Below are positions 1 to 64,000 of a DNA stretch of 64,000 bases, in pieces. The position numbers were made by a program, and so were the translations under genes. The notes below the pieces were generated by a model. It was given only the letters and a program-made list of their open reading frames with translations. It did not search any database and was not told where the DNA came from. The first letter of the stretch is position 1. Every line of letters begins with the position of its first letter. This DNA is from Gammaproteobacteria bacterium (GTDB lineage Bacteria; Pseudomonadota; Gammaproteobacteria; Steroidobacterales; JABDKV01), in contig JABDJB010000078.1 of the NCBI GenBank assembly GCA_013003425.1, positions 1 through 64,000 on the forward strand, read 5' to 3'.

Positions 1-656
1 TTGACCAGTTCCGCCGAGAATTTGCAGGGGATATGCCCCGGGCCACCAAGGCGGTCTTTATCCGGAATCGTCGTGGTGCAGTCCCAGCGGGTGCGAGTGC
101 CGGCCATCACATCGCGCGGCGTCAGCCTGAAGACTGCATCGTCGCCAAAATGCGTCGGCTCCAGATGAGCGACAAGCACGCCGCCCGGTTGCAGCGTTAC
201 GGCGGTAACGTGCTCGCCGTCAGAAAGCTCGTCGGGGTCTATGCGAAGGTCGGAAAAGTCCTGCGGGTAGTTGCCCTGCTCCATACGGTACTGCGTCAAA
301 AACATTCGCAGCTGGTGCACCGTGGTGTAGGCGGCAGCAAAACGCGCTGTGGTGATGTAGCGATGCTGCTCCGCACCCGATGCGGTTACGTCGGCCATTG
401 GCGTCACGGGCGTGGCGCCTGGCAGGTTGACGATTTCGACCTGCTGCGGGCCGGACAGTCTGTTGGCAATGACCGAGCCGATCACCACCAGTGTTGTCAG
501 CCCGAGGGCCGCTGCGATCAGTTTGCGGCGGCCTGGAAGACGCTGTGACGGGGCTTCAGTGCGCTGCCTTGCTGCAGGCAGCGCGCCGCCGCAGCCGTTA
601 CAAAAGCTCTGTGGCTGCGGGTGAGCAACGCCACAGTAGGTGCATACCACGTCCAT
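1..656 (-). CDS. Zinc-ribbon, single-membrane-segment protein with pilin-like C-terminal domain (partial)
   Basis: The reading frame starts with ATG at 656 and runs off the left edge with no stop (218 codons seen). The N-terminus has a CxxC-x10-CxxC zinc ribbon (C5, C8, C19, C22). A basic linker and one hydrophobic segment follow (about residues 46-64). The rest is a periplasmic-type domain that resembles the globular part of type IV pilins, including a central TTVHQLRMFLTQY helix and a late WDCTTT...PC cysteine pair of the kind that forms a pilin disulfide loop. This looks like the group of zinc-ribbon proteins with a tethered pilin fold. There is no prepilin peptidase site, so it is not a true pilin. 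The function is unknown; a role at the envelope is inferred only from the membrane anchor. The C-terminus lies outside the window. Confidence 0.7.
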   Translation of the reverse strand, partial: MDVVCTYCGVAHPQPQSFCNGCGGALPAARQRTEAPSQRLPGRRKLIAAALGLTTLVVIGSVIANRLSGPQQVEIVNLPGATPVTPMADVTASGAEQHRYITTARFAAAYTTVHQLRMFLTQYRMEQGNYPQDFSDLRIDPDELSDGEHVTAVTLQPGGVLVAHLEPTHFGDDAVFRLTPRDVMAGTRTRWDCTTTIPDKDRLGGPGHIPCKFSAELV

Positions 657-935
657 TGCCGATCTCGCCCAAAATACTGAGGCTACCTCAGCCCTGCCCT
701 GCCTGCCGTGCACAGGCCACAATTTTCATATTGGGCGGTGATCTTACGCCGGGAGCGCGCTTTGGGTTTGGAGACATCAGTTTGAACCAGCAGCGTCGTA
801 GGTTGCATAGTTGTCGGCCGGCCGGGTCCCATGCTCTGGTTCGTGGTGCTGTTCGGGGAACATGGGCAAAGACTTAACCTGTAAGTAGTAATGGCGGTTG
901 CGAACCCGCCCGAATCGCTTTGCCCGCCCAGACAA
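657..935. other. Intergenic stretch without a convincing gene
   Basis: Nothing here codes convincingly: short open frames cross it but none has a recognisable product. It must hold the leader and promoter of the zinc-ribbon gene read leftward from 656. A 6-bp inverted repeat with a 3-base loop (677-691, CTGAGG/CCTCAG) lies 20-35 bases upstream of that start and could be an operator. A loose GG-N10-GC match (704-719) is too weak to call a sigma-54 site. Confidence 0.4.
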
Positions 936-967
936 ACAAAAAAGGCCGGCTGAACAATCAGCCGGCC
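936..967 (-). terminator. Rho-independent terminator after the mscS-type gene
   Basis: Read on the minus strand, a perfect 10-bp GC-rich stem (944-953 with 958-967) with a 4-base loop is followed by six T residues. It lies 25 bases past the stop of the MscS-family gene and should end the entericidin-mscS transcript. Confidence 0.9.
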
Positions 968-992
968 TCCCGCCATCATTCCGGATGGGAAC

Positions 993-1865
993 TCAGGCAG
1001 CTTCATCCATGCGTATCGGTACCCGCTCGTTCTTGAAAGTAAGCGTTCGGTAGGGATACGGAATCTCGATGCCGGCGTCATCAAGCGCCTTTTTGATGGC
1101 CTCGACCACCTCGTCCCGCGAACCGCGGATATTTGCCGACTCGCTGCCGTTACCGGTCCACCAGGTCACGTCGAAATCAATGCTGCTGGCACCGAACTGG
1201 CGTGCATACACCTGTGCCGGTTTGTCCGTGTTAACCGATTGGCAGCTCTCGAGAGCTTCCTGGATCACCTTGCGGCTTTCGGCAACATCTTCGTCATAGC
1301 CGACGCCGCACGCGATGGTAATACGACGGGTATTGCGGTCGGTGCGCACCGTCACGGGGGTCTTGAACAGCATCGAATTGGGCACCACCACGCGCTGGCC
1401 ATCCAGCCGGCGGATATTGGTGTCACGCACCGTGATTTCCTCGACCGTGCCTTCCAGGTCATTGCATTCGATCAGGTCGCCGATCTCAAACGGCTCGCGC
1501 AGCAGAATCAGGATGCCGGCGATGAAGTTCTCGAAAATATCCTTGAAGGCGAAACCGATGGCAATCGATGACAGGCCTAACGCCGTCAGGATTTTTCCCG
1601 GCGTAAACGATGGGAACATGGCGGTGCTTGCCAGCAGTATGCCGGTGACCCAGACGCCGATGAAGACCAGCTTGGAAAACAGCTCGCTCAGCGACTGCCG
1701 CAGGCCGGCTTTATCTGTCAGCCGGCCCGTGCCGCGACGAATGAGCTTTGCCGCCACCCAGGTAATGGCCAGGATGACCAGGCCGGTCGCCAGCAGGGGC
1801 AGATGCTCGATGGTAGCCTCGAGCATGCCTTCCAGGCTCGATATCAATGTTTCTGTTGCGTTCAT
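993..1865 (-). CDS. mscS: MscS-family small-conductance mechanosensitive channel
   Basis: This is a 290-residue inner-membrane channel that opens under membrane tension and lets solutes escape on hypo-osmotic shock. Two hydrophobic segments (about 22-43 and 63-85) precede the pore helix region, whose Ala/Gly-rich stretch GLSSIAIGFAFKDIFENF (about 97-114) matches the MscS TM3 signature. The beta domain follows, with TVEEITVRDTNIRRLDG and the VPNSMLF motif (about 140-167), then the alpha/beta vestibule. The length equals that of E. coli MscS (286). It lies 73 bases downstream of the entericidin-like gene on the same strand, with no terminator between them, so both are probably read from the sigma-54 promoter at 2118-2134. 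A terminator follows it. The family call is firm; sigma-54 control is inferred. Confidence 0.93.
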   Translation of the reverse strand: MNATETLISSLEGMLEATIEHLPLLATGLVILAITWVAAKLIRRGTGRLTDKAGLRQSLSELFSKLVFIGVWVTGILLASTAMFPSFTPGKILTALGLSSIAIGFAFKDIFENFIAGILILLREPFEIGDLIECNDLEGTVEEITVRDTNIRRLDGQRVVVPNSMLFKTPVTVRTDRNTRRITIACGVGYDEDVAESRKVIQEALESCQSVNTDKPAQVYARQFGASSIDFDVTWWTGNGSESANIRGSRDEVVEAIKKALDDAGIEIPYPYRTLTFKNERVPIRMDEAA

Positions 1866-1938
1866 AGCTCCGTATTTCCAATCAGTTAATTATTTGAATC
1901 CGTGTGCAGCCCCGATTGCCGCCGGGCCGGCAGTCGAT

Positions 1939-2082
1939 TCAATCGTGCTCGTCAACCTCTTCCTGGATGTTTTCACCGAGCTGCTCGACGTCTTCGCCAA
2001 TGCCTTTTGTGGTACTGCAGCCCGCGATCACCAGGACCAGGCCCGTAATGACAGTTGCCAGCAGGTACTTCCAGTAAGTCAT
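1939..2082 (-). CDS. Entericidin A/B-like small lipoprotein
   Basis: A 47-residue lipoprotein. The start at 2082 was chosen because a textbook AGGAGG ribosome site lies 7 bases upstream; an open frame continues upstream of it but lacks a good start. Residues 1-21 form a lipoprotein signal ending in the lipobox VIAGC (Cys22). The mature part STTKGIGEDVEQLGENIQEE matches the entericidin pattern (KGxGxDVExxGExIxxA). Entericidins are small stress-induced outer-membrane lipoproteins; in E. coli EcnB is linked to lysis and EcnA to its antidote. The gene has a consensus sigma-54 promoter about 36 bases upstream and is followed by mscS. The mature peptide ends acidic (EEVDEHD) where enteric entericidins are less charged. 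Confidence 0.85.
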   Translation of the reverse strand: MTYWKYLLATVITGLVLVIAGCSTTKGIGEDVEQLGENIQEEVDEHD

Positions 2083-2117
2083 TTTGTCCTCCTCAGTAAA
2101 AGCCTCACCCGGAGAAA

Positions 2118-2134
2118 AGCAAGTACCGTGCCAA
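2118..2134 (-). promoter_or_regulatory. Sigma-54 (-24/-12) promoter of the entericidin-mscS operon
   Basis: On the minus strand the site reads TTGGCACGGTACTTGCT, which matches every specified base of the sigma-54 consensus YTGGCACGrNNNTTGCW, with the invariant GG and GC ten bases apart. Transcription would start near 2107, giving a leader of about 25 bases to the ATG at 2082. The gene for a sigma-54 activator starts 170 bases away on the other strand. Confidence 0.9.
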
Positions 2135-2207
2135 CCGCCCAAATGCTGAAAATATAGTGTTTTTCGCCTCACTGACGGCCACAATTCAGTAAGTTTTACC
2201 CGCGACC

Positions 2208-2243
2208 CGGAAAGATTTGCCGGTTGCTGGGGGATTTCCTTCA
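2208..2243. promoter_or_regulatory. Candidate upstream activator sites for the sigma-54 promoter at 2118
   Basis: Two imperfect dyads lie 81 and 102 bp upstream of the promoter, centred about 21 bp apart. The first, CGGAAAGATTTGCCG (2208-2222), matches 12 of 15 bases of CGGAAGAATTTTCCG at 4829-4843. The second (2229-2243, GGGGGATTTCCTTCA) is a weaker copy (9 of 15) of the partner site at 4849-4863. Paired sites two helical turns apart, 80-120 bp upstream, are what a sigma-54 activator hexamer uses. The protein that binds is inferred to be the product of 2305-3627. Confidence 0.55.
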
Positions 2244-2304
2244 TTGCGGCGCCGTCGGAGCCCTCATAGACTCATTCGCCTGGGTGGTTGAATTGGTAGG
2301 GCTC

Positions 2305-3627
2305 ATGCTCCAGGGACTCATCGTTGCCAGAGATGGCGAGGAGATGCTTCGCCTGAGCGAAGTATTTCGCGGCTGTGGCTATGCGGTCGATACCGCAACG
2401 GATTTCAGTGTCGCCACCGACTTCCTGCTGAAGCACACCCCGGAAGTCGCACTGATCGACCTCGACGTGGTTGATTCAACCGGCCTGTCGGTCATCGAGA
2501 ATAACCAGCTGGCCAACGTGATGGACATCTATCTGATGTCCGACAGCCCGACCCTGTCATCGGCGGTGCGGGGCATGCGGGCCGGCGCCTCTGATTTTTT
2601 CGAAAAACCTGTTGATCCCGACCGGCTGAAAGCCAACCTGGAAAGTCTCGTTGCCGACATGGACTCCGGGCAGGATCCGGCAGTGCGCAAGAGCGGGCGT
2701 GGCAAGCTGGTCGGTGAGTGTTCCGCCATGCGGCGGGTCTACCGGCTTATCCGCAAGGTCGCGCCGACCGACCTGGCTGTAATGCTGGTAGGCGAAAGCG
2801 GCACCGGCAAGGAACTGGCGGCGCACACCGTGCACGATCTCAGCGTGCGCGCCGGGCAGCCCTTCACGGCGATCAATTGCGGCGCGATACCGGCGGAATT
2901 AATGGAAAGCCAGTTGTTCGGGCACGTCAAAGGCGCATTTACCGGTGCCACAAAGAACCACAAGGGCTTTTTCGAACGCAGTCACGGCGGGACGCTGTTT
3001 CTCGACGAAATTACCGAGATGAGCCCCGAACTGCAGGTAAAGCTGCTGCGGGTGCTGGAGACAGGTCATTTCATGCCGGTAGGCGGCGCTGCCGAGCTGA
3101 CCGCCGACGTGCGGCTGGTCTCAGCAACCAATCGCGACCCTGAAGAAGCGATTACTGCAGGGGTTCTGCGCGAAGACCTCTACTACCGGCTGGCGCAGTT
3201 TCCTGTCGGCCTGCCACCGCTGCGCGAGCGCGGTGACGATATAGAACTGCTGGCGCAGTTCTTTCTGCAAGTGAGAAACAGCGAGCTGGGTGTCGACAAG
3301 CAGTTCGGCGCAGATGCTATAGATGCTTTGCGTATGCATGACTGGCCCGGCAACGTCCGGGAGCTGAAGAATGTCGTGTTTCGCGCGCATGTTCTGGCCG
3401 GTGAAACTATCGGGCTGGACGACCTGCCAAACGACGTGCCCTCCAGCGGTCCGACCCGGGGTGATCGCATCAGGATTTCCATCGGCATGTCGATCAAGGA
3501 AGTCGAACGCAGGCTGATTTTTGCCACGCTCGAGCACCATGACGGCGACAAGCAGAAAACGGCCGATACGCTGGGCGTCAGTGTCAAAACGCTCTATAAC
3601 CGGCTGAAGCAATACGAGCTGGAGTAA
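2305..3627 (+). CDS. Sigma-54-dependent activator with atypical receiver domain
   Basis: A 440-residue enhancer-binding protein of NtrC layout. Residues 1-115 are a receiver, 138-365 an AAA+ ATPase, and the last 45 a Fis-type helix-turn-helix (DKQKTADTLGVSVKTLYNRL). The AAA+ part has Walker A GESGTGKE (163-170), the sigma-54 contact loop GAFTGA (210-215) and Walker B LFLDE (D234, E235), so it should remodel sigma-54 holoenzyme. In the receiver the phospho-acceptor Asp52 and Lys101 are present, but the acidic pair after beta-1 is replaced by Ala-Arg (LIVARDGEE). The ATG at 2305 was preferred over a TTG at 2224 because the family begins there and GGTAGGG precedes it. No kinase gene is adjacent. 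It very likely controls the flanking operons, which both have sigma-54 promoters. Confidence 0.92.
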   Translation: MLQGLIVARDGEEMLRLSEVFRGCGYAVDTATDFSVATDFLLKHTPEVALIDLDVVDSTGLSVIENNQLANVMDIYLMSDSPTLSSAVRGMRAGASDFFEKPVDPDRLKANLESLVADMDSGQDPAVRKSGRGKLVGECSAMRRVYRLIRKVAPTDLAVMLVGESGTGKELAAHTVHDLSVRAGQPFTAINCGAIPAELMESQLFGHVKGAFTGATKNHKGFFERSHGGTLFLDEITEMSPELQVKLLRVLETGHFMPVGGAAELTADVRLVSATNRDPEEAITAGVLREDLYYRLAQFPVGLPPLRERGDDIELLAQFFLQVRNSELGVDKQFGADAIDALRMHDWPGNVRELKNVVFRAHVLAGETIGLDDLPNDVPSSGPTRGDRIRISIGMSIKEVERRLIFATLEHHDGDKQKTADTLGVSVKTLYNRLKQYELE

Positions 3628-3634
3628 ATGTTTT

Positions 3635-3910
3635 TTAACTGCTGCAGCGTGGCTGGCTGATCGATTCCAGGAACCTGCGTCTGAAGGGTGCTGTCGCGAT
3701 GTTGCCGTCCTGATCGATTTGCACCTGGCTCCAGGGCACGAATACTGACCGGGCGGGCTCCACTTCATCGATAACCAGCTCAATGAAACCAATGCGGCCA
3801 CTGCCCGGTACAACTTCCAAATCAACGATATGCCCCAGCAGCTCTTTGTCAGTGTTGTAGACAGGCTTGCCGATCAGCTGCTGTGTTTTCCAGTTTATAT
3901 GTTCTTCCAT
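3635..3910 (-). CDS. PRC-barrel domain protein
   Basis: About 91 residues that are almost entirely one PRC-barrel domain: INWKTQQLIGKPVYNTDKE, then GHIVDLEVVPGSGRIGFIEL, then FVPWSQVQID. PRC barrels are small beta-barrels found in the photosynthetic reaction-centre H subunit, in RimM and in many stress proteins; stand-alone copies often sit in envelope stress operons. The ATG at 3910 is preferred; the upstream ATG at 3931 is only five bases from a strong hairpin (3936-3957). It is the third gene after the repeat lipoprotein and the PLDc_N peptide and is convergent with the activator gene, whose stop is seven bases away. The exact role is unknown. Confidence 0.85.
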   Translation of the reverse strand: MEEHINWKTQQLIGKPVYNTDKELLGHIVDLEVVPGSGRIGFIELVIDEVEPARSVFVPWSQVQIDQDGNIATAPFRRRFLESISQPRCSS

Positions 3911-3935
3911 ACTATCTCGTGGTGTACACATGGCA

Positions 3936-3957
3936 ACGCGGGGCCGGAGCCCCGCGT
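3936..3957. repeat. Strong GC hairpin between two genes of the lipoprotein operon
   Basis: A perfect 9-bp stem (ACGCGGGGC, 3936-3944, with 3949-3957) closes a 4-base loop. It lies between the stop of the PLDc_N gene (3968) and the PRC-barrel start (3910). No T-run follows on either strand, so it is not a normal terminator. It may protect the upstream message end or limit translation of the PRC-barrel gene. Confidence 0.7.
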
Positions 3958-3967
3958 CTCCGTTTCT

Positions 3968-4162
3968 TCAGGCTGTTGCGGCGTGCTGTCTCGGTCCGAG
4001 AAAAAACCAGGCAATCAGTCCGATTACCGGCAGCAGCACAATCAGCAGCGACCAAAGCACCTTGCGGCCTACGCTGGCCGGGCTGCTGAAAACATGTACC
4101 AGTGCCCACAGATCAAATGCCAGAATAACCAGCCCCAGTAATCCGCCTATTTCCAAACCCAT
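3968..4162 (-). CDS. Small membrane protein with PLDc_N (cardiolipin synthase N-terminal) domain
   Basis: A 64-residue protein with two hydrophobic helices (about 5-26 and 34-54). Its second half, VLWSLLIVLLPVIGLIAWFF-LGPR, is the signature of the PLDc_N domain that anchors cardiolipin synthases and also occurs alone. No phospholipase D catalytic motif is present. A GGAGG ribosome site lies just upstream of the ATG at 4162. It follows the repeat lipoprotein gene by 46 bases. A cardiolipin synthase-like gene is encoded 1.2 kb upstream, so a role in membrane lipid stress is possible but not shown. Confidence 0.82.
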   Translation of the reverse strand: MGLEIGGLLGLVILAFDLWALVHVFSSPASVGRKVLWSLLIVLLPVIGLIAWFFLGPRQHAATA

Positions 4163-4208
4163 TACGTACCTCCTCCAGTTGTCCGTGAAATTTCAGTAAT
4201 CCTGTCGC

Positions 4209-4676
4209 TCAGTCCGACGTCTCAGCGCGCTCGTTCTGCTGCTTCTCGCGCTTTTCTTCGGCCATATTGCGTTCTTCCGGCATTTCGACGTCGATCGTCG
4301 GCACGGTAATGTCCTTGTCTTTCAGTTCAACTTCCGGAACCGGTACGGACAATTTCTTTTTACCGACTTCGATGTCAGCCACTTCGATCTCGAATTCCGG
4401 CAGCTGGCCGCCCGATACGTCGACATCAACATCAGGAAGCCGTGCTTCCTGGGTCTGTTCGACATCGAATTTGGGCAGCTGGCCACTTTTCACATCGATA
4501 TCCACATCCGGCAGGCGCGTTTCACGCGTCTGGTCGACATCGAAATTCGGTAGCTGGCCATCTTTCACCGCGACGTCGACATCAGGAAGACTGGCCTCCT
4601 TCGACTGTTCGACTTCACATCCGGTCAGGCCCAGGGCTGCCGCGGCGGCAATAATAGAAATAACTGATCTGCGCAT
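4209..4676 (-). CDS. Lipoprotein with three 25-residue LPDVDVDV/GQLP repeats
   Basis: A 155-residue protein not recognised as a named family. Residues 1-19 are a signal ending in the lipobox LGLTGC (Cys20), so it should be a lipoprotein. Residues 27-101 are three exact-length 25-residue repeats of the form E-x-x-LPDVDVDVxxGQLPxFDVxQT, where acidic residues alternate with valine. The pattern suggests stacked beta strands. A Val/Pro-rich stretch (VPVPEVELKDKDITVPTID) then leads into a charged C-terminal helix rich in Glu, Lys and Arg (about 131-155). GGAGGG precedes the ATG. It is the first gene after a sigma-54 promoter and probably leads an operon with the PLDc_N and PRC-barrel genes. An envelope stress or spacer role is inferred from context. 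Confidence 0.75.
   Translation of the reverse strand: MRRSVISIIAAAAALGLTGCEVEQSKEASLPDVDVAVKDGQLPNFDVDQTRETRLPDVDIDVKSGQLPKFDVEQTQEARLPDVDVDVSGGQLPEFEIEVADIEVGKKKLSVPVPEVELKDKDITVPTIDVEMPEERNMAEEKREKQQNERAETSD
4374..4598 (-). repeat. Three 75-bp in-frame tandem repeats inside the lipoprotein gene
   Basis: The three 25-codon repeats (residues 27-51, 52-76 and 77-101) are also visible in the DNA, for example GTCGACATC...AGCTGGCC recurring at 75-base spacing. Substitutions are mostly conservative, so selection on the protein has kept the register. Confidence 0.8.
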
Positions 4677-4722
4677 TTTCCCTCCAGTTTTGCGACGGTG
4701 AATCCGCCTGTGCTGCAGGAGG

Positions 4723-4739
4723 TGCAGTAATCGTGCCAG
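4723..4739 (-). promoter_or_regulatory. Sigma-54 (-24/-12) promoter of the repeat-lipoprotein operon
   Basis: The minus strand reads CTGGCACGATTACTGCA. It matches 13 of the 14 specified bases of the sigma-54 consensus and has the invariant GG and GC at ten-base spacing. Transcription should start near 4711, about 35 bases before the ATG at 4676. Confidence 0.87.
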
Positions 4740-4828
4740 GTTGGCGCGAGTGGGAGTTTCGTGCTGCTATTACAGCATTTCAGGGTGAACTGGCAGTTCG
4801 ACAGAAGTGCGCCGCAGGGTGCCGATTA

Positions 4829-4863
4829 CGGAAGAATTTTCCGATGGAAGGAAATTTCTTCCG
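4829..4863. promoter_or_regulatory. Paired dyads, candidate enhancer for the sigma-54 promoter at 4723
   Basis: Two 15-bp dyads, CGGAAGAATTTTCCG (4829-4843) and AGGAAATTTCTTCCG (4849-4863), have centres exactly 20 bp apart and lie 97 and 117 bp upstream of the promoter. Together they also form a 37-base imperfect palindrome ending two bases past the mgtC-like stop. A related pair lies upstream of the other sigma-54 promoter (2208-2243). The best reading is an activator binding site; a hairpin at the end of the mgtC message is the alternative. Confidence 0.6.
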
Positions 4864-4865
4864 TG

Positions 4866-5297
4866 CTACTCGTCGATGTCTTCCTTGACGTACGGGACAA
4901 ACTGCAGCGTCAGGTAGTTCAACAGCGACAGTGCGATAGCAATCTCGAAGCGCCGGAATGCAACCGCTATGCCGATGGCGCCGGTATTCCACAGGCTGGC
5001 GGCGGTTGCGGTGCCGGTAACACCGCCGCGGCTCTTCAGAATCGCGCCGCCACCGATAAACCCCATGCCGGTAATGATGCCGTAAATGACACGCGATTCC
5101 GCATCAGTGGTTGAAAGTACCTGCATGCCGACCAGCGTGTAACCGCAAGCCGCAATGGCGACGAGTGGAAACGTGCGCAGGCCGGCACTGCGTCGTGGCC
5201 CTTTCTCGCGGTTCCAGGCGACCGGCAGCGCCAGCGCGTACGCTGCGCTCAACAACATCAGGTGGTGGCCAATAGTTGTGAAATCGATGTCCATCAT
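4866..5297 (-). CDS. MgtC/SapB family membrane protein
   Basis: A 143-residue inner-membrane protein with about four hydrophobic helices. The core VIYGIITGMGFIGGGAILKS and GVTGTATAASLWNTGAIGIA match the MgtC/SapB N-terminal domain (residues about 69-110). MgtC of Salmonella, about 230 residues, inhibits F-type ATP synthase and supports growth at low magnesium; this copy lacks the C-terminal soluble domain and is closer to the short SapB/YhiD form. GGAGG lies upstream of two adjacent ATG codons (5297 and 5294). It follows the cardiolipin synthase-like gene by 39 bases and is probably cotranscribed with it. Its stop abuts the enhancer-like dyads at 4829-4863. Confidence 0.88.
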   Translation of the reverse strand: MMDIDFTTIGHHLMLLSAAYALALPVAWNREKGPRRSAGLRTFPLVAIAACGYTLVGMQVLSTTDAESRVIYGIITGMGFIGGGAILKSRGGVTGTATAASLWNTGAIGIAVAFRRFEIAIALSLLNYLTLQFVPYVKEDIDE

Positions 5298-5336
5298 CTG
5301 TTCATCCTCCAGCGAAGCGACATTAGCATATCGTGG

Positions 5337-6509
5337 CTAGCGGCCAGAACGGCGGGCAGCACGGCGATAAGCGCGATAGGCACGCAGCTGCCCGCGGTAA
5401 GCGCTACGCACCAGCCATGCATCTATCAGTGCTGAGAAACGTTGCGACAGCCGTGCACCAAGTGAACGATCGCGATACAGCTCCGATGTTATTTCTTTGC
5501 TGGCGGCAAAGTCCGTCGTAAAGAGCTGTTGCAGCGACGCTATGGCCGGTGCGTGAGTGGTTTCCACCTGCGCATCACGGTTCCAGCGCATGCCCCAGTG
5601 ATCCAGGTTGCAAGAGCCGACGGCGGCAAGATCATCGATCAGTTGTGCCTTCATATGCAGGCAACGCTCCTGGTATTCGAAGATGCGCACACCATCACGC
5701 AGCAGGCGACCATAGAAGCGCCAGCCGGCACTGCGCACCAACGGCTGGTCGGTTGCCGTCCCGGACAGCAGCAGGCGTGTGTCCACGCCACGGCGCGCCG
5801 CCCGGCGCAGTTCGCGCAACAGCCGGAAGCTGGGGGCAAAATACGGTGTCGCGATCCAGGCGCGGTGACGGGCACCGGCAACGACAGAGGCTACGCGGTG
5901 CCGGATTTCACGCCGTTGCAGGGGGTGATTCCGCAGCAGCCGGCAGCGGCCCTGCCCCGCACTGGCTGTAGTGGTCGGTAACTCAGGCCGGCCCCCGGCG
6001 TAGACCTGCCAGTCATGAGCAAATTCGGCGTGCATGTCGCTCACGACCGGACCCTTCAGGCGTAAGGCAAGGTCGTGCCACGGCTGGTCACTGCTGGCCG
6101 GGTCAAAGTCGTCGGTGATGCAGAATCCACCGATAAAGCCGGTTGCGCCGTCGACCATGAGCAGTTTGCGATGATCACGAAACAGGTTCAGTCGTGGCGG
6201 CCACGGTCGGGCCGGGTTGAACCAGGCCAGGTTTACCTTCGCATCGGCGAGCTGCTTCAGCTCGTCGCGTGCGGCATATGCGCCAAACCTGTCTGCAAGC
6301 ACATAAACTTCAACCCCGCGGCCCGCCGCCGCAGTCAGCGCCGCAGCAAAACGCTCAAGACAGGCGCCCGGCTCTACCAGGTAATTAACAAGGACGACGC
6401 TCTCGCTGGCTGCATCGATCGCCGCCAGCATGGCCGGGAAAAAACGATCACCATCCACGAGCAGCGTTGTGTCGCAACCGTCGCGCCAGGAGTAGGCGAA
6501 TCGCCCCAT
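5337..6509 (-). CDS. clsB: Cardiolipin synthase B-like phospholipase D family protein
   Basis: A 390-residue PLD-superfamily enzyme with both catalytic HKD motifs: HRKLLMVD (113-120) and HMKAQLID (285-292), the latter followed by GSCNLD. There is no N-terminal transmembrane pair, the length is near that of ClsB (413), and the C-terminus is basic, so it should sit peripherally on the inner membrane. ClsB-type enzymes make cardiolipin from phosphatidylglycerol or other phospholipids. The MgtC-like gene follows by 39 bases. Upstream, 81 bases separate it from the SLC13-type gene. Substrate choice cannot be read from the sequence. Confidence 0.85.
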   Translation of the reverse strand: MGRFAYSWRDGCDTTLLVDGDRFFPAMLAAIDAASESVVLVNYLVEPGACLERFAAALTAAAGRGVEVYVLADRFGAYAARDELKQLADAKVNLAWFNPARPWPPRLNLFRDHRKLLMVDGATGFIGGFCITDDFDPASSDQPWHDLALRLKGPVVSDMHAEFAHDWQVYAGGRPELPTTTASAGQGRCRLLRNHPLQRREIRHRVASVVAGARHRAWIATPYFAPSFRLLRELRRAARRGVDTRLLLSGTATDQPLVRSAGWRFYGRLLRDGVRIFEYQERCLHMKAQLIDDLAAVGSCNLDHWGMRWNRDAQVETTHAPAIASLQQLFTTDFAASKEITSELYRDRSLGARLSQRFSALIDAWLVRSAYRGQLRAYRAYRRAARRSGR

Positions 6510-6590
6510 TTCAGCTCCTGTTGCCTGGGGTGGATGGACGTCGAATGAGTAGCCGGCACTCGACCGAATGGCGCATACCAGTTTCCGCGT

Positions 6591-8087
6591 TCAACCCGCC
6601 AGGTGCACCGGCATACCCATCCACGGCCAGATTTTCCAGACAAACAGCGCCAGCACCGCAAGCAGCAGGATACTGGCCGGTATGCCGGCCCGAAAGAATT
6701 CCGCCGAGCTGAATTGTCTGCTTTGGTAGGCAATGGCGTTCGGTGCCGCGCCAACCATGAAGAGAAACGGCATGCCGGCAACGGCAAGTGTGGAATACAG
6801 CACCAGCTCCGGTGCTATGCCGAGGTAACCGGACACAGCGAGGGCGACCGGCAATGAAATCGCAATCGCCGCCACATTCATAATGAGATTTGTCAGCAGC
6901 AGCACAAACAGCGACAGGCCGATGACAAACACAAGCAGCGGGCTGGTTGGCAGGTGCGTCAGCCACTGGATCGCAAGCCAGCGTGCCGCACCAGTCTGCC
7001 ACAGGCAAAACCCTATGCTCATGGCGCCACCAAACAGGAAAATAATATTTAGCGGCAGTGATTCGAGATCGTCCAGGTCAAGTATCCTGAACACGAAAAA
7101 AACAACCGTCACGGCAAGAATAATTGCGCTCTTGTCAATCTGGCCGAGCAAGGGAATCACCGAACGCAGGCTCATTGCGGCAATTGCGATCAGCGTTACA
7201 ATAATCACCAGCCATTCCTGCCAGCTGACCGGGCCCAGCCGCTTGTGCAGTTCCCTGGCGCGTCGCCGCAGCCCGAAAATTACCGGCTTGTCAGGGCGGA
7301 ACACCACCAGTATGTACAGCCACAGCAGAAAAACCATGGTGACGCCGAGCGGCAGCATGTAATAGGTGAGCTCGCCAAAAGAAATTTCACGCCCGGCAAG
7401 GTCGCGAAAGAAGCCGATAGCTACAGCAGCACGAGCCGCACCGAACAACGTGATAATGCTGCCGGCGCCGGCGGTGAATGCCATGCCGATAAAAAGCCCT
7501 TTGCCGAAGCGGGTTACGCCATCGTGACCATAAAGGGCATGGATAGCTGTGAGCAACGGGAAAAGAGCGGCGGCGACGGCGGTATGCGCCATGAACAGGG
7601 TAAGGCCGGCGGTCATCAGGAACGTGCCCAGGTAAATCATGCTGGTGCGTTCGCCGGCAAGCGCCAGCATGCGGTAGGTAAGTCGCTTTGTCAGGCCGGT
7701 GCTTGAAAATGCCATGCCAATTGTAAAAGCGCCGATAATGAACCAGACGGCCGGGTCAAGAAAATCGGTAAACGCCGCGCGCGCATCACGTATCTGGAAC
7801 AATGCCTGGACAACGGCAATCGTTATTGCCGTGATGCCGACCGGAACCGCCTCCGTCACCCACCAGACTGCGGCGAGCACAAACAGACCCAGCGCGAGTT
7901 TTGCTTCTCGCGTAACGACGATGGTCTCGCCGGAAGGGTCGATTGCGTCAGGTAGCCCCGGCAGCAAGGCAAAGAGCGTGAAACCGGCGATACCCAGCAG
8001 CAAAGCGAAAGGGCGACCGCGTTGGCGTTCGTCGGCCTCATCCGCCAGCGCCGCCCGCGGCGTTTTGCCGCTGTCAGCATCCGTCAT
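6591..8087 (-). CDS. SLC13/DASS-type anion or dicarboxylate transporter with altered SNT motifs
   Basis: A 498-residue inner-membrane protein with many hydrophobic helices. It has the DASS-family opening WWVTEAVPVGITAITIAVVQ (about 75-94) and the paired hairpin architecture. In well-studied members such as VcINDY two SNT motifs bind sodium and the substrate carboxylate. Here the first is Ala-His-Thr (167-169) in FMAHTAVAAALFP and the second is Met-Asn-Val (403-405) in LIMNVAAIAISLP, so ion or substrate binding probably differs. It overlaps the upstream CBS-domain gene by four bases (ATGA), which implies translational coupling. It may be the last gene of a long polyamine operon, which would suggest import of a related carboxylate; this is inference. 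Confidence 0.85.
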   Translation of the reverse strand: MTDADSGKTPRAALADEADERQRGRPFALLLGIAGFTLFALLPGLPDAIDPSGETIVVTREAKLALGLFVLAAVWWVTEAVPVGITAITIAVVQALFQIRDARAAFTDFLDPAVWFIIGAFTIGMAFSSTGLTKRLTYRMLALAGERTSMIYLGTFLMTAGLTLFMAHTAVAAALFPLLTAIHALYGHDGVTRFGKGLFIGMAFTAGAGSIITLFGAARAAVAIGFFRDLAGREISFGELTYYMLPLGVTMVFLLWLYILVVFRPDKPVIFGLRRRARELHKRLGPVSWQEWLVIIVTLIAIAAMSLRSVIPLLGQIDKSAIILAVTVVFFVFRILDLDDLESLPLNIIFLFGGAMSIGFCLWQTGAARWLAIQWLTHLPTSPLLVFVIGLSLFVLLLTNLIMNVAAIAISLPVALAVSGYLGIAPELVLYSTLAVAGMPFLFMVGAAPNAIAYQSRQFSSAEFFRAGIPASILLLAVLALFVWKIWPWMGMPVHLAG

Positions 8088-8617
8088 GGCGCCAGGACAC
8101 TCATCGCATGGTAGACGTGCCGTAACACATCAACGGTGCGTACCACGCCGACCGCATGGTCATCCTCCACCACGACAGCCATGTGGGTGTCATCGCCGAC
8201 CAGTTCATAGATGACCTTTGTCAGGGAATCCCCGGCGTCCACCCTGCCCTCGATGTCTCGCATGACCTCGCGGATCGGCCGGTCAAAGCGCGCCTGCCAA
8301 TGCTCCTGTTTGTCTGGCGACAACACCTCTGCGAGGTTCGGGTCTACCTCGGACCGGATTGGCACATCGGCAAGCTCGTCGAGCTCTTCGAGCAGGTCAA
8401 TCTCGAGGCCCTTGAGGATATCCCGCCGCCTGACGGCGCCAACCAGCTTCGAATTCTCGAAAACCAGTACTACGCGCGGCATGGATTGCCGCCCCTTGCC
8501 GACGGCAATCTGGGCCTGCACCAGCATCCGGGCTGCTTCTCGCAGCGAATCGTCGGGCGCCGCATGTGGATATTCGTCCAGCGGTACCATCAAATCTTTT
8601 GCAGTCAGCGTCTTCAA
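8084..8617 (-). CDS. CBS-domain pair protein, likely regulator of the adjacent transporter
   Basis: A 177-residue soluble protein made of two CBS modules: residues about 4-75 (TAKDLMVPLDEYPHAAPDDS through LVGAVRRRDILKGLEID) and about 112-172 (PIREVMRDIEGRVDAGDSLT through AVGVVRTVDVLRHVYHAM). CBS pairs bind adenosine nucleotides and control partner enzymes or channels. The insert between the modules (about 76-111) is acidic. The stop overlaps the start of the SLC13-type gene by four bases, so the two proteins are probably made together. The ligand is unknown. Confidence 0.85.
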   Translation of the reverse strand: MKTLTAKDLMVPLDEYPHAAPDDSLREAARMLVQAQIAVGKGRQSMPRVVLVFENSKLVGAVRRRDILKGLEIDLLEELDELADVPIRSEVDPNLAEVLSPDKQEHWQARFDRPIREVMRDIEGRVDAGDSLTKVIYELVGDDTHMAVVVEDDHAVGVVRTVDVLRHVYHAMSVLAP

Positions 8618-8645
8618 GCAACGACCCGGCAGTTAACTCACTTTA

Positions 8646-9506
8646 CTATGCCTTTCCGGCCGGCTCGCTGCCACCGGTATCTGACCCGGCGGTCTCCGCG
8701 TGCCATTCAAAAATGTTCATCTCGATAAAGATAAAAGCGACCAGCCACAGGAAGGCATCCCAGAAATCGAGGAACTCGCCATCGATGCCCCAGTAAATTG
8801 CGCAGCCAAAGAGTATTGCGTACAGGACGCCTTTGATACCCTTGCTGATACGCAACAAGCCATCGGTGAGCAGGTCGCGGTGCTGCAGCAGCACCTCGAT
8901 TTCCAACAGCGCGACGATAATCAGCCAGTCTCCGGCGTTGATGACGTCAGTCAGTGCCAGGGCATGTGCCAGTTCCAGTTGTGCCGCGCTGCCAATAACC
9001 CGGGTGCCGGGCAGCTGCAGCAACGCCTCGCCCTGCAATGCCTGGCAGACTTCCGGCGTCAGCGGAAAGTAATTGTCGAGTGAATCAATATAGGTATAGC
9101 CGGTACCAATCAGGCTGCACACATTGTCGACGGCAAACGGCACCGCGCTGGTTACCAGCCCGTATTTGACCAGGTAACCGTAAAACGAATAAATAATAAA
9201 CAGATAGCACACTGCCCGGGTGGCCGTCAGCGTCCATTTGAGCCCGCCTCTGAGCTTGTTGTCCGGGATTGCCGCCGTTTCCAGTTCGAACAGCAGCAGC
9301 AGTATTACCCAGGCAAGCGTATCAACCGTTGCCGAGTAGGCCTGCACCAGGTTGCGCCAGGTTACGCCATCGACAAAGATCTCGGCGCTGGCCGCGTAGT
9401 CTTCGAGAAACCACAGCCACACGTTGAGCGCCAGCAGGGCATAAACGCTGTATTTGAACAGCCGAAACCAGAAGTGGCCGCCAGGCAATGTGCTGTCAGC
9501 GTTCAT
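8646..9506 (-). CDS. Uncharacterised polytopic membrane protein
   Basis: Not recognised. The 286 residues hold about six hydrophobic helices: near 14-32, 55-75, 92-115, a weaker one near 125-135, 190-207, 226-245 and 250-266. A polar loop of about 50 residues lies between helices in the middle (VCSLIGTGYTYIDSLDNYFP and following), with two cysteines (C130 and C154 by count) that could form a disulfide. It lies 21 bases after spuC and 28 bases before the CBS gene, all on the minus strand, so it is probably part of the polyamine operon. A transport or accessory role is possible, but no family motif was seen. Confidence 0.65.
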   Translation of the reverse strand: MNADSTLPGGHFWFRLFKYSVYALLALNVWLWFLEDYAASAEIFVDGVTWRNLVQAYSATVDTLAWVILLLLFELETAAIPDNKLRGGLKWTLTATRAVCYLFIIYSFYGYLVKYGLVTSAVPFAVDNVCSLIGTGYTYIDSLDNYFPLTPEVCQALQGEALLQLPGTRVIGSAAQLELAHALALTDVINAGDWLIIVALLEIEVLLQHRDLLTDGLLRISKGIKGVLYAILFGCAIYWGIDGEFLDFWDAFLWLVAFIFIEMNIFEWHAETAGSDTGGSEPAGKA

Positions 9507-9527
9507 TGGTGGGAGCGCCGAATTGGC

Positions 9528-10883
9528 CTAGAGCAGTCGTTCGGCCGCCGCGTCCAGCGTGGCGCGGGCTTTGACGACCAGTTCATCGACGTGCGTTCGC
9601 TGCATGACCAGCGGCGGCGATACGATAAGTTTGCTGCCGACAGCCCGCATCACCAGGCCGTTCTCCAGCGCCAGGTCACGCGCCACGTTGCCGGCGTCTC
9701 CCGGCTCTTCAAACAGCTCGATCGGATCACGCGAACGCACCAGCTCCAGCGCGCCGAGCATGCCCACACCACGTGCTTCGCCGACCAGCGGATGGTCAGC
9801 GAGCGTGTGCCACTGTTGTTGAAAGTACGGCCCGATTTCGTCACGCACATACTCGACGATGCCTTCCTCTCGCAGGATTTTCAGGTTTGCCATGGCAACA
9901 GCGGCACAGACCGGGTGCCCGGAGTAGGTGTAGCCATGGAAAAACTCGCCGCCCTTCTCCTTGAGCACGGCCGCCATGTGATCCGCGACGATCACGCCGC
10001 CAATCGGCAGGTAGCCTGAAGAAAGGCCCTTTGCGACCGGCATCAGGTCGGGTTTTGTGCCGTAGTGTTGCGCGCCAAACCAGCTGCCAAGACGCCCGAA
10101 GCCGGTAATTACCTCGTCGGACACCAGCAGTATGTTGTATTTGTCGCAAATGCGCTGAATCTCCGGCCAGTAGCTGTCCGGCGGCACAATTACGCCGCCG
10201 GCTCCCTGCACCGGTTCGCCGATAAATGCAGCGACCCGATCGGCCCCGAGTTCCTCGATCTTCTGTTCGAGCTGATGTGCGACACGCAAACCGAATTCCG
10301 CCGGCTCTTCATCACGCCCCTCGCCAAACCAGTATGGCTGGTCGATGTGCACGATACCGGGAATCGGTAGCCCGCCCTGCTTGTGCATCGGTTTCATGCC
10401 GCCGAGGCTGGCGGCCGCAACCGTCGAACCGTGATAGGCATTGTGACGACTGACAATGATGTCTTTGCCGGCATGACCCATGCAGGCCCAGTAGTGGCGC
10501 ACCATGCGTATAACCGTATCGTTTGCCTCCGAGCCGGAGCCGGAAAAAAATACGTGGTTCATGTGTGCGGGCGCGAGCCCGGCAAGCATTTCGGACAGTT
10601 CAATGGCCGGTGGCGTGGTGCACTGGAAAAAGCTGTTGTAGTAAGGCAGTTCCCTGAATTGAGCAGCCGCTGCATCGGCGAGCTCCTGCCGCCCGTAGCC
10701 GATGTTGACGCACCACAGGCCTGCCATGCCGTCCAGCAGCCGTCGCCCTTCGGCATCGGTCAGATAGACGCCATCTGCGCTTTTTATGATGCGCGTGCCA
10801 TGCTGCGCCAGGTCTCCGCTGTCGGTAAACGGGTGCAGGTGATGCGCAGCATCCTTGCGTTGCAGAGCGGATAAATTACTCAT
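9528..10883 (-). CDS. spuC: Putrescine-pyruvate type class III aminotransferase
   Basis: A 451-residue PLP enzyme of the omega-amino acid:pyruvate class. It has DGMAGLWCVNIGYGRQEL near the N-terminus, SGSGSEANDTVIRM for phosphate binding, the cofactor aspartate in LLVSDEVITGFGRLGSWFGA, and the Schiff-base lysine in PVAKGLSSGYLPIGG. In Pseudomonas SpuC moves the amino group of putrescine to pyruvate and yields 4-aminobutyraldehyde. It lies 15 bases after a gamma-glutamylpolyamine synthetase gene that itself follows the glutamyl hydrolase, which is the spuA-spuB-spuC order. The exact amine substrate cannot be fixed from sequence; GABA or diamine use are alternatives. Confidence 0.88.
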   Translation of the reverse strand: MSNLSALQRKDAAHHLHPFTDSGDLAQHGTRIIKSADGVYLTDAEGRRLLDGMAGLWCVNIGYGRQELADAAAAQFRELPYYNSFFQCTTPPAIELSEMLAGLAPAHMNHVFFSGSGSEANDTVIRMVRHYWACMGHAGKDIIVSRHNAYHGSTVAAASLGGMKPMHKQGGLPIPGIVHIDQPYWFGEGRDEEPAEFGLRVAHQLEQKIEELGADRVAAFIGEPVQGAGGVIVPPDSYWPEIQRICDKYNILLVSDEVITGFGRLGSWFGAQHYGTKPDLMPVAKGLSSGYLPIGGVIVADHMAAVLKEKGGEFFHGYTYSGHPVCAAVAMANLKILREEGIVEYVRDEIGPYFQQQWHTLADHPLVGEARGVGMLGALELVRSRDPIELFEEPGDAGNVARDLALENGLVMRAVGSKLIVSPPLVMQRTHVDELVVKARATLDAAAERLL

Positions 10884-10898
10884 GGCTTCTCTTGTTTA

Positions 10899-12257
10899 TC
10901 AAACATTCAACAGCAGGAATTCCCTCTCCCAGGAGCTAATGACCCGAAAGAAAGTCTCGTGTTCGAGTCGTTTTATTCCCGCGTAGCAGGTGGCGAAGTC
11001 TTCACCGAACAGGTTGCGCAATGCAGGCTCCTGTTCGAGGCAGATCAGCGCATCTTCCAGGGTGTGCGGCAACGAGCGCTCCATCATCCGGGCATTCTGG
11101 TCGGTCGGCGCGCTGGGTTCGATTTCCTGTTTCATGCCCAGGTATCCGCAGGCCAGCGTCGCGGCAATGGCCAGATAAGGATTGACGTCGGAACCGGCAA
11201 AACGCGTTTCGATGCGGCGGTTCTCCGGGCTCGAGACCGGCACCCGCAAACCTGCAGTCCGATTGTCTATACCCCAGTGCACATTAGTCGGCGCACTGTC
11301 GCCATAGGCAAACCGACGATAGCTGTTTACATACGGGCCATAAAAGATAAGCGCTGCTGGTGCAAAATGCTGCAGCCCACCGATGTAGTGACGCAGACGG
11401 CCGTTAAGTTGCCCATTGTTATCGTCAGCGAAGATATTCCTGCCAGTGCTGATGTCGTTTATCGACTGGTGAATATGCATCGAGCTGCCGGGCTCGTTTT
11501 CCATTGGTTTTGCAAGAAAGGTTGCAAATACGCCATGGCGCATTGCTACCTCACGCATCATGCGCTTGAACAGGCAAACCTGGTCCGCCCGGCTAAGCGC
11601 TTCGGCGTGCTCGAAATTGACCTCCATCTGCGCCGCGCCGGATTCGTGGATGAGCGTATCCAGGTCCAGCTCCATCGCATCGGCAAAGTCGTACATATCC
11701 TCGAATAACGGATCGAACTCGTTCACCGCATCAATGGAATAGGACTGACGGGCTCGTTCCGGGCGCCCCGAGCGTCCTACCGGCGGGCGTAGCGGATAAT
11801 CCGCGTCGGTATTGCGCTCGACCAGGTAGAACTCCACCTCCGGCGCGATAATGGGTCGCAAACCTTCTGCTTCGTACAGGTCGAGAATAGAGCGCAGCAC
11901 GGTGCGCGGCGCCAAACGGTGGAGTTCACCGTCGCTGTCAACGCAGTCGTTAATAATCTGCGCGGTGGGTTCCTCGACCCACGGCACGATACAGGCGGTG
12001 TCAGGGTCGGGCTTGAGAAACATGTCTCGATCAGACGGGTGTACTGGCGCCCAGTCATCGTCCGGTGCGGCGTATTCGCCGGTTACAGACTGTACAAAGA
12101 TTGCCTCGGGCAGTCGCACGCCCTCGCCTTTCAGAAATCGTTCGGCGGGAATAATCTTGCCGCGCACATTGCCGGTCATATCCGGCACCAGCGCTTCGAC
12201 CTCATCAATCTTGCGGCTGGTCAGCCAGTCGCGCAGCTCGTTACTGATCTTGTTCAT
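10899..12257 (-). CDS. puuA: Gamma-glutamylpolyamine synthetase (PuuA/SpuB), glutamine synthetase family
   Basis: A 452-residue glutamine synthetase-fold enzyme. It has VEALVPDMTGNVRGKIIPAE near the N-terminus, metal-binding glutamates in APEVEFYLV and GAAQMEVNFEHAEAL, the GSSMHIHQSI histidine strand, and NRTAGLRVP with ETRFAGSDVNPYLA. Unlike GlnA it lacks the adenylylation loop and fits the PuuA group, which joins glutamate to putrescine or related amines using ATP. The ATG begins directly after the stop of the hydrolase gene (puuD). A second, divergent paralogue lies at 13165. Confidence 0.9.
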   Translation of the reverse strand: MNKISNELRDWLTSRKIDEVEALVPDMTGNVRGKIIPAERFLKGEGVRLPEAIFVQSVTGEYAAPDDDWAPVHPSDRDMFLKPDPDTACIVPWVEEPTAQIINDCVDSDGELHRLAPRTVLRSILDLYEAEGLRPIIAPEVEFYLVERNTDADYPLRPPVGRSGRPERARQSYSIDAVNEFDPLFEDMYDFADAMELDLDTLIHESGAAQMEVNFEHAEALSRADQVCLFKRMMREVAMRHGVFATFLAKPMENEPGSSMHIHQSINDISTGRNIFADDNNGQLNGRLRHYIGGLQHFAPAALIFYGPYVNSYRRFAYGDSAPTNVHWGIDNRTAGLRVPVSSPENRRIETRFAGSDVNPYLAIAATLACGYLGMKQEIEPSAPTDQNARMMERSLPHTLEDALICLEQEPALRNLFGEDFATCYAGIKRLEHETFFRVISSWEREFLLLNV

Positions 12258-13025
12258 CTATTCGCCTTCAATGCGGCGGGATGCCGCGCGCTCTCTGCAG
12301 GCGGCACCGAACGCACGCCATGTTGCGGCGTAGAAGGGATTCATGTGCGGCTTCCACTCCGGGTGCCATTGTACCGCCAGGGCAAATGCGGATGCGCCGG
12401 CAACGCTGAACCCTTCTATCAGGCCATCGTGCGCCCGCGCCTCCACGGACAACCCATGCGCCAGCCGGTCGATCCCCTGGGCATGCAGGCTGTTGACGGT
12501 CTGTTCCAGGGTGTCAGCCAGTCGCGCCAGTATGCCGCCGGGTTCGAGGGTTACCGGGTGTGCCGGACCGTACTGGCCGTCCAGGTCGAGGCTGGCGTCC
12601 TCCAGGTGATATTCGTAGTCGGGGTGTTCGTGGACTTTCTGGTGCAGTGTGCCACCCAGCGCAACGTTGATTTCCTGAAATCCCCGGCACACACCGAGCA
12701 CCGGTATGCCCGCTTCCAGTGCCGCCGGGATCAGCCGCAGGTTGGCGGCATCGCGCGCCTCATCCAGCGGGCTGTCGGGATGCGGCTCGCCACCGTCATA
12801 GTGCTGCGGATGAATGTTTGCGTAGCTGCCGGTCAGCACAATGCCGTCGACCATGCCCAGGATCTCCCCGGCAGTAACGCCATCGGTGAGCGCCGGCAGC
12901 ATGACCGGCAGCGCATCCGCCGCGTGGGTGATAGTGCGAATGTATTTGTCGCCGACGCAATGGTAGTCGTGCGGGGCGATATGTTTCAGGTCGGCACTCA
13001 GCCCGACCACCGGTCTGCGTTGCAT
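12258..13025 (-). CDS. puuD: Gamma-glutamyl-GABA hydrolase (PuuD/SpuA), class I GATase fold
   Basis: A 255-residue amidotransferase-like hydrolase. The nucleophile lies in VLGVCRGFQEINVALGG (Cys about 114) and the His-Glu pair in ALAVQWHPEWKP, the pattern of peptidase family C26 gamma-glutamyl hydrolases. In the Puu pathway it splits gamma-glutamyl-GABA to GABA and glutamate. First gene of the leftward polyamine operon; its stop touches the puuA start. The 139-base gap upstream carries divergent promoters for this operon and for the spuI-like gene. Confidence 0.92.
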   Translation of the reverse strand: MQRRPVVGLSADLKHIAPHDYHCVGDKYIRTITHAADALPVMLPALTDGVTAGEILGMVDGIVLTGSYANIHPQHYDGGEPHPDSPLDEARDAANLRLIPAALEAGIPVLGVCRGFQEINVALGGTLHQKVHEHPDYEYHLEDASLDLDGQYGPAHPVTLEPGGILARLADTLEQTVNSLHAQGIDRLAHGLSVEARAHDGLIEGFSVAGASAFALAVQWHPEWKPHMNPFYAATWRAFGAACRERAASRRIEGE

Positions 13026-13094
13026 GGTGTGGCTCGTTAGCGTGCCGGCAAAGTAACACTGCCCCTGCCCCGGTTCAAGCGACTAGCGAGCAGT

Positions 13095-13123
13095 TTTTTC
13101 CAATAAGACCATGCTGTTATAAA
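13095..13123 (+). promoter_or_regulatory. Possible promoter for the spuI-like gene
   Basis: A TATAAA-like -10 (13118-13123) lies 17 bases after a T-rich stretch (13095-13100) that is a poor -35. It sits in the divergent gap between puuD and the second synthetase, about 40 bases before its ATG. The match is weak, so this is tentative. Confidence 0.3.
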
Positions 13124-13164
13124 ACATTTTTAACCCTGACTGCGGCGTCTGTTAGCATGCCCTC

Positions 13165-14508
13165 ATGACTGACGCGATGTCCGGTTTCCTGCAACAACAC
13201 GCCGATCTGGAATTTATCGATCTGCTGATGCCTGATCTCAACGGTATTGCCCGCGGCAAGCGCCTCAGCGCCAGTGATGCCGGAAAAGCAGTCAGCGACG
13301 GAATCCTGCTGCCCCGTTCGCTTTACGGTGGCGACATACGCGGCGACACGGTCGAAGAAACCCGGCTCGGCATAGCTACCGGCGACATGGATTACACCTG
13401 CCGCCTCGAAACGGAAACGCTGCGCCCCGTACCGTGGGCAGATACACCCGCAGCCCAGTGCATGATGGAAATGTACGATGATTCCGGCCAGCCGTTCAGC
13501 GCCAGTCCGCGCCAGCTCCTGCGCGAGATAGTCAGGCAGATGAATGCCGCCGGCCTGTTTCCTACTGTCGCTGTTGAACTGGAGTTTTACCTGTTGCGCG
13601 ACCGGCTGGATGATGCCGGCCGGCCGCAGCTGCTGATCGACCCTTTTACCGGCGAGGAATCAGACAGCACCCAGGTTTACAGCATCGATGATCTCGACAA
13701 CTTTCGTCCGTTTCTGGAAACCGCCAAGCGGTATTGCAGCGCGCAGTCGGTGCCAGCCTCGGCCGCGGTTGCCGAGTACGCGCCTGGCCAGTTTGAAATA
13801 AACCTCAGTCACAAGGCCGATGCACTGGCAGCCTGTGATGACGCGATCTATTTGAAACGTATCGTTCGGCAGGCAGCCCGTTCCGAGCAGATGAGCGCCA
13901 CATTCATGGCCAAGCCGATGATGGACCAGACCGGCTCCGGCACGCATGTCCATGTAAGCATTTGCGACGAGAACGGCAACAACCGGTTTGCCGCCAGCGA
14001 GGCAGAATTACACCATGCCATAGGCGGGCTGCAGGCCACGATGAGTGACGCGATGTTGCTTTTCGCCCCGCACGCCAATTCCTACCGGCGCTTTCGCAAG
14101 AATGCCTATGTGCCGCTAAGCCCGAGCTGGGGTTATAACAACCGCACCGTGGCGCTGCGGGTTCCGGCCGGCCCGGAGCACGCCCGTCGTATCGAACACC
14201 GCGTCGCCGGTGCCGACGCTAACCCTTATCTTGTCGTTGCCGGTGTGCTGGCCGGTATCCTGCACGGTTACCGGGAAAAGCTGCTTCCGGATCAGCCCGT
14301 CGAGGGTGATGCCGTGCGCCAGCGTCCGGCCAGCCTGCCCACCGACTGGGACCGCGCGATTGAGTTGCTGGCAGACAGTGACTGGGCAGAGCACTACTTC
14401 GGTGCGGATTTCCAGCAGCTGTACAGCACCATCAAGCGTGCCGAGTATGACAGCTACCAGTCTCATGTACCGCCGCTGGATATCCAGTGGTATCTGCAAA
14501 TCGTTTGA
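13165..14508 (+). CDS. Second glutamine synthetase-family gamma-glutamylpolyamine synthetase (SpuI-like)
   Basis: A 447-residue paralogue of the puuA product. It has LEFIDLLMPDLNGIARGKRL at the start, metal ligands in AVELEFYLLRD and PGQFEINLSHKAD, the GSGTHVHVSIC strand, and YNNRTVALRVP followed by IEHRVAGADANPYL. It is divergent from the puuD-puuA-spuC operon, just as spuI is divergent from spuABC in Pseudomonas aeruginosa, so a different polyamine substrate (for example spermidine or diaminopropane versus putrescine) is likely. Its last 22 bases overlap the start of a CaiB-type CoA transferase gene, which is not part of any polyamine pathway known to me. Confidence 0.88.
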   Translation: MTDAMSGFLQQHADLEFIDLLMPDLNGIARGKRLSASDAGKAVSDGILLPRSLYGGDIRGDTVEETRLGIATGDMDYTCRLETETLRPVPWADTPAAQCMMEMYDDSGQPFSASPRQLLREIVRQMNAAGLFPTVAVELEFYLLRDRLDDAGRPQLLIDPFTGEESDSTQVYSIDDLDNFRPFLETAKRYCSAQSVPASAAVAEYAPGQFEINLSHKADALAACDDAIYLKRIVRQAARSEQMSATFMAKPMMDQTGSGTHVHVSICDENGNNRFAASEAELHHAIGGLQATMSDAMLLFAPHANSYRRFRKNAYVPLSPSWGYNNRTVALRVPAGPEHARRIEHRVAGADANPYLVVAGVLAGILHGYREKLLPDQPVEGDAVRQRPASLPTDWDRAIELLADSDWAEHYFGADFQQLYSTIKRAEYDSYQSHVPPLDIQWYLQIV

Positions 14509-15731
14509 CCACGCTGAACGCCAAACCGCTCGCCGGTATACGCATACTGGACATGAGCCGGGTGCTGGCTGGTCCATTCGCCGCCCAGGTCCTGGCGGAT
14601 CTGGGCGCCGAAGTAATCAAGATCGAACAACCGGGCAAAGGCGATGTAACCCGCCGGTGGGGCCCGCCGTTCCATAGTGATGACGCTGGTCGGGAAACCG
14701 GTACGGCTGCGTATTACTACTGCGCCAACCGCGGCAAGAAATCGGTAACGGTAAACCTGGCTGTTTCCGCCGGGCAGGAAATCATCCGCAAGCTGGCAGT
14801 AGCAAGCGACGTGCTGCTGGAAAACTTTCGTACTGACAAACTGGCGGAGTACGGTCTTGACTACAGCACGCTGCAGCAGCACAACCCGCAGCTGGTTTAT
14901 TGTTCCATCACCGGCTTCGGGCACACCGGACCTTACCGGGAACGGCCCGGCTATGACCTGCTGATCCAGGCGATGGCCGGCGTCATGAGCGTGACCGGAT
15001 CCGCCGACGGGCCGCCATTGCGTGCCGGTATTTCCATCGCCGATTTGTCGGCTGGTCTGTTCGCGGTAATTGCGATCCAGGGCGCCCTGCTCGAACGCGA
15101 ACGCTCGGGCCTGGGACAGCACATCGACTTGTCGCTGTTCGATGCCCAGACTGCGATGCTGGCCAACCAGGCAGCTCATTACCTGGTGGGCGGCGAAGTG
15201 CCAGGCCGTCTTGGTAGCCAGCATCCCAACATCGTGCCCTACCAGGCGTTTGCCACCAGCGAAGGCTATATCATCCTGGCTATAGCCAGCGATGAGCAGT
15301 TCGCCCGGTTCGCCGCAGTTGCCGGCGCGGCGGAATTGGCCCGCGACGAACGCTTTGCTACCAACGCGGCACGGGTGCGGAATCGGGCTGCCACCGTTTC
15401 TGCGGTTGGTGATTTACTGAAACAGCGTCCCGGCGCCGAATGGATCGAGCTTCTCAGCGCCGCCTCCATACCTGCGGGACCAATTAACAATATTGCAGAA
15501 GTATTTGATAACCCTCAGGTTAAAGCGCGGGATATGTGCCTGGAGTTAAGCGACCCGGTCACCGGGCCGGTGCAGTTGCCCGGTAGTCCGCTGCATTACA
15601 GCCGGTCGGATTCATCGGCCGCAACCACGCCACCGCCGGCAATGGGTGCAGATACCGACAGCGTGCTGTCTGATTTGCTCGGGCTGGACAAAGAGCGGCT
15701 GACCGCCCTGCGCGACAAGGGCGTGATCTGA
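14487..15731 (+). CDS. CaiB/BaiF-type (family III) CoA transferase
   Basis: A 414-residue family III CoA transferase. It opens with LAGIRILDMSRVLAGPFAAQ and LGAEVIKIEQPGKGD, then FRTDKLAEYGLDYSTL, and the SITGFGHTGPYRERPGYDLL block that ends with the catalytic aspartate of this family (Asp about 156). The GTG at 14487 is taken as start because the family N-terminus begins within 15 residues; a TTG at 14505 is the alternative. Either overlaps or abuts the end of the synthetase gene, so the two are probably translationally coupled. These enzymes move CoA between carboxylic acids. Here the acid could be a polyamine-derived one such as GABA or a glutamylated acid; that is inference. Confidence 0.88.
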   Translation: MVSANRLTTLNAKPLAGIRILDMSRVLAGPFAAQVLADLGAEVIKIEQPGKGDVTRRWGPPFHSDDAGRETGTAAYYYCANRGKKSVTVNLAVSAGQEIIRKLAVASDVLLENFRTDKLAEYGLDYSTLQQHNPQLVYCSITGFGHTGPYRERPGYDLLIQAMAGVMSVTGSADGPPLRAGISIADLSAGLFAVIAIQGALLERERSGLGQHIDLSLFDAQTAMLANQAAHYLVGGEVPGRLGSQHPNIVPYQAFATSEGYIILAIASDEQFARFAAVAGAAELARDERFATNAARVRNRAATVSAVGDLLKQRPGAEWIELLSAASIPAGPINNIAEVFDNPQVKARDMCLELSDPVTGPVQLPGSPLHYSRSDSSAATTPPPAMGADTDSVLSDLLGLDKERLTALRDKGVI

Positions 15732-15732
15732 C

Positions 15733-17010
15733 CTACAGCCGGTCGCGCAGTGCGTAATAACTCATTCCGGCCACCAGCGCAGGCCAGCGCAGCAGCGCGC
15801 CTCCGGGAAAGCGCCGAGTTGGCAGCCCGGCCATCAGGTCGAAGCGCTGCGTTTCACCGCTGACTGCCTCTGCCAGCAGCTTGCCACCCAGCGTGGCGGT
15901 GGGCACACCGTGTCCCGAGTAGCCCTGCGCGTATAACACGTTGTCCGCCAGCCGGCCAAAACCGGGCAGCCGGCTCATGGTTATTGCCAGCGTGCCACCC
16001 CAGGCATAGTCAATTCTGGTTTCGGCCAGCTGCGGATAGACCCGCAACATGTACTTGCGCACGAATGAGCGGATATCGGCCGGAAAACGCCGGCTGTAAT
16101 TTTCGCCGCCACCAAAGATAAGCCGGTTGTCTGCCGACAGCTTCCAGTAGTTGATGACGAAAAGAGAATCCTGCACGGCGACGTCATCGCGAATGATGCT
16201 GCGCGCTTCGGTTTCGGGCAACGGCTCGGTTGCCAGGATAAAATTGTTGATCGGCATGATCTGCCCGGCCATTCGCCTGCTGAGCGATTCCACATAGCCG
16301 TTACAGGCGATAACGACATCTCGGGCACGTACGCAGCCGGCTTTGGTGCGCACCACAACGGTTTGCCCCTGCTCGAATGCGCAGACCCGGCTGCGCTCGT
16401 AAATCGTGGCGCCGGCTGCTTCGCCTGCAGCAGCCAGACCCAGGACATAGTTGAGCGGATGCAGATGTGCTGCCGTTTCGTCCAGCATGCCGGCAAAGTA
16501 TCGGTTGGTACCCAGCATGCCGAGTAACTCGTCGCGCGGGATAAAACGCACGCTCTGGTGGCCGTAGCGTTGCCGCAGGTGCTCGCATTCCTGCTGCAGC
16601 CCGCTGACCTCTCGCTGCTTCGCCGCAACGTAAAGAACCCCGCTTTTCAGGTCACAGTCGATGGAGTGCCCGGCGATCAGTGCCTTGAGCAGTTGCACGG
16701 CTTCGAGGCCGAGGTCCCACAGTTTCCCGGCCGTTTCGTGACCCACCAGCTTCTCCAGCGCTGGCTGGTCCTTGCGCTGGCCAACGCTGACATGGCCCCC
16801 ATTGCGGCCCGAGGCGCCCCAGCCGACACGCTGCGCCTCGAGCAGTACTACTTTTTTACCGCGCTGTGCCAGGTGCAATGCGGCCGAGGTGCCGGTAATA
16901 CCGCCGCCGATAACGCACACGTCGGCCGTGAGCTCACCCTGCAGGGCTGGCCGCTCACGTATCCCGCGCGCGGTTGCGTTGTAGTAAGAATCGATGTATC
17001 CGTTGTGCAT
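15733..17010 (-). CDS. puuB: Gamma-glutamylputrescine oxidoreductase-like FAD enzyme (PuuB)
   Basis: A 425-residue DAO-family flavoenzyme. The FAD Rossmann motif is VCVIGGGITGTSAALHLAQR (about 31-50) with the conserved GWGASGRNGGHVS after it, and the C-terminal GYSGHGVPTATLGGKLLAEA closes the FAD site. PuuB oxidises gamma-glutamylputrescine to the aldehyde with release of ammonia and peroxide. The start opposes the aldehyde dehydrogenase gene with only 49 bases between them, so the two form a divergent pair for consecutive pathway steps. It converges with the CoA transferase gene with one base between stops. Confidence 0.9.
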   Translation of the reverse strand: MHNGYIDSYYNATARGIRERPALQGELTADVCVIGGGITGTSAALHLAQRGKKVVLLEAQRVGWGASGRNGGHVSVGQRKDQPALEKLVGHETAGKLWDLGLEAVQLLKALIAGHSIDCDLKSGVLYVAAKQREVSGLQQECEHLRQRYGHQSVRFIPRDELLGMLGTNRYFAGMLDETAAHLHPLNYVLGLAAAGEAAGATIYERSRVCAFEQGQTVVVRTKAGCVRARDVVIACNGYVESLSRRMAGQIMPINNFILATEPLPETEARSIIRDDVAVQDSLFVINYWKLSADNRLIFGGGENYSRRFPADIRSFVRKYMLRVYPQLAETRIDYAWGGTLAITMSRLPGFGRLADNVLYAQGYSGHGVPTATLGGKLLAEAVSGETQRFDLMAGLPTRRFPGGALLRWPALVAGMSYYALRDRL

Positions 17011-17059
17011 CTGCGCCGCCTATAATAGCAGTCCGTCAATAGCAGCAGCGGATCGGGCA

Positions 17060-18493
17060 ATGAAACAGCACACCAGGTTTTATATCAACGGCGAATGGGT
17101 CGAACCGCACTCGCGGCAGACGCTGGAGGTGATTAATCCCGCTACCGAGAAAGCCGTGGCGACGATTGCTCTGGGTGACGCGACCGATATTGATCGAGCC
17201 GTGATGGCCGCGCGTGCAGCCTTCGACAGCTTTTCGGGCACCAGCCGCAGCGACCGTCTCGAATTGCTGCAGGCGGTACTCGCTGTATACGACAAACGCT
17301 ACGCCGAGATGGCGGCCGCAATAACCGAGGAAATGGGCGCACCGGACAAGCTGGCAATGCGCGCGCAGGCAGGCTGCGGCAAAGGCCATCTTGCGCACGC
17401 GATCAAGGCGCTGAAGACTTTTGAATTCGAGCAACGCATGGGTGAGAGCGTGATCCTGCGTGAGCCAATTGGCGTTTGTGGCTTTATTACGCCGTGGAAC
17501 TGGCCGATAAACCAGATTGCCTGCAAGGTGGCACCCGCTTTGGCGACAGGGTGCACGATGGTGCTAAAGCCCAGTGAAATAGCTCCGCTGTCGGCAATTC
17601 TTTTTTCTGAAATACTGCACGAGGCCGGCGTGCCTGCCGGTGTTTACAACATGGTCAACGGCACCGGTCCGGATGCTGGTGCACCGTTGTCAGCACACCC
17701 GCAAATCGACATGATGTCGTTTACCGGCTCTACCCGCGCCGGGATTCTGGTCGCCAAGGCCGCAGCCGATACCGTCAAGCGTGTCACCCAGGAACTGGGC
17801 GGCAAATCGGCAAATATCATTCTCGACGACGCCGACCTGGAAAAAGCCGTGACCTATGGCGTACGCGAGTGCTTTTCCAACACCGGCCAGTCCTGCAACG
17901 CGCCCAGCCGCATGCTGGTGCCACGCGAGCAGCTGGCGGAGGCAACCGCAATTGCGGTGCGCGCGGCCGAGGCGACGCGTGTCGGCGGTCCGCATGACGA
18001 ATCAACGCACCTCGGACCGGTGGTGAGCCAGGTGCAGTACGACAAGATCCAGCGCCTCATCCAGCAGGCCCTTAACGAGAATACCGAACTTGCAACGGGT
18101 GGACCGGGCAAACCACAAGGCCTCGAGACGGGTTACTACGTGCGCCCCACCGTGTTCACCAATGTCTCCAACGACATGACGATTGCACGCGAAGAGGTTT
18201 TTGGGCCGGTGTTGGCCATTATCCCCTATGACAACGAAGACGATGCAATACACATAGCTAATGACACCGTCTACGGTTTATCCGGTTACGTGCAATCGGG
18301 TGATATAGAACGTGCGCGTCGGGTTGCAGCCAGGATGCGGACCGGCATGGTGCATATAAATGGTGCGGGCGGAGATTTCGAGGCACCGTTTGGCGGCTAC
18401 AAGCAGTCAGGCAACGGACGCGAGTGGGGGCCGCTGGCGTTCGAGGACTTCCTCGAAACAAAGGCGGTCATGGGTTACGACAAGACCGCCTGA
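17060..18493 (+). CDS. puuC: NAD(P)-dependent aldehyde dehydrogenase of the polyamine pathway
   Basis: About 477 residues. It has GVCGFITPWNWPINQIACKV and LKPSEIAPLSA for cofactor binding, the catalytic glutamate in TQELGGKSANI, and the nucleophile in NTGQSCNAPSRM. An in-frame upstream extension to 16994 overlaps puuB and is not expected; the ATG at 17060 starts with the normal family opening FYINGEWVEP. In this place it should oxidise gamma-glutamyl-aminobutyraldehyde or 4-aminobutyraldehyde to the acid. The motifs fit the general aldehyde dehydrogenase family, so exact specificity is inferred from the neighbours. A TATAAT box (17021-17026) lies in the divergent gap. Confidence 0.88.
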   Translation: MKQHTRFYINGEWVEPHSRQTLEVINPATEKAVATIALGDATDIDRAVMAARAAFDSFSGTSRSDRLELLQAVLAVYDKRYAEMAAAITEEMGAPDKLAMRAQAGCGKGHLAHAIKALKTFEFEQRMGESVILREPIGVCGFITPWNWPINQIACKVAPALATGCTMVLKPSEIAPLSAILFSEILHEAGVPAGVYNMVNGTGPDAGAPLSAHPQIDMMSFTGSTRAGILVAKAAADTVKRVTQELGGKSANIILDDADLEKAVTYGVRECFSNTGQSCNAPSRMLVPREQLAEATAIAVRAAEATRVGGPHDESTHLGPVVSQVQYDKIQRLIQQALNENTELATGGPGKPQGLETGYYVRPTVFTNVSNDMTIAREEVFGPVLAIIPYDNEDDAIHIANDTVYGLSGYVQSGDIERARRVAARMRTGMVHINGAGGDFEAPFGGYKQSGNGREWGPLAFEDFLETKAVMGYDKTA

Positions 18494-18494
18494 G

Positions 18495-19889
18495 CTACTT
18501 GTCCCGGTTGGCCCGCTCCGCTGCACGAATGGCGGCTTCGCCCAGCGCCAGCAGCGCGAGCGCGCCGTAAAGTACCGGTCGCTGTATGCCTTCGCCGGGT
18601 GTATAAACAAACAGGACGATTGCAATTGCCAGAATAACGAAACACAGTGCGGCGAGTATCACCGCAACGGTCAGTCCGCCTGGAATGCAAAATGGCCGCG
18701 GGTGCTGCGGATCACGCACCCGAAGTTTTACGAACGCTGCCATCATGCCGAGATATGGCAGCAGAAAAATCACTGCGCTGAAGGCAAAGAGCGACCAAAA
18801 CAACTCTTCCTTAGAACCGGCCAGAAACCCGTAAAGAACCAGCACCGCGGTGCCTACCAGTCCCATAGTGATAGCGGCGCCGGCTGGTGTGCCACGGCTT
18901 GTCTCATGCGCCAGAAAACGCGGCAGCTCGCCTTCCTGTCCGGCTTCGGCAGCAGCGCGGTTACAGCCGAGCGTCCAGGTAACGCCGTTGGAAAAAAAAG
19001 TGTAGAGAGCGAAAATGCCAAGGAGCATTACTGCGGCCTGCCCGGCCGTCGACTGCCCGAGAATTTGTCGCAGCGTATCGACCAGTCCGTCGACCAGGTC
19101 GATTTCGCCTGCCGGCAGCGCTGCAAGCATCGCGGCAGTAGCAAGGGTATACAACGTAATGATTATCAGACCGGAAACAAAAACCGCCCGCGGTACATCG
19201 CGTGCCGGATTCTTCATTTCCTCACTACTGGCGCTGACCAGCTCAAACCCGAGCATGCCGTAGATAATTGCCGGAATGTATTGCGCCGCGTTGCCGAAGT
19301 TCGGGCGCAGCGTGTCGAGGCTGAGCGGATTTGCCATGCCATTTTTGCGCGTGTAGACAAACGCGGCAATTATCAGCGCAACAAAAACAGCCACTTTGAG
19401 TACGGCGCCAATGTTGGGTATCCATTTGCCGATATCCAGCGTCACTACGTTCAAACCCACAGCAACCCAAAGCAGGGCAATTCCAATCATGATCTGCACC
19501 GGAAGTTGCAGGTCCGGCATGAACAGCTGGGCAAAAATTCCGGCAAACAGGATGTTGATGGCCGGTAGCCAGACGGCAGTATTGACCCAGTAGCCCCAGC
19601 TGGCCCGCGCTCCCCAGCGGCCGCCAAACGCGTCGCGAATCCAGGCGTAGATACCGCCCTGCTCCGGATAAGCACAGCCCATCTCGGCGCAGATCAGCGC
19701 AAACGGTATGTAAAAGACAACGCCGAGAAACAGCCACCAGAAGATACTCGATGCACCAATTGAGGCGGCGGCGGCCAGCGTCTCGAGCAGCAGGATCGCC
19801 GATACGGTAAACAGAACCAGGTCTCGTTGCCCGAGCGACCGTTTCCTGTGCACCGTTGACGGCTGGCCCACGACAGGTTTGTTTTTCAT
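18495..19889 (-). CDS. APC-family amino acid/polyamine permease (PuuP-like)
   Basis: A 464-residue permease with about 12 hydrophobic helices. The first, LVLFTVSAILLLETLAAAAS, and the following LICAEMGCAYPEQGGIYAWI match the APC superfamily N-terminus (TM1 and TM2), and FELVSASSEEMKNPARDVPR is the usual TM6 region. Given its place among putrescine genes it is probably the putrescine importer, in place of the SpuDEFGH ABC transporter of Pseudomonas. It converges with the aldehyde dehydrogenase (one base between stops) and starts 49 bases from the divergent TPR-sulfotransferase. Confidence 0.85.
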   Translation of the reverse strand: MKNKPVVGQPSTVHRKRSLGQRDLVLFTVSAILLLETLAAAASIGASSIFWWLFLGVVFYIPFALICAEMGCAYPEQGGIYAWIRDAFGGRWGARASWGYWVNTAVWLPAINILFAGIFAQLFMPDLQLPVQIMIGIALLWVAVGLNVVTLDIGKWIPNIGAVLKVAVFVALIIAAFVYTRKNGMANPLSLDTLRPNFGNAAQYIPAIIYGMLGFELVSASSEEMKNPARDVPRAVFVSGLIIITLYTLATAAMLAALPAGEIDLVDGLVDTLRQILGQSTAGQAAVMLLGIFALYTFFSNGVTWTLGCNRAAAEAGQEGELPRFLAHETSRGTPAGAAITMGLVGTAVLVLYGFLAGSKEELFWSLFAFSAVIFLLPYLGMMAAFVKLRVRDPQHPRPFCIPGGLTVAVILAALCFVILAIAIVLFVYTPGEGIQRPVLYGALALLALGEAAIRAAERANRDK

Positions 19890-19938
19890 TAATCGCAGCC
19901 GTAACCACCGGACGAATCGTTACAATAGGCAGTGGGCG

Positions 19939-21549
19939 ATGGCTGATCAAGTAGTATCAATCCCGACAATGCAGCAGACACTCGAAACCTTAAGTAACCA
20001 GCAGCTGTTGCAGCGTGGTTTTGCCGCGCTCAATCGCGGCCGTCTCGGTGAAGCCGAGGCATGCTGTCGCACCGCGCTATTGCGTAGCCCGGACCTTGCG
20101 CCCGGACACTTTCTCGTCGGCCTTGTGGCGCTGGAGGCGCAGGACAGGCGCACCGCATTCAGTGCTTTTCGTTCCGTGACCAGGCTTGAACCTGCGCATG
20201 CCGCTGCCTGGGCACACCTGGCACGCTTGTTTATCACCGACGGCCAGGTCAATCGCGCCGATGCGGCGCTGCGGGAAGTTTTGCGTCATGTACGGGACGA
20301 AGCGATTGTCGAAGACCTCGTCGGAACCGTCTATTCGCGCATGGGTGAATACGGCCTGGCGGCGCAGTGGTATGAAAAGGCAATAGAACACCAGAAAGAC
20401 CACCCGCCGTTCCTGCTCAATCATGCCAACAATCTTGTGTATCACGGAGAGACTGCCGCGGCACAGGACGTGTTCCGTCGCATCATCGATATTCAGCCGC
20501 TCAACCCGCAGGCACACTGGGCCCTCGCCGCCGCGCGCAAGGCAACCGATGAACAGCACATTGTGCAAATGCAGCGCATCCTGACCAAGGGCGTACATCC
20601 GCGTGCGCAGGCTTTCTACTGCTATGCCATCGGCAAGGAATATGAAGACCTGCAGGAATGGGACGCTGCTTTTCGTGCATTCGCGGCCGGCGCCAGGGCG
20701 CGGCGGTCGACCGTGGAATTCGACGAGCAGGCGGAAATCGAGATGTTCCGGTTTCTGGAGGAAAGCTACCTTCCGGAGCGCTTGTCGGGCTCTGGCCACG
20801 ATTCTGCTGCGCCCATTTTTGTGCTGGGCCAGCCCCGTACCGGTACAACGCTTATCGAGCGCATTATCGGCAGTCATTCGCTCGTGCACCCGGCCGGCGA
20901 ACTGCAGCAGTTCGCGCTGGCCATACGCCGCCTGGCAGATTACAACGATGCGAAGCGCTTCTCGGCTGAAATGTTCGCAGCAGCACTGGACCTGAACTTT
21001 ACCCAGCTTGGCGCCATGTATCTCGACACCACCCGGCGCATGCAGGGCGAAACGCCCCGTTTTATTGACAAGCTGCCGCAGAACTACCTGATGATCCCGC
21101 TAATCCTGGCAGCGCTGCCAAATGCGAAAATCGTGCACCTGACACGTGACCCGATGGATGCCTGTTTTGCCAGCTTTAAACAGCTGTTTGCCGACGCCTA
21201 CCTGCACTCCTATGACCAGCAGGAAATGGCCCGCCACCACGTCCGCTATCGCCGATTGATGCAGGTGTGGCGCGACCGTTTTCCGGGGCGGTTCTTTGAC
21301 ATCAGCTATGAAGAGACCGTGACTGACCTGGAACCAGCGGTACGCGATCTGCTTGGCTTCCTGGAGCTGCCGTTTGAAAAAGCCTGTATGGAGTTTCATC
21401 GCCAGGACGCCGCTGTGTCGACGGCCAGTGCGGTGCAGGTACGTCAGCCGGTTCACACACGCTCGGTCGGCCGGTGGAAAAAATATGCTGGTGAGCTACA
21501 GCCGATGCTGGAAACACTGCAGCACAACGGCGTCGAAGTAACTGTCTGA
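19939..21549 (+). CDS. TPR-repeat sulfotransferase family protein
   Basis: A 536-residue cytoplasmic protein with two parts. Residues about 20-270 are TPR-like helical repeats (for example FAALNRGRLGEAEACCRTAL and AQWYEKAIEHQKDHPPFLLN). Residues about 290-530 form a sulfotransferase domain with the PAPS 5'-phosphosulfate loop FVLGQPRTGTTLIERI (298-304 core) and the 3'-phosphate loop VHLTRDPMDACFASFKQLF. The start at 19939 avoids overlap with the permease gene; a further ATG at 19969 is possible. It lies 80 bases before a TonB receptor on the same strand, a pairing often met in marine gammaproteobacteria. The acceptor of the sulfate is unknown. Confidence 0.85.
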   Translation: MADQVVSIPTMQQTLETLSNQQLLQRGFAALNRGRLGEAEACCRTALLRSPDLAPGHFLVGLVALEAQDRRTAFSAFRSVTRLEPAHAAAWAHLARLFITDGQVNRADAALREVLRHVRDEAIVEDLVGTVYSRMGEYGLAAQWYEKAIEHQKDHPPFLLNHANNLVYHGETAAAQDVFRRIIDIQPLNPQAHWALAAARKATDEQHIVQMQRILTKGVHPRAQAFYCYAIGKEYEDLQEWDAAFRAFAAGARARRSTVEFDEQAEIEMFRFLEESYLPERLSGSGHDSAAPIFVLGQPRTGTTLIERIIGSHSLVHPAGELQQFALAIRRLADYNDAKRFSAEMFAAALDLNFTQLGAMYLDTTRRMQGETPRFIDKLPQNYLMIPLILAALPNAKIVHLTRDPMDACFASFKQLFADAYLHSYDQQEMARHHVRYRRLMQVWRDRFPGRFFDISYEETVTDLEPAVRDLLGFLELPFEKACMEFHRQDAAVSTASAVQVRQPVHTRSVGRWKKYAGELQPMLETLQHNGVEVTV

Positions 21550-21564
21550 GAACGCCATAATTTA

Positions 21565-21581
21565 TTGACTTTCGACGTCAA
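21565..21581 (+). promoter_or_regulatory. TTGAC inverted repeat upstream of the TonB receptor
   Basis: TTGAC (21565-21569) and GTCAA (21577-21581) form an inverted repeat with a 7-base spacer. The left arm could be a -35 box (TTGACT) with GACTAT 17 bases downstream as a poor -10. It could be an operator over a promoter for the TonB gene, but evidence is limited to the pattern. Confidence 0.3.
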
Positions 21582-21629
21582 ACGCCGGACTATCGTTGCA
21601 TCAACGACTCAGTACTGTGGGGTGTTCCT

Positions 21630-23984
21630 GTGAAGTTGAAATCAGCCTGTGTAAACGTCGTTCCGGCTACTCGCCACTCCCGCCTCGCGGAAGCAGTCTC
21701 GCTTGCCATTGCCGGCTCTCTGGCCGCTGTGCCTGCCGTTGCGCAGGAAGTGGAAGAAGTCATGGTCACCGCAACCAAGCGGGAAGAATCCGTGCAGGAT
21801 GTACCGCTTGCGATCACGGCGTTATCGGGCGAATTTACCCGCGAGGTCAATCTCAACGACGTCAAGGATCTTGTTTCCTTTACCCCGGGCGTCACCGGTA
21901 ACAGCCAGGACAGCTTTATCGATGCCATCAGCGTGCGGGGCATACGCACCCAGGATTTTGGCGTCGGCGGCGACCCTTCTGCAGCGTTTTTCAAGAATGA
22001 CCTGTACGAAGGCCGCAACGGTTCGGCGGTAACCAGCCTTTACGACATGGCGCGGTCGGAAGTCCTGCGTGGCCCGCAGGGTTTTCTGTTCGGACGCAAT
22101 TCCATCGGTGGTGCATTCAGCGTGCACACGGCGCGCGCCGAGATTGATGGCGGCAACTCGGGCTATATAGAGCTGGATGCCGGCGAGGACTCACGTATTG
22201 CCGGCGAAGGGGCCGTCAATGTGCCGGTCAACGATCATTTCGCCATGCGTTTTGCCGGCTATTTCTCTACCGAAGATGGTTTTGCCAAAAATGTCTTCAA
22301 CGGCCGTGACGTCATCGAGCATGACAAGTCCGCCGTGCGCTGGTCTACAACCCATGAGAAAGATGCGCTAAGCGTATATACCATGCTCGAGTACGAGTCG
22401 CGTAAACAGTCGGGGTCAATGTACCGCGCCGTCGATCGCGGCGATATCTGGGAAACGTTCGTTGCCGCAACCGGTGCTTCTGAACTGAGCGGCAGCGATG
22501 AGGACATCGACAGCGACCAGTCCGGCGGTGATGCCGACGATGCCGATATTCTCACGCTCGGGGTGCGTTTCGATTACGACTTCGAGAACATGACGCTGAC
22601 CTCGAACACCGGCTACAAGGACCATGATTATTTTTACAGCGAGGACTACGACGGCACCCCGCTGAATATCAATAATTACGGCCAGGACCAGGCCGGCGAT
22701 TATTTCCAGCAGGAGTTTCGCCTCACCTCAGACAACGATGGCCCCTTCTCCTGGTATGCCGGTGTATCGTTCTATAAGGAAAGTATCGACGCGCTGTTTA
22801 CGTTTTCGGGTGAAGAGGATTTTTTCTGCCAGTACTACGGCTACTATTACAACGATGGCATGACCTTCAGCGGCTGTGCCGACCTGTATGCCTATTACAG
22901 TTCACCATTTACGCCAAGCGCTGATGGCCTCCTTACGGAAACAGGGCGTATCGTCGGCGACTATTCCGGCTGGGGTGCCTACGTCGACCTGTCTTTTGCC
23001 GCCAGCGATACGCTCGATTTCAGCATAGGCGCACGCTGGACCGACGACGAGAAAGATTTCAGCATCAATGTGCCGCCGCCCGACAGCGACCTCGGTGCCT
23101 ACTGGGCTTACACGTTCGCCACCGAGGGTGCGGTCAGCGAAAAACGCAGCTGGGACGATACAACCCTGCGGTTTGTCGCTCGTTACCGGCCTACGCCCAC
23201 CGCACTGCTGTTTGGCAGTTTTACTGAAGGATTCAAGTCAGGTGGCTTTGGTAGCTTTGCCCTGGTGGACTCCATGGGTGACGGCGTTGGCGGCGGTGAC
23301 GATGAAGCCAGCCAGGCACGCGGTGATCGCCCCAATGCCTTTAACCCGGAAACAGTGGATTCGTTGGAGTTCGGGTACAAGGATACTTTCGGCCAGGCTG
23401 ACGTGGCAGTTACCGCATTTCTCTATGACTACAAGGATCTCCAGGTAGTCGTGTTCGATGGTGGTGCGGCAAAAGTGGAGAATGTTGGCCAGGTTGATGG
23501 CCAGGGCCTCGAGGCATCGATCACCGCCCGGCTCGGTGACAATTACGACTTGTATGCAGCCGCATCGTGGCTCGATACCGAAGCAACCCAGCTGCAAAAG
23601 ATCTGCGGCCTCGATAACGCGAACGGCTGTGAAGGCAGTTCGCTGTTCTGGGCGCCGGACTTTTCCGGCGCGCTTGTCCTCAATGGTCATTGGCCCGCGG
23701 CCAACGGCGAATGGAGTGGCGGGCTGGAAATGTTCTGGGAATCTGAACGAGGCGGCGGTTTCGAAAACCTGGCCTCGACAAAGATCGGGTCATATACCGA
23801 TGTGTCTGCGCGTTTTGGCTATGAGTCCAATAACAACTGGGCGCTGCGTCTGTATATCGAAAACCTCACCGATGAATTTACCTGGGACGGGTTGAACAAT
23901 AACGGTGGCGTGCTGCCGTCGCATTTCTTCGGGCCGAAAAAACCGCGCACAATCGGGATCAGTTATACCTACCGCTGGGAGTAA
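21630..23984 (+). CDS. TonB-dependent outer-membrane receptor
   Basis: A 784-residue receptor with a GTG start. Residues 1-39 are a signal peptide ending AVPAVAQ. The TonB box is EEVMVTATKREESVQD (about 41-56). The plug domain follows, with VKDLVSFTPGV and the VLRGPQGFLFGRNSIGGAF motif (about 147-165). The remainder is the 22-strand barrel with aromatic girdles, ending in an aromatic C-terminal strand that finishes in Trp-Glu. The VTATKR box and absence of a SusD partner fit the large group of gammaproteobacterial receptors of unknown substrate. It is probably cotranscribed with the TPR-sulfotransferase gene. Downstream the DNA carries degenerate copies of its own 3' end. Confidence 0.92.
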   Translation: MKLKSACVNVVPATRHSRLAEAVSLAIAGSLAAVPAVAQEVEEVMVTATKREESVQDVPLAITALSGEFTREVNLNDVKDLVSFTPGVTGNSQDSFIDAISVRGIRTQDFGVGGDPSAAFFKNDLYEGRNGSAVTSLYDMARSEVLRGPQGFLFGRNSIGGAFSVHTARAEIDGGNSGYIELDAGEDSRIAGEGAVNVPVNDHFAMRFAGYFSTEDGFAKNVFNGRDVIEHDKSAVRWSTTHEKDALSVYTMLEYESRKQSGSMYRAVDRGDIWETFVAATGASELSGSDEDIDSDQSGGDADDADILTLGVRFDYDFENMTLTSNTGYKDHDYFYSEDYDGTPLNINNYGQDQAGDYFQQEFRLTSDNDGPFSWYAGVSFYKESIDALFTFSGEEDFFCQYYGYYYNDGMTFSGCADLYAYYSSPFTPSADGLLTETGRIVGDYSGWGAYVDLSFAASDTLDFSIGARWTDDEKDFSINVPPPDSDLGAYWAYTFATEGAVSEKRSWDDTTLRFVARYRPTPTALLFGSFTEGFKSGGFGSFALVDSMGDGVGGGDDEASQARGDRPNAFNPETVDSLEFGYKDTFGQADVAVTAFLYDYKDLQVVVFDGGAAKVENVGQVDGQGLEASITARLGDNYDLYAAASWLDTEATQLQKICGLDNANGCEGSSLFWAPDFSGALVLNGHWPAANGEWSGGLEMFWESERGGGFENLASTKIGSYTDVSARFGYESNNNWALRLYIENLTDEFTWDGLNNNGGVLPSHFFGPKKPRTIGISYTYRWE

Positions 23985-24140
23985 TCCCGCGGCCAGGTAT
24001 ATGGAATCAGTTATAACGATCGTTGGTAGTAATCCGCGGGCAGGCTGATGGCACAGTTAAATCGAACGCTGGAAATAATCCGCGCGCAAACCAGTTGCAC
24101 AGTCAAAACGGAACCTGAAAATAATACGCGGACAACCCGA
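23955..24140 (+). repeat. Decaying tandem repeats (46-48 bp) of the TonB gene 3' end
   Basis: The last codons of the TonB gene and the bases after them recur about three more times before the agmatinase start. CAGTTA or CAGTCA recurs at 23960, 24008, 24054 and 24100 (periods 48, 46 and 46). TGGGAGTAATCCCGCG becomes TGGTAGTAATCCGCGG, then TGGAAATAATCCGCGC, then TGAAAATAATACGCGG. Similarity to the first unit falls with distance. It explains the whole gap and looks like successive duplication followed by decay. Confidence 0.85.
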
Positions 24141-25060
24141 TGAGCGACGCTGACCTGAGCGGTGCTGGCAGCAGCACCTATGCCAACGTGTTTACCTACA
24201 TGGGGCTGCCGCTGAGTCGTGACCTTGGCGCTTGCGATGCGGTCGTCATGGGCCTGCCCTATGACCTGGCGACTTCGGCGCGCCCGGGAGCCCGTTTCGG
24301 ACCAAACGCAATTCGGCAGGCTTCTGCCCAGCTGCGCTGGGAAAAAAGGCGCTGGCCGTGGCAATTTGCTCTGAAAGAGCGATTGCGGGTGATCGACTAT
24401 GGCGACCTGTCATTTGCCGAAGGTGACAGCGCAGACCTGGTTGAGACTGCTGCTCACCATTCCGCGGCAGTCGTCGCGGCCGGGAAATTCCTGCTGAGTT
24501 TCGGCGGCGACCATTTCGTATCCCTGCCGTTGTTGCGTGGGATTACCAAAAAGTGCGGCAAACTTGCTCTGCTGCATTTCGATGCGCATACCGATACCGA
24601 GGAAACCGACCTCGAGTACTACCACGGCTCGATGTTTTATCGTGCGTTGCAGGAGGAGCTGCTTGATCCGTCACGCAGCATTCAGCTGGGCATCCGTACT
24701 GAATTCGATAGCAACCGGCATGAACTGGAAGTGCTGGATGCACCGTGGGTCAACAGCCGGTCCGCCGATGATGCTGTCGCGCGTATTCGCCAGCGCATCG
24801 GTGACGCGCCTGTTTACCTGAGTATTGACATTGACTGTCTCGACCCGGCCTACGCGCCCGGTACCGGCACCCCGGTTGCCGGTGGTATGACCACCGACAA
24901 GCTGCTGCAGATTGTACGTGGCCTCGGCGACCTGGATATCGTCGCCGCTGACGTTACGGAAGTTGCGCCGGCCTATGACCCGGCCGAAATAACCGCCCTG
25001 GCGGCGGCTACGGTGGCGCTGGAGATCCTCTACCTCAAGGCGGCGCGGGCCGCCGGCTAA
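24140..25060 (+). CDS. speB: Agmatinase/ureohydrolase family protein
   Basis: A 306-residue binuclear-manganese hydrolase. All ligand motifs are present: SFGGDHFVSLP, LLHFDAHTDTEET, and SIDIDCLDPAYAPGTGTPVAGG. Length and the LPYDLATSARPGARFGPNAIR opening match agmatinases, which convert agmatine to putrescine and urea. That would feed the polyamine genes 7-15 kb to the left. Guanidinobutyrase or proclavaminate amidinohydrolase activity cannot be excluded. The ribosome site is poor because the start sits in the last decayed tandem repeat. The stop overlaps that of the convergent cyclase-like gene by four bases. Confidence 0.9.
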   Translation: MSDADLSGAGSSTYANVFTYMGLPLSRDLGACDAVVMGLPYDLATSARPGARFGPNAIRQASAQLRWEKRRWPWQFALKERLRVIDYGDLSFAEGDSADLVETAAHHSAAVVAAGKFLLSFGGDHFVSLPLLRGITKKCGKLALLHFDAHTDTEETDLEYYHGSMFYRALQEELLDPSRSIQLGIRTEFDSNRHELEVLDAPWVNSRSADDAVARIRQRIGDAPVYLSIDIDCLDPAYAPGTGTPVAGGMTTDKLLQIVRGLGDLDIVAADVTEVAPAYDPAEITALAAATVALEILYLKAARAAG

Positions 25061-25722
25061 GCGCGGACGACGCGATAAAACGGCACATCCAGCTCATCGT
25101 GCAGCTGGCGTTCGAAGCCCACCTCTTCGAGGTGCGATAAGGCGTCGTATGCCTGTTGTGTCAGCAGCGTTTCGCCGCCACGGGCGATATCTTCACCCAG
25201 CTTGGCCGCCAGGTTCATTTCTATACCCTGCGCCAGGTTTGGACCGATGGCATAGACCTGGCCAAAGCCGATGCCGATGCAGCACTCTGTCGGTACCGGA
25301 TATTGACCGTTCTTGTTAAACGCGGCGACCCGCTCGTGAATCTCCATTGCCGCGTCAAAAGCCTGGTGAGCATTATCAAATAACGCAACCAGATCGTCAG
25401 CGAATGCCCGCACGAGTCCGGCGCCGTTATCTTCGAGGACTGGTATGGCGATTTTCTGGATGTCGAAAATTCGCAGCAGCGTGTCGATCTGGCCCTCGTT
25501 GAGCGTGCCGATGGTAAACCCCGTCATATCGAGGTCCAGTATTGCCCGGGTTCGCAGGTATTTCTTGCGAAACTTGTCCTTACTCATCTCGCCGTTTTGC
25601 AGCGCAATAAAGTCGACGTAGACCTCTTCCGCCCAGCCTCGCGTGCTGGCCAGCCGGGTCGGGTTACTCGCGAGCTCGGGCTCGCTTGTTACGGGACGAA
25701 TGTCAGGTAGCCGTTTTTTCAT
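25057..25722 (-). CDS. Class III nucleotide cyclase-like domain protein
   Basis: A 221-residue soluble protein. Residues about 60-215 align with the class III adenylate/guanylate cyclase fold: LDMTGFTIG carries the first metal aspartate, RAFADDLVALF the second, CCIGIGFGQVYAIG the central strand, and EMNLAAKLGEDIARGGETLL the dimer-side segment. In active cyclases the last segment is N-x-x-x-R; here the arginine is replaced by lysine, and the glycine before the second aspartate is alanine. Activity is therefore doubtful. No sensor domain is attached, but a short basic N-terminus (about 50 residues) is present. It converges with speB. Confidence 0.75.
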   Translation of the reverse strand: MKKRLPDIRPVTSEPELASNPTRLASTRGWAEEVYVDFIALQNGEMSKDKFRKKYLRTRAILDLDMTGFTIGTLNEGQIDTLLRIFDIQKIAIPVLEDNGAGLVRAFADDLVALFDNAHQAFDAAMEIHERVAAFNKNGQYPVPTECCIGIGFGQVYAIGPNLAQGIEMNLAAKLGEDIARGGETLLTQQAYDALSHLEEVGFERQLHDELDVPFYRVVRA

Positions 25723-25823
25723 ACCGCAAGCCTAGCAGCTGGGCGCGATCGTGCCAGTTACGATTCAAACCAGGCCGCTGCCGCTGTAGACTGCGTCTTT
25801 TCGACCAGCCGTTGGGGATGATG

Positions 25824-26702
25824 ATGAACAGAGTCGGCTTACTCGTTAGCGCAGCTTTAGTGTTGAGTGCCTGCAGCGAAACCCCGGTAAAGCCGGAAAC
25901 TGCCGGACAATCAGCTCCTGCTGCAGTGCAACTGGAGTCGGCGCTGGAGCGCCAGTCCGCCGGGACCCGGGGTCGTTACGATCACCGTCATCCACGCAAG
26001 ACTCTCGAATTTTTTGGAATCCGCCCGGGCATGACCGTGCTGGAGGCCTTACCGGGCGGCGGCTGGTACAGCAAGATTCTGGTCGACTACCTCGGCCCGG
26101 ACGGCAATCTGATCGGCGCAGACTACCCAATGGCAATGTGGCCGATGTTCGGTTTTTTCCCCGAAGAATTTATCGAAGAGAAAAAATCCTGGGTGACCGA
26201 CTGGACCGCGACGGCAAATGCCTGGCGCGGTGATTCCGGGGCGCCGGTTGCGGCTTTTGTTTTTGGTTCCATGCCGGATAAATTCGCCGGCACTGCCGAT
26301 GTCGTGTTGTTTATCCGTGCGTTGCACAACCTGCATCGTTTCGAAGGCCAGGGCGGATTTTTCACCACGGCCCTGGCCGATGCCCATCGCGCGCTGAAAC
26401 CGGGCGGTATCCTGGGTGTGGTGCAACACCAGGCGCCTGAAACGATGCCGGATGAACGGGCCGACGGCTCGGCTGGCTACCTCAAAAAGAGCCAGCTTAT
26501 TCGAAAGATCGAGCAGGCCGGTTTCAATTTCGTTGCGGCCTCGGCAATTAACAACAACCCCAAGGATCAGCCTGGTGCTGACGATGTAGTGTGGCGGCTG
26601 CCGCCCTCGCTGGTGACCAGTCGCGAAGATCCGGAGTTGCGCGAGGAAATGCAGGCTATAGGCGAGTCGAATCGCATGACGCTGAAATTCCGCAAGCGCT
26701 GA
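25824..26702 (+). CDS. Predicted SAM methyltransferase-fold protein with lipoprotein signal
   Basis: About 292 residues. Three ATG codons lie in a row (25818, 25821, 25824); the third is six bases after GGGG. The N-terminus NRVGLLVSAALVLSAC is a lipoprotein signal (Cys about 17), so the product should be exported and lipid-anchored. The body has a class I methyltransferase-like Rossmann core: GMTVLEALPGGGWYSKILVD (motif I-like), LIGADYP, VLFIRALHNLHRF and ALKPGGILGVVQHQ. It resembles the predicted methyltransferase group COG4798. SAM is not known to be available outside the cytoplasm, so an enzyme role there is uncertain. Confidence 0.8.
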   Translation: MNRVGLLVSAALVLSACSETPVKPETAGQSAPAAVQLESALERQSAGTRGRYDHRHPRKTLEFFGIRPGMTVLEALPGGGWYSKILVDYLGPDGNLIGADYPMAMWPMFGFFPEEFIEEKKSWVTDWTATANAWRGDSGAPVAAFVFGSMPDKFAGTADVVLFIRALHNLHRFEGQGGFFTTALADAHRALKPGGILGVVQHQAPETMPDERADGSAGYLKKSQLIRKIEQAGFNFVAASAINNNPKDQPGADDVVWRLPPSLVTSREDPELREEMQAIGESNRMTLKFRKR

Positions 26703-27488
26703 CTACCACCGATTGCGTAATTCGCGCAGCGCCAGGAACACGTCGCGCCTTGAGGGCTGTGACGGCAGTTGCCGGTTTGTCTCACGCAGTCGCTCTATGA
26801 CCTGTGGATTTTCCAGACGAAAGAACACATTGATGTCTTTTTCAGTTGCCAGGTCTGTTACAAGCGCCTCTGCCGGGTCCTGACCGCTAACCTGTTCCAG
26901 CAGCTTAGCCGCCACCGCGTTGCCGGGCTCGCGGTCAAGCGCAAAGCCCAGATTATGGGCAATGTAATCGTGACCGGGATAAACCTGTGTCTCCGCGGGT
27001 AGCGTTGCCAGCTGCTGCTCGAACGTGCCGAACAACTCATCGGGGTGACCGCCGTTGTGGCAATTACCCGCACCGGCGTTGAACAGCGTATCGCCACTGA
27101 ACAGTGCTGGCTGCTCCGCGTGCGCCAGCAGGCAAACATGGCTCATCGTGTGACCCGGTGTGTCCAGCACCTGCAGCTCGGCCGAATGACCCACGCGTAT
27201 TACATCGCCCGCCTTCAAAGCCTGGTCAACATTGGCGATGCGCGCGGCGTGATGCGCCAGCAGCTTCGCGCCGGTCGCTTGCAGCATTGCCCGGTTGCCA
27301 CCAGTATGATCACCGTGCTCGTGGGTGTTAACTACCCGGGTAATTTCCCAGCCGCGATCCCGTGCCAGAGCCAGGCACTTGCGGTGATCCAGCGGGTCGA
27401 TGGCCAGGGCTTCGCCGGTTTCATCGCAGGCAATGAGGTAGTTAAAGTTGCGGTACGCGTTCCCGGTCCAGATCTGCTCGACAATCAT
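26703..27488 (-). CDS. gloB: Hydroxyacylglutathione hydrolase (glyoxalase II)
   Basis: A 261-residue metallo-beta-lactamase-fold hydrolase. The di-metal motif THEHGDHTGG (about 55-64) is followed by the ligands in DTPGHTMSHVCLL, LFSGDTLFNAGAGNCHNGG and VYPGHDYIAHN. The C-terminal region KDINVFFRLENPQVIERL and the final basic segment match the glutathione-binding domain of GloB. It hydrolyses S-lactoylglutathione to lactate and glutathione in methylglyoxal detoxification. It follows typA by two bases on the same strand and abuts the convergent methyltransferase-like gene. Confidence 0.92.
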   Translation of the reverse strand: MIVEQIWTGNAYRNFNYLIACDETGEALAIDPLDHRKCLALARDRGWEITRVVNTHEHGDHTGGNRAMLQATGAKLLAHHAARIANVDQALKAGDVIRVGHSAELQVLDTPGHTMSHVCLLAHAEQPALFSGDTLFNAGAGNCHNGGHPDELFGTFEQQLATLPAETQVYPGHDYIAHNLGFALDREPGNAVAAKLLEQVSGQDPAEALVTDLATEKDINVFFRLENPQVIERLRETNRQLPSQPSRRDVFLALRELRNRW

Positions 27489-27490
27489 TG

Positions 27491-29314
27491 CTATGCACCG
27501 GGCTGCTGCCGCGACGCCCGTTTACGCTCGTGTTCGAGCAGGAAGCGTTTGCGCAGGCGCATGCTGGCCGGCGTTACCTCCAGCAGCTCATCGTCATCAA
27601 TGAACTCCATCGACTGCTCCAGAGTGAAACGTACGGGCGGAGATAGCTGGACGTTTTCGTCACGGCCGGAGGCACGAATATTTGTGAGCTGCTTGGCTTT
27701 CAGCGGATTGACCGTCAGGTCATTGTCACGGCTGTTTATCCCGACAATTTGCCCTTCGTATATTTCGTCGCCCGGGGCGACAAACAGGCGCCCGCGTTCC
27801 TGCAGGTTTGCCAGTGCATAGGCCAGTGCCTTGCCACGGCCTTTGGAAATCAGCACACCGGCGCTGCGCCTGGCAATGGCGCGCTCGTGCACAGGCCCGT
27901 AGTGGTCGAATACATGATGCAGCAGGCCGGTACCGGAGGTAAGCGTGCGAAACTCGGTCTGGAAGCCGATCAGCCCGCGCGCCGGAATGAGGTAATCGAG
28001 CCTCACCCTGCCCTGGCCATCCGGGACCAGGTTTTCCAGTTCACCGCCACGCTCACCCAGCGCCTCCATCACCGAGCCCTGGTGTTGTTCTTCGACGTCA
28101 ACGGTAAGAACCTCATAGGGTTCCTCACGGACACCGTTGTTGTCTCTGACAACTACGCGCGGTCGCGACACGGCCATCTCGTAGCCCTCGCGCCGCATCG
28201 TTTCTATCAGAACCGCAAGGTGCAGCTCGCCGCGGCCTGATACCGTGAATTTTTCCGGGTCATCGGTATCCTCGACCCGCAGTGCCACGTTATGCATGGC
28301 CTCGCGTGTCAGCCGTTCGCGTATCTGCCGGCTGGTAACAAAGCGCCCTTCGCGCCCGGCAAACGGCGACGTATTGGTTTCAAAAGTCATACTGATGGTG
28401 GGCTCGTCCACAGTAAGCGGCGGCAATGCCTGCACTTCCTGCGGGTCGCACAGCGTGTCGGATATCTGCGGATGCTCGATCCCGGCCACCGCGACGATGT
28501 CGCCGGCGGATGCCTCCTGCACCTCGACCCGGTCGAGGCCCGAAAAACCGAGTATCTGCGCGATCTTCTCCCGCCGAACCTGTCCGGCCAGGTCGATGAC
28601 GGATACCGGGTCATTGCGCCGAACGCTGCCACGGGCGATGCGACCAATGCCGATGGCGCCGATATAGCTCGAGTAATCAAGCACGCTGATTTGCAGCTGG
28701 AACGGACCATCGGCGTTGACCGGCGGTGGCGGGCATTGTTCGACGATGGTCTGAAAAAGAACTTCCATATCCGGGGTCATCGCGGACGGATCAAGTCCGG
28801 AGGTGCCCTGGATTGCCGAGGTATAAACGACCGGAAAATCGAGCTGTTCATCCGTACCACCCAGGCGGTCGAACAGTTCGAAAGTCTGGTCCAGCACCCA
28901 GTCCGGGCGGGCGCCATCGCGATCGACCTTGTTGATCACGACGATGGGCCGGAAGCCATGCATGAATGCTTTCTGGGTGACGAAGCGGGTCTGGGGCATT
29001 GGTCCGTCGACGGCGTCGACCAGGAGCAGGACCGTATCGACCATCGACAGCACCCGCTCCACCTCGCCACCAAAATCAGCGTGGCCGGGGGTGTCGACTA
29101 TGTTGATACGGTAATCATTCCAGCGCAGCGCGGTATTTTTCGACAGGATGGTGATACCCCGTTCGCGCTCCAGGTCGTTCGAGTCCATCACCCGTTCCTG
29201 TTGCTCACCGCGCGCAGCCAGCGTGCCGGACTGCCGCAGGAGCTGGTCAACCAGCGTCGTCTTGCCATGGTCAACATGGGCGATAATGGCGATATTTCGC
29301 AGCTTTTCGATCAT
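27491..29314 (-). CDS. typA: Ribosome-associated translational GTPase TypA/BipA
   Basis: A 607-residue translational GTPase. G1 is AHVDHGKT (12-19), G2 lies in [13 protein letters not shown]3 in [13 protein letters not shown] and G4 in [10 protein letters not shown]. The EF-G-like domains follow, with the TypA-specific [20 protein letters not shown] and a C-terminal domain ending in [15 protein letters not shown]. TypA binds ribosomes and helps 50S assembly at low temperature and under stress. It sits between the moeB-like gene (40 bases upstream) and gloB (2 bases downstream). Confidence 0.96.
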
Positions 29315-29354
29315 AAAATTATATTTAACAGATTGTTAGAAGCGGTTTATAGAA

Positions 29355-30098
29355 TCAATCGAGATTCTGGCAGGCCGGACATGCCGGGTCGGCCGGCAAG
29401 CTTACGCTGCGGCCGGTTGCATGCAAAGCATCAATGACAAGTAGTTTCGAATGCACCGCCGCGCCGAAACCGACGATGATCCGCATCGCTTCCAGGGCCA
29501 TGGCAGCCCCCACGGCGCCGACCAGAGCAGGCACCACCCCCTGGCCACGGCAGTCCTCGAGCTCTTCGCCCGCCTCATCGTAAAGGCAGCGATAGCACGG
29601 ACTGCGCTGCAGGTCGAAACGAAACACCGCTAGCTGTGCCTCGAATCGAATTGCCGCGCCTGAAACCAGCGGTGTACCCGTCTCCAGACTGGCCTGGTTG
29701 ACCGCAAAGCGCGTCGCGAAATTGTCACTACAGTCCAGCACTACATCGCAGTCAGCCGCTGCCGCGCGAAGTTGCCCCGCATCAAGCCGCTTTGTAATTG
29801 CTTCCACTGTGCAATCCGGATTTGTTTCTGTCAGGCGAGCTGCCGCGACCTTTGCCTTGTTTTTGCCGATATCCGCTGTGGCGTAAAGCGGTTGCCGTGC
29901 CAGGTTGGATTCATCGACGCTATCGAAATCATTCAGAACGAGTCGGCCTGTACCCGCAGCCGCCAGGTAGGTGGCCGCCGGCACACCAAGACCGCCGACG
30001 CCGACAAGCAACACCCGGGCCTCGCCCAGCCGCTGCTGCCCGTCGCTCCCCCAGCCGGGCAGCGTGATGCTGCGGCTGTACCGCAAACTGGTGTTCAT
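29355..30098 (-). CDS. moeB: ThiF/MoeB-type E1-like adenylyltransferase
   Basis: A 247-residue E1-like enzyme. The nucleotide-binding glycine motif is VLLVGVGGLGVPAATYLAAA (about 29-48), followed by LVLNDFDSVDESNLARQPLY and VLDCSDNFATRFAVN. Two CxxC pairs (CYRC and CPAC near the C-terminus) should bind structural zinc. Such enzymes adenylate the C-terminus of MoaD or ThiS. No moaD, thiS or moaE is nearby, so MoeB and ThiF cannot be told apart. It sits between the receiver gene and typA in a leftward series. Confidence 0.85.
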   Translation of the reverse strand: MNTSLRYSRSITLPGWGSDGQQRLGEARVLLVGVGGLGVPAATYLAAAGTGRLVLNDFDSVDESNLARQPLYATADIGKNKAKVAAARLTETNPDCTVEAITKRLDAGQLRAAAADCDVVLDCSDNFATRFAVNQASLETGTPLVSGAAIRFEAQLAVFRFDLQRSPCYRCLYDEAGEELEDCRGQGVVPALVGAVGAAMALEAMRIIVGFGAAVHSKLLVIDALHATGRSVSLPADPACPACQNLD

Positions 30099-30117
30099 GA
30101 ATGGAGTTTAAACCAGT

Positions 30118-30519
30118 CTAGCTGCGGCGCTGCAGATGGCTGTCAACAAGCTGGATCAGCTGTTGAGCGCGGAAGGGTTTTGGCAGGAAGCCGGACACTT
30201 TGATCTGCTCCAGCTGCGGCGACAGGTCTTCGGTACTCATCAGCACCACCGGCGCACCTGGCGCACACGCACGCATGGCCTGTGCTGCGCGGATGCCATC
30301 GAGTTCGGGCATGTGGTAGTCCATGAGAATCAGGTCAAATTGACCGGGGGCGCGGCGCACCTCGTCCAGGCCAAGCTGGCCGTTGCCCGCCTCCGTCACC
30401 CTGACACCACGGGCACTCAGCGTTGCCCGCACCAGAGTTCGGACCGCTGCGTCGTCGTCAACTACCAGTACATTGTCAGGCTGCTGCTGGTCCACAATAT
30501 TATCCGCTGAACGTGTCAC
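30118..30519 (-). CDS. CheY-like single-domain response regulator
   Basis: A 133-residue receiver with no output domain. The acidic pocket DDD (21-23), phospho-acceptor Asp67 in LILMDYHMPELDG, switch residue in VVLMSTEDLS and the conserved lysine in GFLPKPF are all present, so it should be phosphorylated. No kinase is adjacent. Its start overlaps the end of the ypfJ-type gene by 20 bases, and the moeB-like gene follows by 19 bases. The output partner is unknown; signalling through protein contact is usual for this class. Confidence 0.88.
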   Translation of the reverse strand: MTRSADNIVDQQQPDNVLVVDDDAAVRTLVRATLSARGVRVTEAGNGQLGLDEVRRAPGQFDLILMDYHMPELDGIRAAQAMRACAPGAPVVLMSTEDLSPQLEQIKVSGFLPKPFRAQQLIQLVDSHLQRRS

Positions 30520-31345
30520 AGGCGTTCACGCTGCCGCTCTCCAGACCGGCGTAAAACCACTGGGCGCGCTGCTCGGAAGAGCCATGCGTGAAGGACTCCG
30601 GATGCACCCGGCGTCCGGCCGATTGTTGCAGACGATCGTCACCGACAGATGCCGCGGCGGCCAGCCCCTCTTCAACATCGCCCTCTTCGAGGACCTGCCG
30701 GTCGCGATGCGCGTGATGCGCCCACACGCCGGCGTAGCAATCAGCCTGCAGTTCCATCATGACCTGCAACGCATTCTGGTCGCGTTTACTGGACCGCTGT
30801 TGCGCCTGGCGAACTTCCGTAGCGGTTCCCACCAGGTTCTGAATGTGATGCCCGACCTCATGCGCAATAACGTAAGCAAAAGCGAAATCACCTGGTGCGC
30901 CGAGCCGTTTCAGCTCGTTGAGAAAACTCAGGTCAATGTAAACCTTGTAATCGCCCGGACAGTAGAACGGCCCGGCTGCCGCCTGCCCCAGACCACAGGC
31001 ATCGGTGCGTGTCGCACCGGAATAAAGCACCAGCTGTGGCGGGCTGTAGCGTGAGCCCGCCCCTTCGAAGATCTTGTTCCACACGTCTTCCGTATCGGCC
31101 AGCACCACGGATACAAAATCGGCCGCTTCATCGCTCGCGGCCGTCTGGCGCTGGTCCGGCACCTGGGATGTCGTCCCACCCAGACCGCCAAGTTGCTCCA
31201 GTATCGTCGCCGGGTTCTGGCCCAGGAAGACCGCTGCCAACAGCGCGATGACGACTGCCCCACCACCGATGCCGCCGGCACGGCGCATCTGCTGGCCACG
31301 GCGGTCATCGATATTCTGACTACGGCGCCCTTTTTTCCAGCGCAT
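30500..31345 (-). CDS. ypfJ: YpfJ-family neutral zinc metallopeptidase
   Basis: A 281-residue membrane-anchored protein. The N-terminus is basic, followed by one hydrophobic helix (about 27-42), then a periplasmic domain with the zinc motif AHEVGHHIQNLVG (H162, E163, H166). The DACGLGQAAAGPFYCPGDYK stretch has the paired cysteines usual for YpfJ, and the C-terminus RVHPESFTHGSSEQRAQWFY is family-typical. Substrates are not known. GAGGGGG precedes the ATG. It is the first gene of a leftward run with the receiver, moeB-like, typA and gloB genes. Confidence 0.9.
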   Translation of the reverse strand: MRWKKGRRSQNIDDRRGQQMRRAGGIGGGAVVIALLAAVFLGQNPATILEQLGGLGGTTSQVPDQRQTAASDEAADFVSVVLADTEDVWNKIFEGAGSRYSPPQLVLYSGATRTDACGLGQAAAGPFYCPGDYKVYIDLSFLNELKRLGAPGDFAFAYVIAHEVGHHIQNLVGTATEVRQAQQRSSKRDQNALQVMMELQADCYAGVWAHHAHRDRQVLEEGDVEEGLAAAASVGDDRLQQSAGRRVHPESFTHGSSEQRAQWFYAGLESGSVNACDTFSG

Positions 31346-31380
31346 TTATACCCCCTCGAAGCGAAGAGAAAGACTACAAC

Positions 31381-31395
31381 GAGCCGGGCCGGCTC
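31381..31395. promoter_or_regulatory. Perfect 15-base palindrome upstream of the ypfJ-type gene
   Basis: GAGCCGG-G-CCGGCTC lies 35 bases before the ypfJ-type ATG, in a 210-base divergent gap. It has the size and symmetry of a repressor operator. No matching regulator was identified. Confidence 0.4.
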
Positions 31396-31555
31396 CTCAC
31401 GTCTGCAGCCACAATGAATCAAATTTTCACACTTGCAGCCCTATTTGGGCCACCGGGTATCACCCCTGTACCCCGGGCGCTGCCGGGGGCCTTTGCAGGC
31501 GGCCTCCACAGGGCTGGTTGCGCTGGCGGGCGAGGTCTGGTCTAGTCAGCCGTCC

Positions 31556-32311
31556 ATGCGATTGCTGCTATACAACATCCGTTATGCGACCGGGTATGGC
31601 CCCGCTTTCCACCTGCCGGTGCCGGGTGCAGGTTATCTCCGGCCAAACCGGAAAAATCTCGAGCGAATCACCCGGTTTATCCAGTCGCAGGATGCCGACG
31701 TAGTCGGCCTGATTGAAGTCGATACCGGATCGCTGCGTTCAGGTATCAACCAGGCCGATGCAATAGCGGTAGCCATCGGCCACTATTCAACCTACCAGTG
31801 CAAGTATGGCGAAGATTCCCTCGGAAATCGTGTGCCGATACTGCGCAAACAAGGCAACGCCTTCCTCGCCGCGCCGCGCGTCCACGGTGAACGCTTTCAT
31901 TACTTCGACACGGGCATCAAGCGGCTGATCATTGAACTGGAACTGGAGGACGTCGCAATATTCCTGGTGCACCTGTCACTCAAATACCGCCACCGGCAAT
32001 ACCAGCTGCGTCATCTGCACGACCTGGTCAAAGCGAGCGAGAAACCGGTGGTTGTCGCCGGTGATTTCAATACATTCTGGGGTGAGCACGAAATCTACCT
32101 GTTCATGCAGGCGACGGGCTTGTCCAGCGCCAATGAACAGGGGTTGCCCTCCTATCCAAGTCGCCAGCCGCGCAAGGAACTCGATTTCGTGCTCTATGGC
32201 GCCGGCATCAATCTGACCGGTTTTCACATCCCGCTGGTGGATTATTCCGACCACCTGCCGCTGGTGGTTGATTTCGAGGTGGAAAAAGACGAGCCGGAGG
32301 CGCCAGCATAG
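31556..32311 (+). CDS. Endonuclease/exonuclease/phosphatase (EEP) superfamily hydrolase
   Basis: About 251 residues from the ATG at 31556, which opens the fold with RLLLYNIRYATGYG; upstream in-frame sequence has no family similarity. The metal-binding and catalytic motifs are DADVVGLIEVDTGS, KPVVVAGDFNTFWGE and YSDHLPLVVDFEV (His-Asp). There is no signal peptide. EEP enzymes cut phosphodiester bonds in DNA, RNA, phosphoinositides or sphingomyelin, and the sequence does not tell which. It stands alone between ypfJ and fadI. Confidence 0.82.
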   Translation: MRLLLYNIRYATGYGPAFHLPVPGAGYLRPNRKNLERITRFIQSQDADVVGLIEVDTGSLRSGINQADAIAVAIGHYSTYQCKYGEDSLGNRVPILRKQGNAFLAAPRVHGERFHYFDTGIKRLIIELELEDVAIFLVHLSLKYRHRQYQLRHLHDLVKASEKPVVVAGDFNTFWGEHEIYLFMQATGLSSANEQGLPSYPSRQPRKELDFVLYGAGINLTGFHIPLVDYSDHLPLVVDFEVEKDEPEAPA

Positions 32312-32358
32312 GCTTTGCCTCGTGTATCATTTCGCGTTCCCGGGGATTTATGTGAGCG

Positions 32359-32375
32359 GCGGCCGGCGCGGCCGC
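32359..32375. repeat. GC-rich 7-bp inverted repeat in the fadI leader
   Basis: GCGGCCG-GCG-CGGCCGC lies 23 bases before the fadI-like ATG. It has no T-run and so is not a terminator. It could be an operator or an mRNA hairpin next to the ribosome site. Confidence 0.45.
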
Positions 32376-32397
32376 GGCGGAGAATAATCGAGTAACT

Positions 32398-33684
32398 ATG
32401 ATGGAAAGCCCACCAGTATATTTTGTTGACGGCGCCCGTACGCCGTTTCTTAAAGCACGCGGCAAGCCCAATGCTTTCAGCGCCTCGGACCTGGCGACAC
32501 ACACCAGCCGGGCGCTGCTGACGCGACACCTCGACAATGCAGAGGACATTGACGAGGTGGTTCTTGGTTGCGCAATGCCCGGCGTTGACGAGGCCAACAT
32601 TGGCCGAATCGTGGCGCTGCGATCTGGTTGCGGTCACCGCACGCCGGGTTGGACGGTAATGCGCAACTGTGCATCGGCGATGCAGGCGCTTGACTCGGCT
32701 GCCAAGGACATCATCACCGGCCGCGCCCGGCTGGCACTGGCTGGCGGCACGGAGGCCATGAGCCGTGCGCCTATACTGTTCAATGATGACATGGTGGATT
32801 GGCTCGCCGACCTGAACGCGGCCCGCACCACCTCGGCCAAGCTGAAAACGGCTACCGCGCTGCGGCCGAAAAATTTCAAACCCGTGATCGGGCTGCTGCA
32901 TGGTCTGACCGATCCACTGGTCGAACTGAACATGGGCCAGACCTGCGAAATTATTTCCCATCGCTTCGGGATTACCCGTGAACAAATGGACGAGTACTCT
33001 GCGCGCAGCCACAATCGACTTGCAGCCGCCTACGATGATGGCCAGATGGATGAAGTCGAGCCATTGTATTCCGCGGCGGGCAAGGTGCTTGGCGAGGACG
33101 ACGGTTTGCGACGCGACAGCACTGTGGAGAAGCTGGCAAAACTGAAACCGTTTTTTGACCGCAAAGTGGGTCTGGTAACGGCAGCAAACAGTTCGCAGAT
33201 CACCGACGGTGCAGCGATGATGCTGATGGCTAATGACGCCGGCATTGCCGACTTTGATCTGCCCGTTATGGGTCGCCTGGTCGATGTGCACTGGGCCGCG
33301 CTGGATCCGGCGCAAATGGGACTCGGGCCGGTGCATGCGGCGACTCCTATTTTGCAGCGCCACGGACTTGGCCTGAACGATATCGATATCTGGGAAATTA
33401 ACGAGGCGTTTGCCGGACAGGTGTTGTCGTGCCTGGCGGCATGGCAGGACGAAGACTATTGCCGTAACGAACTGGGCCTTGACGGCGCATTGGGCGAACT
33501 CGATATGGATCGTCTCAATGTTGATGGCGGTGCCATCAGTATTGGCCATCCTGTTGGCGCCAGCGGTGCGCGCATCGTGCTGCATGCGTTAAAAGCACTG
33601 GAGCGCAGCGGCGGGAAGCGCGCAATTGCTACGTTGTGCATTGGCGGCGGCCAGGGCGGCGCAATGCTGCTCGAGAGGGAATGA
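32398..33684 (+). CDS. fadI: Acetyl-CoA acyltransferase (FadI-type thiolase)
   Basis: A 428-residue thiolase. Catalytic Cys91 lies in VMRNCASAMQALDSAA, the histidine in SIGHPVGASGARIVLHALKA and the second cysteine in ATLCIGGGQGGAM. The DGARTPFLKARG opening is normal. Thiolase first and multifunctional subunit second is the fadIJ order, not fadBA. The length is close to that of FadI (436). Thiolysis of 3-ketoacyl-CoA yields acetyl-CoA in beta-oxidation. The stop overlaps potential starts of the next gene. Confidence 0.9.
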   Translation: MMESPPVYFVDGARTPFLKARGKPNAFSASDLATHTSRALLTRHLDNAEDIDEVVLGCAMPGVDEANIGRIVALRSGCGHRTPGWTVMRNCASAMQALDSAAKDIITGRARLALAGGTEAMSRAPILFNDDMVDWLADLNAARTTSAKLKTATALRPKNFKPVIGLLHGLTDPLVELNMGQTCEIISHRFGITREQMDEYSARSHNRLAAAYDDGQMDEVEPLYSAAGKVLGEDDGLRRDSTVEKLAKLKPFFDRKVGLVTAANSSQITDGAAMMLMANDAGIADFDLPVMGRLVDVHWAALDPAQMGLGPVHAATPILQRHGLGLNDIDIWEINEAFAGQVLSCLAAWQDEDYCRNELGLDGALGELDMDRLNVDGGAISIGHPVGASGARIVLHALKALERSGGKRAIATLCIGGGQGGAMLLERE

Positions 33685-33686
33685 AC

Positions 33687-35744
33687 ATGATGAACATTGA
33701 CGAGAATGCAGAAAAACACTGGCGGCTTGAAACCGATGCCGACAATATTGCCTGGCTGTGGTTCGACAAGGCCGGTACCGGCACCAACGTCCTGTCTGGT
33801 GAGGTGCTTTACCAGCTCAACGATATTCTCGCGGAACTGGAAAAGAATCCGCCGCGGGCGGTCGCCGTTTGCTCAGCGAAAAAGAGCGGTTTCATCGCCG
33901 GGGCCGATATAAAAGAGTTTGTAGTACTCGAGACGCCCGACCAGGCCTACGAGCTGATCCGTCACGGACAACGCGTTATGGACCGTCTTGAAGCCTTGCC
34001 GTGTCCAACCATCGCTGCAATCAACGGTTTTGCCCTGGGCGGTGGCCTGGAACTGGCACTCGCCTGCACCTATCGCATCGTAGTCGATGACGATAGCGCG
34101 CGGCTTGGCCTGCCTGAGGTGAAACTGGGCATCCATCCCGGCTTTGGCGGTACCGTACGCACGACGCAACTGGTCGACCCGCTGGCTGCGATGGACATGA
34201 TGCTGACCGGTCGCGGGCTGCGGCCGAGGAAGGCAAAGGCAATAGGCCTGGTGGACCAGGTCGTACCGGCGCGTCATCTGCTGCGTGCCACCCGCATGCT
34301 TGCCCTCAACCCGCCGAAACGCAAGGGACGAAACGTCAAGGCAAAGGCACTGAGCTTCGGCCCCAGCCGCGCGCTGCTGGCCAGGCAGATGGAAAAGAAG
34401 GTTGCGCAGAAGGCAAAGAAGGAACACTACCCTGCGCCTTACGCGATCATAGACCTGTGGAAGAAACATGCCGATAACCCGGCCGAGATGTACGAAGCTG
34501 AGGCACGTTCGATAGCCGAGCTGATGTGCACGTCGACTTCGCGCAACCTCGTGCGCGTATTCAATCTGCAGGACCGTCTCAAGGGGCTGGCCCGCAAAGC
34601 CAGGTTCCGCGCCAGCCATGTGCACGTTATCGGCGCCGGCGTAATGGGTGGCGATATCGCAGCATGGTGCGCGATGCGTGGCCTGAATGTCACCCTGCAG
34701 GACCGTGAGCCGAAGTACATCGCGCCGGCGATTGGCCGGGCCCACAAGCTGTACAAGAAACGACTGCGCAGGCCGGCAAAGATACAGGCGGCAATGGATC
34801 GCCTGATGCCTGATCCCGATGGCGACGGCGTGCGTCATGCCGACGTAGTGATCGAGGCAATTTTTGAGAATGTCGAAGCAAAGCACGAGCTTTATCGCAG
34901 CGTCGAGCCGCGCATGAAGCCGGGCGCCATACTGGCAACCAATACCTCCAGTATTCGCCTGGAGACGCTGGGTGCAGGACTGGCCGACCCGGATCGGCTG
35001 ATCGGGCTGCATTTTTTCAACCCGGTGCCGATGATGCCGCTGGTCGAGGTGATTCACACCGACAGGACGCACGAGCAGGAAGTTAGCAAGGGGCTGGCTT
35101 TTGCCCGGCAGATCGACCGGTTGCCGCTGCCGTGCAAGAGCGCGCCGGGTTTTGTCGTCAATCGTGTGCTGATGCCTTACATGATCGAGGCGGTTCGGGT
35201 TGCCGAGGAAGGTGTTGCCCTGCCCTTGATCGACAAGGCAGCAACGGATTTCGGCATGCCAATGGGACCGGTCGAGCTGGCCGACACGGTAGGCCTGGAT
35301 GTTGCTGCGTCTGTGGCCAAGGTTTTCGAAGCGGAATTCGGCATGCCGATGCCGGCTGCGCTCACCAGCAAGGTGGAAGCCGGAGAACTTGGTCGGAAGA
35401 GCGGCAAGGGTTTTTACGAGTGGAGCAAGGGCAAGGCGGTCAAACCACAGGCCGATGCCGATGACATGCCGGCTAACCTGCAGGATCGGCTGCTGCTACC
35501 CTTGATAAATGAGTCGGTGGCGTGCCTGCGTGAAGGTGTCGTCACTGACGCCGACCTGCTCGATGCCGGTGTAATTTTTGGGACCGGCTTCGCGCCATTC
35601 CGCGGCGGGCCGCTGCACTATGCAGCCAGCCGTGGCGAGCAGGAAATCGTCGCCGTACTGCGTGGGCTGGCGGCACAGTATGGTGACCGCTTCGAACCCG
35701 ACAGCGGCTGGGACAATGCCGGCCAGGAGTCTTCCGCGGCCTGA
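33687..35744 (+). CDS. fadJ: Fatty acid oxidation multifunctional enzyme (FadJ-type alpha subunit)
   Basis: About 685 residues from ATG 33687, which has GAGAGGG seven bases upstream (ATG 33681 overlaps the fadI stop and is also possible). The N-terminal half is an enoyl-CoA hydratase: oxyanion loop FIAGADIKEF and the two glutamates in FALGGGLELALAC and LGLPEVKLGIHPGFGG. The second half is 3-hydroxyacyl-CoA dehydrogenase: NAD loop VHVIGAGVMGGDIAAW, the catalytic histidine in LIGLHFFNPVPMMPLVEVI and the CKSAPGFVVNRVLMPY helix. It forms the oxidation complex with the thiolase encoded just upstream. Confidence 0.92.
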   Translation: MMNIDENAEKHWRLETDADNIAWLWFDKAGTGTNVLSGEVLYQLNDILAELEKNPPRAVAVCSAKKSGFIAGADIKEFVVLETPDQAYELIRHGQRVMDRLEALPCPTIAAINGFALGGGLELALACTYRIVVDDDSARLGLPEVKLGIHPGFGGTVRTTQLVDPLAAMDMMLTGRGLRPRKAKAIGLVDQVVPARHLLRATRMLALNPPKRKGRNVKAKALSFGPSRALLARQMEKKVAQKAKKEHYPAPYAIIDLWKKHADNPAEMYEAEARSIAELMCTSTSRNLVRVFNLQDRLKGLARKARFRASHVHVIGAGVMGGDIAAWCAMRGLNVTLQDREPKYIAPAIGRAHKLYKKRLRRPAKIQAAMDRLMPDPDGDGVRHADVVIEAIFENVEAKHELYRSVEPRMKPGAILATNTSSIRLETLGAGLADPDRLIGLHFFNPVPMMPLVEVIHTDRTHEQEVSKGLAFARQIDRLPLPCKSAPGFVVNRVLMPYMIEAVRVAEEGVALPLIDKAATDFGMPMGPVELADTVGLDVAASVAKVFEAEFGMPMPAALTSKVEAGELGRKSGKGFYEWSKGKAVKPQADADDMPANLQDRLLLPLINESVACLREGVVTDADLLDAGVIFGTGFAPFRGGPLHYAASRGEQEIVAVLRGLAAQYGDRFEPDSGWDNAGQESSAA

Positions 35745-35848
35745 GGCCAAACCGTGAACTGGGTAGTGACAGAGCCAATCAGCGTTATGGTAGACTGCGC
35801 CCTGATTGAGTCCGTAACCATTCTTTTTTCTCGGAAAATCAACGAAGT

Positions 35849-36931
35849 ATGAGCACAACGGCGAAACAGATGTCGAAAAAACAGGTCACGGTGAGTTTGC
35901 TGAAATCCTTGTCGCCCCTGGATGGCCTCAAGGCTGAAAACCTCCAGGCGCTGATGAAAAAGACTTCCGTACAGGAGGTCGGCGGCGGCCGCTACCTGTT
36001 CAAGGAGGGCGATACCGCAAAACGCACCATCTACGTGCTCAGTGGAGCCGTAGAGCTGCGTACCGATTCCAAGGTGGTGCGGGTTATCGAAGGCGGCAGC
36101 GATGAAGCAAAGCACCCGCTGGCCCCCATGCTCCCACGCAAGGTGACGGCCCGGGCACGCAGCAAGGTCGAATACATTTCGATCGACAGCGACCTGCTCG
36201 ACGTGATGCTGACCTGGGACCAGACCGGTTCTTACGAGGTCAACGAACTGCGTGCGGAAGACACGCCGGATACCGATGACTGGATGACCACCCTTCTCCA
36301 GACCAAGGCTTTCCACAAGATTCCACCGGCCAATATCCAGGCCATTTTCATGCGCATGGAGCGCGTGACCTACAAGGCCGGCGACATTGTCATCAAGCAG
36401 GGTGACGAAGGTGATTTCTTTTATGCCATCACCGATGGTCGTTGCGCCGTGACACGCGAGACGCCATTGAACAAGGACGGCATCAAGCTTGCCGAGCTGC
36501 GTGTTGGCGATACCTTCGGTGAGGAAGCGCTGATTTCCGAGGCGAAGCGAAACGCAACCGTCACCATGCTGACGGACGGCACGCTGATGCGCCTGAAGAA
36601 AGACGACTTCAACAAGCTGCTCAATGAGCCGATGCTGCAGTGGGTCGAGTACGACCGCGCGCTGGAAATTATTGAAGGCGGTGGCAAGTGGCTGGATGTG
36701 CGGCTGCCCAGTGAATTCGACAATTTCCACCAGGAAGGCGCGGTAAACATACCGCTGTACTTCATTCGGCTGAAGCTGAAAACGCTCGACCCGGACACCC
36801 AGTACGTGGTGTGCTGTGACACCGGGCGCCGCAGCTCGGCGGGTGCCTACATACTCAGCGAACGCGGTTTCAGTGTTTACGTGCTGCGTGGCGGCCTGAC
36901 GATGTCGGGGGCAGCAGAAAAAAGCGACTGA
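35849..36931 (+). CDS. Double cyclic-nucleotide-binding plus rhodanese protein
   Basis: A 360-residue soluble protein with three domains. Residues about 20-120 are a degenerate cNMP-binding fold. Residues about 146-262 are a second one with a well-kept phosphate cassette (FGEEALISEAKRNATV, 223-239, with Glu225 and Arg234). Residues about 265-355 are a rhodanese domain with active loop CDTGRRS and nucleophile Cys323. The N-terminus is Lys-rich. It is preceded by a 104-base gap and followed by a strong bidirectional terminator, so it is its own transcription unit. Coupling of a nucleotide signal to sulfur transfer or persulfide sensing is inferred; it resembles a known family of cyclic-nucleotide rhodanese proteins of unknown role. 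Confidence 0.88.
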   Translation: MSTTAKQMSKKQVTVSLLKSLSPLDGLKAENLQALMKKTSVQEVGGGRYLFKEGDTAKRTIYVLSGAVELRTDSKVVRVIEGGSDEAKHPLAPMLPRKVTARARSKVEYISIDSDLLDVMLTWDQTGSYEVNELRAEDTPDTDDWMTTLLQTKAFHKIPPANIQAIFMRMERVTYKAGDIVIKQGDEGDFFYAITDGRCAVTRETPLNKDGIKLAELRVGDTFGEEALISEAKRNATVTMLTDGTLMRLKKDDFNKLLNEPMLQWVEYDRALEIIEGGGKWLDVRLPSEFDNFHQEGAVNIPLYFIRLKLKTLDPDTQYVVCCDTGRRSSAGAYILSERGFSVYVLRGGLTMSGAAEKSD

Positions 36932-36957
36932 CGACTAACGACTCGTACGACAAAAGA

Positions 36958-36985
36958 AAAGGCCGCCTGTGAGGCGGCCTTTTTG
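36958..36985. terminator. Bidirectional rho-independent terminator
   Basis: A 9-bp perfect stem (AGGCCGCCT, 36960-36968, with 36972-36980) and 3-base loop lie between the convergent cNMP-rhodanese and pilZ genes. T residues follow on the plus strand, and AAAAGAAAA precedes it, giving U-runs on both strands. Confidence 0.9.
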
Positions 36986-37006
36986 TATCCGTCTGGTTTG
37001 CAGCGT

Positions 37007-37345
37007 TTACATCGTGTGGGTCGGCTTGTCTCCACCGAGCGCGCCCGCCAGGTAGTTTTCGATCTTGCGCTGGGTGTTGCCGTTGTCCTGGTCGCTGAAC
37101 TGCACGCCGATTCCGGTGGTGCGTTTGCCCTGCGAGCCCTTCGGCGTCATCCAGATGACCCGCCCCGCAACAGGCAGCTTTTCCTTTTCATCCATCAGAT
37201 TAAGCAGCATGAAAACTTCGTCACCCAGCCGGTAGGTGCTGTTGGTAGGGATGAAAAGACCGCCATTTTTCACGAACGGCATGTACGCCAGGTACAAGGC
37301 GCTCTTGTCCTTGATCGTGAGGGTCAGAAGTCCGGGTTTGCTCAT
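37007..37345 (-). CDS. pilZ: PilZ type IV pilus-associated protein
   Basis: A 112-residue PilZ domain: LTLTIKDKSALYLAYMPFVK, GGLFIPTNSTYRLGDEVFML, VAGRVIWMTP and TTGIGVQFSDQD. The N-terminal RxxxR motif that binds cyclic di-GMP is absent, as in the true PilZ of Pseudomonas, which instead contacts PilB and FimX. The four-base overlap with holB and the tmk-holB-pilZ order are the classical ones. It is needed for pilus assembly in Pseudomonas and Xanthomonas. Confidence 0.93.
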   Translation of the reverse strand: MSKPGLLTLTIKDKSALYLAYMPFVKNGGLFIPTNSTYRLGDEVFMLLNLMDEKEKLPVAGRVIWMTPKGSQGKRTTGIGVQFSDQDNGNTQRKIENYLAGALGGDKPTHTM

Positions 37346-38343
37346 AGTGTCTCGGCAGCGCGTCCCAGTTGAGGGCCATCTGACCAGGCAGCCAGCAGCG
37401 GCAAAATAGTCAGGGCCTGGTTAATCGCCCGGTCTGCCAGTCCAATGACGCGCTGCAGCTGGTCCAGGTAGCGGTACGATTCTGTCAAACTAAGGTCTGG
37501 TATAAGCTTTTGCAAGCTTCTTTGCAGCGTTTTGTGAACCAATTCCGGTGCTTGCCCGGTTAGCTGCCACTGGATCAGCCCATAGACCTGCTGCTGCAGC
37601 CAGCGCAGTCGCACCTGCGGGTGATCAGCGGCCCAGTTCTCGGCAATGCTGACCGCGTCAGCCTTCCCTGCCATCAGTTCGTCCAGCTGCCCGGCCAGCG
37701 TCGCCCCCATACCGGCTGCATCATGGGCGGCCAGCTCGAGCGCTGCCAGCGGCGCTCCCCAGGCCAGCTGCAGCAACCCCGGCCAGTCCGCATCGCCCTG
37801 CTGCTGCAACCATTCCAGTGCCGCGGCCGTCGGCGGGCTCGCAAAGCGCACCGTCTGGCAACGGCTGATGATCGTTGCCGCCAGCGCCGCAGGCTGACTG
37901 CTGGACAATATGAGAACGGTCCTCGCCGACGGCTCCTCGAGCGTCTTCAGCAGGCTGTTCTGCGCGCTGGGATTCATTGCGTCAGCCGGGTTGATAATGG
38001 CCACCTTGTAGCCGCCAAGCGTGCTGGTCAGCGCCAGCCGGCTGATCAGGTCACGAATCTGTTCAACCCGCACCTGCTTCTTGTCTTCCTCCGGGGCGAT
38101 CTCGACGAAATCGGGATGATTGCCACTGGCCAGCAGTTGGCAGGGGCGACAGTTGCCACAGGCGAGCGCCAGGCCAGGCGTGTCACACAACAGACCTGCC
38201 GCGACGGTGCGTGCGAACAGCCCCTTACCGACGCCGCCCTGACCGCGCAACAGCAGACCATGGGCCAGCCGGTCCGCTGCGGCAGCTTCGACCAGCTGCT
38301 GCCAGGCAGGCTCGTGCCAAGGTAATAAGTTATTTGCTATCAT
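37342..38343 (-). CDS. holB: DNA polymerase III delta-prime subunit
   Basis: A 333-residue clamp-loader subunit. The GQGGVGKGLFA P-loop-like motif (about 33-43), the four-cysteine zinc site in CDTPGLALACGNCRPCQLLA and the NPADAMNPSAQNSLLKTLEEP region match HolB. It acts in the gamma complex that loads the sliding clamp. It overlaps pilZ by four bases and follows tmk by 15 bases. Confidence 0.95.
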   Translation of the reverse strand: MIANNLLPWHEPAWQQLVEAAAADRLAHGLLLRGQGGVGKGLFARTVAAGLLCDTPGLALACGNCRPCQLLASGNHPDFVEIAPEEDKKQVRVEQIRDLISRLALTSTLGGYKVAIINPADAMNPSAQNSLLKTLEEPSARTVLILSSSQPAALAATIISRCQTVRFASPPTAAALEWLQQQGDADWPGLLQLAWGAPLAALELAAHDAAGMGATLAGQLDELMAGKADAVSIAENWAADHPQVRLRWLQQQVYGLIQWQLTGQAPELVHKTLQRSLQKLIPDLSLTESYRYLDQLQRVIGLADRAINQALTILPLLAAWSDGPQLGRAAETL

Positions 38344-38358
38344 GCAGTTATGAACTAT

Positions 38359-38988
38359 TTATAGATCTTGTTCGAGATATGGACCAAGCACCGCAACAAT
38401 TTCCTCCTGCACCGCAGCCAGGTGGGACGATGCGTCAATCGTGCGGACCCGTACCGGGTGTGATCTTGCCACATGCAGATAGGCGGCGCGGACCCGCTCG
38501 AAAAAATCGGTCTGTTCCTGCTCAAACCGGTCGAGGGCCGAGCGCTGCGCCGCCCGCCCCAGGCCGACGGACACAGGCGCGTCCAGCAACAACGTCAGGT
38601 CCGGCCACAACTCACCGTGCACCGCTGCGGCAAGCTGGTAGATAAGCTGCTCGTCGATACCGCGGCCACCACCCTGGTAGGCCAGCGTGGCATCGGTAAA
38701 CCGGTCACACAGCACCCACTTGCCCTGCTCGACTGCCGGCCTGATCTTGTGTTGCACATGCGCGCTGCGTGCGGCAAATACGAGTAACAGCTCGGTTAAA
38801 GGCGGAATTTCTGCTGCCGGCTCCAGGACGATCTCGCGGATCTGTTCGGCCAGCGCTGTCCCGCCCGGTTCTCGCGTCATGACAACTTCGTGCCCGTGTT
38901 TTTCGAGCAACACGCGGATGAATTCCATGTTCGAGCTTTTGCCGACACCCTCGATGCCTTCGACAGTGATGAATCGGCCGCGCTTCAT
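38359..38988 (-). CDS. tmk: Thymidylate kinase
   Basis: A 209-residue dTMP kinase. The P-loop is EGIEGVGKSSN (10-20), the DRF motif is WVLCDRFTDATLAYQGGGRG, and TREPGGTALAEQIREIV lies between them. It converts dTMP to dTDP. The start overlaps the mltG stop by four bases. Confidence 0.96.
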   Translation of the reverse strand: MKRGRFITVEGIEGVGKSSNMEFIRVLLEKHGHEVVMTREPGGTALAEQIREIVLEPAAEIPPLTELLLVFAARSAHVQHKIRPAVEQGKWVLCDRFTDATLAYQGGGRGIDEQLIYQLAAAVHGELWPDLTLLLDAPVSVGLGRAAQRSALDRFEQEQTDFFERVRAAYLHVARSHPVRVRTIDASSHLAAVQEEIVAVLGPYLEQDL

Positions 38989-39995
38989 TGGCGTTTGCGC
39001 AGCCGGGCCAGATAACGTTGCACAGCGCGGTTATGTTCCTCGATGCTGGTCGAGAAATAATGACTGCCGTCGCCATTACCGGTTGCGACAAAGTACAACG
39101 TGTCGCCCGGCGCCGGATGCAATGCCGCCTCGATGGCCGCTGCACCCGCCATCGCAATCGGTGTCGGTGGCAGGCCATGGCGTGTGTAGGTGTTGTAAGG
39201 CGTATCGGTCGTCAGGTCTTTCTTGCGGATGTCGCCGTCGTAGCTGGGGCCAATACCGTAGATTACCGTCGGGTCACTCTGCAGCCGCATGCGTTTTTGC
39301 AGGCGCCGGGTGAACACGCCGGCAATCTGCGGCCGCTCGCTGGCGAGCGCCGTTTCCTTCTCGATAATTGAAGCCAGGATCAGCGCCTCATCCGGTTCCT
39401 GCAACGGAATATTCTCGTCCCGTGCATCCCACAGTCGCGCCAGTGTTTCCTCCAGCAGCTCATTGGCACGGCGTAACAGCTCAATGTCTGTAGTGCCGCG
39501 GGTGTAGTAATAGGTTTCGGGCAGAAAACGTCCTTCGGGATGGACGCCCTCGTGACCCATTGCCTCCATGATTTCGGCATCTGCCATGTCACCGATGGTA
39601 TGCGTTACCTGCGGTTCCGCAGCAAGCGTTTTACGCAACTCGGCGAATGTCGAGCCTTCGATGATAGTAAATGCATGCTGCACCACCTTGCCGCCCACCA
39701 GCAGGGCCAGCAACTGCCGCGGACTGAGGTCAGGTTGCAGCTCATACTCGCCGGCGCGAATACGGGACTCATCGCCGCGGCTGCGGGCGTACCACACAAA
39801 CCAGCGTGGGCGCTCCAGCCAGCCGCGCTGGTGCAGATCCAGCGCAATCGCGCCAAGCGAACTGCCCGCTGGTACTTCGTATTGCGTGGTGCTGTCCAGC
39901 GAAATGCTGCTGTCGAGGTACGACTGGAACAGCTGGTGCCCGCCCCAGGCCGACAGACCTGTCGCTATCACAACAATGATAATCAGCCAGCGCAT
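38985..39995 (-). CDS. mltG: Endolytic murein transglycosylase MltG
   Basis: A 336-residue single-pass inner-membrane enzyme (hydrophobic helix about 3-16). The LysM-like part is followed by the YceG catalytic region with glutamate in ALILASIIEKETALASERPQ and the RLQKRMRLQSDPTVIYGIG motif. The C-terminus has ALHPAPGDTLYFVATGNG. It cuts nascent glycan chains and sets their length. It overlaps pabC by 13 bases and tmk by four. Confidence 0.95.
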   Translation of the reverse strand: MRWLIIIVVIATGLSAWGGHQLFQSYLDSSISLDSTTQYEVPAGSSLGAIALDLHQRGWLERPRWFVWYARSRGDESRIRAGEYELQPDLSPRQLLALLVGGKVVQHAFTIIEGSTFAELRKTLAAEPQVTHTIGDMADAEIMEAMGHEGVHPEGRFLPETYYYTRGTTDIELLRRANELLEETLARLWDARDENIPLQEPDEALILASIIEKETALASERPQIAGVFTRRLQKRMRLQSDPTVIYGIGPSYDGDIRKKDLTTDTPYNTYTRHGLPPTPIAMAGAAAIEAALHPAPGDTLYFVATGNGDGSHYFSTSIEEHNRAVQRYLARLRKRQ

Positions 39996-40810
39996 GACGG
40001 TTCCTGCTCTGCCAGGGCGTCTTGCAGCGATTGCGTTACAGGACCGGGCACCAGGCTACGCCCGGCGATCTCGATGACCGGCCGGATCCCGGTAATGCTG
40101 CTGGTCAGGAATAGCTCCGCTGCCGCCAAGGTCTCGTCGACCGTGACCGGACGCATGGTCAGCGCGATACCCGCGTCGTGCGCGAGCCCTGAAACGACGT
40201 CGCGCATTACGCCTGCCACGCCGCAATCGTCGAGCGCAGGCGTAACCAGGCCACCCTGGTGATCGACCAGGAACAGGTTTGCGCCAGTCGCTTCGATGAC
40301 ATTGCCATTACTGTCCAGCATCAGACCTTCGTCGACTTGCCCGTTCATCCGGACTTCGCGACTGCCCAGCACCTGCTCCAGCCGGTTCAGGTGCTTGATA
40401 CCGGCCAGACTACCACCGCTTGCCAGACGCGTCCCACACCACATCAGGCGTACTTCAGACGCGAATCGCGGCCAGTCACTGCTGATCAGGATACGACGCG
40501 GCCGGGCGCTGTCCGGCGGTGTATAGCCGCGCTCGCCGGAGCCACGCGTAATCACCAGCTTGAGCACACCGTGCCCCAGGTCGGCGGCTGCCCCTTCCAG
40601 TTCGGTCGTCAGCAGGTGACGGTCCGGCAAGTGCAGTCCGAGAACTTCCGCACCAGCAGACAGGCGGTGCAGGTGACGCCGCAGGAGTCGCACCTTGCCA
40701 TCGACCACGGCCATCGTTTCAAACAAACCGTCGCCGAACTGCAGCCCGCGATCGAGTGCATGCACACCGCCGGTCGCCACACCGTCCACGCTGATACGCC
40801 GGGTAGTCAC
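39983..40810 (-). CDS. pabC: Aminodeoxychorismate lyase (PLP)
   Basis: A 275-residue class IV aminotransferase-fold enzyme. The cofactor lysine lies in SLAGIKHLNRLEQVLGSREV. DRGLQFGDGLFETMAVVDGK near residue 20 and EATGANLFLVDHQGGLVTPA are the family signatures. It releases pyruvate from aminodeoxychorismate and yields 4-aminobenzoate for folate. It overlaps pabB by four bases, so the two pab genes are coupled. Confidence 0.93.
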   Translation of the reverse strand: MTTRRISVDGVATGGVHALDRGLQFGDGLFETMAVVDGKVRLLRRHLHRLSAGAEVLGLHLPDRHLLTTELEGAAADLGHGVLKLVITRGSGERGYTPPDSARPRRILISSDWPRFASEVRLMWCGTRLASGGSLAGIKHLNRLEQVLGSREVRMNGQVDEGLMLDSNGNVIEATGANLFLVDHQGGLVTPALDDCGVAGVMRDVVSGLAHDAGIALTMRPVTVDETLAAAELFLTSSITGIRPVIEIAGRSLVPGPVTQSLQDALAEQEPSCAG

Positions 40811-42153
40811 AATTCCGCTCCCAGGGCCTGCAGCATGCCGCGCGCCTTGGCCCGTGTTTCTTCCAGCTCGTGTTCGGGTATGGAGTCAGCAACTATCCCG
40901 GCTCCGGCCCGAACGCTGATTTCACGCCCGTTCCTGACCAGCGTCCGGATCAGGATGTTCAGGTCACAGTTACCGCTGCGATCCAGGTAGCCAAAAGATC
41001 CCGTATACGCCCCACGCGCAGCCTGTTCCAGCTGCGCAATGATTTCCATACAGCGTACCTTTGGACAACCGGTAATGGTGCCGCCCGGAAAAACCGCGCG
41101 CATGGCGTGCACAGCAGAGACATCGTCGCGCAACGTACCGGTTACATTGGACACTATATGATGCACGTGGGCATAGGTCTCGAGCGTCATCATTTCATCG
41201 ACCACAACGCTGCCCGCTGCACAGACACGACCGAGGTCATTGCGTTCCAGGTCGATCAGCATGGTGTGCTCGGCCAGTTCCTTGGCGTTGTCCAGCAATT
41301 CATGGCTCAGTTCCTCGTCGTCTTCGGCTGATTGACCACGCGGACGGGTGCCGGCAATCGGGCGGGTGCTTGCGCGACCGTCAAGTACCTGCAGCAGCCG
41401 CTCAGGAGACGAACTGATTATCGCGTTGTCGCCCCAACGTACCAGACCGGCAAACGGCCCGGGGTTGCTGGCTCGCAGGCGCCGGTACAGCCCGACGTCA
41501 GCAACAGGGCCGAACAGCCTGGCGTGCCAGCCGCGCGACAGATTGGCCTGGAAAACATCACCGGCATAAATGTGCCGCTTGGCCTGCATCACGGCATTGA
41601 TGAACTGTCCCGGCTCTTCTTCCCTGACTGCCGACAGCATCATCCGGTCGCCATCGGGATCGTGCCGCGGCAGTGAATTGATGTCACTCCCTATCAGCGC
41701 CGCATCGGCCGGATCGTCAGCAGTTACGAACATCGTGTCAGTCCGGTGATCGCGTATCACCGCCGCCCCCATGCGAGTGGCAAAGGCAACCGGAAGACCG
41801 GAAGGCATGGGCAGTCGCAGGGTTGGCTCGATCTGTTGGGCCAATTCGTAGCCGAGGTATACAAACCAGCCGCTGCAAAACGGCAGCGCACTGACAGGCG
41901 CGCACGGCTGCTCGGCACGCAGCCAGCGGTCCAGAGCGTCGAGAAAATCACTCGTATCGCCGGTTGCACCATGCAGCCGCTGTGTGGCATCCAGCCAGAT
42001 CGATTTCCCGGGAAACGCAAACAGGATATCGAAGCGCCCATGGGGTGTGCCGGCTGCCGCACTGTCGAGAAAATACGGGTAGCGCTCAGGGTTGAGCGCG
42101 TGCAGCTGCAGCAGATCGAAGCCGCTGCCGATCTGGTCTATACGTGGTTGCAC
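40807..42153 (-). CDS. pabB: Aminodeoxychorismate synthase component I
   Basis: About 448 residues from a GTG at 42153, which lies two bases after the fabF stop; a longer frame to 42270 would overlap fabF. The C-terminal half is a chorismate-binding domain: IAGTRPRGQSAEDDEELSHE, LIDLERNDLGRVCAAGSV, VFPGGTITGCPKVRCMEII and GAYTGSFGYL. The usual fab clusters have only pabC here; in this one the synthase lies upstream of it. No pabA is in the window. Confidence 0.92.
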   Translation of the reverse strand: MQPRIDQIGSGFDLLQLHALNPERYPYFLDSAAAGTPHGRFDILFAFPGKSIWLDATQRLHGATGDTSDFLDALDRWLRAEQPCAPVSALPFCSGWFVYLGYELAQQIEPTLRLPMPSGLPVAFATRMGAAVIRDHRTDTMFVTADDPADAALIGSDINSLPRHDPDGDRMMLSAVREEEPGQFINAVMQAKRHIYAGDVFQANLSRGWHARLFGPVADVGLYRRLRASNPGPFAGLVRWGDNAIISSSPERLLQVLDGRASTRPIAGTRPRGQSAEDDEELSHELLDNAKELAEHTMLIDLERNDLGRVCAAGSVVVDEMMTLETYAHVHHIVSNVTGTLRDDVSAVHAMRAVFPGGTITGCPKVRCMEIIAQLEQAARGAYTGSFGYLDRSGNCDLNILIRTLVRNGREISVRAGAGIVADSIPEHELEETRAKARGMLQALGAEL

Positions 42154-42155
42154 AG

Positions 42156-43388
42156 TCAGACGGCGGAAACTACCAGGGTGCCGTTGGTGCCACCGAAGCC
42201 GAACGAATTGGAAAGGGCAGCTCGTACCGACGCCTGGCGCGCCTCGTTGGGAACATAGTCCAGATCGCAATCGGGATCGGCGGTTACCTGGTTAATTGTT
42301 GGCGGCAGGATACCGTCCCGAATTGCCAGCACCGAAAAAATTGCCTCCACACCGCCTGCTGCGCCGAGCAGGTGCCCGGTCATCGACTTGGTGGAACTGA
42401 CAGCGAGTCGCTCGGCTGCGCTGCCAAAGACCCTGCGGATGGCCACCGTCTCGGCTTTGTCCCCCAATGGAGTGGAGGTGCCATGCGCGTTGACGTAGTC
42501 GACATCGTCCGGGTTGAGGCCGGCATCGCGTAACGCATTTTGCATGCAGGCTGCGGCACCTGATCCGTCCTCGACCGGGGCCGTGATGTGATGCGCATCC
42601 GCACTCATGCCGAAACCGAGCACTTCGGCGTAGATATTTGCTCCGCGACCGCGCGCCTGTTCGTACTCTTCCAGCACCAGCACGCCGGCGCCATCTGCCA
42701 GCACGAACCCGTCACGCCCCGCATCGAAGGGCCGGCTGGCACCCTGCGGATCATCATTGCGTGACGACAGCGCGCGGGCAGCACAGAAGCCGCCAACGCC
42801 CAGCGGCGTGGTCGCCATCTCGGCGCCGCCGGCAATCATGGTATCGGCATCACCCGCTGCGATCAGGCGCGCGGCCAAACCGATATTATGCGTAGCGGTA
42901 GTACAGGCTGTAACGCAGGCAATGTTCGGTCCGCGCAGGCCATAGCGCATCGAAACGTGACCTGAAACCATGTTGATTATGCTGCCGGGAATAAAGAACG
43001 GCGAGATCTTTCGCGGTCCCTTGGTCATATAGGCGAGGTGGTTTTTTTCGATCGTCTCGATTCCACCGATACCGGCACCCACAGCAACACCGACGCGCCG
43101 CGGATCATCCGGTTCCAGGCCGGCATCCTCCCAGGCCTGTTGCGAGGCAGCTATGCCGTAATGAATGAACTCGTCGGTCTGCCGCGCCACTTTCGGGTTC
43201 AGATAGTCCGACAAATTAAAGCCGCTCACCTCGCCGGCGAACGTAGTGGCGAACGGTGACGCGTCGAAACGCTCGATCGGACGTATGCCGCTTTTGCCAG
43301 CAATAATCTGCTGCCACGCTGTATCGATCGTGCTGCCAACGGGCGACACGATCCCCAGTCCTGTTATTACTACACGGCGTCCGGTCAC
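42156..43388 (-). CDS. fabF: 3-oxoacyl-ACP synthase II
   Basis: A 410-residue condensing enzyme. Catalytic cysteine lies in [18 protein letters not shown], the first histidine in [16 protein letters not shown] and the second in [18 protein letters not shown]. The C-terminus has [15 protein letters not shown]. It extends malonyl-ACP with acyl-ACP in type II fatty acid synthesis. It follows acpP by 55 bases. Confidence 0.97.
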
Positions 43389-43443
43389 TGGAGTTCGTCC
43401 TGGACTTGTAGCTCCGGCAGTGACGCCGGCGCGTCTGCCGCTA

Positions 43444-43683
43444 TCAGGCGGCCTGGTTCTGCATGATGTAGTCGATGGCCTGCTTTACGGTCGTGATCTT
43501 CTCGGCCTCTTCGTCCGGAATCTCACACTCGAATTCCTCTTCCAGTGCCATCACGAGTTCGACCGTGTCGAGGGAATCAGCGCCAAGGTCGTCGACGAAC
43601 GACGCTTCCGTCGTTACGGTCTCTTCCTTTACGCCTAATTGCTCGGCAACGATTTTCTTGACTTGTTCGTCGACACTACTCAT
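43444..43683 (-). CDS. acpP: Acyl carrier protein
   Basis: A 79-residue acidic helical protein. The phosphopantetheine serine is Ser37 in [20 protein letters not shown], and [20 protein letters not shown] follows. It is the carrier for fatty acid synthesis and one of the most conserved genes of the cluster. It lies between fabG (80 bases upstream) and fabF. Confidence 0.98.
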
Positions 43684-43763
43684 CTCTCATCAGTCCTCTG
43701 CATACCCCGGGCGGGGCGGTAAACCGGCGGTATTGTATGTGAATGCACTGCACCATTCTACTG

Positions 43764-44504
43764 TTAGGCCATATACATTCCACCATTTATGTTCAGGGTT
43801 TCGCCGGTGATGTAGCCGCCGGCGCCGGAAGCCAGAAAGACCACGGCCCGGGCGATGTCCTGCGGCTGGCCCAGCCGGCCCAGCGGGATCTGCCCGGCCA
43901 GCGCTGCGCGCTGCTCCTCCGACATCGCGCGCGTCATATCGGTCTCGATAAAACCCGGTGCGATTGTATTGACCGTAATATTGCGCGAACCGACCTCGCG
44001 CGCCAGCGCCCGGGCGAAGCCCGCCATGCCGGCCTTGGCCGCCGCGTAGTTGCTCTGCCCGGCGTTGCCCATCAACCCGACCACCGAACCAATGTTGATA
44101 ATGCTGCCCTGGCGTGCCTTCATCATGCCGCGCAGGCAGGCACGTGATGTGCGGTACAGCGCGCTCAGGTTGGTATCGAGCAGTTCATCCCACTCCGCCG
44201 GCTTCATACGCAGCAGCAGGTTGTCACGGGTAATGCCCGCGTTGTTCACCAGGATGGTCGGCGCACCCTCTTTTGCGGCGATGTCTTTTACTGCCGCCTG
44301 GACAGCATCGTTATCGGTTACATCCAGCGCAATTCCACGGCCGCCCTGCTCTGCCAGCTTTTCACTGATCGCCGCCGCGCCGGCTGCAGACGTTGCGCTG
44401 CCGATCACGGTCGCCCCGGAGGCAGCCAGTGCTGCCGCAATTGCCTGGCCGATGCCACGTGAGGCGCCGGTCACCAGTGCCACCCTTTCGTCCAGTTCAG
44501 CCAT
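43764..44504 (-). CDS. fabG: 3-oxoacyl-ACP reductase
   Basis: About 246 residues from the ATG at 44504; the frame extends upstream but the family begins here. The NADP loop is VALVTGASRGIGQAIAAAL. The catalytic serine lies in SIINIGSVVGLMGNAGQ and the Tyr-Lys pair in NYAAAKAGMAGFARAL. The start overlaps the fabD stop by eight bases. It reduces 3-oxoacyl-ACP in each elongation cycle. Confidence 0.97.
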   Translation of the reverse strand: MAELDERVALVTGASRGIGQAIAAALAASGATVIGSATSAAGAAAISEKLAEQGGRGIALDVTDNDAVQAAVKDIAAKEGAPTILVNNAGITRDNLLLRMKPAEWDELLDTNLSALYRTSRACLRGMMKARQGSIINIGSVVGLMGNAGQSNYAAAKAGMAGFARALAREVGSRNITVNTIAPGFIETDMTRAMSEEQRAALAGQIPLGRLGQPQDIARAVVFLASGAGGYITGETLNINGGMYMA

Positions 44505-45444
44505 CTTCGTTCTCCACGTTTGCCACGGCAGCGCCCAGTGACTCCCGGTCAAAGACACCCAGGCTGGTCAGCTTGCGGTCGATCCGGCGATTGAGACCGC
44601 TCAGGACCTTACCCGGGCCGCACTCGATGATGTGCGTGACCCGGTCGTCTGCTGCCATCTTGCGGATGGTGTCGGCCCAGCGCACCGGGCTGTGCAACTG
44701 CTCGACAAGGTTGCTGCGAATCTGTTCCGGCTCGGTATGCTTGTTGAGGCCGACGGTGTACACCGACGGGATCTCCGGCTGTTTCAGCTCGATATTTTCA
44801 AGTTTCTCACGCAGGCGTTGCGCCGCCGGGATCATCAGCGAACTGTGAGACGGAACACTGACTGGCAGCCTGATGGCACGTCTTGCGCCGCTGGCACGGG
44901 CCGCCTCGATGGCTCGTTCTACTGCGGTGGCGTGGCCTGCGATGACGACCTGGCCGGGTGCATTGAAGTTGACCGCCTCGACCACCTCGGTCGCACTGGC
45001 AGCAGCAACACACGCTGCCTCCACCGCAGCATCATCCAGACCGAGCACGGCCGCCATTGCGCCGCTGCCGGCCGGCACCGCTTCCTGCATGGCGCGCCCG
45101 CGAAACCGGACGAGCCCCACCGCGGTAGAAAAATCCAGGGCCCCGGAACAAACCAGCGCCGTGTATTCCCCAAGACTGTGACCCGCCATGGCCTGCGGCA
45201 GGTTGCCACCCCGTGCACGCCAGGCGCGCCACAGGGCCACTCCGGCAGTCAGCATGGCCGGTTGTGTGCACTCGGTCTGGTCGAGGCGCTCACGCGGACC
45301 GTGCTGCGTCACCTCCCACAGGTCGTAGCCCAGAACCTCCGCTGCGGCCGCAAAAGTGTCATCAACCTCGGCGACACCGGCGAAATCAGCCAGCATCCCG
45401 AGCGACTGCGAACCCTGGCCGGGAAAAACAAATGCAGTTGTCAT
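44497..45444 (-). CDS. fabD: Malonyl-CoA:ACP transacylase
   Basis: About 315 residues from the ATG at 45444, which opens with TTAFVFPGQGSQSLGML. The catalytic serine lies in AMAGHSLGEYTALVCSGAL and the histidine in LPVSVPSHSSLMIPAAQRL. It loads malonyl units on ACP. Upstream, where plsX and fabH usually lie, is a rhombosortase-like gene 35 bases away. Confidence 0.97.
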   Translation of the reverse strand: MTTAFVFPGQGSQSLGMLADFAGVAEVDDTFAAAAEVLGYDLWEVTQHGPRERLDQTECTQPAMLTAGVALWRAWRARGGNLPQAMAGHSLGEYTALVCSGALDFSTAVGLVRFRGRAMQEAVPAGSGAMAAVLGLDDAAVEAACVAAASATEVVEAVNFNAPGQVVIAGHATAVERAIEAARASGARRAIRLPVSVPSHSSLMIPAAQRLREKLENIELKQPEIPSVYTVGLNKHTEPEQIRSNLVEQLHSPVRWADTIRKMAADDRVTHIIECGPGKVLSGLNRRIDRKLTSLGVFDRESLGAAVANVENEDG

Positions 45445-45479
45445 CGGTGCAATCCGTAAATCCGCGCAGTGTATAGCCG

Positions 45480-46079
45480 TCAACGGCGCCAGTCACGCTG
45501 CAGCACGAGCGCGAATACGGTGCCTATAACGGCCCCATACAGGTGCGCGTCAACGACAACCGGGCCACCGGAGGTGGAAACGCTCAGCGGCAGCGCGCCA
45601 TTCCACTGCTCCCAGGCCAGCTTCCCGACCAGGAACAGCGCCAGCGCGTAGCCCTCCAGGTCACCGACCCGTATCCAGCGAACCGCGCCGGCCGCGAACA
45701 GGCCATGCAATATCCCCGAAAGGCCGACGTACCACACCAGGTCCACGCGTAACAGCACAAAACCGGCGCTGATGCCTGCGGCGCCGCCCAGCAGCAGCAG
45801 CCACCACTGCCAGGCAGTGTATTCGCGCGGAAACAGCAGGATGACCAGCGCCAGACCGGCCAGATTGAGCAGCGTGTGCGACAGGCCCAGGTGTACCAGG
45901 TGCCCGGACAACAGCCGCCACCACTGGACGCCCGCGTCGACGGCACTCCTGTCATAACGAAGCACGTCCCTGGCCGTATCGCCGCCAGCGGCGATAACGG
46001 TCACCAGGAGCGCTGTCAGCAGCAACGGCCAGGTCCGCGCCAGATGCTCCTGCACCGCTACCCGATTGAGGGAGGTCAT
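45480..46079 (-). CDS. rrtA: Rhombosortase-like rhomboid intramembrane serine protease
   Basis: A 199-residue polytopic protein with about five to six hydrophobic helices. The serine motif is WYVGLSGILHGLFAAG, the helix WWRLLSGHLVHLGLSHTLLN carries the rhomboid histidines, and DAHLYGAVIGTVFA has the C-terminal catalytic histidine. This short form fits rhombosortases (GlyGly-CTERM proteases), which mature proteins secreted by the type II system. The gsp operon begins 80 bases away on the other strand, which supports that reading. No GlyGly-CTERM substrate was found here. It may be read together with fabD. Confidence 0.85.
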   Translation of the reverse strand: MTSLNRVAVQEHLARTWPLLLTALLVTVIAAGGDTARDVLRYDRSAVDAGVQWWRLLSGHLVHLGLSHTLLNLAGLALVILLFPREYTAWQWWLLLLGGAAGISAGFVLLRVDLVWYVGLSGILHGLFAAGAVRWIRVGDLEGYALALFLVGKLAWEQWNGALPLSVSTSGGPVVVDAHLYGAVIGTVFALVLQRDWRR

Positions 46080-46159
46080 TTTGTTATCATCCCTCCTGTT
46101 AAAAGGAACGCTCGCGCCCGCGAGGGATCATAGCTTACGAACCCGGTTGATACTGAACG

Positions 46160-46603
46160 ATGAAAAACAAAGTTTTCCGGCCGCTCCGACAAAGCGGCTT
46201 TACGCTGATTGAAATCATGGTCGTGGTTGTGATCCTCGGCATCCTTGCCACGCTTGTGGTGCCGACCGTAATTCAGAACGTCGGCGAAGCGCGCATCAAC
46301 AAGGCTCGCAGCGATATCCGCACCATCGAAAGCCAGCTCGAAATGTTTCGCCTGCACGCGTTCCGCTACCCCACCACCGACGAGGGTATTGAATCCCTGG
46401 TAAAAGCGCCGGCCTCACCCGACGCACGCGATCGCTGGAAAGGGCCATACCTGCCAAAGATCCCGACAGACCCATGGGGCCGCCCCTATCTGTATCTGTC
46501 ACCCGGCACACGGGCTTCGATAGACGTTTACTCGCTGGGTGCCGATGGCCAGCCTGGCGGCGACGGCGAGAATGGCGATATCGGAAACTGGAATCTCGAT
46601 TGA
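46160..46603 (+). CDS. gspG: Type II secretion major pseudopilin
   Basis: A 147-residue major pseudopilin. The prepilin peptidase site is SG/FTLIEIMVVVVILGILA with Glu at +5. The soluble domain shows YPTTDEGIESLVKAPASPDA and LPKIPTDPWGRPYLYLSPG, both GspG hallmarks, and ends in the calcium-site region DGENGDIGNW. It forms the pseudopilus shaft. First gene of gspGHIJKLMN; gspC-F are not next to it. Confidence 0.97.
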   Translation: MKNKVFRPLRQSGFTLIEIMVVVVILGILATLVVPTVIQNVGEARINKARSDIRTIESQLEMFRLHAFRYPTTDEGIESLVKAPASPDARDRWKGPYLPKIPTDPWGRPYLYLSPGTRASIDVYSLGADGQPGGDGENGDIGNWNLD

Positions 46604-46604
46604 T

Positions 46605-47153
46605 ATGACGGTCGTCCGGCGGGCGCGTGGCTTCACGCTGCTCGAGTTGATGGTTGTCATTGTCATAGTCGGAGTTCTGGTCAGTCTCGCCGTCATGAGC
46701 CTGGGCGACAATGCCGCGCGCCGGCTGGAAGAAGAAGCCACGCGTTTTGGCAGCCTGCTGCGCCTTGCAGCTGACGAAGCGGTATTGCAGGGCCGCGATA
46801 TAGGCGTCGTTATCGATGAAAGCAGTTACTCATTCCACGTAATTGACGACCAGTTTGGTCAGTGGCAGCCAATGGCCGCGGACAGGCTTTTTCGTCAACG
46901 CAATATGATTGAGGGAATCCGGCTGGAACTGGCGATTGACGATATTTCTCTGGAACTGCCGCCACCGGCAACCGAACCTGATGACGAGGACCTGCAGGAC
47001 ACCGAACCGGTAAACCCGCAGGTACTGTTGTTGTCCAGCGGAGAAATAACGCCGTTTGAGCTGCTGTTTGAATTTGTCGACATCGATCGGCGTCTTTTGC
47101 TGCGTGTTTCCGGTACAGGCGAGATAGACCTGCTCAGTGGCGATGCGATCTGA
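46605..47153 (+). CDS. gspH: Type II secretion minor pseudopilin GspH
   Basis: About 182 residues from the ATG at 46605, one base after the gspG stop. The prepilin site RARG/FTLLELMVVIVIVG is followed by a soluble domain with EEATRFGSLLRLAADEAVLQ, typical of GspH. A spacer of acidic residues (ATEPDDEDLQDTEPV) precedes the last strands. It is a minor tip or shaft pseudopilin. Confidence 0.92.
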   Translation: MTVVRRARGFTLLELMVVIVIVGVLVSLAVMSLGDNAARRLEEEATRFGSLLRLAADEAVLQGRDIGVVIDESSYSFHVIDDQFGQWQPMAADRLFRQRNMIEGIRLELAIDDISLELPPPATEPDDEDLQDTEPVNPQVLLLSSGEITPFELLFEFVDIDRRLLLRVSGTGEIDLLSGDAI

Positions 47154-47574
47154 GCGACAAAACGGGTTTACCCTGCTCGAAGTGCTGGTGGCGCTGGCGG
47201 TTGCCGTGCTTGGCATGCTTTCGATCACGCTGGCGGCAATAACGGCCGGCAGCAATGCCAGTCGGCTGCGCGAACAGAGTCTTGCCCACTGGGTGGCGAT
47301 GAACCAGGCGGCAGAGCTCCGGCTGGCGCCTGACTGGCCTGACACCGGGCGCAGCGATGGTGACGTGGAGTTTGCCGGCACCGAGTGGCACTGGGTTGCA
47401 GAAGTCACTGAGACCGACGTCGAGGCGCTGCGCCGGGCTGATATTACTGTTTACTATCCGCAGGACCCGGAGCGTCAAATCGCCAGTGTGGTCGCCTTCG
47501 TCCGCGAGCCGGCCGAGGGCGTACGCTTCAGACCCTGGACCGGCAGTCAGCGGCCGCAGGGACCACGCCAGTGA
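47143..47574 (+). CDS. gspI: Type II secretion minor pseudopilin GspI
   Basis: About 143 residues from the ATG at 47143, which overlaps the end of gspH by 11 bases; a GTG at 47137 is the alternative. The prepilin site is QNG/FTLLEVLVALAVAVLGM. The domain contains HWVAMNQAAELRLAPDWPD, the GspI pattern. It starts the pseudopilus tip with GspJ and GspK. Confidence 0.92.
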   Translation: MRSERQNGFTLLEVLVALAVAVLGMLSITLAAITAGSNASRLREQSLAHWVAMNQAAELRLAPDWPDTGRSDGDVEFAGTEWHWVAEVTETDVEALRRADITVYYPQDPERQIASVVAFVREPAEGVRFRPWTGSQRPQGPRQ

Positions 47575-48173
47575 ACAGGCAGGACGGATTTACCCTGGTC
47601 GAGCTGGTCGTGGCAACGGCGATTTTTTTCATCATGAGCGCAATGCTGTATGCCATGCTCAATAGCGTGCGGCAGCAGTTGGTCTTCAGTGAAGAAGCGA
47701 GCACGTCGCTGCGTGAGCTGCACTACGCGATGCGGCGCATGGTGCTCGATATATCCCAGCTGCAACCACGCCCGATCCGCGACGAGATTGGGTCGGGCTA
47801 CCAGAATGCAGTCAGTGCCGGGAGCGGTAACAATGCGATCGAGCTCAGTATCGGAGGCTGGCGCAATCCCCTGGGTTTGCCGCGCGGCAGCGTCCAGCGC
47901 GTTGCCTATGTTGTCGATGGCGACACGCTGAGCCGGCTGCACTGGCCGGTGCTGGATCGCACCCTGGCTGCGGAGCCGCTGCGCACGGATTTACTGACCG
48001 GAATACTCAATGTCCAGGTGCGATTTCTCGATCCGACCGGAGAGTGGGCTGAACAATGGCCGCCTTTTGGCGCCAGCGAGGACGCCACGCGGCTACGGCC
48101 ACGAGCAATCGAAGTGTATATCGAGCACGAACAGTGGGGCGAAATTTCCCGCGTAATAGAGATTACCGGATGA
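47571..48173 (+). CDS. gspJ: Type II secretion minor pseudopilin GspJ
   Basis: A 200-residue pseudopilin with a GTG start that overlaps the gspI stop (GTGA). The prepilin site is QDG/FTLVELVVATAIFFIM. ELHYAMRRMVLDISQLQPRP and the LSIGGWRNPLGLPRGSVQRV stretch are GspJ features. It is part of the pseudopilus tip. Confidence 0.93.
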   Translation: MNRQDGFTLVELVVATAIFFIMSAMLYAMLNSVRQQLVFSEEASTSLRELHYAMRRMVLDISQLQPRPIRDEIGSGYQNAVSAGSGNNAIELSIGGWRNPLGLPRGSVQRVAYVVDGDTLSRLHWPVLDRTLAAEPLRTDLLTGILNVQVRFLDPTGEWAEQWPPFGASEDATRLRPRAIEVYIEHEQWGEISRVIEITG

Positions 48174-49090
48174 ACCTGCCGCGTAATCAGTCCGGAGTGG
48201 CATTGATCACCGCCATACTGATTGTCGCGCTGGCAACAATCTGGGTGTCATCGATAGTGTGGCTCGATCACCTGCAGCAGCGCCGTGTTGCCAGCCTTGT
48301 GCTCCATGACCAGGCAACGCTCTACGCACTTGGCGCGGAATCCTGGGCACACGACATCCTGCAGCTGGACCTTGAAAACGGACCAACCGATCATCTTTCC
48401 GAAGAATGGGCGATACCGCTGCCACCCCTGCCCGTCGATGGCGGCCAGATCCAGGGCAGCCTGGAAGACATGCAGGGGCGCTTCAACGTCAACAACCTGG
48501 TTACCGCCAACGGCACACCCGATGAAATTGCACTGGACATCTTTCGCCGTCTGCTGGAGTCGCTGCAGATTGATCCGGCGATTGCCATGTATGTACTCGA
48601 CTGGGTCGATCCCGATGTTGATACCAGTTTTCCAGATGGTGCGGAAGACGATGTTTATACCTCAATGATCCCCCCTTATCGCACCGGCAACGGCCCGATG
48701 ACCAGCATCACCGAATTGCGTGCGATCAAGGGCATCGCGCCCGAGATTTACGCCGCGCTGGCGCCGCACGTTGCGGCATTGCCAATCGGCACAACAATAA
48801 ATATCAACACCGCCACTGCCGAGGTTCTCGCCGCACTGTCAGACCGTATATCCCTTTTCGATGCGCAATCGATGGCAGACGGGCGTATCGATGCGCCGTT
48901 TGATTCGCTGGAGGAAATTCGTGACGACGTGAGTCCACAGGTGTTGCAGCAGCTATCCGTCGCCAGCAATTTTTTCCGCGCCTCGGTCCTTGTGTCGCTT
49001 GGCACTATGCGGTTGTCCATGTACAGTCTGCTCGAGCGCGATGAAGCCGGGATGGTTGGAACGCGTTTACGCAGCTATGGCGCGGATTAA
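48170..49090 (+). CDS. gspK: Type II secretion minor pseudopilin GspK
   Basis: About 306 residues from the ATG at 48170, overlapping gspJ by four bases. The N-terminal hydrophobic segment is SGVALITAILIVALATIWVS. The large domain has GRFNVNNLV, DWVDPDVDTSFPDGAEDDVY and two helix-hairpin-helix-like parts (ELRAIKGIAPEIYAALAPHV and INTATAEVLAALS). GspK caps the pseudopilus tip. It has no Glu at +5, as expected. Confidence 0.93.
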   Translation: MNLPRNQSGVALITAILIVALATIWVSSIVWLDHLQQRRVASLVLHDQATLYALGAESWAHDILQLDLENGPTDHLSEEWAIPLPPLPVDGGQIQGSLEDMQGRFNVNNLVTANGTPDEIALDIFRRLLESLQIDPAIAMYVLDWVDPDVDTSFPDGAEDDVYTSMIPPYRTGNGPMTSITELRAIKGIAPEIYAALAPHVAALPIGTTININTATAEVLAALSDRISLFDAQSMADGRIDAPFDSLEEIRDDVSPQVLQQLSVASNFFRASVLVSLGTMRLSMYSLLERDEAGMVGTRLRSYGAD

Positions 49091-49093
49091 CGC

Positions 49094-50320
49094 ATGAGCG
49101 AATACCTGGTTTTAAAACTCGCGGGCGACCCGTCCGGACAATGCAGCTGGGTTGTTGCCGACAGCGATGGCCACAGCTCGCTGCCGGAATCCGGCAGCCT
49201 GACCGAGGCGGCGCAGCGCGCGCAGCAGCGTCCGGTCATCGCGCTGGTTCCCGGTGATGATGTCCTGGTTACTACGGTAGATCTACCAGTACGCGGCGCC
49301 GGCAAAATGTTGCAGGCGGTGCCCTACGCGCTCGAAGAAGACATCGCTGAAAATATCCGCGACATGCATTTTGCTATTGGCCGCCGCGCTGCCAACGGCA
49401 GAGTAAATGTCGCAGCAGTGCGTGACGAGCTGCTGAAAGCCTGGCTGGAACAGCTGGACGCTGCCGGCCTGAATACACTTTACATGCTGCCCGAAACCTG
49501 CGGCATTCCGATGTCGGATGCAATCTGTATCGTAATTGATGGTGACAAGGCACTGGTTCGTGATGCTGCCGGCAACGCACTGGTCGCCGAAACCGAAAAC
49601 GTTTCTGCGTTTGTACAGGCGATCGGGATAGACGCACAAAGCGCGGCGTCTGCTGAGCTTTATATCAGCTCAGCCGACTCCGGCCGCTACGCGCAGCAGG
49701 TCGGTGAATTACGCCTGGTCATCCCTGAACTTGCCGTTATGGAGGCACGCGACCATATACTGCCGGTCATGGCCGGTGCCGCATTGGAAAACCCGCGCCC
49801 CAACCTCCTGCAGGGAAGCTACGCGCGTTCGAGCAGCAAGGAAAAGCTGTGGCAGCCGTGGCGTACAGCTGCCGCACTTGCTGCGGCACTGGTACTTGCT
49901 GCGCTCGGCACAAAGGCTCTTGAGGTAATGGCGCTCAAGGCTGAAATGCGCTCATTGACCGAACAGATCAACAGCATCGCCAGCACGGCGATGCCGGGCA
50001 GTCGGCTGGTCGACCCGATGGCGCAGCTCGAGCAGCTGGCGGCGAGCCTGCGTGGCAACGGGGCAGTTGCCGACGGCCAGTTTCTTGACATGCTCGATGC
50101 GCTCGGCAAAGCGCTGACAGTTGCCGGTGGCACCACCCTGGGGCGGCTGGATTATCGCAACGGGCTGATGGACCTGACGCTGACTGCACCGGATGTCGAT
50201 ACGCTGGACCGGATCAGTCGCTCCATTGAAAGCGGCGGCCTGGCAGCGGAAATACAGTCAGCCAACCAGCGTGATGACGGCATCCAGGGGCGCATACGAA
50301 TCTCGGGGCAGCAGTCATGA
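49094..50320 (+). CDS. gspL: Type II secretion inner-membrane protein GspL
   Basis: A 408-residue bitopic protein. The cytoplasmic ASKHA-like part (about 1-250) has VPYALEEDIAENIRDMHFAI; one membrane helix (about 258-276, RTAAALAAALVLAALGTKAL) leads to a periplasmic ferredoxin-like domain. It connects the GspE ATPase to GspM. The stop overlaps the gspM start by four bases. Confidence 0.92.
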   Translation: MSEYLVLKLAGDPSGQCSWVVADSDGHSSLPESGSLTEAAQRAQQRPVIALVPGDDVLVTTVDLPVRGAGKMLQAVPYALEEDIAENIRDMHFAIGRRAANGRVNVAAVRDELLKAWLEQLDAAGLNTLYMLPETCGIPMSDAICIVIDGDKALVRDAAGNALVAETENVSAFVQAIGIDAQSAASAELYISSADSGRYAQQVGELRLVIPELAVMEARDHILPVMAGAALENPRPNLLQGSYARSSSKEKLWQPWRTAAALAAALVLAALGTKALEVMALKAEMRSLTEQINSIASTAMPGSRLVDPMAQLEQLAASLRGNGAVADGQFLDMLDALGKALTVAGGTTLGRLDYRNGLMDLTLTAPDVDTLDRISRSIESGGLAAEIQSANQRDDGIQGRIRISGQQS

Positions 50321-50796
50321 AGGAATGGTTTGCCGGCCTGGAACAACGTGAGCAGATAACGCTGCTGGCTGGCGCGGTGGTGCTGGTCCTTGCCCTGCTC
50401 TGGGTATTGTTGATTAACCCGCTGTATATCAGTGCCGGCGCACGTGTCGGGCAGATTGAATCTTTACGCGCTGACGTAATTCGTGCGCGCCAGTTAAGTG
50501 CCGAAATTGCATCGTTGCGCAAAACCGGCGCCAGCCCGTTGCCCGACGCCAACCAGTCGCTCATGCTCATACTGGAGCGTACGGCGCGTGATTCAGGTCT
50601 GCAGGTCAACCAGAGCCGTCCGCTCGACGAGTCCACGGTAAGAGTGCGTTTTGAAGCGGCCCCGTTTGAGGCGCTTGTCAACTGGATGGGGCTGCTCGCG
50701 CAGCGCTACTCGATACAAATCGATATTGCGTCTTTGAACAAGCTCGATTCTCCCGGCCTGGTGGATGCCCAACTGACCCTGAAGCGTCCGGGTTAA
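50317..50796 (+). CDS. gspM: Type II secretion inner-membrane protein GspM
   Basis: A 159-residue bitopic protein. A short cytoplasmic stretch is followed by the helix ITLLAGAVVLVLALLWVLLI (about 15-34) and a periplasmic ferredoxin-like domain. It pairs with GspL and stabilises it. The start overlaps gspL by four bases. Confidence 0.9.
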   Translation: MKEWFAGLEQREQITLLAGAVVLVLALLWVLLINPLYISAGARVGQIESLRADVIRARQLSAEIASLRKTGASPLPDANQSLMLILERTARDSGLQVNQSRPLDESTVRVRFEAAPFEALVNWMGLLAQRYSIQIDIASLNKLDSPGLVDAQLTLKRPG

Positions 50797-50798
50797 AG

Positions 50799-51554
50799 TT
50801 GGCAGCACTAACCCCACCTTCGAATGCCCGCAGCCTGCTGCTCCTGGGAGTCGTTGCCTGGCTGGTTTTCGCCCTGGTTACGCTGCCGGCCACCCTTGCT
50901 TTCCGCTGGTTCGCGCCAGATGACATCCTGGCCAGCGGAATAAGCGGGTCGGTATGGCGTGGCAGTGCGGTTGCATTACAGGCGCAGCAGATCGATTTTC
51001 AGGATGTCGACTGGAACTTCCGGCCGACGGCGTTGCTGAGCGGAAAATTTGGCTACACGATAAGCGCCGGCGTCGGGTCCGGCGCCGTACAAACCATCGC
51101 CATGTTCAGTCCGACCGGCGTGATTACGCTGCGTGATACGGCTGGCGTTTTGCCCGTCGGCGCTCTGTCGGGTCTGCTTCCGGTCACTACTATCGATGGA
51201 CGTATAGGCCTGGACCTCGCAGAACTGAAGCTGAAGTCGAACTGGATTACCGACGCCCGCGGTACGGTTGACCTGGTCGAGCTGCAACTACTGCAACCGG
51301 TCAGTGAGAAATTGGGCAGTTTTGCCCTGATTTTCGACGGCGCGGCAGACGATGGCCTTACCGGGCAGTTTCGGGAGGTAAACGGACCGCTCGAGGCCCG
51401 CGGCACACTGTTGCTGCTGCCGGACAACGCGTGGAAACTCGAGGGAACGGTCAAGGCATCGGGCGACGCTTCAGCGCAGCTGCGACGTGGCCTGCCGATG
51501 CTCGGGCAGCGCAATCCTGACGGCAGCTATCCGCTGCTTTTCGAATCCGGCTAG
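50799..51554 (+). CDS. gspN: Type II secretion protein GspN
   Basis: About 251 residues with a TTG start two bases after the gspM stop. It has one N-terminal membrane helix (LLLLGVVAWLVFALVTLPAT) followed by a beta-rich domain. The match is to the small GspN family that follows GspM in many gammaproteobacterial clusters; it is not needed in all species. The stop overlaps that of the convergent AddA-like gene. Confidence 0.82.
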   Translation: MAALTPPSNARSLLLLGVVAWLVFALVTLPATLAFRWFAPDDILASGISGSVWRGSAVALQAQQIDFQDVDWNFRPTALLSGKFGYTISAGVGSGAVQTIAMFSPTGVITLRDTAGVLPVGALSGLLPVTTIDGRIGLDLAELKLKSNWITDARGTVDLVELQLLQPVSEKLGSFALIFDGAADDGLTGQFREVNGPLEARGTLLLLPDNAWKLEGTVKASGDASAQLRRGLPMLGQRNPDGSYPLLFESG

Positions 51555-54500
51555 GTGCCGGGGCTCCACTCTTTCCAGGTCCTGGAGTAAGGCAGGTACA
51601 GCCCTGTCTTTATCGGCATCGGCTGCAGTCCGCGTGCCAGTCGCGCGGCGTTACTGCTGCGCGCCGCGAGACGCTCTGCCAGTTCCGCAGCAGGATCATC
51701 GCCCGGGTCATCGAGCAGCTCCGGAAAGCCAAAATAAACCAGCCAGCGCGTTCCATCTTCGACAAAACTGAGATCAATATCGGCATCAACCAGCTTCTCG
51801 TCCAGCCAGCCGGTCAGCTGTAGTGGCGCATGAACAGACTCGTGGGCCGCGAACAGCCAACGGGCACGCTCATCTTCAAGCATGTCACGGATAGCCATGC
51901 CCGCACGGTCGGCGCTGCCGGAAACGTCGCTGGCCGGTATGCCCATCATTGCAAACAGCTGCTGCAGGCTGTTCTCGAGCCCGTCAAGCGAGCGCATTGC
52001 CCAGTCTACCGCTCCGAGAGAGGCTATCTCGCCAATTGTTCGTCGCAGAACACCGGCAATGAGCTGCGCTGACTCACCAAGCCCCTCGGGGTTTTTGTCG
52101 CCGGGGCGCGCCTGTGTTTCGCGCCGGTTCCAGTCTTTCAGCTTTGGCGCCTCCGGTAACAGCCAGTTTGACGGCAGACGGCGTATGCCTGCATCAGTGG
52201 CATACTCACCCTCGCTCACTATGCTCGGGCGCTCTGGCAACTCGGCGTGCAATTCGCGGTACATTGCAGACAGCAGACTGTGACGGGGCGGCGCACCCCA
52301 CTCATCGCCGGCAAACGGCAATCGGGCAATGACATGCAGGTAGTCGTTCGCCCGGGTGGCGCCGACATAAAACAGGCGCCTCAGTTCGTTGTCATGCATA
52401 CCGGTCTGCAGTGAATGCACCCACCTGTTGATCTCATCGCCCCCGCCCTCGCCGCTTACCGGTGCCAGCAGCAGCTGGGCCTTGCCAAACTGGTCCGGCC
52501 GGACCAGCCAGCGAAGCGCGTCATCGTCTTCCGGCAAAGCAACGGGTGTAGACAGGCCGGCAAGGATTACAGAGTCAAACGATCGTTGTCGTGCCTGGCG
52601 GATTGTCGTGACCAACACCGAGCCTGCGGCGTCTGTGCGTGACTGGTGGCCGCCGGCACACAGCTTCGCTACGGCAACGTCCAGCGCTTCGAGGCTGTCG
52701 GCTTCCCCGCCATCGTCGATCTGATCCAGCATGCGGAAAAAGTCGCGACTCTCCTCCACCTCGAATTCGTTGCGCAGGCAGACCGCCCCGCCGAGCGCAG
52801 TCCACGCTCCTTCGACGAGACGCCGCAGATCCGACTGGCCACGCTCGGCCAGCACCTGAGCCATTACCCGCTTGATGCGCGACAGGCGCTGCTGACCATC
52901 GTCGCTCAGCTGCGAGCGCCGCTGTTCGTCAATGATCAGCTCCCAGACAGCCACTTCGCTCGAATCAGACATCAACCGGTGCAGGTCCTCGAGCGTCAGG
53001 CCGCACCATGGGGCGCGCAGGACACTGAGCCACGCAGTTCGGTCGGCAAGGTGACAGATTGCACGTGTCAGCGCATGCAAATCGTTTGTTACGCTGCGCT
53101 GGTTTAGCAGGTCTACCTGCTCACTGTGGCAGCGAATGCCAGCCCGGCGCAGGGAATCAATCAGCATAGCCGCGCCGGCTCCATCCCCAAGCAATACCGC
53201 AACCTGCCCCTCCAGTATTTGCGGCTTGTCCTTCAACTGCTCAACGATTGCCTGTGCCTCGGCATGAAAACTGCCGGTCACGCCGTCGACTGAAACTTCC
53301 CCTGCTTCATCACGTTGCGGTACGGCCGAAAGGAACGGCATCCCGCCTTCCCCGATCACCGCATCGGTCTCATGGCTGAAGTGCTTGTTCACCCACTCGA
53401 TGATTGCAGAACCCGAGCGCTCCTGTTGCGTCAGGCTAAGCATGTTCAGGCCGCACTTGCCGATGCCGTTATTAAGCACGGTAAGAAACAGGGCTGGCTG
53501 GGCTCCGTCAGTGCGACATACCGATGCGAACGAGTTACCGGCAATCAACAAGCTGCGCTCGTCTGTTCCGCTCCAGTTGCGGGTCAGGCGTTCCACCAGG
53601 TTAAGCGCCGAGAATGACATCTCGTGAGCGTTGTCGACGACCACATGCTGCAGGCCCTGGGGACCGAAAATTTCCGCCTGGCCGGCATCAAGCGCGTTTG
53701 CAGCCCCCTGGACCATTGCGGTGAGATCCATTTCGCCCAGAGCTCGAAACGCCCGGCCCAGGTCGCCAATAACCCTGGGCAATACTGCCAGCAGGGATTG
53801 CAGCACCGTCCACTGCAAATGCGAATAGCGTACATCGGCGACTTGCCGGATCGCGCCAAGACGTGACCGGAAGGCAGGTAGTTCCTGCAGTCGGGCGACG
53901 AGAATTTCGATACGCGACTCCAGCTCGGTGCGTATCTCCCTTTCGCGGGCATCATCGGCCCCGGCAGGATCCTCAATGCCCTGCTCGGGCCCGAAAGATT
54001 TTCGCAGTGTGCCGTCGTCTTCGAGCAACAGTTCGCCCAGTCCACGCCAGTGTGCGAGGTGGTCGGAATCCGTTGCCGGCAGGCTACGCAGGTCACGCCA
54101 CAATACGATTTCTGACTCAGACCCACGCATGGCGAGGTGTTTTCCTGCCAGCCCGCCGATAGCGACGAGCTCGTCCGACACATCCGCAGGAATCGTGGCT
54201 GAACAATCGGTCAGCGTCATCTCGACAGCGTCCTGCAGCCCCGATTGCAGCGCCGTTCGATTGGCCTCCGCATCGTCCAGCTGCAGACAGCGCTGCAGTG
54301 ATGCCCGCCGTCGCAGCAGACCGCCAAGCAGCTTTTCTGCCCGCACCAGGTCGTTATCCAGGTGTAGCAGCAGCGTTTCAAGGTTGGGGGCGACGCGCTC
54401 ATCATGATCCAGCGTGCGTAACAACGCCCGCGCAGCATTGCGGTAATACGCGTCCGGTGTCGCAGTAAGCCGCGAACCGGCACCGCACCCGGACGATACC

Positions 54501-54829
54501 GGAGCCGCCTTAACAAGGGCCGTCGCCAGTGTGCCAATGGTGTGGATCTGCAGGCGCTCGGGCTGCTCGGCAAGACGCCAGCCTAGTTTGGCATCCTGTT
54601 GTGCCAATGCACCATCAGGCTCATCACGCAGCAAGACGCTGATGCGTTGTCGCAACCGTGACACGGTGCCCTGATCATCAACCAGGTAAAGCACTTCCTC
54701 CGGATGCTGCACAGCCTCAAGGGCAACCAGATAGCGGCTGAAGCCAAGCTCGCTCTTGCCGCTTCCCGCTATGCCCTCCACCACAAACGAGCGCGTAAGA
54801 TCCAGTGCGTCGCGTAATTCCGGGGTCAC
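51551..54829 (-). CDS. UvrD/RecB-like helicase (AddA-like) with degenerate motifs
   Basis: A 1092-residue superfamily 1 helicase-like protein with a GTG start one base after the AddB-like stop. Walker A GIAGSGKS (19-26) is intact. Motif II reads VVVDNAHEMS instead of DExQD, so the catalytic glutamate is replaced by asparagine. Motif III (IAGNSFASVCR) lacks the usual GDxxQSIY. Later motifs V (VTTIRQARQRSFDSVILAGL) and VI (RRLFYVGATRANDYLHV) are kept. No clear C-terminal nuclease site was seen. It sits beside a Fe-S nuclease gene and probably forms a heterodimer with that product for double-strand break processing, but full helicase activity is doubtful. Confidence 0.82.
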   Translation of the reverse strand: MTPELRDALDLTRSFVVEGIAGSGKSELGFSRYLVALEAVQHPEEVLYLVDDQGTVSRLRQRISVLLRDEPDGALAQQDAKLGWRLAEQPERLQIHTIGTLATALVKAAPVSSGCGAGSRLTATPDAYYRNAARALLRTLDHDERVAPNLETLLLHLDNDLVRAEKLLGGLLRRRASLQRCLQLDDAEANRTALQSGLQDAVEMTLTDCSATIPADVSDELVAIGGLAGKHLAMRGSESEIVLWRDLRSLPATDSDHLAHWRGLGELLLEDDGTLRKSFGPEQGIEDPAGADDAREREIRTELESRIEILVARLQELPAFRSRLGAIRQVADVRYSHLQWTVLQSLLAVLPRVIGDLGRAFRALGEMDLTAMVQGAANALDAGQAEIFGPQGLQHVVVDNAHEMSFSALNLVERLTRNWSGTDERSLLIAGNSFASVCRTDGAQPALFLTVLNNGIGKCGLNMLSLTQQERSGSAIIEWVNKHFSHETDAVIGEGGMPFLSAVPQRDEAGEVSVDGVTGSFHAEAQAIVEQLKDKPQILEGQVAVLLGDGAGAAMLIDSLRRAGIRCHSEQVDLLNQRSVTNDLHALTRAICHLADRTAWLSVLRAPWCGLTLEDLHRLMSDSSEVAVWELIIDEQRRSQLSDDGQQRLSRIKRVMAQVLAERGQSDLRRLVEGAWTALGGAVCLRNEFEVEESRDFFRMLDQIDDGGEADSLEALDVAVAKLCAGGHQSRTDAAGSVLVTTIRQARQRSFDSVILAGLSTPVALPEDDDALRWLVRPDQFGKAQLLLAPVSGEGGGDEINRWVHSLQTGMHDNELRRLFYVGATRANDYLHVIARLPFAGDEWGAPPRHSLLSAMYRELHAELPERPSIVSEGEYATDAGIRRLPSNWLLPEAPKLKDWNRRETQARPGDKNPEGLGESAQLIAGVLRRTIGEIASLGAVDWAMRSLDGLENSLQQLFAMMGIPASDVSGSADRAGMAIRDMLEDERARWLFAAHESVHAPLQLTGWLDEKLVDADIDLSFVEDGTRWLVYFGFPELLDDPGDDPAAELAERLAARSSNAARLARGLQPMPIKTGLYLPYSRTWKEWSPGT

Positions 54830-57523
54830 TTATTTAACCCCGCTGCGTTTGTCGGCGATTCTGCACAGCGTGCCAAGGTGACAATCGCTACAGGTTTCAG
54901 GACCGTACTTTGGTTGCACCCGTGCAATGCCGCCGGCAAATTCAGCCGTGAGCGTCTCCAGCGTGGAGCGCCACGCATCAAGCAGGTCATCCCAATCCAG
55001 GCCGGTTTTTTCGGCCAGCTCGCTTTGTTCATAAACCGGCATATCCGATACCACGAGCTCGTGCTGCACGCCGGCAAGATTCATTTGTTCCGCGCTTACA
55101 CAGCCAGTCAGCAACGCAACCGGCTCTTCTTCGGTCGCCAGCGCATAGAGCAACAGGCTCGGCGCATCGGGCCGCTCGCCGAGCCAGCGACCGGCCTGGA
55201 ACGGCGTCGTGTCGTAATCGATGATTGCCAGACCACGATTGTCAACGTGGTCGACCCGATCCACATGGGCGCGCAGGCTGACGCCGGCCATTTCGACGGT
55301 GGCCTGCACATTTGTCTGTCGCACCTCGAATGGCGCGCGGTCAGTTTCGATACGCAACCAATGCAGCAACAGGCGCACCAGCCGTGCATGCTCCAGCGCC
55401 CGATATCGTTTTGACAGACGCACCGGCAGTTTTCTTTCGAAAACCGCCAGCACTGTGTCCGCTACCTCCCAGATCTGCACCTCCAGGTGCTCACCTGTCA
55501 GTGCCGCCTGCAGCACATCGGATGACTCGATCCGGTGCCACATATGCTCCAGGGCCATGCGCACGAGCACTACCCTGGCTTCCGGCCTCACCCCCGGGCG
55601 CAGTGCGCGCAGTGGCTGTGCGCCGAGCCTCTGGACAGCAAACGAGCGGAATGGACAGGCCGACTGCAGGGCCAGCACGTCCTGGTCCAGGTCGATGGTT
55701 TCAACCGGATCGAGCCGCGGACCCTGCCCGTCATCTATTTGTTCAATTTCATCAAGCCCGGGCAGCCCCGGACGATAGTCGGTCAGATCAGCCAGCTCCA
55801 GGTCCTGCGCGGCGATTGACGGCAAAGCGCTGAACACCGCGAGCTGAAAACCGGTGTCGCTTTCACTTGAACGCGATACAACAACTTCGGGCGCCGCGGC
55901 AATAAGCTGGCGAACCATTTTCTCAGCGCGACCTATGCGCAGCGCGGGTGCGCTACCCGGAAGCTTGTGATTACGCTGCCATTCAACCGGCACGAACGGA
56001 TTGGGTTCACCAAATGCGCCGGTCCACCTCTGGTTTGTCGCGTCGCAGATCCACAGGTGATCGAAACTCAGCCACTCGGCATCCTCCGGATTTAATACCC
56101 ATATCGGTACATTACGGGCGTGATACTCGAATTGTCTCTCGCGCAACAAATGTCGCAATAGACGTAATGCCTCGACCGCACCAATGTCGCCGAGTACAAC
56201 ATCGAGCGAGGCGAATTCACTGAGCAGCGAGTCAAAGTCGCGTTGCGCCTGGCGCTGTACGGCATCACGCTGTCCTTCGCCGGGCCAGCCGAATGTTTCA
56301 AGCAGTTCAGTGAACGACCTGGCCCAGTTACTCGGTGGTTGCGGTGCCGGCTTGCTGTCACGCTGCGCCAGATTTTCGAACAGCGTTTCAAGCCGGAAGG
56401 AGCCGGTGGCAATCCCGGTATGATGACGGAATGCCTCCAGCATGCCCGGGACGTGACGCATGTCGACGTCGACAGAGCCTTTCTCGCGCATCCATGCATC
56501 GAAACGTGCCCGCCGCGCTGCTTCGGAAATACCGCCGGCGATAAATGGCGATCGAATAATGCGACTGAGCACCCGCATCGATACAGAACCCATGGACAGG
56601 GCCAGCACATGATCCGCTGCCACGACGACCGGCTGTTTGCGTAATGGCCTGCCGGCGGCGATACCGTACGGTCGCTCGCTTTCTTCGCCCGCACCCGGCA
56701 GGAACGACCCGGGCAGGAAGGCCTTGTCCAGCACCCTCTCAACCCGCTGAAAGGTCTCATCAAGATCCGGCACTACCAGCGCCAGCCGCGCATCAGGATT
56801 GCTCACGACCCGGCTGCGCAACCATCTTGCGGCTGTTTCCAGCTCTGCATGCTGGTCATGGAGCGTCAGCATACTGGCCGCGCTGGAGCCTTGTTCGGCC
56901 CGCACCATTCCCAGCCGCGTGCCCATATTGGTCAATGCCCGGAGCAAGGCTCGCTGCTGTGGATTGAAACCGGAAAAACCAACCAGCAGCACGCGGCCTG
57001 GCACCGGCACTGCGCCTGAGCCGATGGCCGGCACCAGGGAGTCGATCACACGCGCGGAGTCCAGCCATGACCGTGCCACACAGGTCTCGTGATAGGCCTT
57101 CATCCAGGCCGAAAAGGCGTTCTCTTCACGCGAGCTGAAGCCCACCGTGCCAGGGTCGGGCATGCGCCATTCCTGCAGCGCACCCCATGCCTGTCTGGCG
57201 AGTTGCGCTGTGGCACGAATATTCAGCGGCACATAGTCGGACTGGCTGACAATCCGTTCCCAGAGAAGACGTTCCTGCAGCGGCGTCAATAGCTGTCGGC
57301 GTCCGGCCGGCGATGCATAGCCGGACCAGAGCACCTGCTCACCCAGTGTGCGCAGCCACTGCTGCCAGGCGAGCACCCGGCCTCGCTGCCAGGCCTGCAC
57401 GCCCTTTTCCGCCTGACCGCTGGCGTAGTTACGGCGAATCTCATTACTCAGGCGCTTGCTGGATGTCACGACTACCGCGCCCGAGCTCAACGCATCGCGA
57501 ATGCGCTCAGATAACGCAGGCAT
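54830..57523 (-). CDS. AddB-like PD-(D/E)XK nuclease (probable DNA repair protein)
   Basis: An 897-residue protein. The N-terminal two thirds resemble an inactive helicase (no Walker A; opens with AVVVTSSKRLSNEIRRNYA). The last third is a PD-(D/E)XK nuclease: HVDRVDHVDNRGLAIIDYDT, with the iron-sulfur staple made of the cysteine in QSACPFRSFAVQRLGA and the trio C878, C881 and C887 in CSDCHLGTLC. This matches the proteobacterial probable DNA repair protein family (TIGR03623-like). It is the first gene of a two-gene unit with the AddA-like helicase. Confidence 0.85.
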   Translation of the reverse strand: MPALSERIRDALSSGAVVVTSSKRLSNEIRRNYASGQAEKGVQAWQRGRVLAWQQWLRTLGEQVLWSGYASPAGRRQLLTPLQERLLWERIVSQSDYVPLNIRATAQLARQAWGALQEWRMPDPGTVGFSSREENAFSAWMKAYHETCVARSWLDSARVIDSLVPAIGSGAVPVPGRVLLVGFSGFNPQQRALLRALTNMGTRLGMVRAEQGSSAASMLTLHDQHAELETAARWLRSRVVSNPDARLALVVPDLDETFQRVERVLDKAFLPGSFLPGAGEESERPYGIAAGRPLRKQPVVVAADHVLALSMGSVSMRVLSRIIRSPFIAGGISEAARRARFDAWMREKGSVDVDMRHVPGMLEAFRHHTGIATGSFRLETLFENLAQRDSKPAPQPPSNWARSFTELLETFGWPGEGQRDAVQRQAQRDFDSLLSEFASLDVVLGDIGAVEALRLLRHLLRERQFEYHARNVPIWVLNPEDAEWLSFDHLWICDATNQRWTGAFGEPNPFVPVEWQRNHKLPGSAPALRIGRAEKMVRQLIAAAPEVVVSRSSESDTGFQLAVFSALPSIAAQDLELADLTDYRPGLPGLDEIEQIDDGQGPRLDPVETIDLDQDVLALQSACPFRSFAVQRLGAQPLRALRPGVRPEARVVLVRMALEHMWHRIESSDVLQAALTGEHLEVQIWEVADTVLAVFERKLPVRLSKRYRALEHARLVRLLLHWLRIETDRAPFEVRQTNVQATVEMAGVSLRAHVDRVDHVDNRGLAIIDYDTTPFQAGRWLGERPDAPSLLLYALATEEEPVALLTGCVSAEQMNLAGVQHELVVSDMPVYEQSELAEKTGLDWDDLLDAWRSTLETLTAEFAGGIARVQPKYGPETCSDCHLGTLCRIADKRSGVK

Positions 57524-57792
57524 GGTCGTGTACTCCCCGTTCCCGGTCCAGGCCGGAAGTGCTGTTCCCGGCGCACCGATCTATCGGCATCACCGCCCCA
57601 GCCTTGAATGCGCAGCACTTTCGCCGCATGTAGCCTGACCTACTTCGCCCCAAAGCAAAGCCTCCCGCGCTGGTCGTTGCTCCCCAGACCGCGGGCTCGA
57701 GCTGTACATACTGTGCACTGGCCGCCGTCTGCGGCAGAATTGTACACGATCGAATTTTCTCAGGACAGGCAGCCACCCTCGAATTTGCCAGT

Positions 57793-58917
57793 ATGACTAT
57801 CAGCGACAGCAATTCTGAAGCGAGGTTTCTCGCGCTGCTCGACGCGGCAGTCGACGGCATACTGGTGATTGACGCCAACGGCATAATTGAGACTTTTAAT
57901 CGTGCCGCGGAGATATTGTTCGGTTATTCGGCCAGCGAGGTCATCGCGAAAAAGGTCAACATGCTGATGCCGGCACCTTACCGGGAGGAGCACGACGGCT
58001 ACATCATGCACTACCTGCAGACCGGCGAGAGAAAGGTCATCGGCATCGGTCGCGAAGTCAGTGCACGGCGCAAGAATGGCGAGGAATTCCCTATCGAGTT
58101 GTCAGTGGGAGAAATACACCACGGTGACGAGCCGAAGTTTGTCGGGATCATCCGTGATCTCACCGAACGCAAGGAAACCGCCCGCCTGTTGCGACAACAG
58201 CAGGAGCGACTGGACCAGGTGATGCGGTTGGGAACGCTTGGCGAAATGGCTGCTGGCATCGCCCATGAAATCAACCAGCCGCTGACGGCTATCTCGACCT
58301 ACTCACAGGCCGCGCGACGCATGATCGTCAGCGGACAGCTGCAGGAGGAACGTCTGCTGGAGATACTCGACAAGACCCGCAATCAGGCAGTACGCGCCGG
58401 CGAGGTGATTCGCCGGATCCGCCAGATGGCGCGCAACAGACCGGCAGCCCGGGAACTGCGCGACGCGGCCACGGTCGTGGATGAGGCCCTGCAGCTGGCG
58501 GAAACCGACAGCAGGCTGCAGAAAGTGGCATTGTTGCGCCGCGACGAAAAGCACCGCCCGCAGGCCTGGCTTGACTCCGTTCAGATCCAGCAGGTGTTGC
58601 TCAACCTGCTGCACAACGCGGTAGAAACTGATCCGCCGCCAACCCAGCTGCTGGTGCGCGTTTACAGCACAAAGCCTGAAGAGATAACGGTCGAAGTAAG
58701 CGATAATGGACCCGGGATACCAGCCGACTTACTATCGGAAATATTCAATCCGTTTTTCACTACCAAGGAACAGGGGACCGGTATGGGTTTGTCCATCAGC
58801 CGCTCGATCGTCGCAGCCCACGGGGGACGCCTGGAGGCGAGCAGCAGTTCGACCGGTGGCGCGACGTTTTCTGTGGTGTTACCCACCGCTATAGATGAAA
58901 AAAATGCAGCAGACTGA
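57793..58917 (+). CDS. FixL-like PAS sensor histidine kinase lacking the haem histidine
   Basis: A 374-residue cytoplasmic kinase with one PAS domain (about 8-125), an HK box with His158 (GIAHEINQPLTAIS) and an ATPase with LLNLLHNAVETD, DNGPGIP and GTGMGLSISRS. The PAS part is close to FixL: HDGYIMHYLQTGERKVIGIGREVSARRKNG aligns with the oxygen-sensing domain. In FixL the haem ligand is a histidine just before IIGIGR; here that place is Lys81. So haem binding in the FixL manner is unlikely. It overlaps the FixJ-like regulator gene and should phosphorylate it. The 269-base gap upstream shows no clear promoter. Confidence 0.88.
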   Translation: MTISDSNSEARFLALLDAAVDGILVIDANGIIETFNRAAEILFGYSASEVIAKKVNMLMPAPYREEHDGYIMHYLQTGERKVIGIGREVSARRKNGEEFPIELSVGEIHHGDEPKFVGIIRDLTERKETARLLRQQQERLDQVMRLGTLGEMAAGIAHEINQPLTAISTYSQAARRMIVSGQLQEERLLEILDKTRNQAVRAGEVIRRIRQMARNRPAARELRDAATVVDEALQLAETDSRLQKVALLRRDEKHRPQAWLDSVQIQQVLLNLLHNAVETDPPPTQLLVRVYSTKPEEITVEVSDNGPGIPADLLSEIFNPFFTTKEQGTGMGLSISRSIVAAHGGRLEASSSSTGGATFSVVLPTAIDEKNAAD

Positions 58918-59518
58918 GCAGCCAACTGTATACATCGTGGATGACGATGAGGCTGTCCGCGACTCGTTAAGCCTGTTAATGGAAGCGGCATCGCTGCCAT
59001 TTGAGTGTTTTGCCACTGCCAATGACTTTCTGGAAAACCGGTCAGTGAACAAGCCAGGTTGCCTGGTCCTTGATATCAGGATGCCGGGAATGACCGGCCT
59101 GGAGCTGCGCGATGAGTTGCACCGCCGCAATGCACTGCTTCCGATAATCTTCATTACCGGCCATGGTGACGTACCAATGGCGGTCGACGCGATGAAGCAT
59201 GGCGCTGTGGACTTCATCCAGAAGCCTTTCGCAGATGAGGCATTGCTCGACCGGATCCAGCAGGCCCTGGAGCTTAACGCCACAGAGCGAAGCGCAGCAC
59301 AGTTGCGTAATGCAGTGCATAACAACTACCTGCGACTGACGCCGCGTGAACGTGAGGTAATGGCGATGGTCGTGTCGGGCAATGCCAACAAGGTCATTGC
59401 GCAGGATCTCGGTGTCAGCCAGCGCACGGTAGAGATTCATCGTGCCCGGGTGATGGAAAAAATGCAGGCCCGCTCAATTGCTCAGCTCGTACAGCAGGCC
59501 GGAATCCTCGATAAGTAG
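58895..59518 (+). CDS. FixJ-like response regulator with LuxR output
   Basis: A 207-residue regulator. The receiver has the acidic DDDE cluster, phospho-Asp60 in LVLDIRMPGMTGLEL, the threonine in IIFITGHGDVPMAVDAMKHG and lysine in FIQKPF. The C-terminal LuxR domain is LTPREREVMAMVVSGNANKV with AQDLGVSQRTVEIHRARVM. It starts inside the kinase gene (23-base overlap) and is the cognate partner. Target genes are unknown; no FixJ box was seen. Confidence 0.92.
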   Translation: MKKMQQTEQPTVYIVDDDEAVRDSLSLLMEAASLPFECFATANDFLENRSVNKPGCLVLDIRMPGMTGLELRDELHRRNALLPIIFITGHGDVPMAVDAMKHGAVDFIQKPFADEALLDRIQQALELNATERSAAQLRNAVHNNYLRLTPREREVMAMVVSGNANKVIAQDLGVSQRTVEIHRARVMEKMQARSIAQLVQQAGILDK

Positions 59519-59586
59519 TACCCCCTATTTACCGTTTCCTGATCGGGGCGGATTATGGCCGCAATACAACAACCGCTGGTAGCAAC

Positions 59587-59967
59587 GTGGGCCCCGCCAC
59601 AATTCAGGACGCCGCGGTATTCGTGGTCGAAGAAAACCCTAGCGAAGCGACTCATTCGGCTTTTGACGGGCTGCCGTGGCCGGTGCACCGCTATCCTGAC
59701 TTTGCCGCACTGCTTGATTCCCTCGTTGAGCCAGCGCGCGGCTGCGTGGTGGCCAGCGTGGACTCGCCCGGCGAGGCTGCACTGACGATGCTGGAACAAC
59801 TGCGCAGCAACCAGCATCGCCTTGCGTTGATACTGGTATGCGACCGGGTTGATGTCCCTGAAGCCGTCGCTGCCATGCGTGCCGGGGTGTCAGACGTGTT
59901 GCAACGGCCGGTTGCCGCACGCGCGCTGCGTCACCGGGTCCAGGGCGCGGTTGAATCCAGACTATAG
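59587..59967 (+). CDS. Receiver-like protein without phospho-acceptor (pseudo-receiver), possibly frameshifted at its start
   Basis: A 126-residue stand-alone domain that aligns with the FixJ receiver next door. GCVVASVDSPGEA stands where FixJ has GCLVLDIRMPGMT, so the phospho-Asp is serine; the lysine of QKP is arginine (VLQRPV), and the N-terminal acidic group is VVEENPS. The visible start is a GTG at 59587 with no good ribosome site. An ATG at 59555 with GGGGCGG upstream is one base out of frame; one extra C in the C-run at 59592-59595 would join it to this frame. So this may be a real frameshift, a sequencing slip, or a true GTG start. It probably modulates the FixL/FixJ-like pair. Confidence 0.65.
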   Translation: MGPATIQDAAVFVVEENPSEATHSAFDGLPWPVHRYPDFAALLDSLVEPARGCVVASVDSPGEAALTMLEQLRSNQHRLALILVCDRVDVPEAVAAMRAGVSDVLQRPVAARALRHRVQGAVESRL

Positions 59968-59980
59968 ATTAAATAGTCTT
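59959..59980 (+). terminator. Weak terminator after the pseudo-receiver gene
   Basis: A 7-bp AT-rich stem (AGACTAT 59959-59965 with ATAGTCT 59973-59979) overlaps the pseudo-receiver stop codon and leads into TTCTTAG and, further on, a run of eight T (59992-59999). It may end the kinase-regulator transcript. The stem is weak. Confidence 0.35.
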
Positions 59981-59982
59981 TC

Positions 59983-61605
59983 TTAGTTATTGTTTTTTTT
60001 GGATTTATTTCGGCAATAATCCAGCAGCTGTAGCGTTGAAGGGTTACGTGAGCTGCCCAGCGGTTGGTTAAGACCGGGCAGGATCTCGCCTGCCAGCTGC
60101 TTGCCCAGCTCGACACCCCACTGGTCGAAAGAGTTGATTCCCCAGATGATGCCCTGCACGAAGATCTTGTGTTCGTACAGTGCAACCAGGCTGCCCAGGG
60201 CCCGCGGATCGAGCTGCTGCAGAAGAATCGTATTGCTGGGCCGGTTGCCGGCAAACGTCCGGTGTGGTGCGAGTTCAGCGCTGCTGTGCTGGCGGGTCTC
60301 CTCAAGACTCCTGCCCAGCATCAGGGCCTCACTCTGGGCGAAGCAGTTTGCCAGCAGCAGGTCATGATGCTCGCGCAACGGATGCCCGGGATTCACCACG
60401 GCGATAAAATCTGCCGGCACCAGCCGCGAACCCTGGTGTAACAGCTGGAAATAGGCGTGCTGCGAGTTGGTCCCGGGGCTACCCCAAACCACCGGCCCGG
60501 TGTGGTAGTCGATCAGATCGCCATCAACAGTCGTGTGTTTGCCGTTGCTCTCCATATCGGCCTGTTGCAGATACTCCGGCAACCAGCGCAGTTGTTCTGC
60601 ATAAGGCAGAACCGCGCAGGTTTCGGCGCCGAGAAAATTGTTGTACCAGACGCCCAGCAGTGCCATCAGCACGGGCCAGTTTTCGTGCAACTCGCTGTCG
60701 CGAAAATGTCTGTCCATAGCGTGAGCACCGGCCAGAAGCTGCTCGAATCGCTCGAACCCGACACTCAGGATAATCGGCAAGCCGATTGCAGACCACAGCG
60801 AGTAGCGACCACCAACCCAGTCCCAGAAGCCGAACATGTTCTCGGTATCGATGCCAAATGCAGCGACCTTTTCAGCATTGGTTGAAACAGCAACAAAGTG
60901 TCGTTCGACATCGGCGGCCGTCGCCCCGCCATCCAGCAGCCATGATCTGGCCGTGGCAGCATTTGTCATTGTCTCCTGCGTACCGAAACTTTTTGACGCC
61001 ACTATAAACAGCGTCGATGCCGGGTTCAGGGTCTGCAGCCGGGAATGGATATCTGCGCCGTCGATATTGGAAACAAAATGTACCGCCGGGCCATCGGCAA
61101 AGTCACGTAGCGCGGTCGTAACCATCTGCGGACCAAGGTGTGATCCGCCGATACCGATATTGACGACGTCGCGTATCGGCAGCCCGCTAAAGCCCAGCCA
61201 GCTTCCATCGCGTACCTTCTGGCTGAATACCGCCAGGCGACCCAGCACCTGGTGTACGGCCGGCACAACATCAGTGCCGTCCAGAATAACGCGTTCAGTG
61301 GCCGGCGCGCGCAAGGCAGTATGCAAGACTGCCCGCTGCTCGGTAACGTTCAGTCGGTTGCCGGTAAAACTCTTTGCGATTGCACCCGGGATATCGCGCT
61401 CTAGCGCCAGCTGCAGCAGCAGCGCCAGGCCATCATCGTCAATGCGGTTCTTTGAGTAATCGAGGAACAGGCCCTCAAAGGTGCTGCTGAAGCGCGACGC
61501 ACGCTGTAGATCAGCCGCAAACAGCTCGCGCATGTGAACGGCACCGAAACTGCGGCGATACTCACCAAGCTCGCGCCAGGCCGTGCAACTGGTCAGTTTT
61601 TTCAC
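59983..61605 (-). CDS. pgi: Glucose-6-phosphate isomerase
   Basis: A 540-residue enzyme. It has NIGIGGSHLGPQMVTTAL for phosphate, FIVASKSFGTQETMTNA, and the active-site glutamates/histidine in FGFWDWVGGRYSLWSAIGLP and QLDMES-like segments (YLQQADMESNGKH, NSFDQWGVELGKQLA). The GTG start overlaps the glgC stop by four bases (GTGA), so the two are coupled. It interconverts glucose 6-phosphate and fructose 6-phosphate. The last ten residues are a run of Lys/Asn (CRNKSKKNNN). Confidence 0.95.
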   Translation of the reverse strand: MKKLTSCTAWRELGEYRRSFGAVHMRELFAADLQRASRFSSTFEGLFLDYSKNRIDDDGLALLLQLALERDIPGAIAKSFTGNRLNVTEQRAVLHTALRAPATERVILDGTDVVPAVHQVLGRLAVFSQKVRDGSWLGFSGLPIRDVVNIGIGGSHLGPQMVTTALRDFADGPAVHFVSNIDGADIHSRLQTLNPASTLFIVASKSFGTQETMTNAATARSWLLDGGATAADVERHFVAVSTNAEKVAAFGIDTENMFGFWDWVGGRYSLWSAIGLPIILSVGFERFEQLLAGAHAMDRHFRDSELHENWPVLMALLGVWYNNFLGAETCAVLPYAEQLRWLPEYLQQADMESNGKHTTVDGDLIDYHTGPVVWGSPGTNSQHAYFQLLHQGSRLVPADFIAVVNPGHPLREHHDLLLANCFAQSEALMLGRSLEETRQHSSAELAPHRTFAGNRPSNTILLQQLDPRALGSLVALYEHKIFVQGIIWGINSFDQWGVELGKQLAGEILPGLNQPLGSSRNPSTLQLLDYCRNKSKKNNN

Positions 61606-62879
61606 TTCAGGTGATTCGGTTCCTGCCCGAGCATTTCGGGAACGACCAGCGTCACACCATGGTCTGTCACCCGGTACCGTTGGCGATCTTCGTCGGGGTA
61701 ATAACCGATAATTGTCCCATCCGGTATAACCACGCCCTTGTCTATCACGGCCTTGTTTATCTTGCAGGCCGCACCAATGCGCACGTCGGGCAGGATTACC
61801 GAATCCTCCACGACAGTATGATTTTCGATATGCACATTTGAAAACAGCAGCGAACGGCTGACCGTAGCGCCTGACACAATGCAGCCGCCAGATACCATCG
61901 AGTCGAGCGCCATGCCGCGCTTGTCTTCAAAATCAAATACAAATTTTGCCGGCGGCAGTTGCTCCTGGTAAGTCCATATCGGCCAGTCATGGTCGTAAAG
62001 GTTTAGCTCCGGCGTGACACCGAGCAGCTCAAGATTTGCGGACCAATAGGACTCTACCGTGCCGACATCCCGCCAGTAAGCACGTTGGCCGGTTTCCGGA
62101 TCGCGGAATGGAAAGGCTGCGACGTGATAGTGGTCAATACAGGACGGAATGATGTCCTTGCCAAAGTCATGACTGGAATCGCCATCATCAGCATCACTGG
62201 CCAGCAGCTCACACAGCAGCCCTGTCTCGAACACGTAAATACCCATCGAGGCCATCGCATGGGTGGTGCTGCCCGGCAATGGCTGCGGCTCAGCCGGCTT
62301 CTCCTGGAATGCCGTAACGCGGTTTTGCCCGTCGGTCTGCATCACCCCGAAACCCTTGGCATCCTCCAGTGGCACCTCGATGCACCCGACAGTGATGTCG
62401 GCACCTGTTTCGGCATGAAATGCCAGCAGATTACCGTAGTCCATTTTGTAGATGTGGTCGCCACCGAGTATCAAAACGTAGCGCGGGTTATGACGGCGGA
62501 TTATGTCGATATTCTGGTAGATAGCATCAGCCGTGCCGGCATACCAGCCAGTGTGCAGATGCTGCATGGCGGGCAACAACTCGACAAACTCATTGAGCTC
62601 TGCACGCAGGAAGCCCCAGCCCTGTTGAATGTGCCGGATCAGCGAGTACGCCTTGTACTGGCTGAGCACGCCAATCCGCCGCAGGTCAGAGTTGATGCAG
62701 TTGGACAGGGGAAAATCGATTATGCGGAATTTGCCACCAAAGGGCATTGAAGGCTTTGCCCGCCAGCGCGTCAGGTCCAGCAGTCGGGTGCCACCACCGC
62801 CGGCAAGGATCAGTGCCAGCGTGTCCTTCGTCAGACGGCTAACAAACCTGGGTGTTTGTCTCGCGGGGGTACTCATCAA
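61602..62879 (-). CDS. glgC: Glucose-1-phosphate adenylyltransferase
   Basis: A 425-residue ADP-glucose pyrophosphorylase. The signature ALILAGGGGTRLLDLT and RAKPSMPFGGKFRIIDFPLS lie near the N-terminus, ILGGDHIYKMDYGNLLAFH follows, and the C-terminal left-handed helix domain (VIDKGVVIPDGTIIGYYPDE) closes the chain. It makes ADP-glucose for glycogen. It is divergent from glgA across 152 bases. Confidence 0.95.
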   Translation of the reverse strand: MMSTPARQTPRFVSRLTKDTLALILAGGGGTRLLDLTRWRAKPSMPFGGKFRIIDFPLSNCINSDLRRIGVLSQYKAYSLIRHIQQGWGFLRAELNEFVELLPAMQHLHTGWYAGTADAIYQNIDIIRRHNPRYVLILGGDHIYKMDYGNLLAFHAETGADITVGCIEVPLEDAKGFGVMQTDGQNRVTAFQEKPAEPQPLPGSTTHAMASMGIYVFETGLLCELLASDADDGDSSHDFGKDIIPSCIDHYHVAAFPFRDPETGQRAYWRDVGTVESYWSANLELLGVTPELNLYDHDWPIWTYQEQLPPAKFVFDFEDKRGMALDSMVSGGCIVSGATVSRSLLFSNVHIENHTVVEDSVILPDVRIGAACKINKAVIDKGVVIPDGTIIGYYPDEDRQRYRVTDHGVTLVVPEMLGQEPNHLK

Positions 62880-63031
62880 TTACTCCATTCCAGACTTAAA
62901 GTCGGCGTAGCGCGTTACCCCGGTTTGACACGGCCGGCAACAAACAAGACCATTGTTGCGCCCGCGGGCAGTTCCCTGCGCCGGTTAAACGTCGTCTTTA
63001 TAGTACCGGGTGGCGCTAGCGAAGCAAGAAA

Positions 63032-64000
63032 ATGCGAATTTGCCTGATAAGTTCGGAATTTACCCCCTTTGCCAAGACCGGCGGGTTGGGTGATGCCGTT
63101 GCCGCGCTTTCGTCGCGGCTCTATCGCAATGGCCACGATGTCCGCGTTTTCATGCCGCTGTACAACAGCATCAGCGAACGACGCGATGCAATCGTACCGG
63201 TCGATTTCCTGCAGGATCTCGAAATCCAGGTCGGCGACGGCGGGCTCGGGTTTTCGGTACATACCGGACCACAACAGGACGACATGTGGCTGTATTTTAT
63301 CAACTGCCCCGCCCTCTACGGGCGGACGGACCTTTATACCGCTGACGAGGATGAATTCCTGCGCTTCGTCATGCTTTCACGAGGAGCGCTGGAGTGCTGC
63401 CAGCGCATGGCGTGGTCGCCGGAGCTTGTCGTATGCAACGACTGGCAAGCCGCGCTGACGCCTCTGTATCTCAAGTCGGTCTATGCGTGGGACAGTCTGT
63501 TTGCCGCCACCAGCAGCGTGGTCAGTATTCACAATATCGGTTACCAGGGTGTTTTTGGCAGCCACATACTCGAACCTGCCGGCCTGGCCGATCATCAGCA
63601 TCTGCTTGACCAGAATGAACTGGCGCAGGGAAGAATCAACTTCCTGCAAACGGGAATCCTGCATGCCGACAAGATCACGACCGTCAGCCCTACCTATGCC
63701 GGTGAAATCTGTACACCCGAATACGGCATGGGTCTGGAACACCTTTTGCAGCAGCGTCGGGAGGATTTACACGGCATTCTCAATGGTGTGGATTACGACA
63801 TCTGGGACCCGGGCCACGACACCCTGATCCCGCATCCTTACAACGCCAGCAATCTGCAGGGCAAGAACCAGAACAAGACAGCACTGCAAAACCGGTTTGG
63901 TCTCACACCTGATCCGGCCGCTCCCCTGATTGGCATCGTATCGCGACTGGCCAGCCAGAAGGGTTTCGAGCTTGCTTACAATGTACTTCCCGACTTGCTG
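63032..64000 (+). CDS. glgA: Glycogen synthase GlgA (partial, cut by window end)
   Basis: The ATG at 63032 opens RICLISSEFTPFAKTGGLGD, the GlgA nucleotide-sugar motif KTGGLGD with KTG at about 15-17. SIHNIGYQGVF, HADKITTVSPTYAGEI, GILNGVDYDIWDP and GIVSRLASQKGFELA follow in the right order. About 323 residues are seen of the usual 480. It elongates alpha-1,4 glucan from ADP-glucose. The stop lies beyond the window. Confidence 0.95.
   Translation, partial: MRICLISSEFTPFAKTGGLGDAVAALSSRLYRNGHDVRVFMPLYNSISERRDAIVPVDFLQDLEIQVGDGGLGFSVHTGPQQDDMWLYFINCPALYGRTDLYTADEDEFLRFVMLSRGALECCQRMAWSPELVVCNDWQAALTPLYLKSVYAWDSLFAATSSVVSIHNIGYQGVFGSHILEPAGLADHQHLLDQNELAQGRINFLQTGILHADKITTVSPTYAGEICTPEYGMGLEHLLQQRREDLHGILNGVDYDIWDPGHDTLIPHPYNASNLQGKNQNKTALQNRFGLTPDPAAPLIGIVSRLASQKGFELAYNVLPDLL

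Follow-up and report, generated by a model that had tools for sequence, protein, structure and literature searches.

A FixL-FixJ pair followed by a third gene

The window (the whole 64-kb stretch of DNA that was analyzed, from a genome of 3.26 Mb in 115 contigs) carries a kinase gene, a response regulator gene, and a third gene that are presumed to be cotranscribed as an operon (Table 1). The first two overlap by 23 nt, and a gap of 68 nt separates the regulator gene from the third. The best NCBIfam match of the kinase was FixL, at 354 bits, which is below the cutoff of 850. Its PAS domain aligned with the heme domain of Bradyrhizobium FixL (E = 1.8e-33), with the His of EEHDGYI aligned with the His of SRHDSYI and the Arg of IGIGR kept; we take these residues to be the heme-ligand His and the distal Arg of the GIGR motif of FixL heme PAS domains. 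The regulator matched NCBIfam FixJ at 244 bits, slightly below the cutoff of 255, and all five residues of its active site are present (D, D, D, T, and K). With the His and Arg of a heme PAS domain, the phosphoacceptor His, and an intact FixJ active site all recognizable in the sequence, the two neighbors would form a FixL-FixJ oxygen-sensing pair, and heme binding by the kinase is predicted.

Table 1. Coordinates of genes and sequence features at the putative fixLJ locus
Feature	Position	Strand	Remarks
fixL-like sensor histidine kinase gene	57793..58917	+	374 aa; heme-PAS-like domain, HisKA, HATPase_c (Pfam PAS, HisKA, HATPase_c)
fixJ-like response regulator gene	58895..59518	+	207 aa; receiver and LuxR-type HTH (Pfam Response_reg, GerE)
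Single-domain pseudo-receiver gene (third gene)	59587..59967	+	126 aa; GTG start; homologues behind FixJ in many related genomes
Out-of-frame ORF from ATG	59555..59785	+	76 codons plus stop; rejected as a gene
GGGGCGG, predicted ribosome site of the out-of-frame ATG	59545..59551	+	Spacing 3 nt
CCCC run, proposed slip site	59592..59595	+	Seen in the sequence
Flanking gene, looks like RecB-type nuclease family protein	54830-57523	-	By eye only
Flanking gene, looks like glucose-6-phosphate isomerase	59983-61605	-	By eye only
Flanking gene, looks like glucose-1-phosphate adenylyltransferase	61602-62879	-	By eye only
Flanking gene, looks like glycogen synthase	63032 onward	+	By eye only

A scan of the whole window for FNR-type boxes, allowing two mismatches, found none directly before the operon. 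The scan returned 25 matches against 15.7 expected (25 was reached in 4 of 100 shuffles), the nearest lying at 55742 and, within the third gene, at 59849. Between 57500 and 60100, 1.1 sigma-70-type promoters were expected and none was found.

Reading frame of the third gene

The first-pass annotation had suggested that one extra C in the CCCC run would bring the out-of-frame ATG at 59555 into one open frame with the receiver, and had considered slippage as a control or an error of sequencing. The ATG, the GGGGCGG behind which it stands, and the CCCC run are all present in the sequence, and a single added base does unite the frames (413 + 1 = 414 nt, or 137 codons and a stop). The predicted ribosome site is also better for the ATG, with an anti-Shine-Dalgarno duplex energy of -6.5 kcal/mol in the 20 nt before it versus -2.8 kcal/mol before the GTG, though its spacing is only 3 nt.

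The positions of starts in relatives nevertheless favored the GTG. The GTG at 59587 is the first in-frame ATG, GTG, or TTG past the upstream stop and lies 14 residues before the first acidic position of the receiver, whereas a start at 59555 would lie 25 residues before it; all 50 nonredundant copies of the family have an ATG, GTG, or TTG 10 to 20 residues ahead of that position. Orthologues that start at the GTG with no conserved upstream ATG, which would count against a fused frame, were found in part. The three same-genus relatives start near the window GTG: L064 at a GTG 17 residues ahead of the first acidic position, L003 at a GTG 15 residues ahead of it, and L063 at an ATG 17 residues ahead of it. 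In the nucleotide alignment these three starts fall in a single column, and the window GTG follows two columns later. The upstream ATG, on the other hand, recurs at the same alignment place in two of the three.

An out-of-frame ATG thus stands about 30 nt before the third gene in three of four same-genus members (window, 59555; L063, 3649; L003, 1904). Its distance to the start is 32 nt in the window, 28 nt in L063, and 29 nt in L003; L064 has ATT at this place. The peptides opened by the three ATGs are unrelated. Because frames and peptides differ, the recurring ATG is probably due to chance or leftover homology, and the ORF that it opens in the window was rejected as a gene, since neither its peptide, nor its frame offset, nor in one relative the ATG itself is conserved. 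A 68-nt gap with this base composition would be expected to contain about 1.03 ATGs, and the window contains 203 runs of at least four C or G, so neither the upstream ATG nor the C run goes beyond chance; the receiver ORF does, given that its homologues adjoin FixJ in many genomes.

The C run itself (codons TGG GCC CCG) contains no canonical -1 slippery heptamer, the criterion used here for a slip site, and a run of four C is short for transcriptional slippage. Neither the slip site nor the fused frame, as features of a programmed frameshift, is conserved in the same-genus relatives. The third gene thus appears intact and translated from the GTG at 59587; a frameshift is not needed, and nothing requires a sequencing slip. 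Programmed or transcriptional slippage at the C run, or a sequencing slip that hides a start at 59555, is very unlikely; the ribosome site, the single uniting base, and the recurring ATG speak for it, and the differing distances, the unrelated peptides, the relative with no ATG there, and the fit of the GTG to the family starts speak against it.

Fold and active site of the third-gene protein

As the first-pass annotation had proposed, the domain aligns with the FixJ receiver. Its best alignment among PDB structures was with FixJ (5xso; E = 9.5e-10), and it matched Pfam Response_reg at E = 1.6e-6 and 28.6 bits, slightly missing the curated cutoff of 30.2. Response_reg was the only Pfam domain found in the 126-aa protein, and the AlphaFold model ends with helix 5, leaving no output domain. 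This model (pLDDT 88.6, pTM 0.84, from an alignment of 17 rows) has a complete receiver fold of five strands and five helices, with helix 1 short, at only 6 residues; its nearest PDB fold in Foldseek was full-length FixJ (5xt2; E = 2e-6).

The five active-site positions read E, E, S, C, and R, compared to D, D, D, T, and K in the adjacent FixJ. Ser thus replaces the phospho-Asp and Arg the Lys, as first noted from the sequence, and Cys replaces the Thr. A receiver fold with missing active-site residues, the phospho-Asp among them, places the protein with the pseudo-receivers, or aspartate-less receivers, and it lacks residues that are needed for phosphorylation of the normal kind. Retention of an acid (Glu) at the second acidic position sets the window copy apart from most of the family. 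Its helix 1 has an identity of 0.00 with helix 1 of its own FixJ. At 59629-59667, the window copy is missing two residues relative to the rest of the 17-row profile (profile A1), at the beginning of helix 1.

Distribution of the third gene and its association with FixL

Eighty FixJ loci of named genomes nearest to the window FixJ, chosen by FixJ similarity and not by the third gene, served as a sample, from which records very close to the window may be missing. Named relatives belonged to Steroidobacter, Peristeroidobacter, Povalibacter, and Woeseiaceae, with many further Gammaproteobacteria metagenome-assembled genomes (MAGs); among the relatives that carry the genes are records titled Povalibacter uvarum, Steroidobacter gossypii, and S. 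agaridevorans (L075, L073, and L079). A FixL-like kinase lay directly upstream of FixJ in 34 of the 80 loci, its ORF ending at most 40 nt from the FixJ domain in every case. A third receiver was present in 30 of these 34 FixL-linked loci, its domain starting 82 to 411 nt behind fixJ, and in 0 of the 46 loci without a FixL-like kinase on the same strand, 11 of which had a weaker kinase match on the opposite strand. Relatives of profile A1 recur among the 80 loci under other names (L002/L064 and L004/L063), and those rows match by construction. The contrast between 30 of 34 and 0 of 46 follows lineages (Woeseia or Woeseiaceae in the titles of 25 of the 46 records without FixL versus 0 of the 34 with FixL), so these are not independent events, and the pattern is strong but weak as a statistic. 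Among the four exceptions, one contig ends 245 nt past fixJ (L083), and the other three (L101, L119, and L127) show, by eye, unrelated ORFs and no receiver ORF downstream.

More than half of these close FixJ homologues (46 of 80; L082, L084, L086-L090, L093-L097, and others) stand without a same-strand FixL-like kinase. Two further loci (L020 and L024, from G032 and G081; 1477-1974 and 1477-1953) contain a single receiver each that belongs to this type and has Glu as its phospho-site residue, and their 3.3-kb stretches include no FixJ; they were excluded from all counts. A locus cut by a contig end (L023) was counted but omitted from the tree described below.

The heme-PAS residues were kept almost throughout the FixL partners linked to a third gene: the His in 35 of 37 (one has Gln, and one was not covered) and the distal Arg in all 37. 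Of 15 kinase ORFs in loci without a third gene, 9 have the His and 10 have the Arg. These counts cover ORFs of >330 aa, with a few genomes counted twice and L083 among the 15.

Some FixL-FixJ pairs have no third gene behind them, which shows that it is dispensable. Such pairs were found at seven places in the order (L014, L017, L018, L026, L060, L062, and L029/L057, the last two being one place) and in five loci in the class (L144-L148), where the kinases have no heme signature.

Matches to the third-gene protein at E ≤ 0.001 occurred in 66 of 97 related genomes, many of them being FixJ or other receivers. Homologues adjoin FixJ in same-genus genomes, with identities of 43 to 46%, and, among the matches listed, in several further families of the order. 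The search of the order (296 genomes) gives no count of third genes, as its profile matches FixJ in nearly every genome. In a sample of 185 genomes of the class, 7 had matches at E ≤ 1e-36, a strict threshold at which diverged copies may be missed: the window's own genome, one with a further third gene (L149, G420), and five with FixJ-like regulators in ORFs of 217 to 277 aa. The third gene behind fixLJ is real and conserved in the lineage of the window. No account of this gene was found among the best-ranked matches in the open-license part of PubMed Central.

Three closely similar FixL-FixJ-third-gene loci (L124, L129, and L140; third-gene tip branches of <0.05) are titled Janthinobacterium lividum, Candidatus Planktophila lacus, and uncultured proteobacterium; the first two titles probably belong to mislabeled MAGs.

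Loss of the active site and conservation across the family

Seventy-five matches were reduced to 50 nonredundant copies by identity of the last 70 residues. All five active-site residues occurred together in 0 of the 50 copies but in 49 of 49 FixJ partners, counting one Ser for Thr. The losses were uneven: the first acidic-pocket residue was kept in 42 copies and lost in 8, the second was kept in 2 and lost in 48, and the phospho-Asp was kept in 20 and lost in 30, being replaced by Glu (14), Ala (5), Asn (4), Ser (3), or Thr, Gly, Lys, and His (1 each). The Thr position held Thr in 5 of the 50 and Ser in 8, and Lys was kept in 35. A strongly diverged sub-branch (L092, L124, L129, and L140), scoring 50 to 54 bits against the profile, carries Asp at the Thr position and is without the Lys.

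Within the family, conservation was highest in helix 4 and strand 5 (mean pairwise identities, 0.62 and 0.65); the other elements ranged from 0.28 to 0.50, with helix 1 the lowest at 0.28. The same two elements were the most similar to FixJ (identities, 0.52 and 0.60). The loop between strand 4 and helix 4 has drifted in the family and is nearly invariant in FixJ (0.99). For every element, identity to the own FixJ and to other FixJ proteins differed by at most 0.03 in either direction, giving no sign of pair-by-pair matching.

Origin of the third gene

A tree of 79 receiver domains over 133 columns, with long branches and open forks, was built from 49 third genes, 26 FixJ proteins (every second one of the 49 partners plus the window FixJ), and 4 Sinorhizobium FixT sequences. 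The 26 FixJ rows formed one clade (support, 100/100) that excluded all 49 third-gene rows; recent copying of the neighboring fixJ therefore does not explain the third genes, which may share a single origin. The tree, with its few columns and long branches, showed no sister relation to FixT when searched for one, and the four FixT rows formed a distant clade of their own, on a branch of 6.7 changes per column, apart from the third-gene and FixJ rows. We tentatively suggest, as a reading somewhat short of even probability, that a FixT-like brake arose separately from Rhizobium FixT, in the gammaproteobacterial lineage of Steroidobacter and its relatives, out of an ancient FixJ-like receiver. It would have come to occupy the same place behind fixLJ, having lost the chemistry of phosphorylation by many routes (with Glu, Asn, Ser, Ala, Thr, Gly, Lys, or His replacing Asp) and kept the helix 4/strand 5 face.

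Possible function of the pseudo-receiver

The first-pass annotation had proposed a decoy that binds the kinase. The association with FixL reported above agrees with it: presence at FixL-linked FixJ loci, absence from FixJ loci without FixL, and the occurrence of Sinorhizobium FixT in the same place fit a kinase-directed role. The active-site losses across the family and the heme-PAS residues kept by the FixL partners also speak for a brake on FixL. Since FixT at this place behind fixLJ inhibits FixL, a brake on FixL is the best model, and since kinship to FixT is unsupported, the brake is called FixT-like and not FixT. Under this model, the third gene of a FixL-FixJ oxygen-sensing operon would encode, from the GTG, a small protein of receiver fold, which like FixT would bind the kinase core of FixL and lower FixL autophosphorylation, thus acting as a brake or feedback on the oxygen response. 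We infer cotranscription, binding to FixL, its inhibition, and the physiological output, and we give this function of the intact third gene about an even chance. The genome contains the cbb3 oxidase gene ccoN (758.6 bits), and its best nifH match reached 29.4 bits against a cutoff of 394, so the output would probably be microaerobic respiration rather than nitrogen fixation.

Several points count against the brake. The third genes do not join FixT in the tree, the gene is missing behind some FixL-FixJ pairs, the contrast between loci with and without FixL follows lineages, and the scans gave neither a sigma-70-type promoter at the operon nor an FNR-type box before it that would point to feedback on expression. 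The window copy has Glu at both acidic-pocket positions, and helix 1, the usual kinase-docking helix of receivers, is short in the window and the least conserved element in the family. With helix 4 and strand 5 most conserved, a role directed at FixJ fits this pattern as well or better. The pseudo-receiver would then bind FixJ through the helix 4/strand 5 face, which we take to be the FixJ dimer face, and mixed dimers would tune or block FixJ activation. The best-conserved elements are also the most FixJ-like ones, and heterodimers of pseudo-receivers and receivers, including the WhiI-BldM pair, are discussed in PMC12632262. Against it stand the lack of pair-by-pair matching to the own FixJ and the absence of the gene from FixJ loci without FixL, although those FixJ proteins may serve another pathway. 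We regard binding to FixJ as possible but on the unlikely side.

A stand-alone signaling module with a partner other than FixL or FixJ, coexpressed with the operon so that FixLJ would act through the abundance of this protein, appears unlikely. Such a model has been described for CmrT (PMC12632262), and with the active site gone, activity would follow abundance; however, the flanking genes look, by eye, metabolic or nuclease-like, and none suggests a partner. A decaying, functionless duplicate of a FixJ-like receiver would fit the long tree branches and the lower identity of the third gene between the window and L063 and L064 (43 to 44%, versus 71 to 72% for FixJ and 65 to 66% for FixL) but is very unlikely given the kept position, the well-conserved helix 4 and strand 5, and the lack of an inner stop among the matches listed.

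Kinase-inhibiting single-domain receivers have been described for alphaproteobacterial FixT and Osp (PMC7078487, PMC9430884). Fifty pseudo-receivers at FixL-linked loci, mostly from gammaproteobacterial genomes and differing by degrees in how much of the active site is lost, would be a natural series in which to study how a receiver becomes an inhibitor and whether the kinase or the partner regulator is what it binds.

Comparison with known systems

The third gene probably works like FixT, but kinship with FixT is unsupported. FixT of S. meliloti and C. crescentus is described as a single-domain receiver that inhibits FixL autophosphorylation, with no phosphorylation of FixT itself detected according to the account in PMC7078487. 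The window protein is also a single receiver domain with no output domain, and the order fixL-fixJ-fixT of S. meliloti is the order found here; S. fredii has the same order, with its FixT homologue annotated as hypothetical. At the family level, the acidic pocket is degenerate in both, reading A, A in S. meliloti FixT and having lost the second acid in 48 of the 50 third-gene copies. FixT and Osp are portrayed in PMC9430884 as unphosphorylated kinase inhibitors without the acidic residues before helix 1; in contrast, the window copy reads Glu-Glu there and so keeps both acids. At the positions held by Ser and Arg in the window, S. meliloti FixT still has Asp and Lys; it is without the helix 4/strand 5 signature of the third genes, and the four Sinorhizobium FixT rows do not group with them in sequence, in a comparison that covered the FixT of Sinorhizobium. 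An Fe-S FixT of the Caulobacter type was considered and rejected: the 4-Cys motif, unique to Caulobacter FixT according to PMC7078487, is absent from the window domain, which has 2 Cys, and 48 of the 50 family domains have at most 3.

Osp of Rhodobacter sphaeroides, an inhibitor of CckA, resembles the proposed brake as a single-domain receiver that acts unphosphorylated on a kinase (PMC9430884). It differs, when compared by its description in that source, in targeting a hybrid kinase, in presumably being transcribed alone, and in keeping Asp51. The FixJ receiver is the nearest fold (5xt2) and the nearest sequence family and is encoded at the same locus, but the third-gene protein is without a DNA-binding domain, has lost the active site, and falls outside the FixJ clade (100/100). 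CmrT of Clostridioides difficile is likewise the third member of an operon beside a kinase and a regulator (as outlined in PMC12632262); it is an OmpR-family regulator (PMC12548384), whereas the product of the third gene described here is a bare domain.
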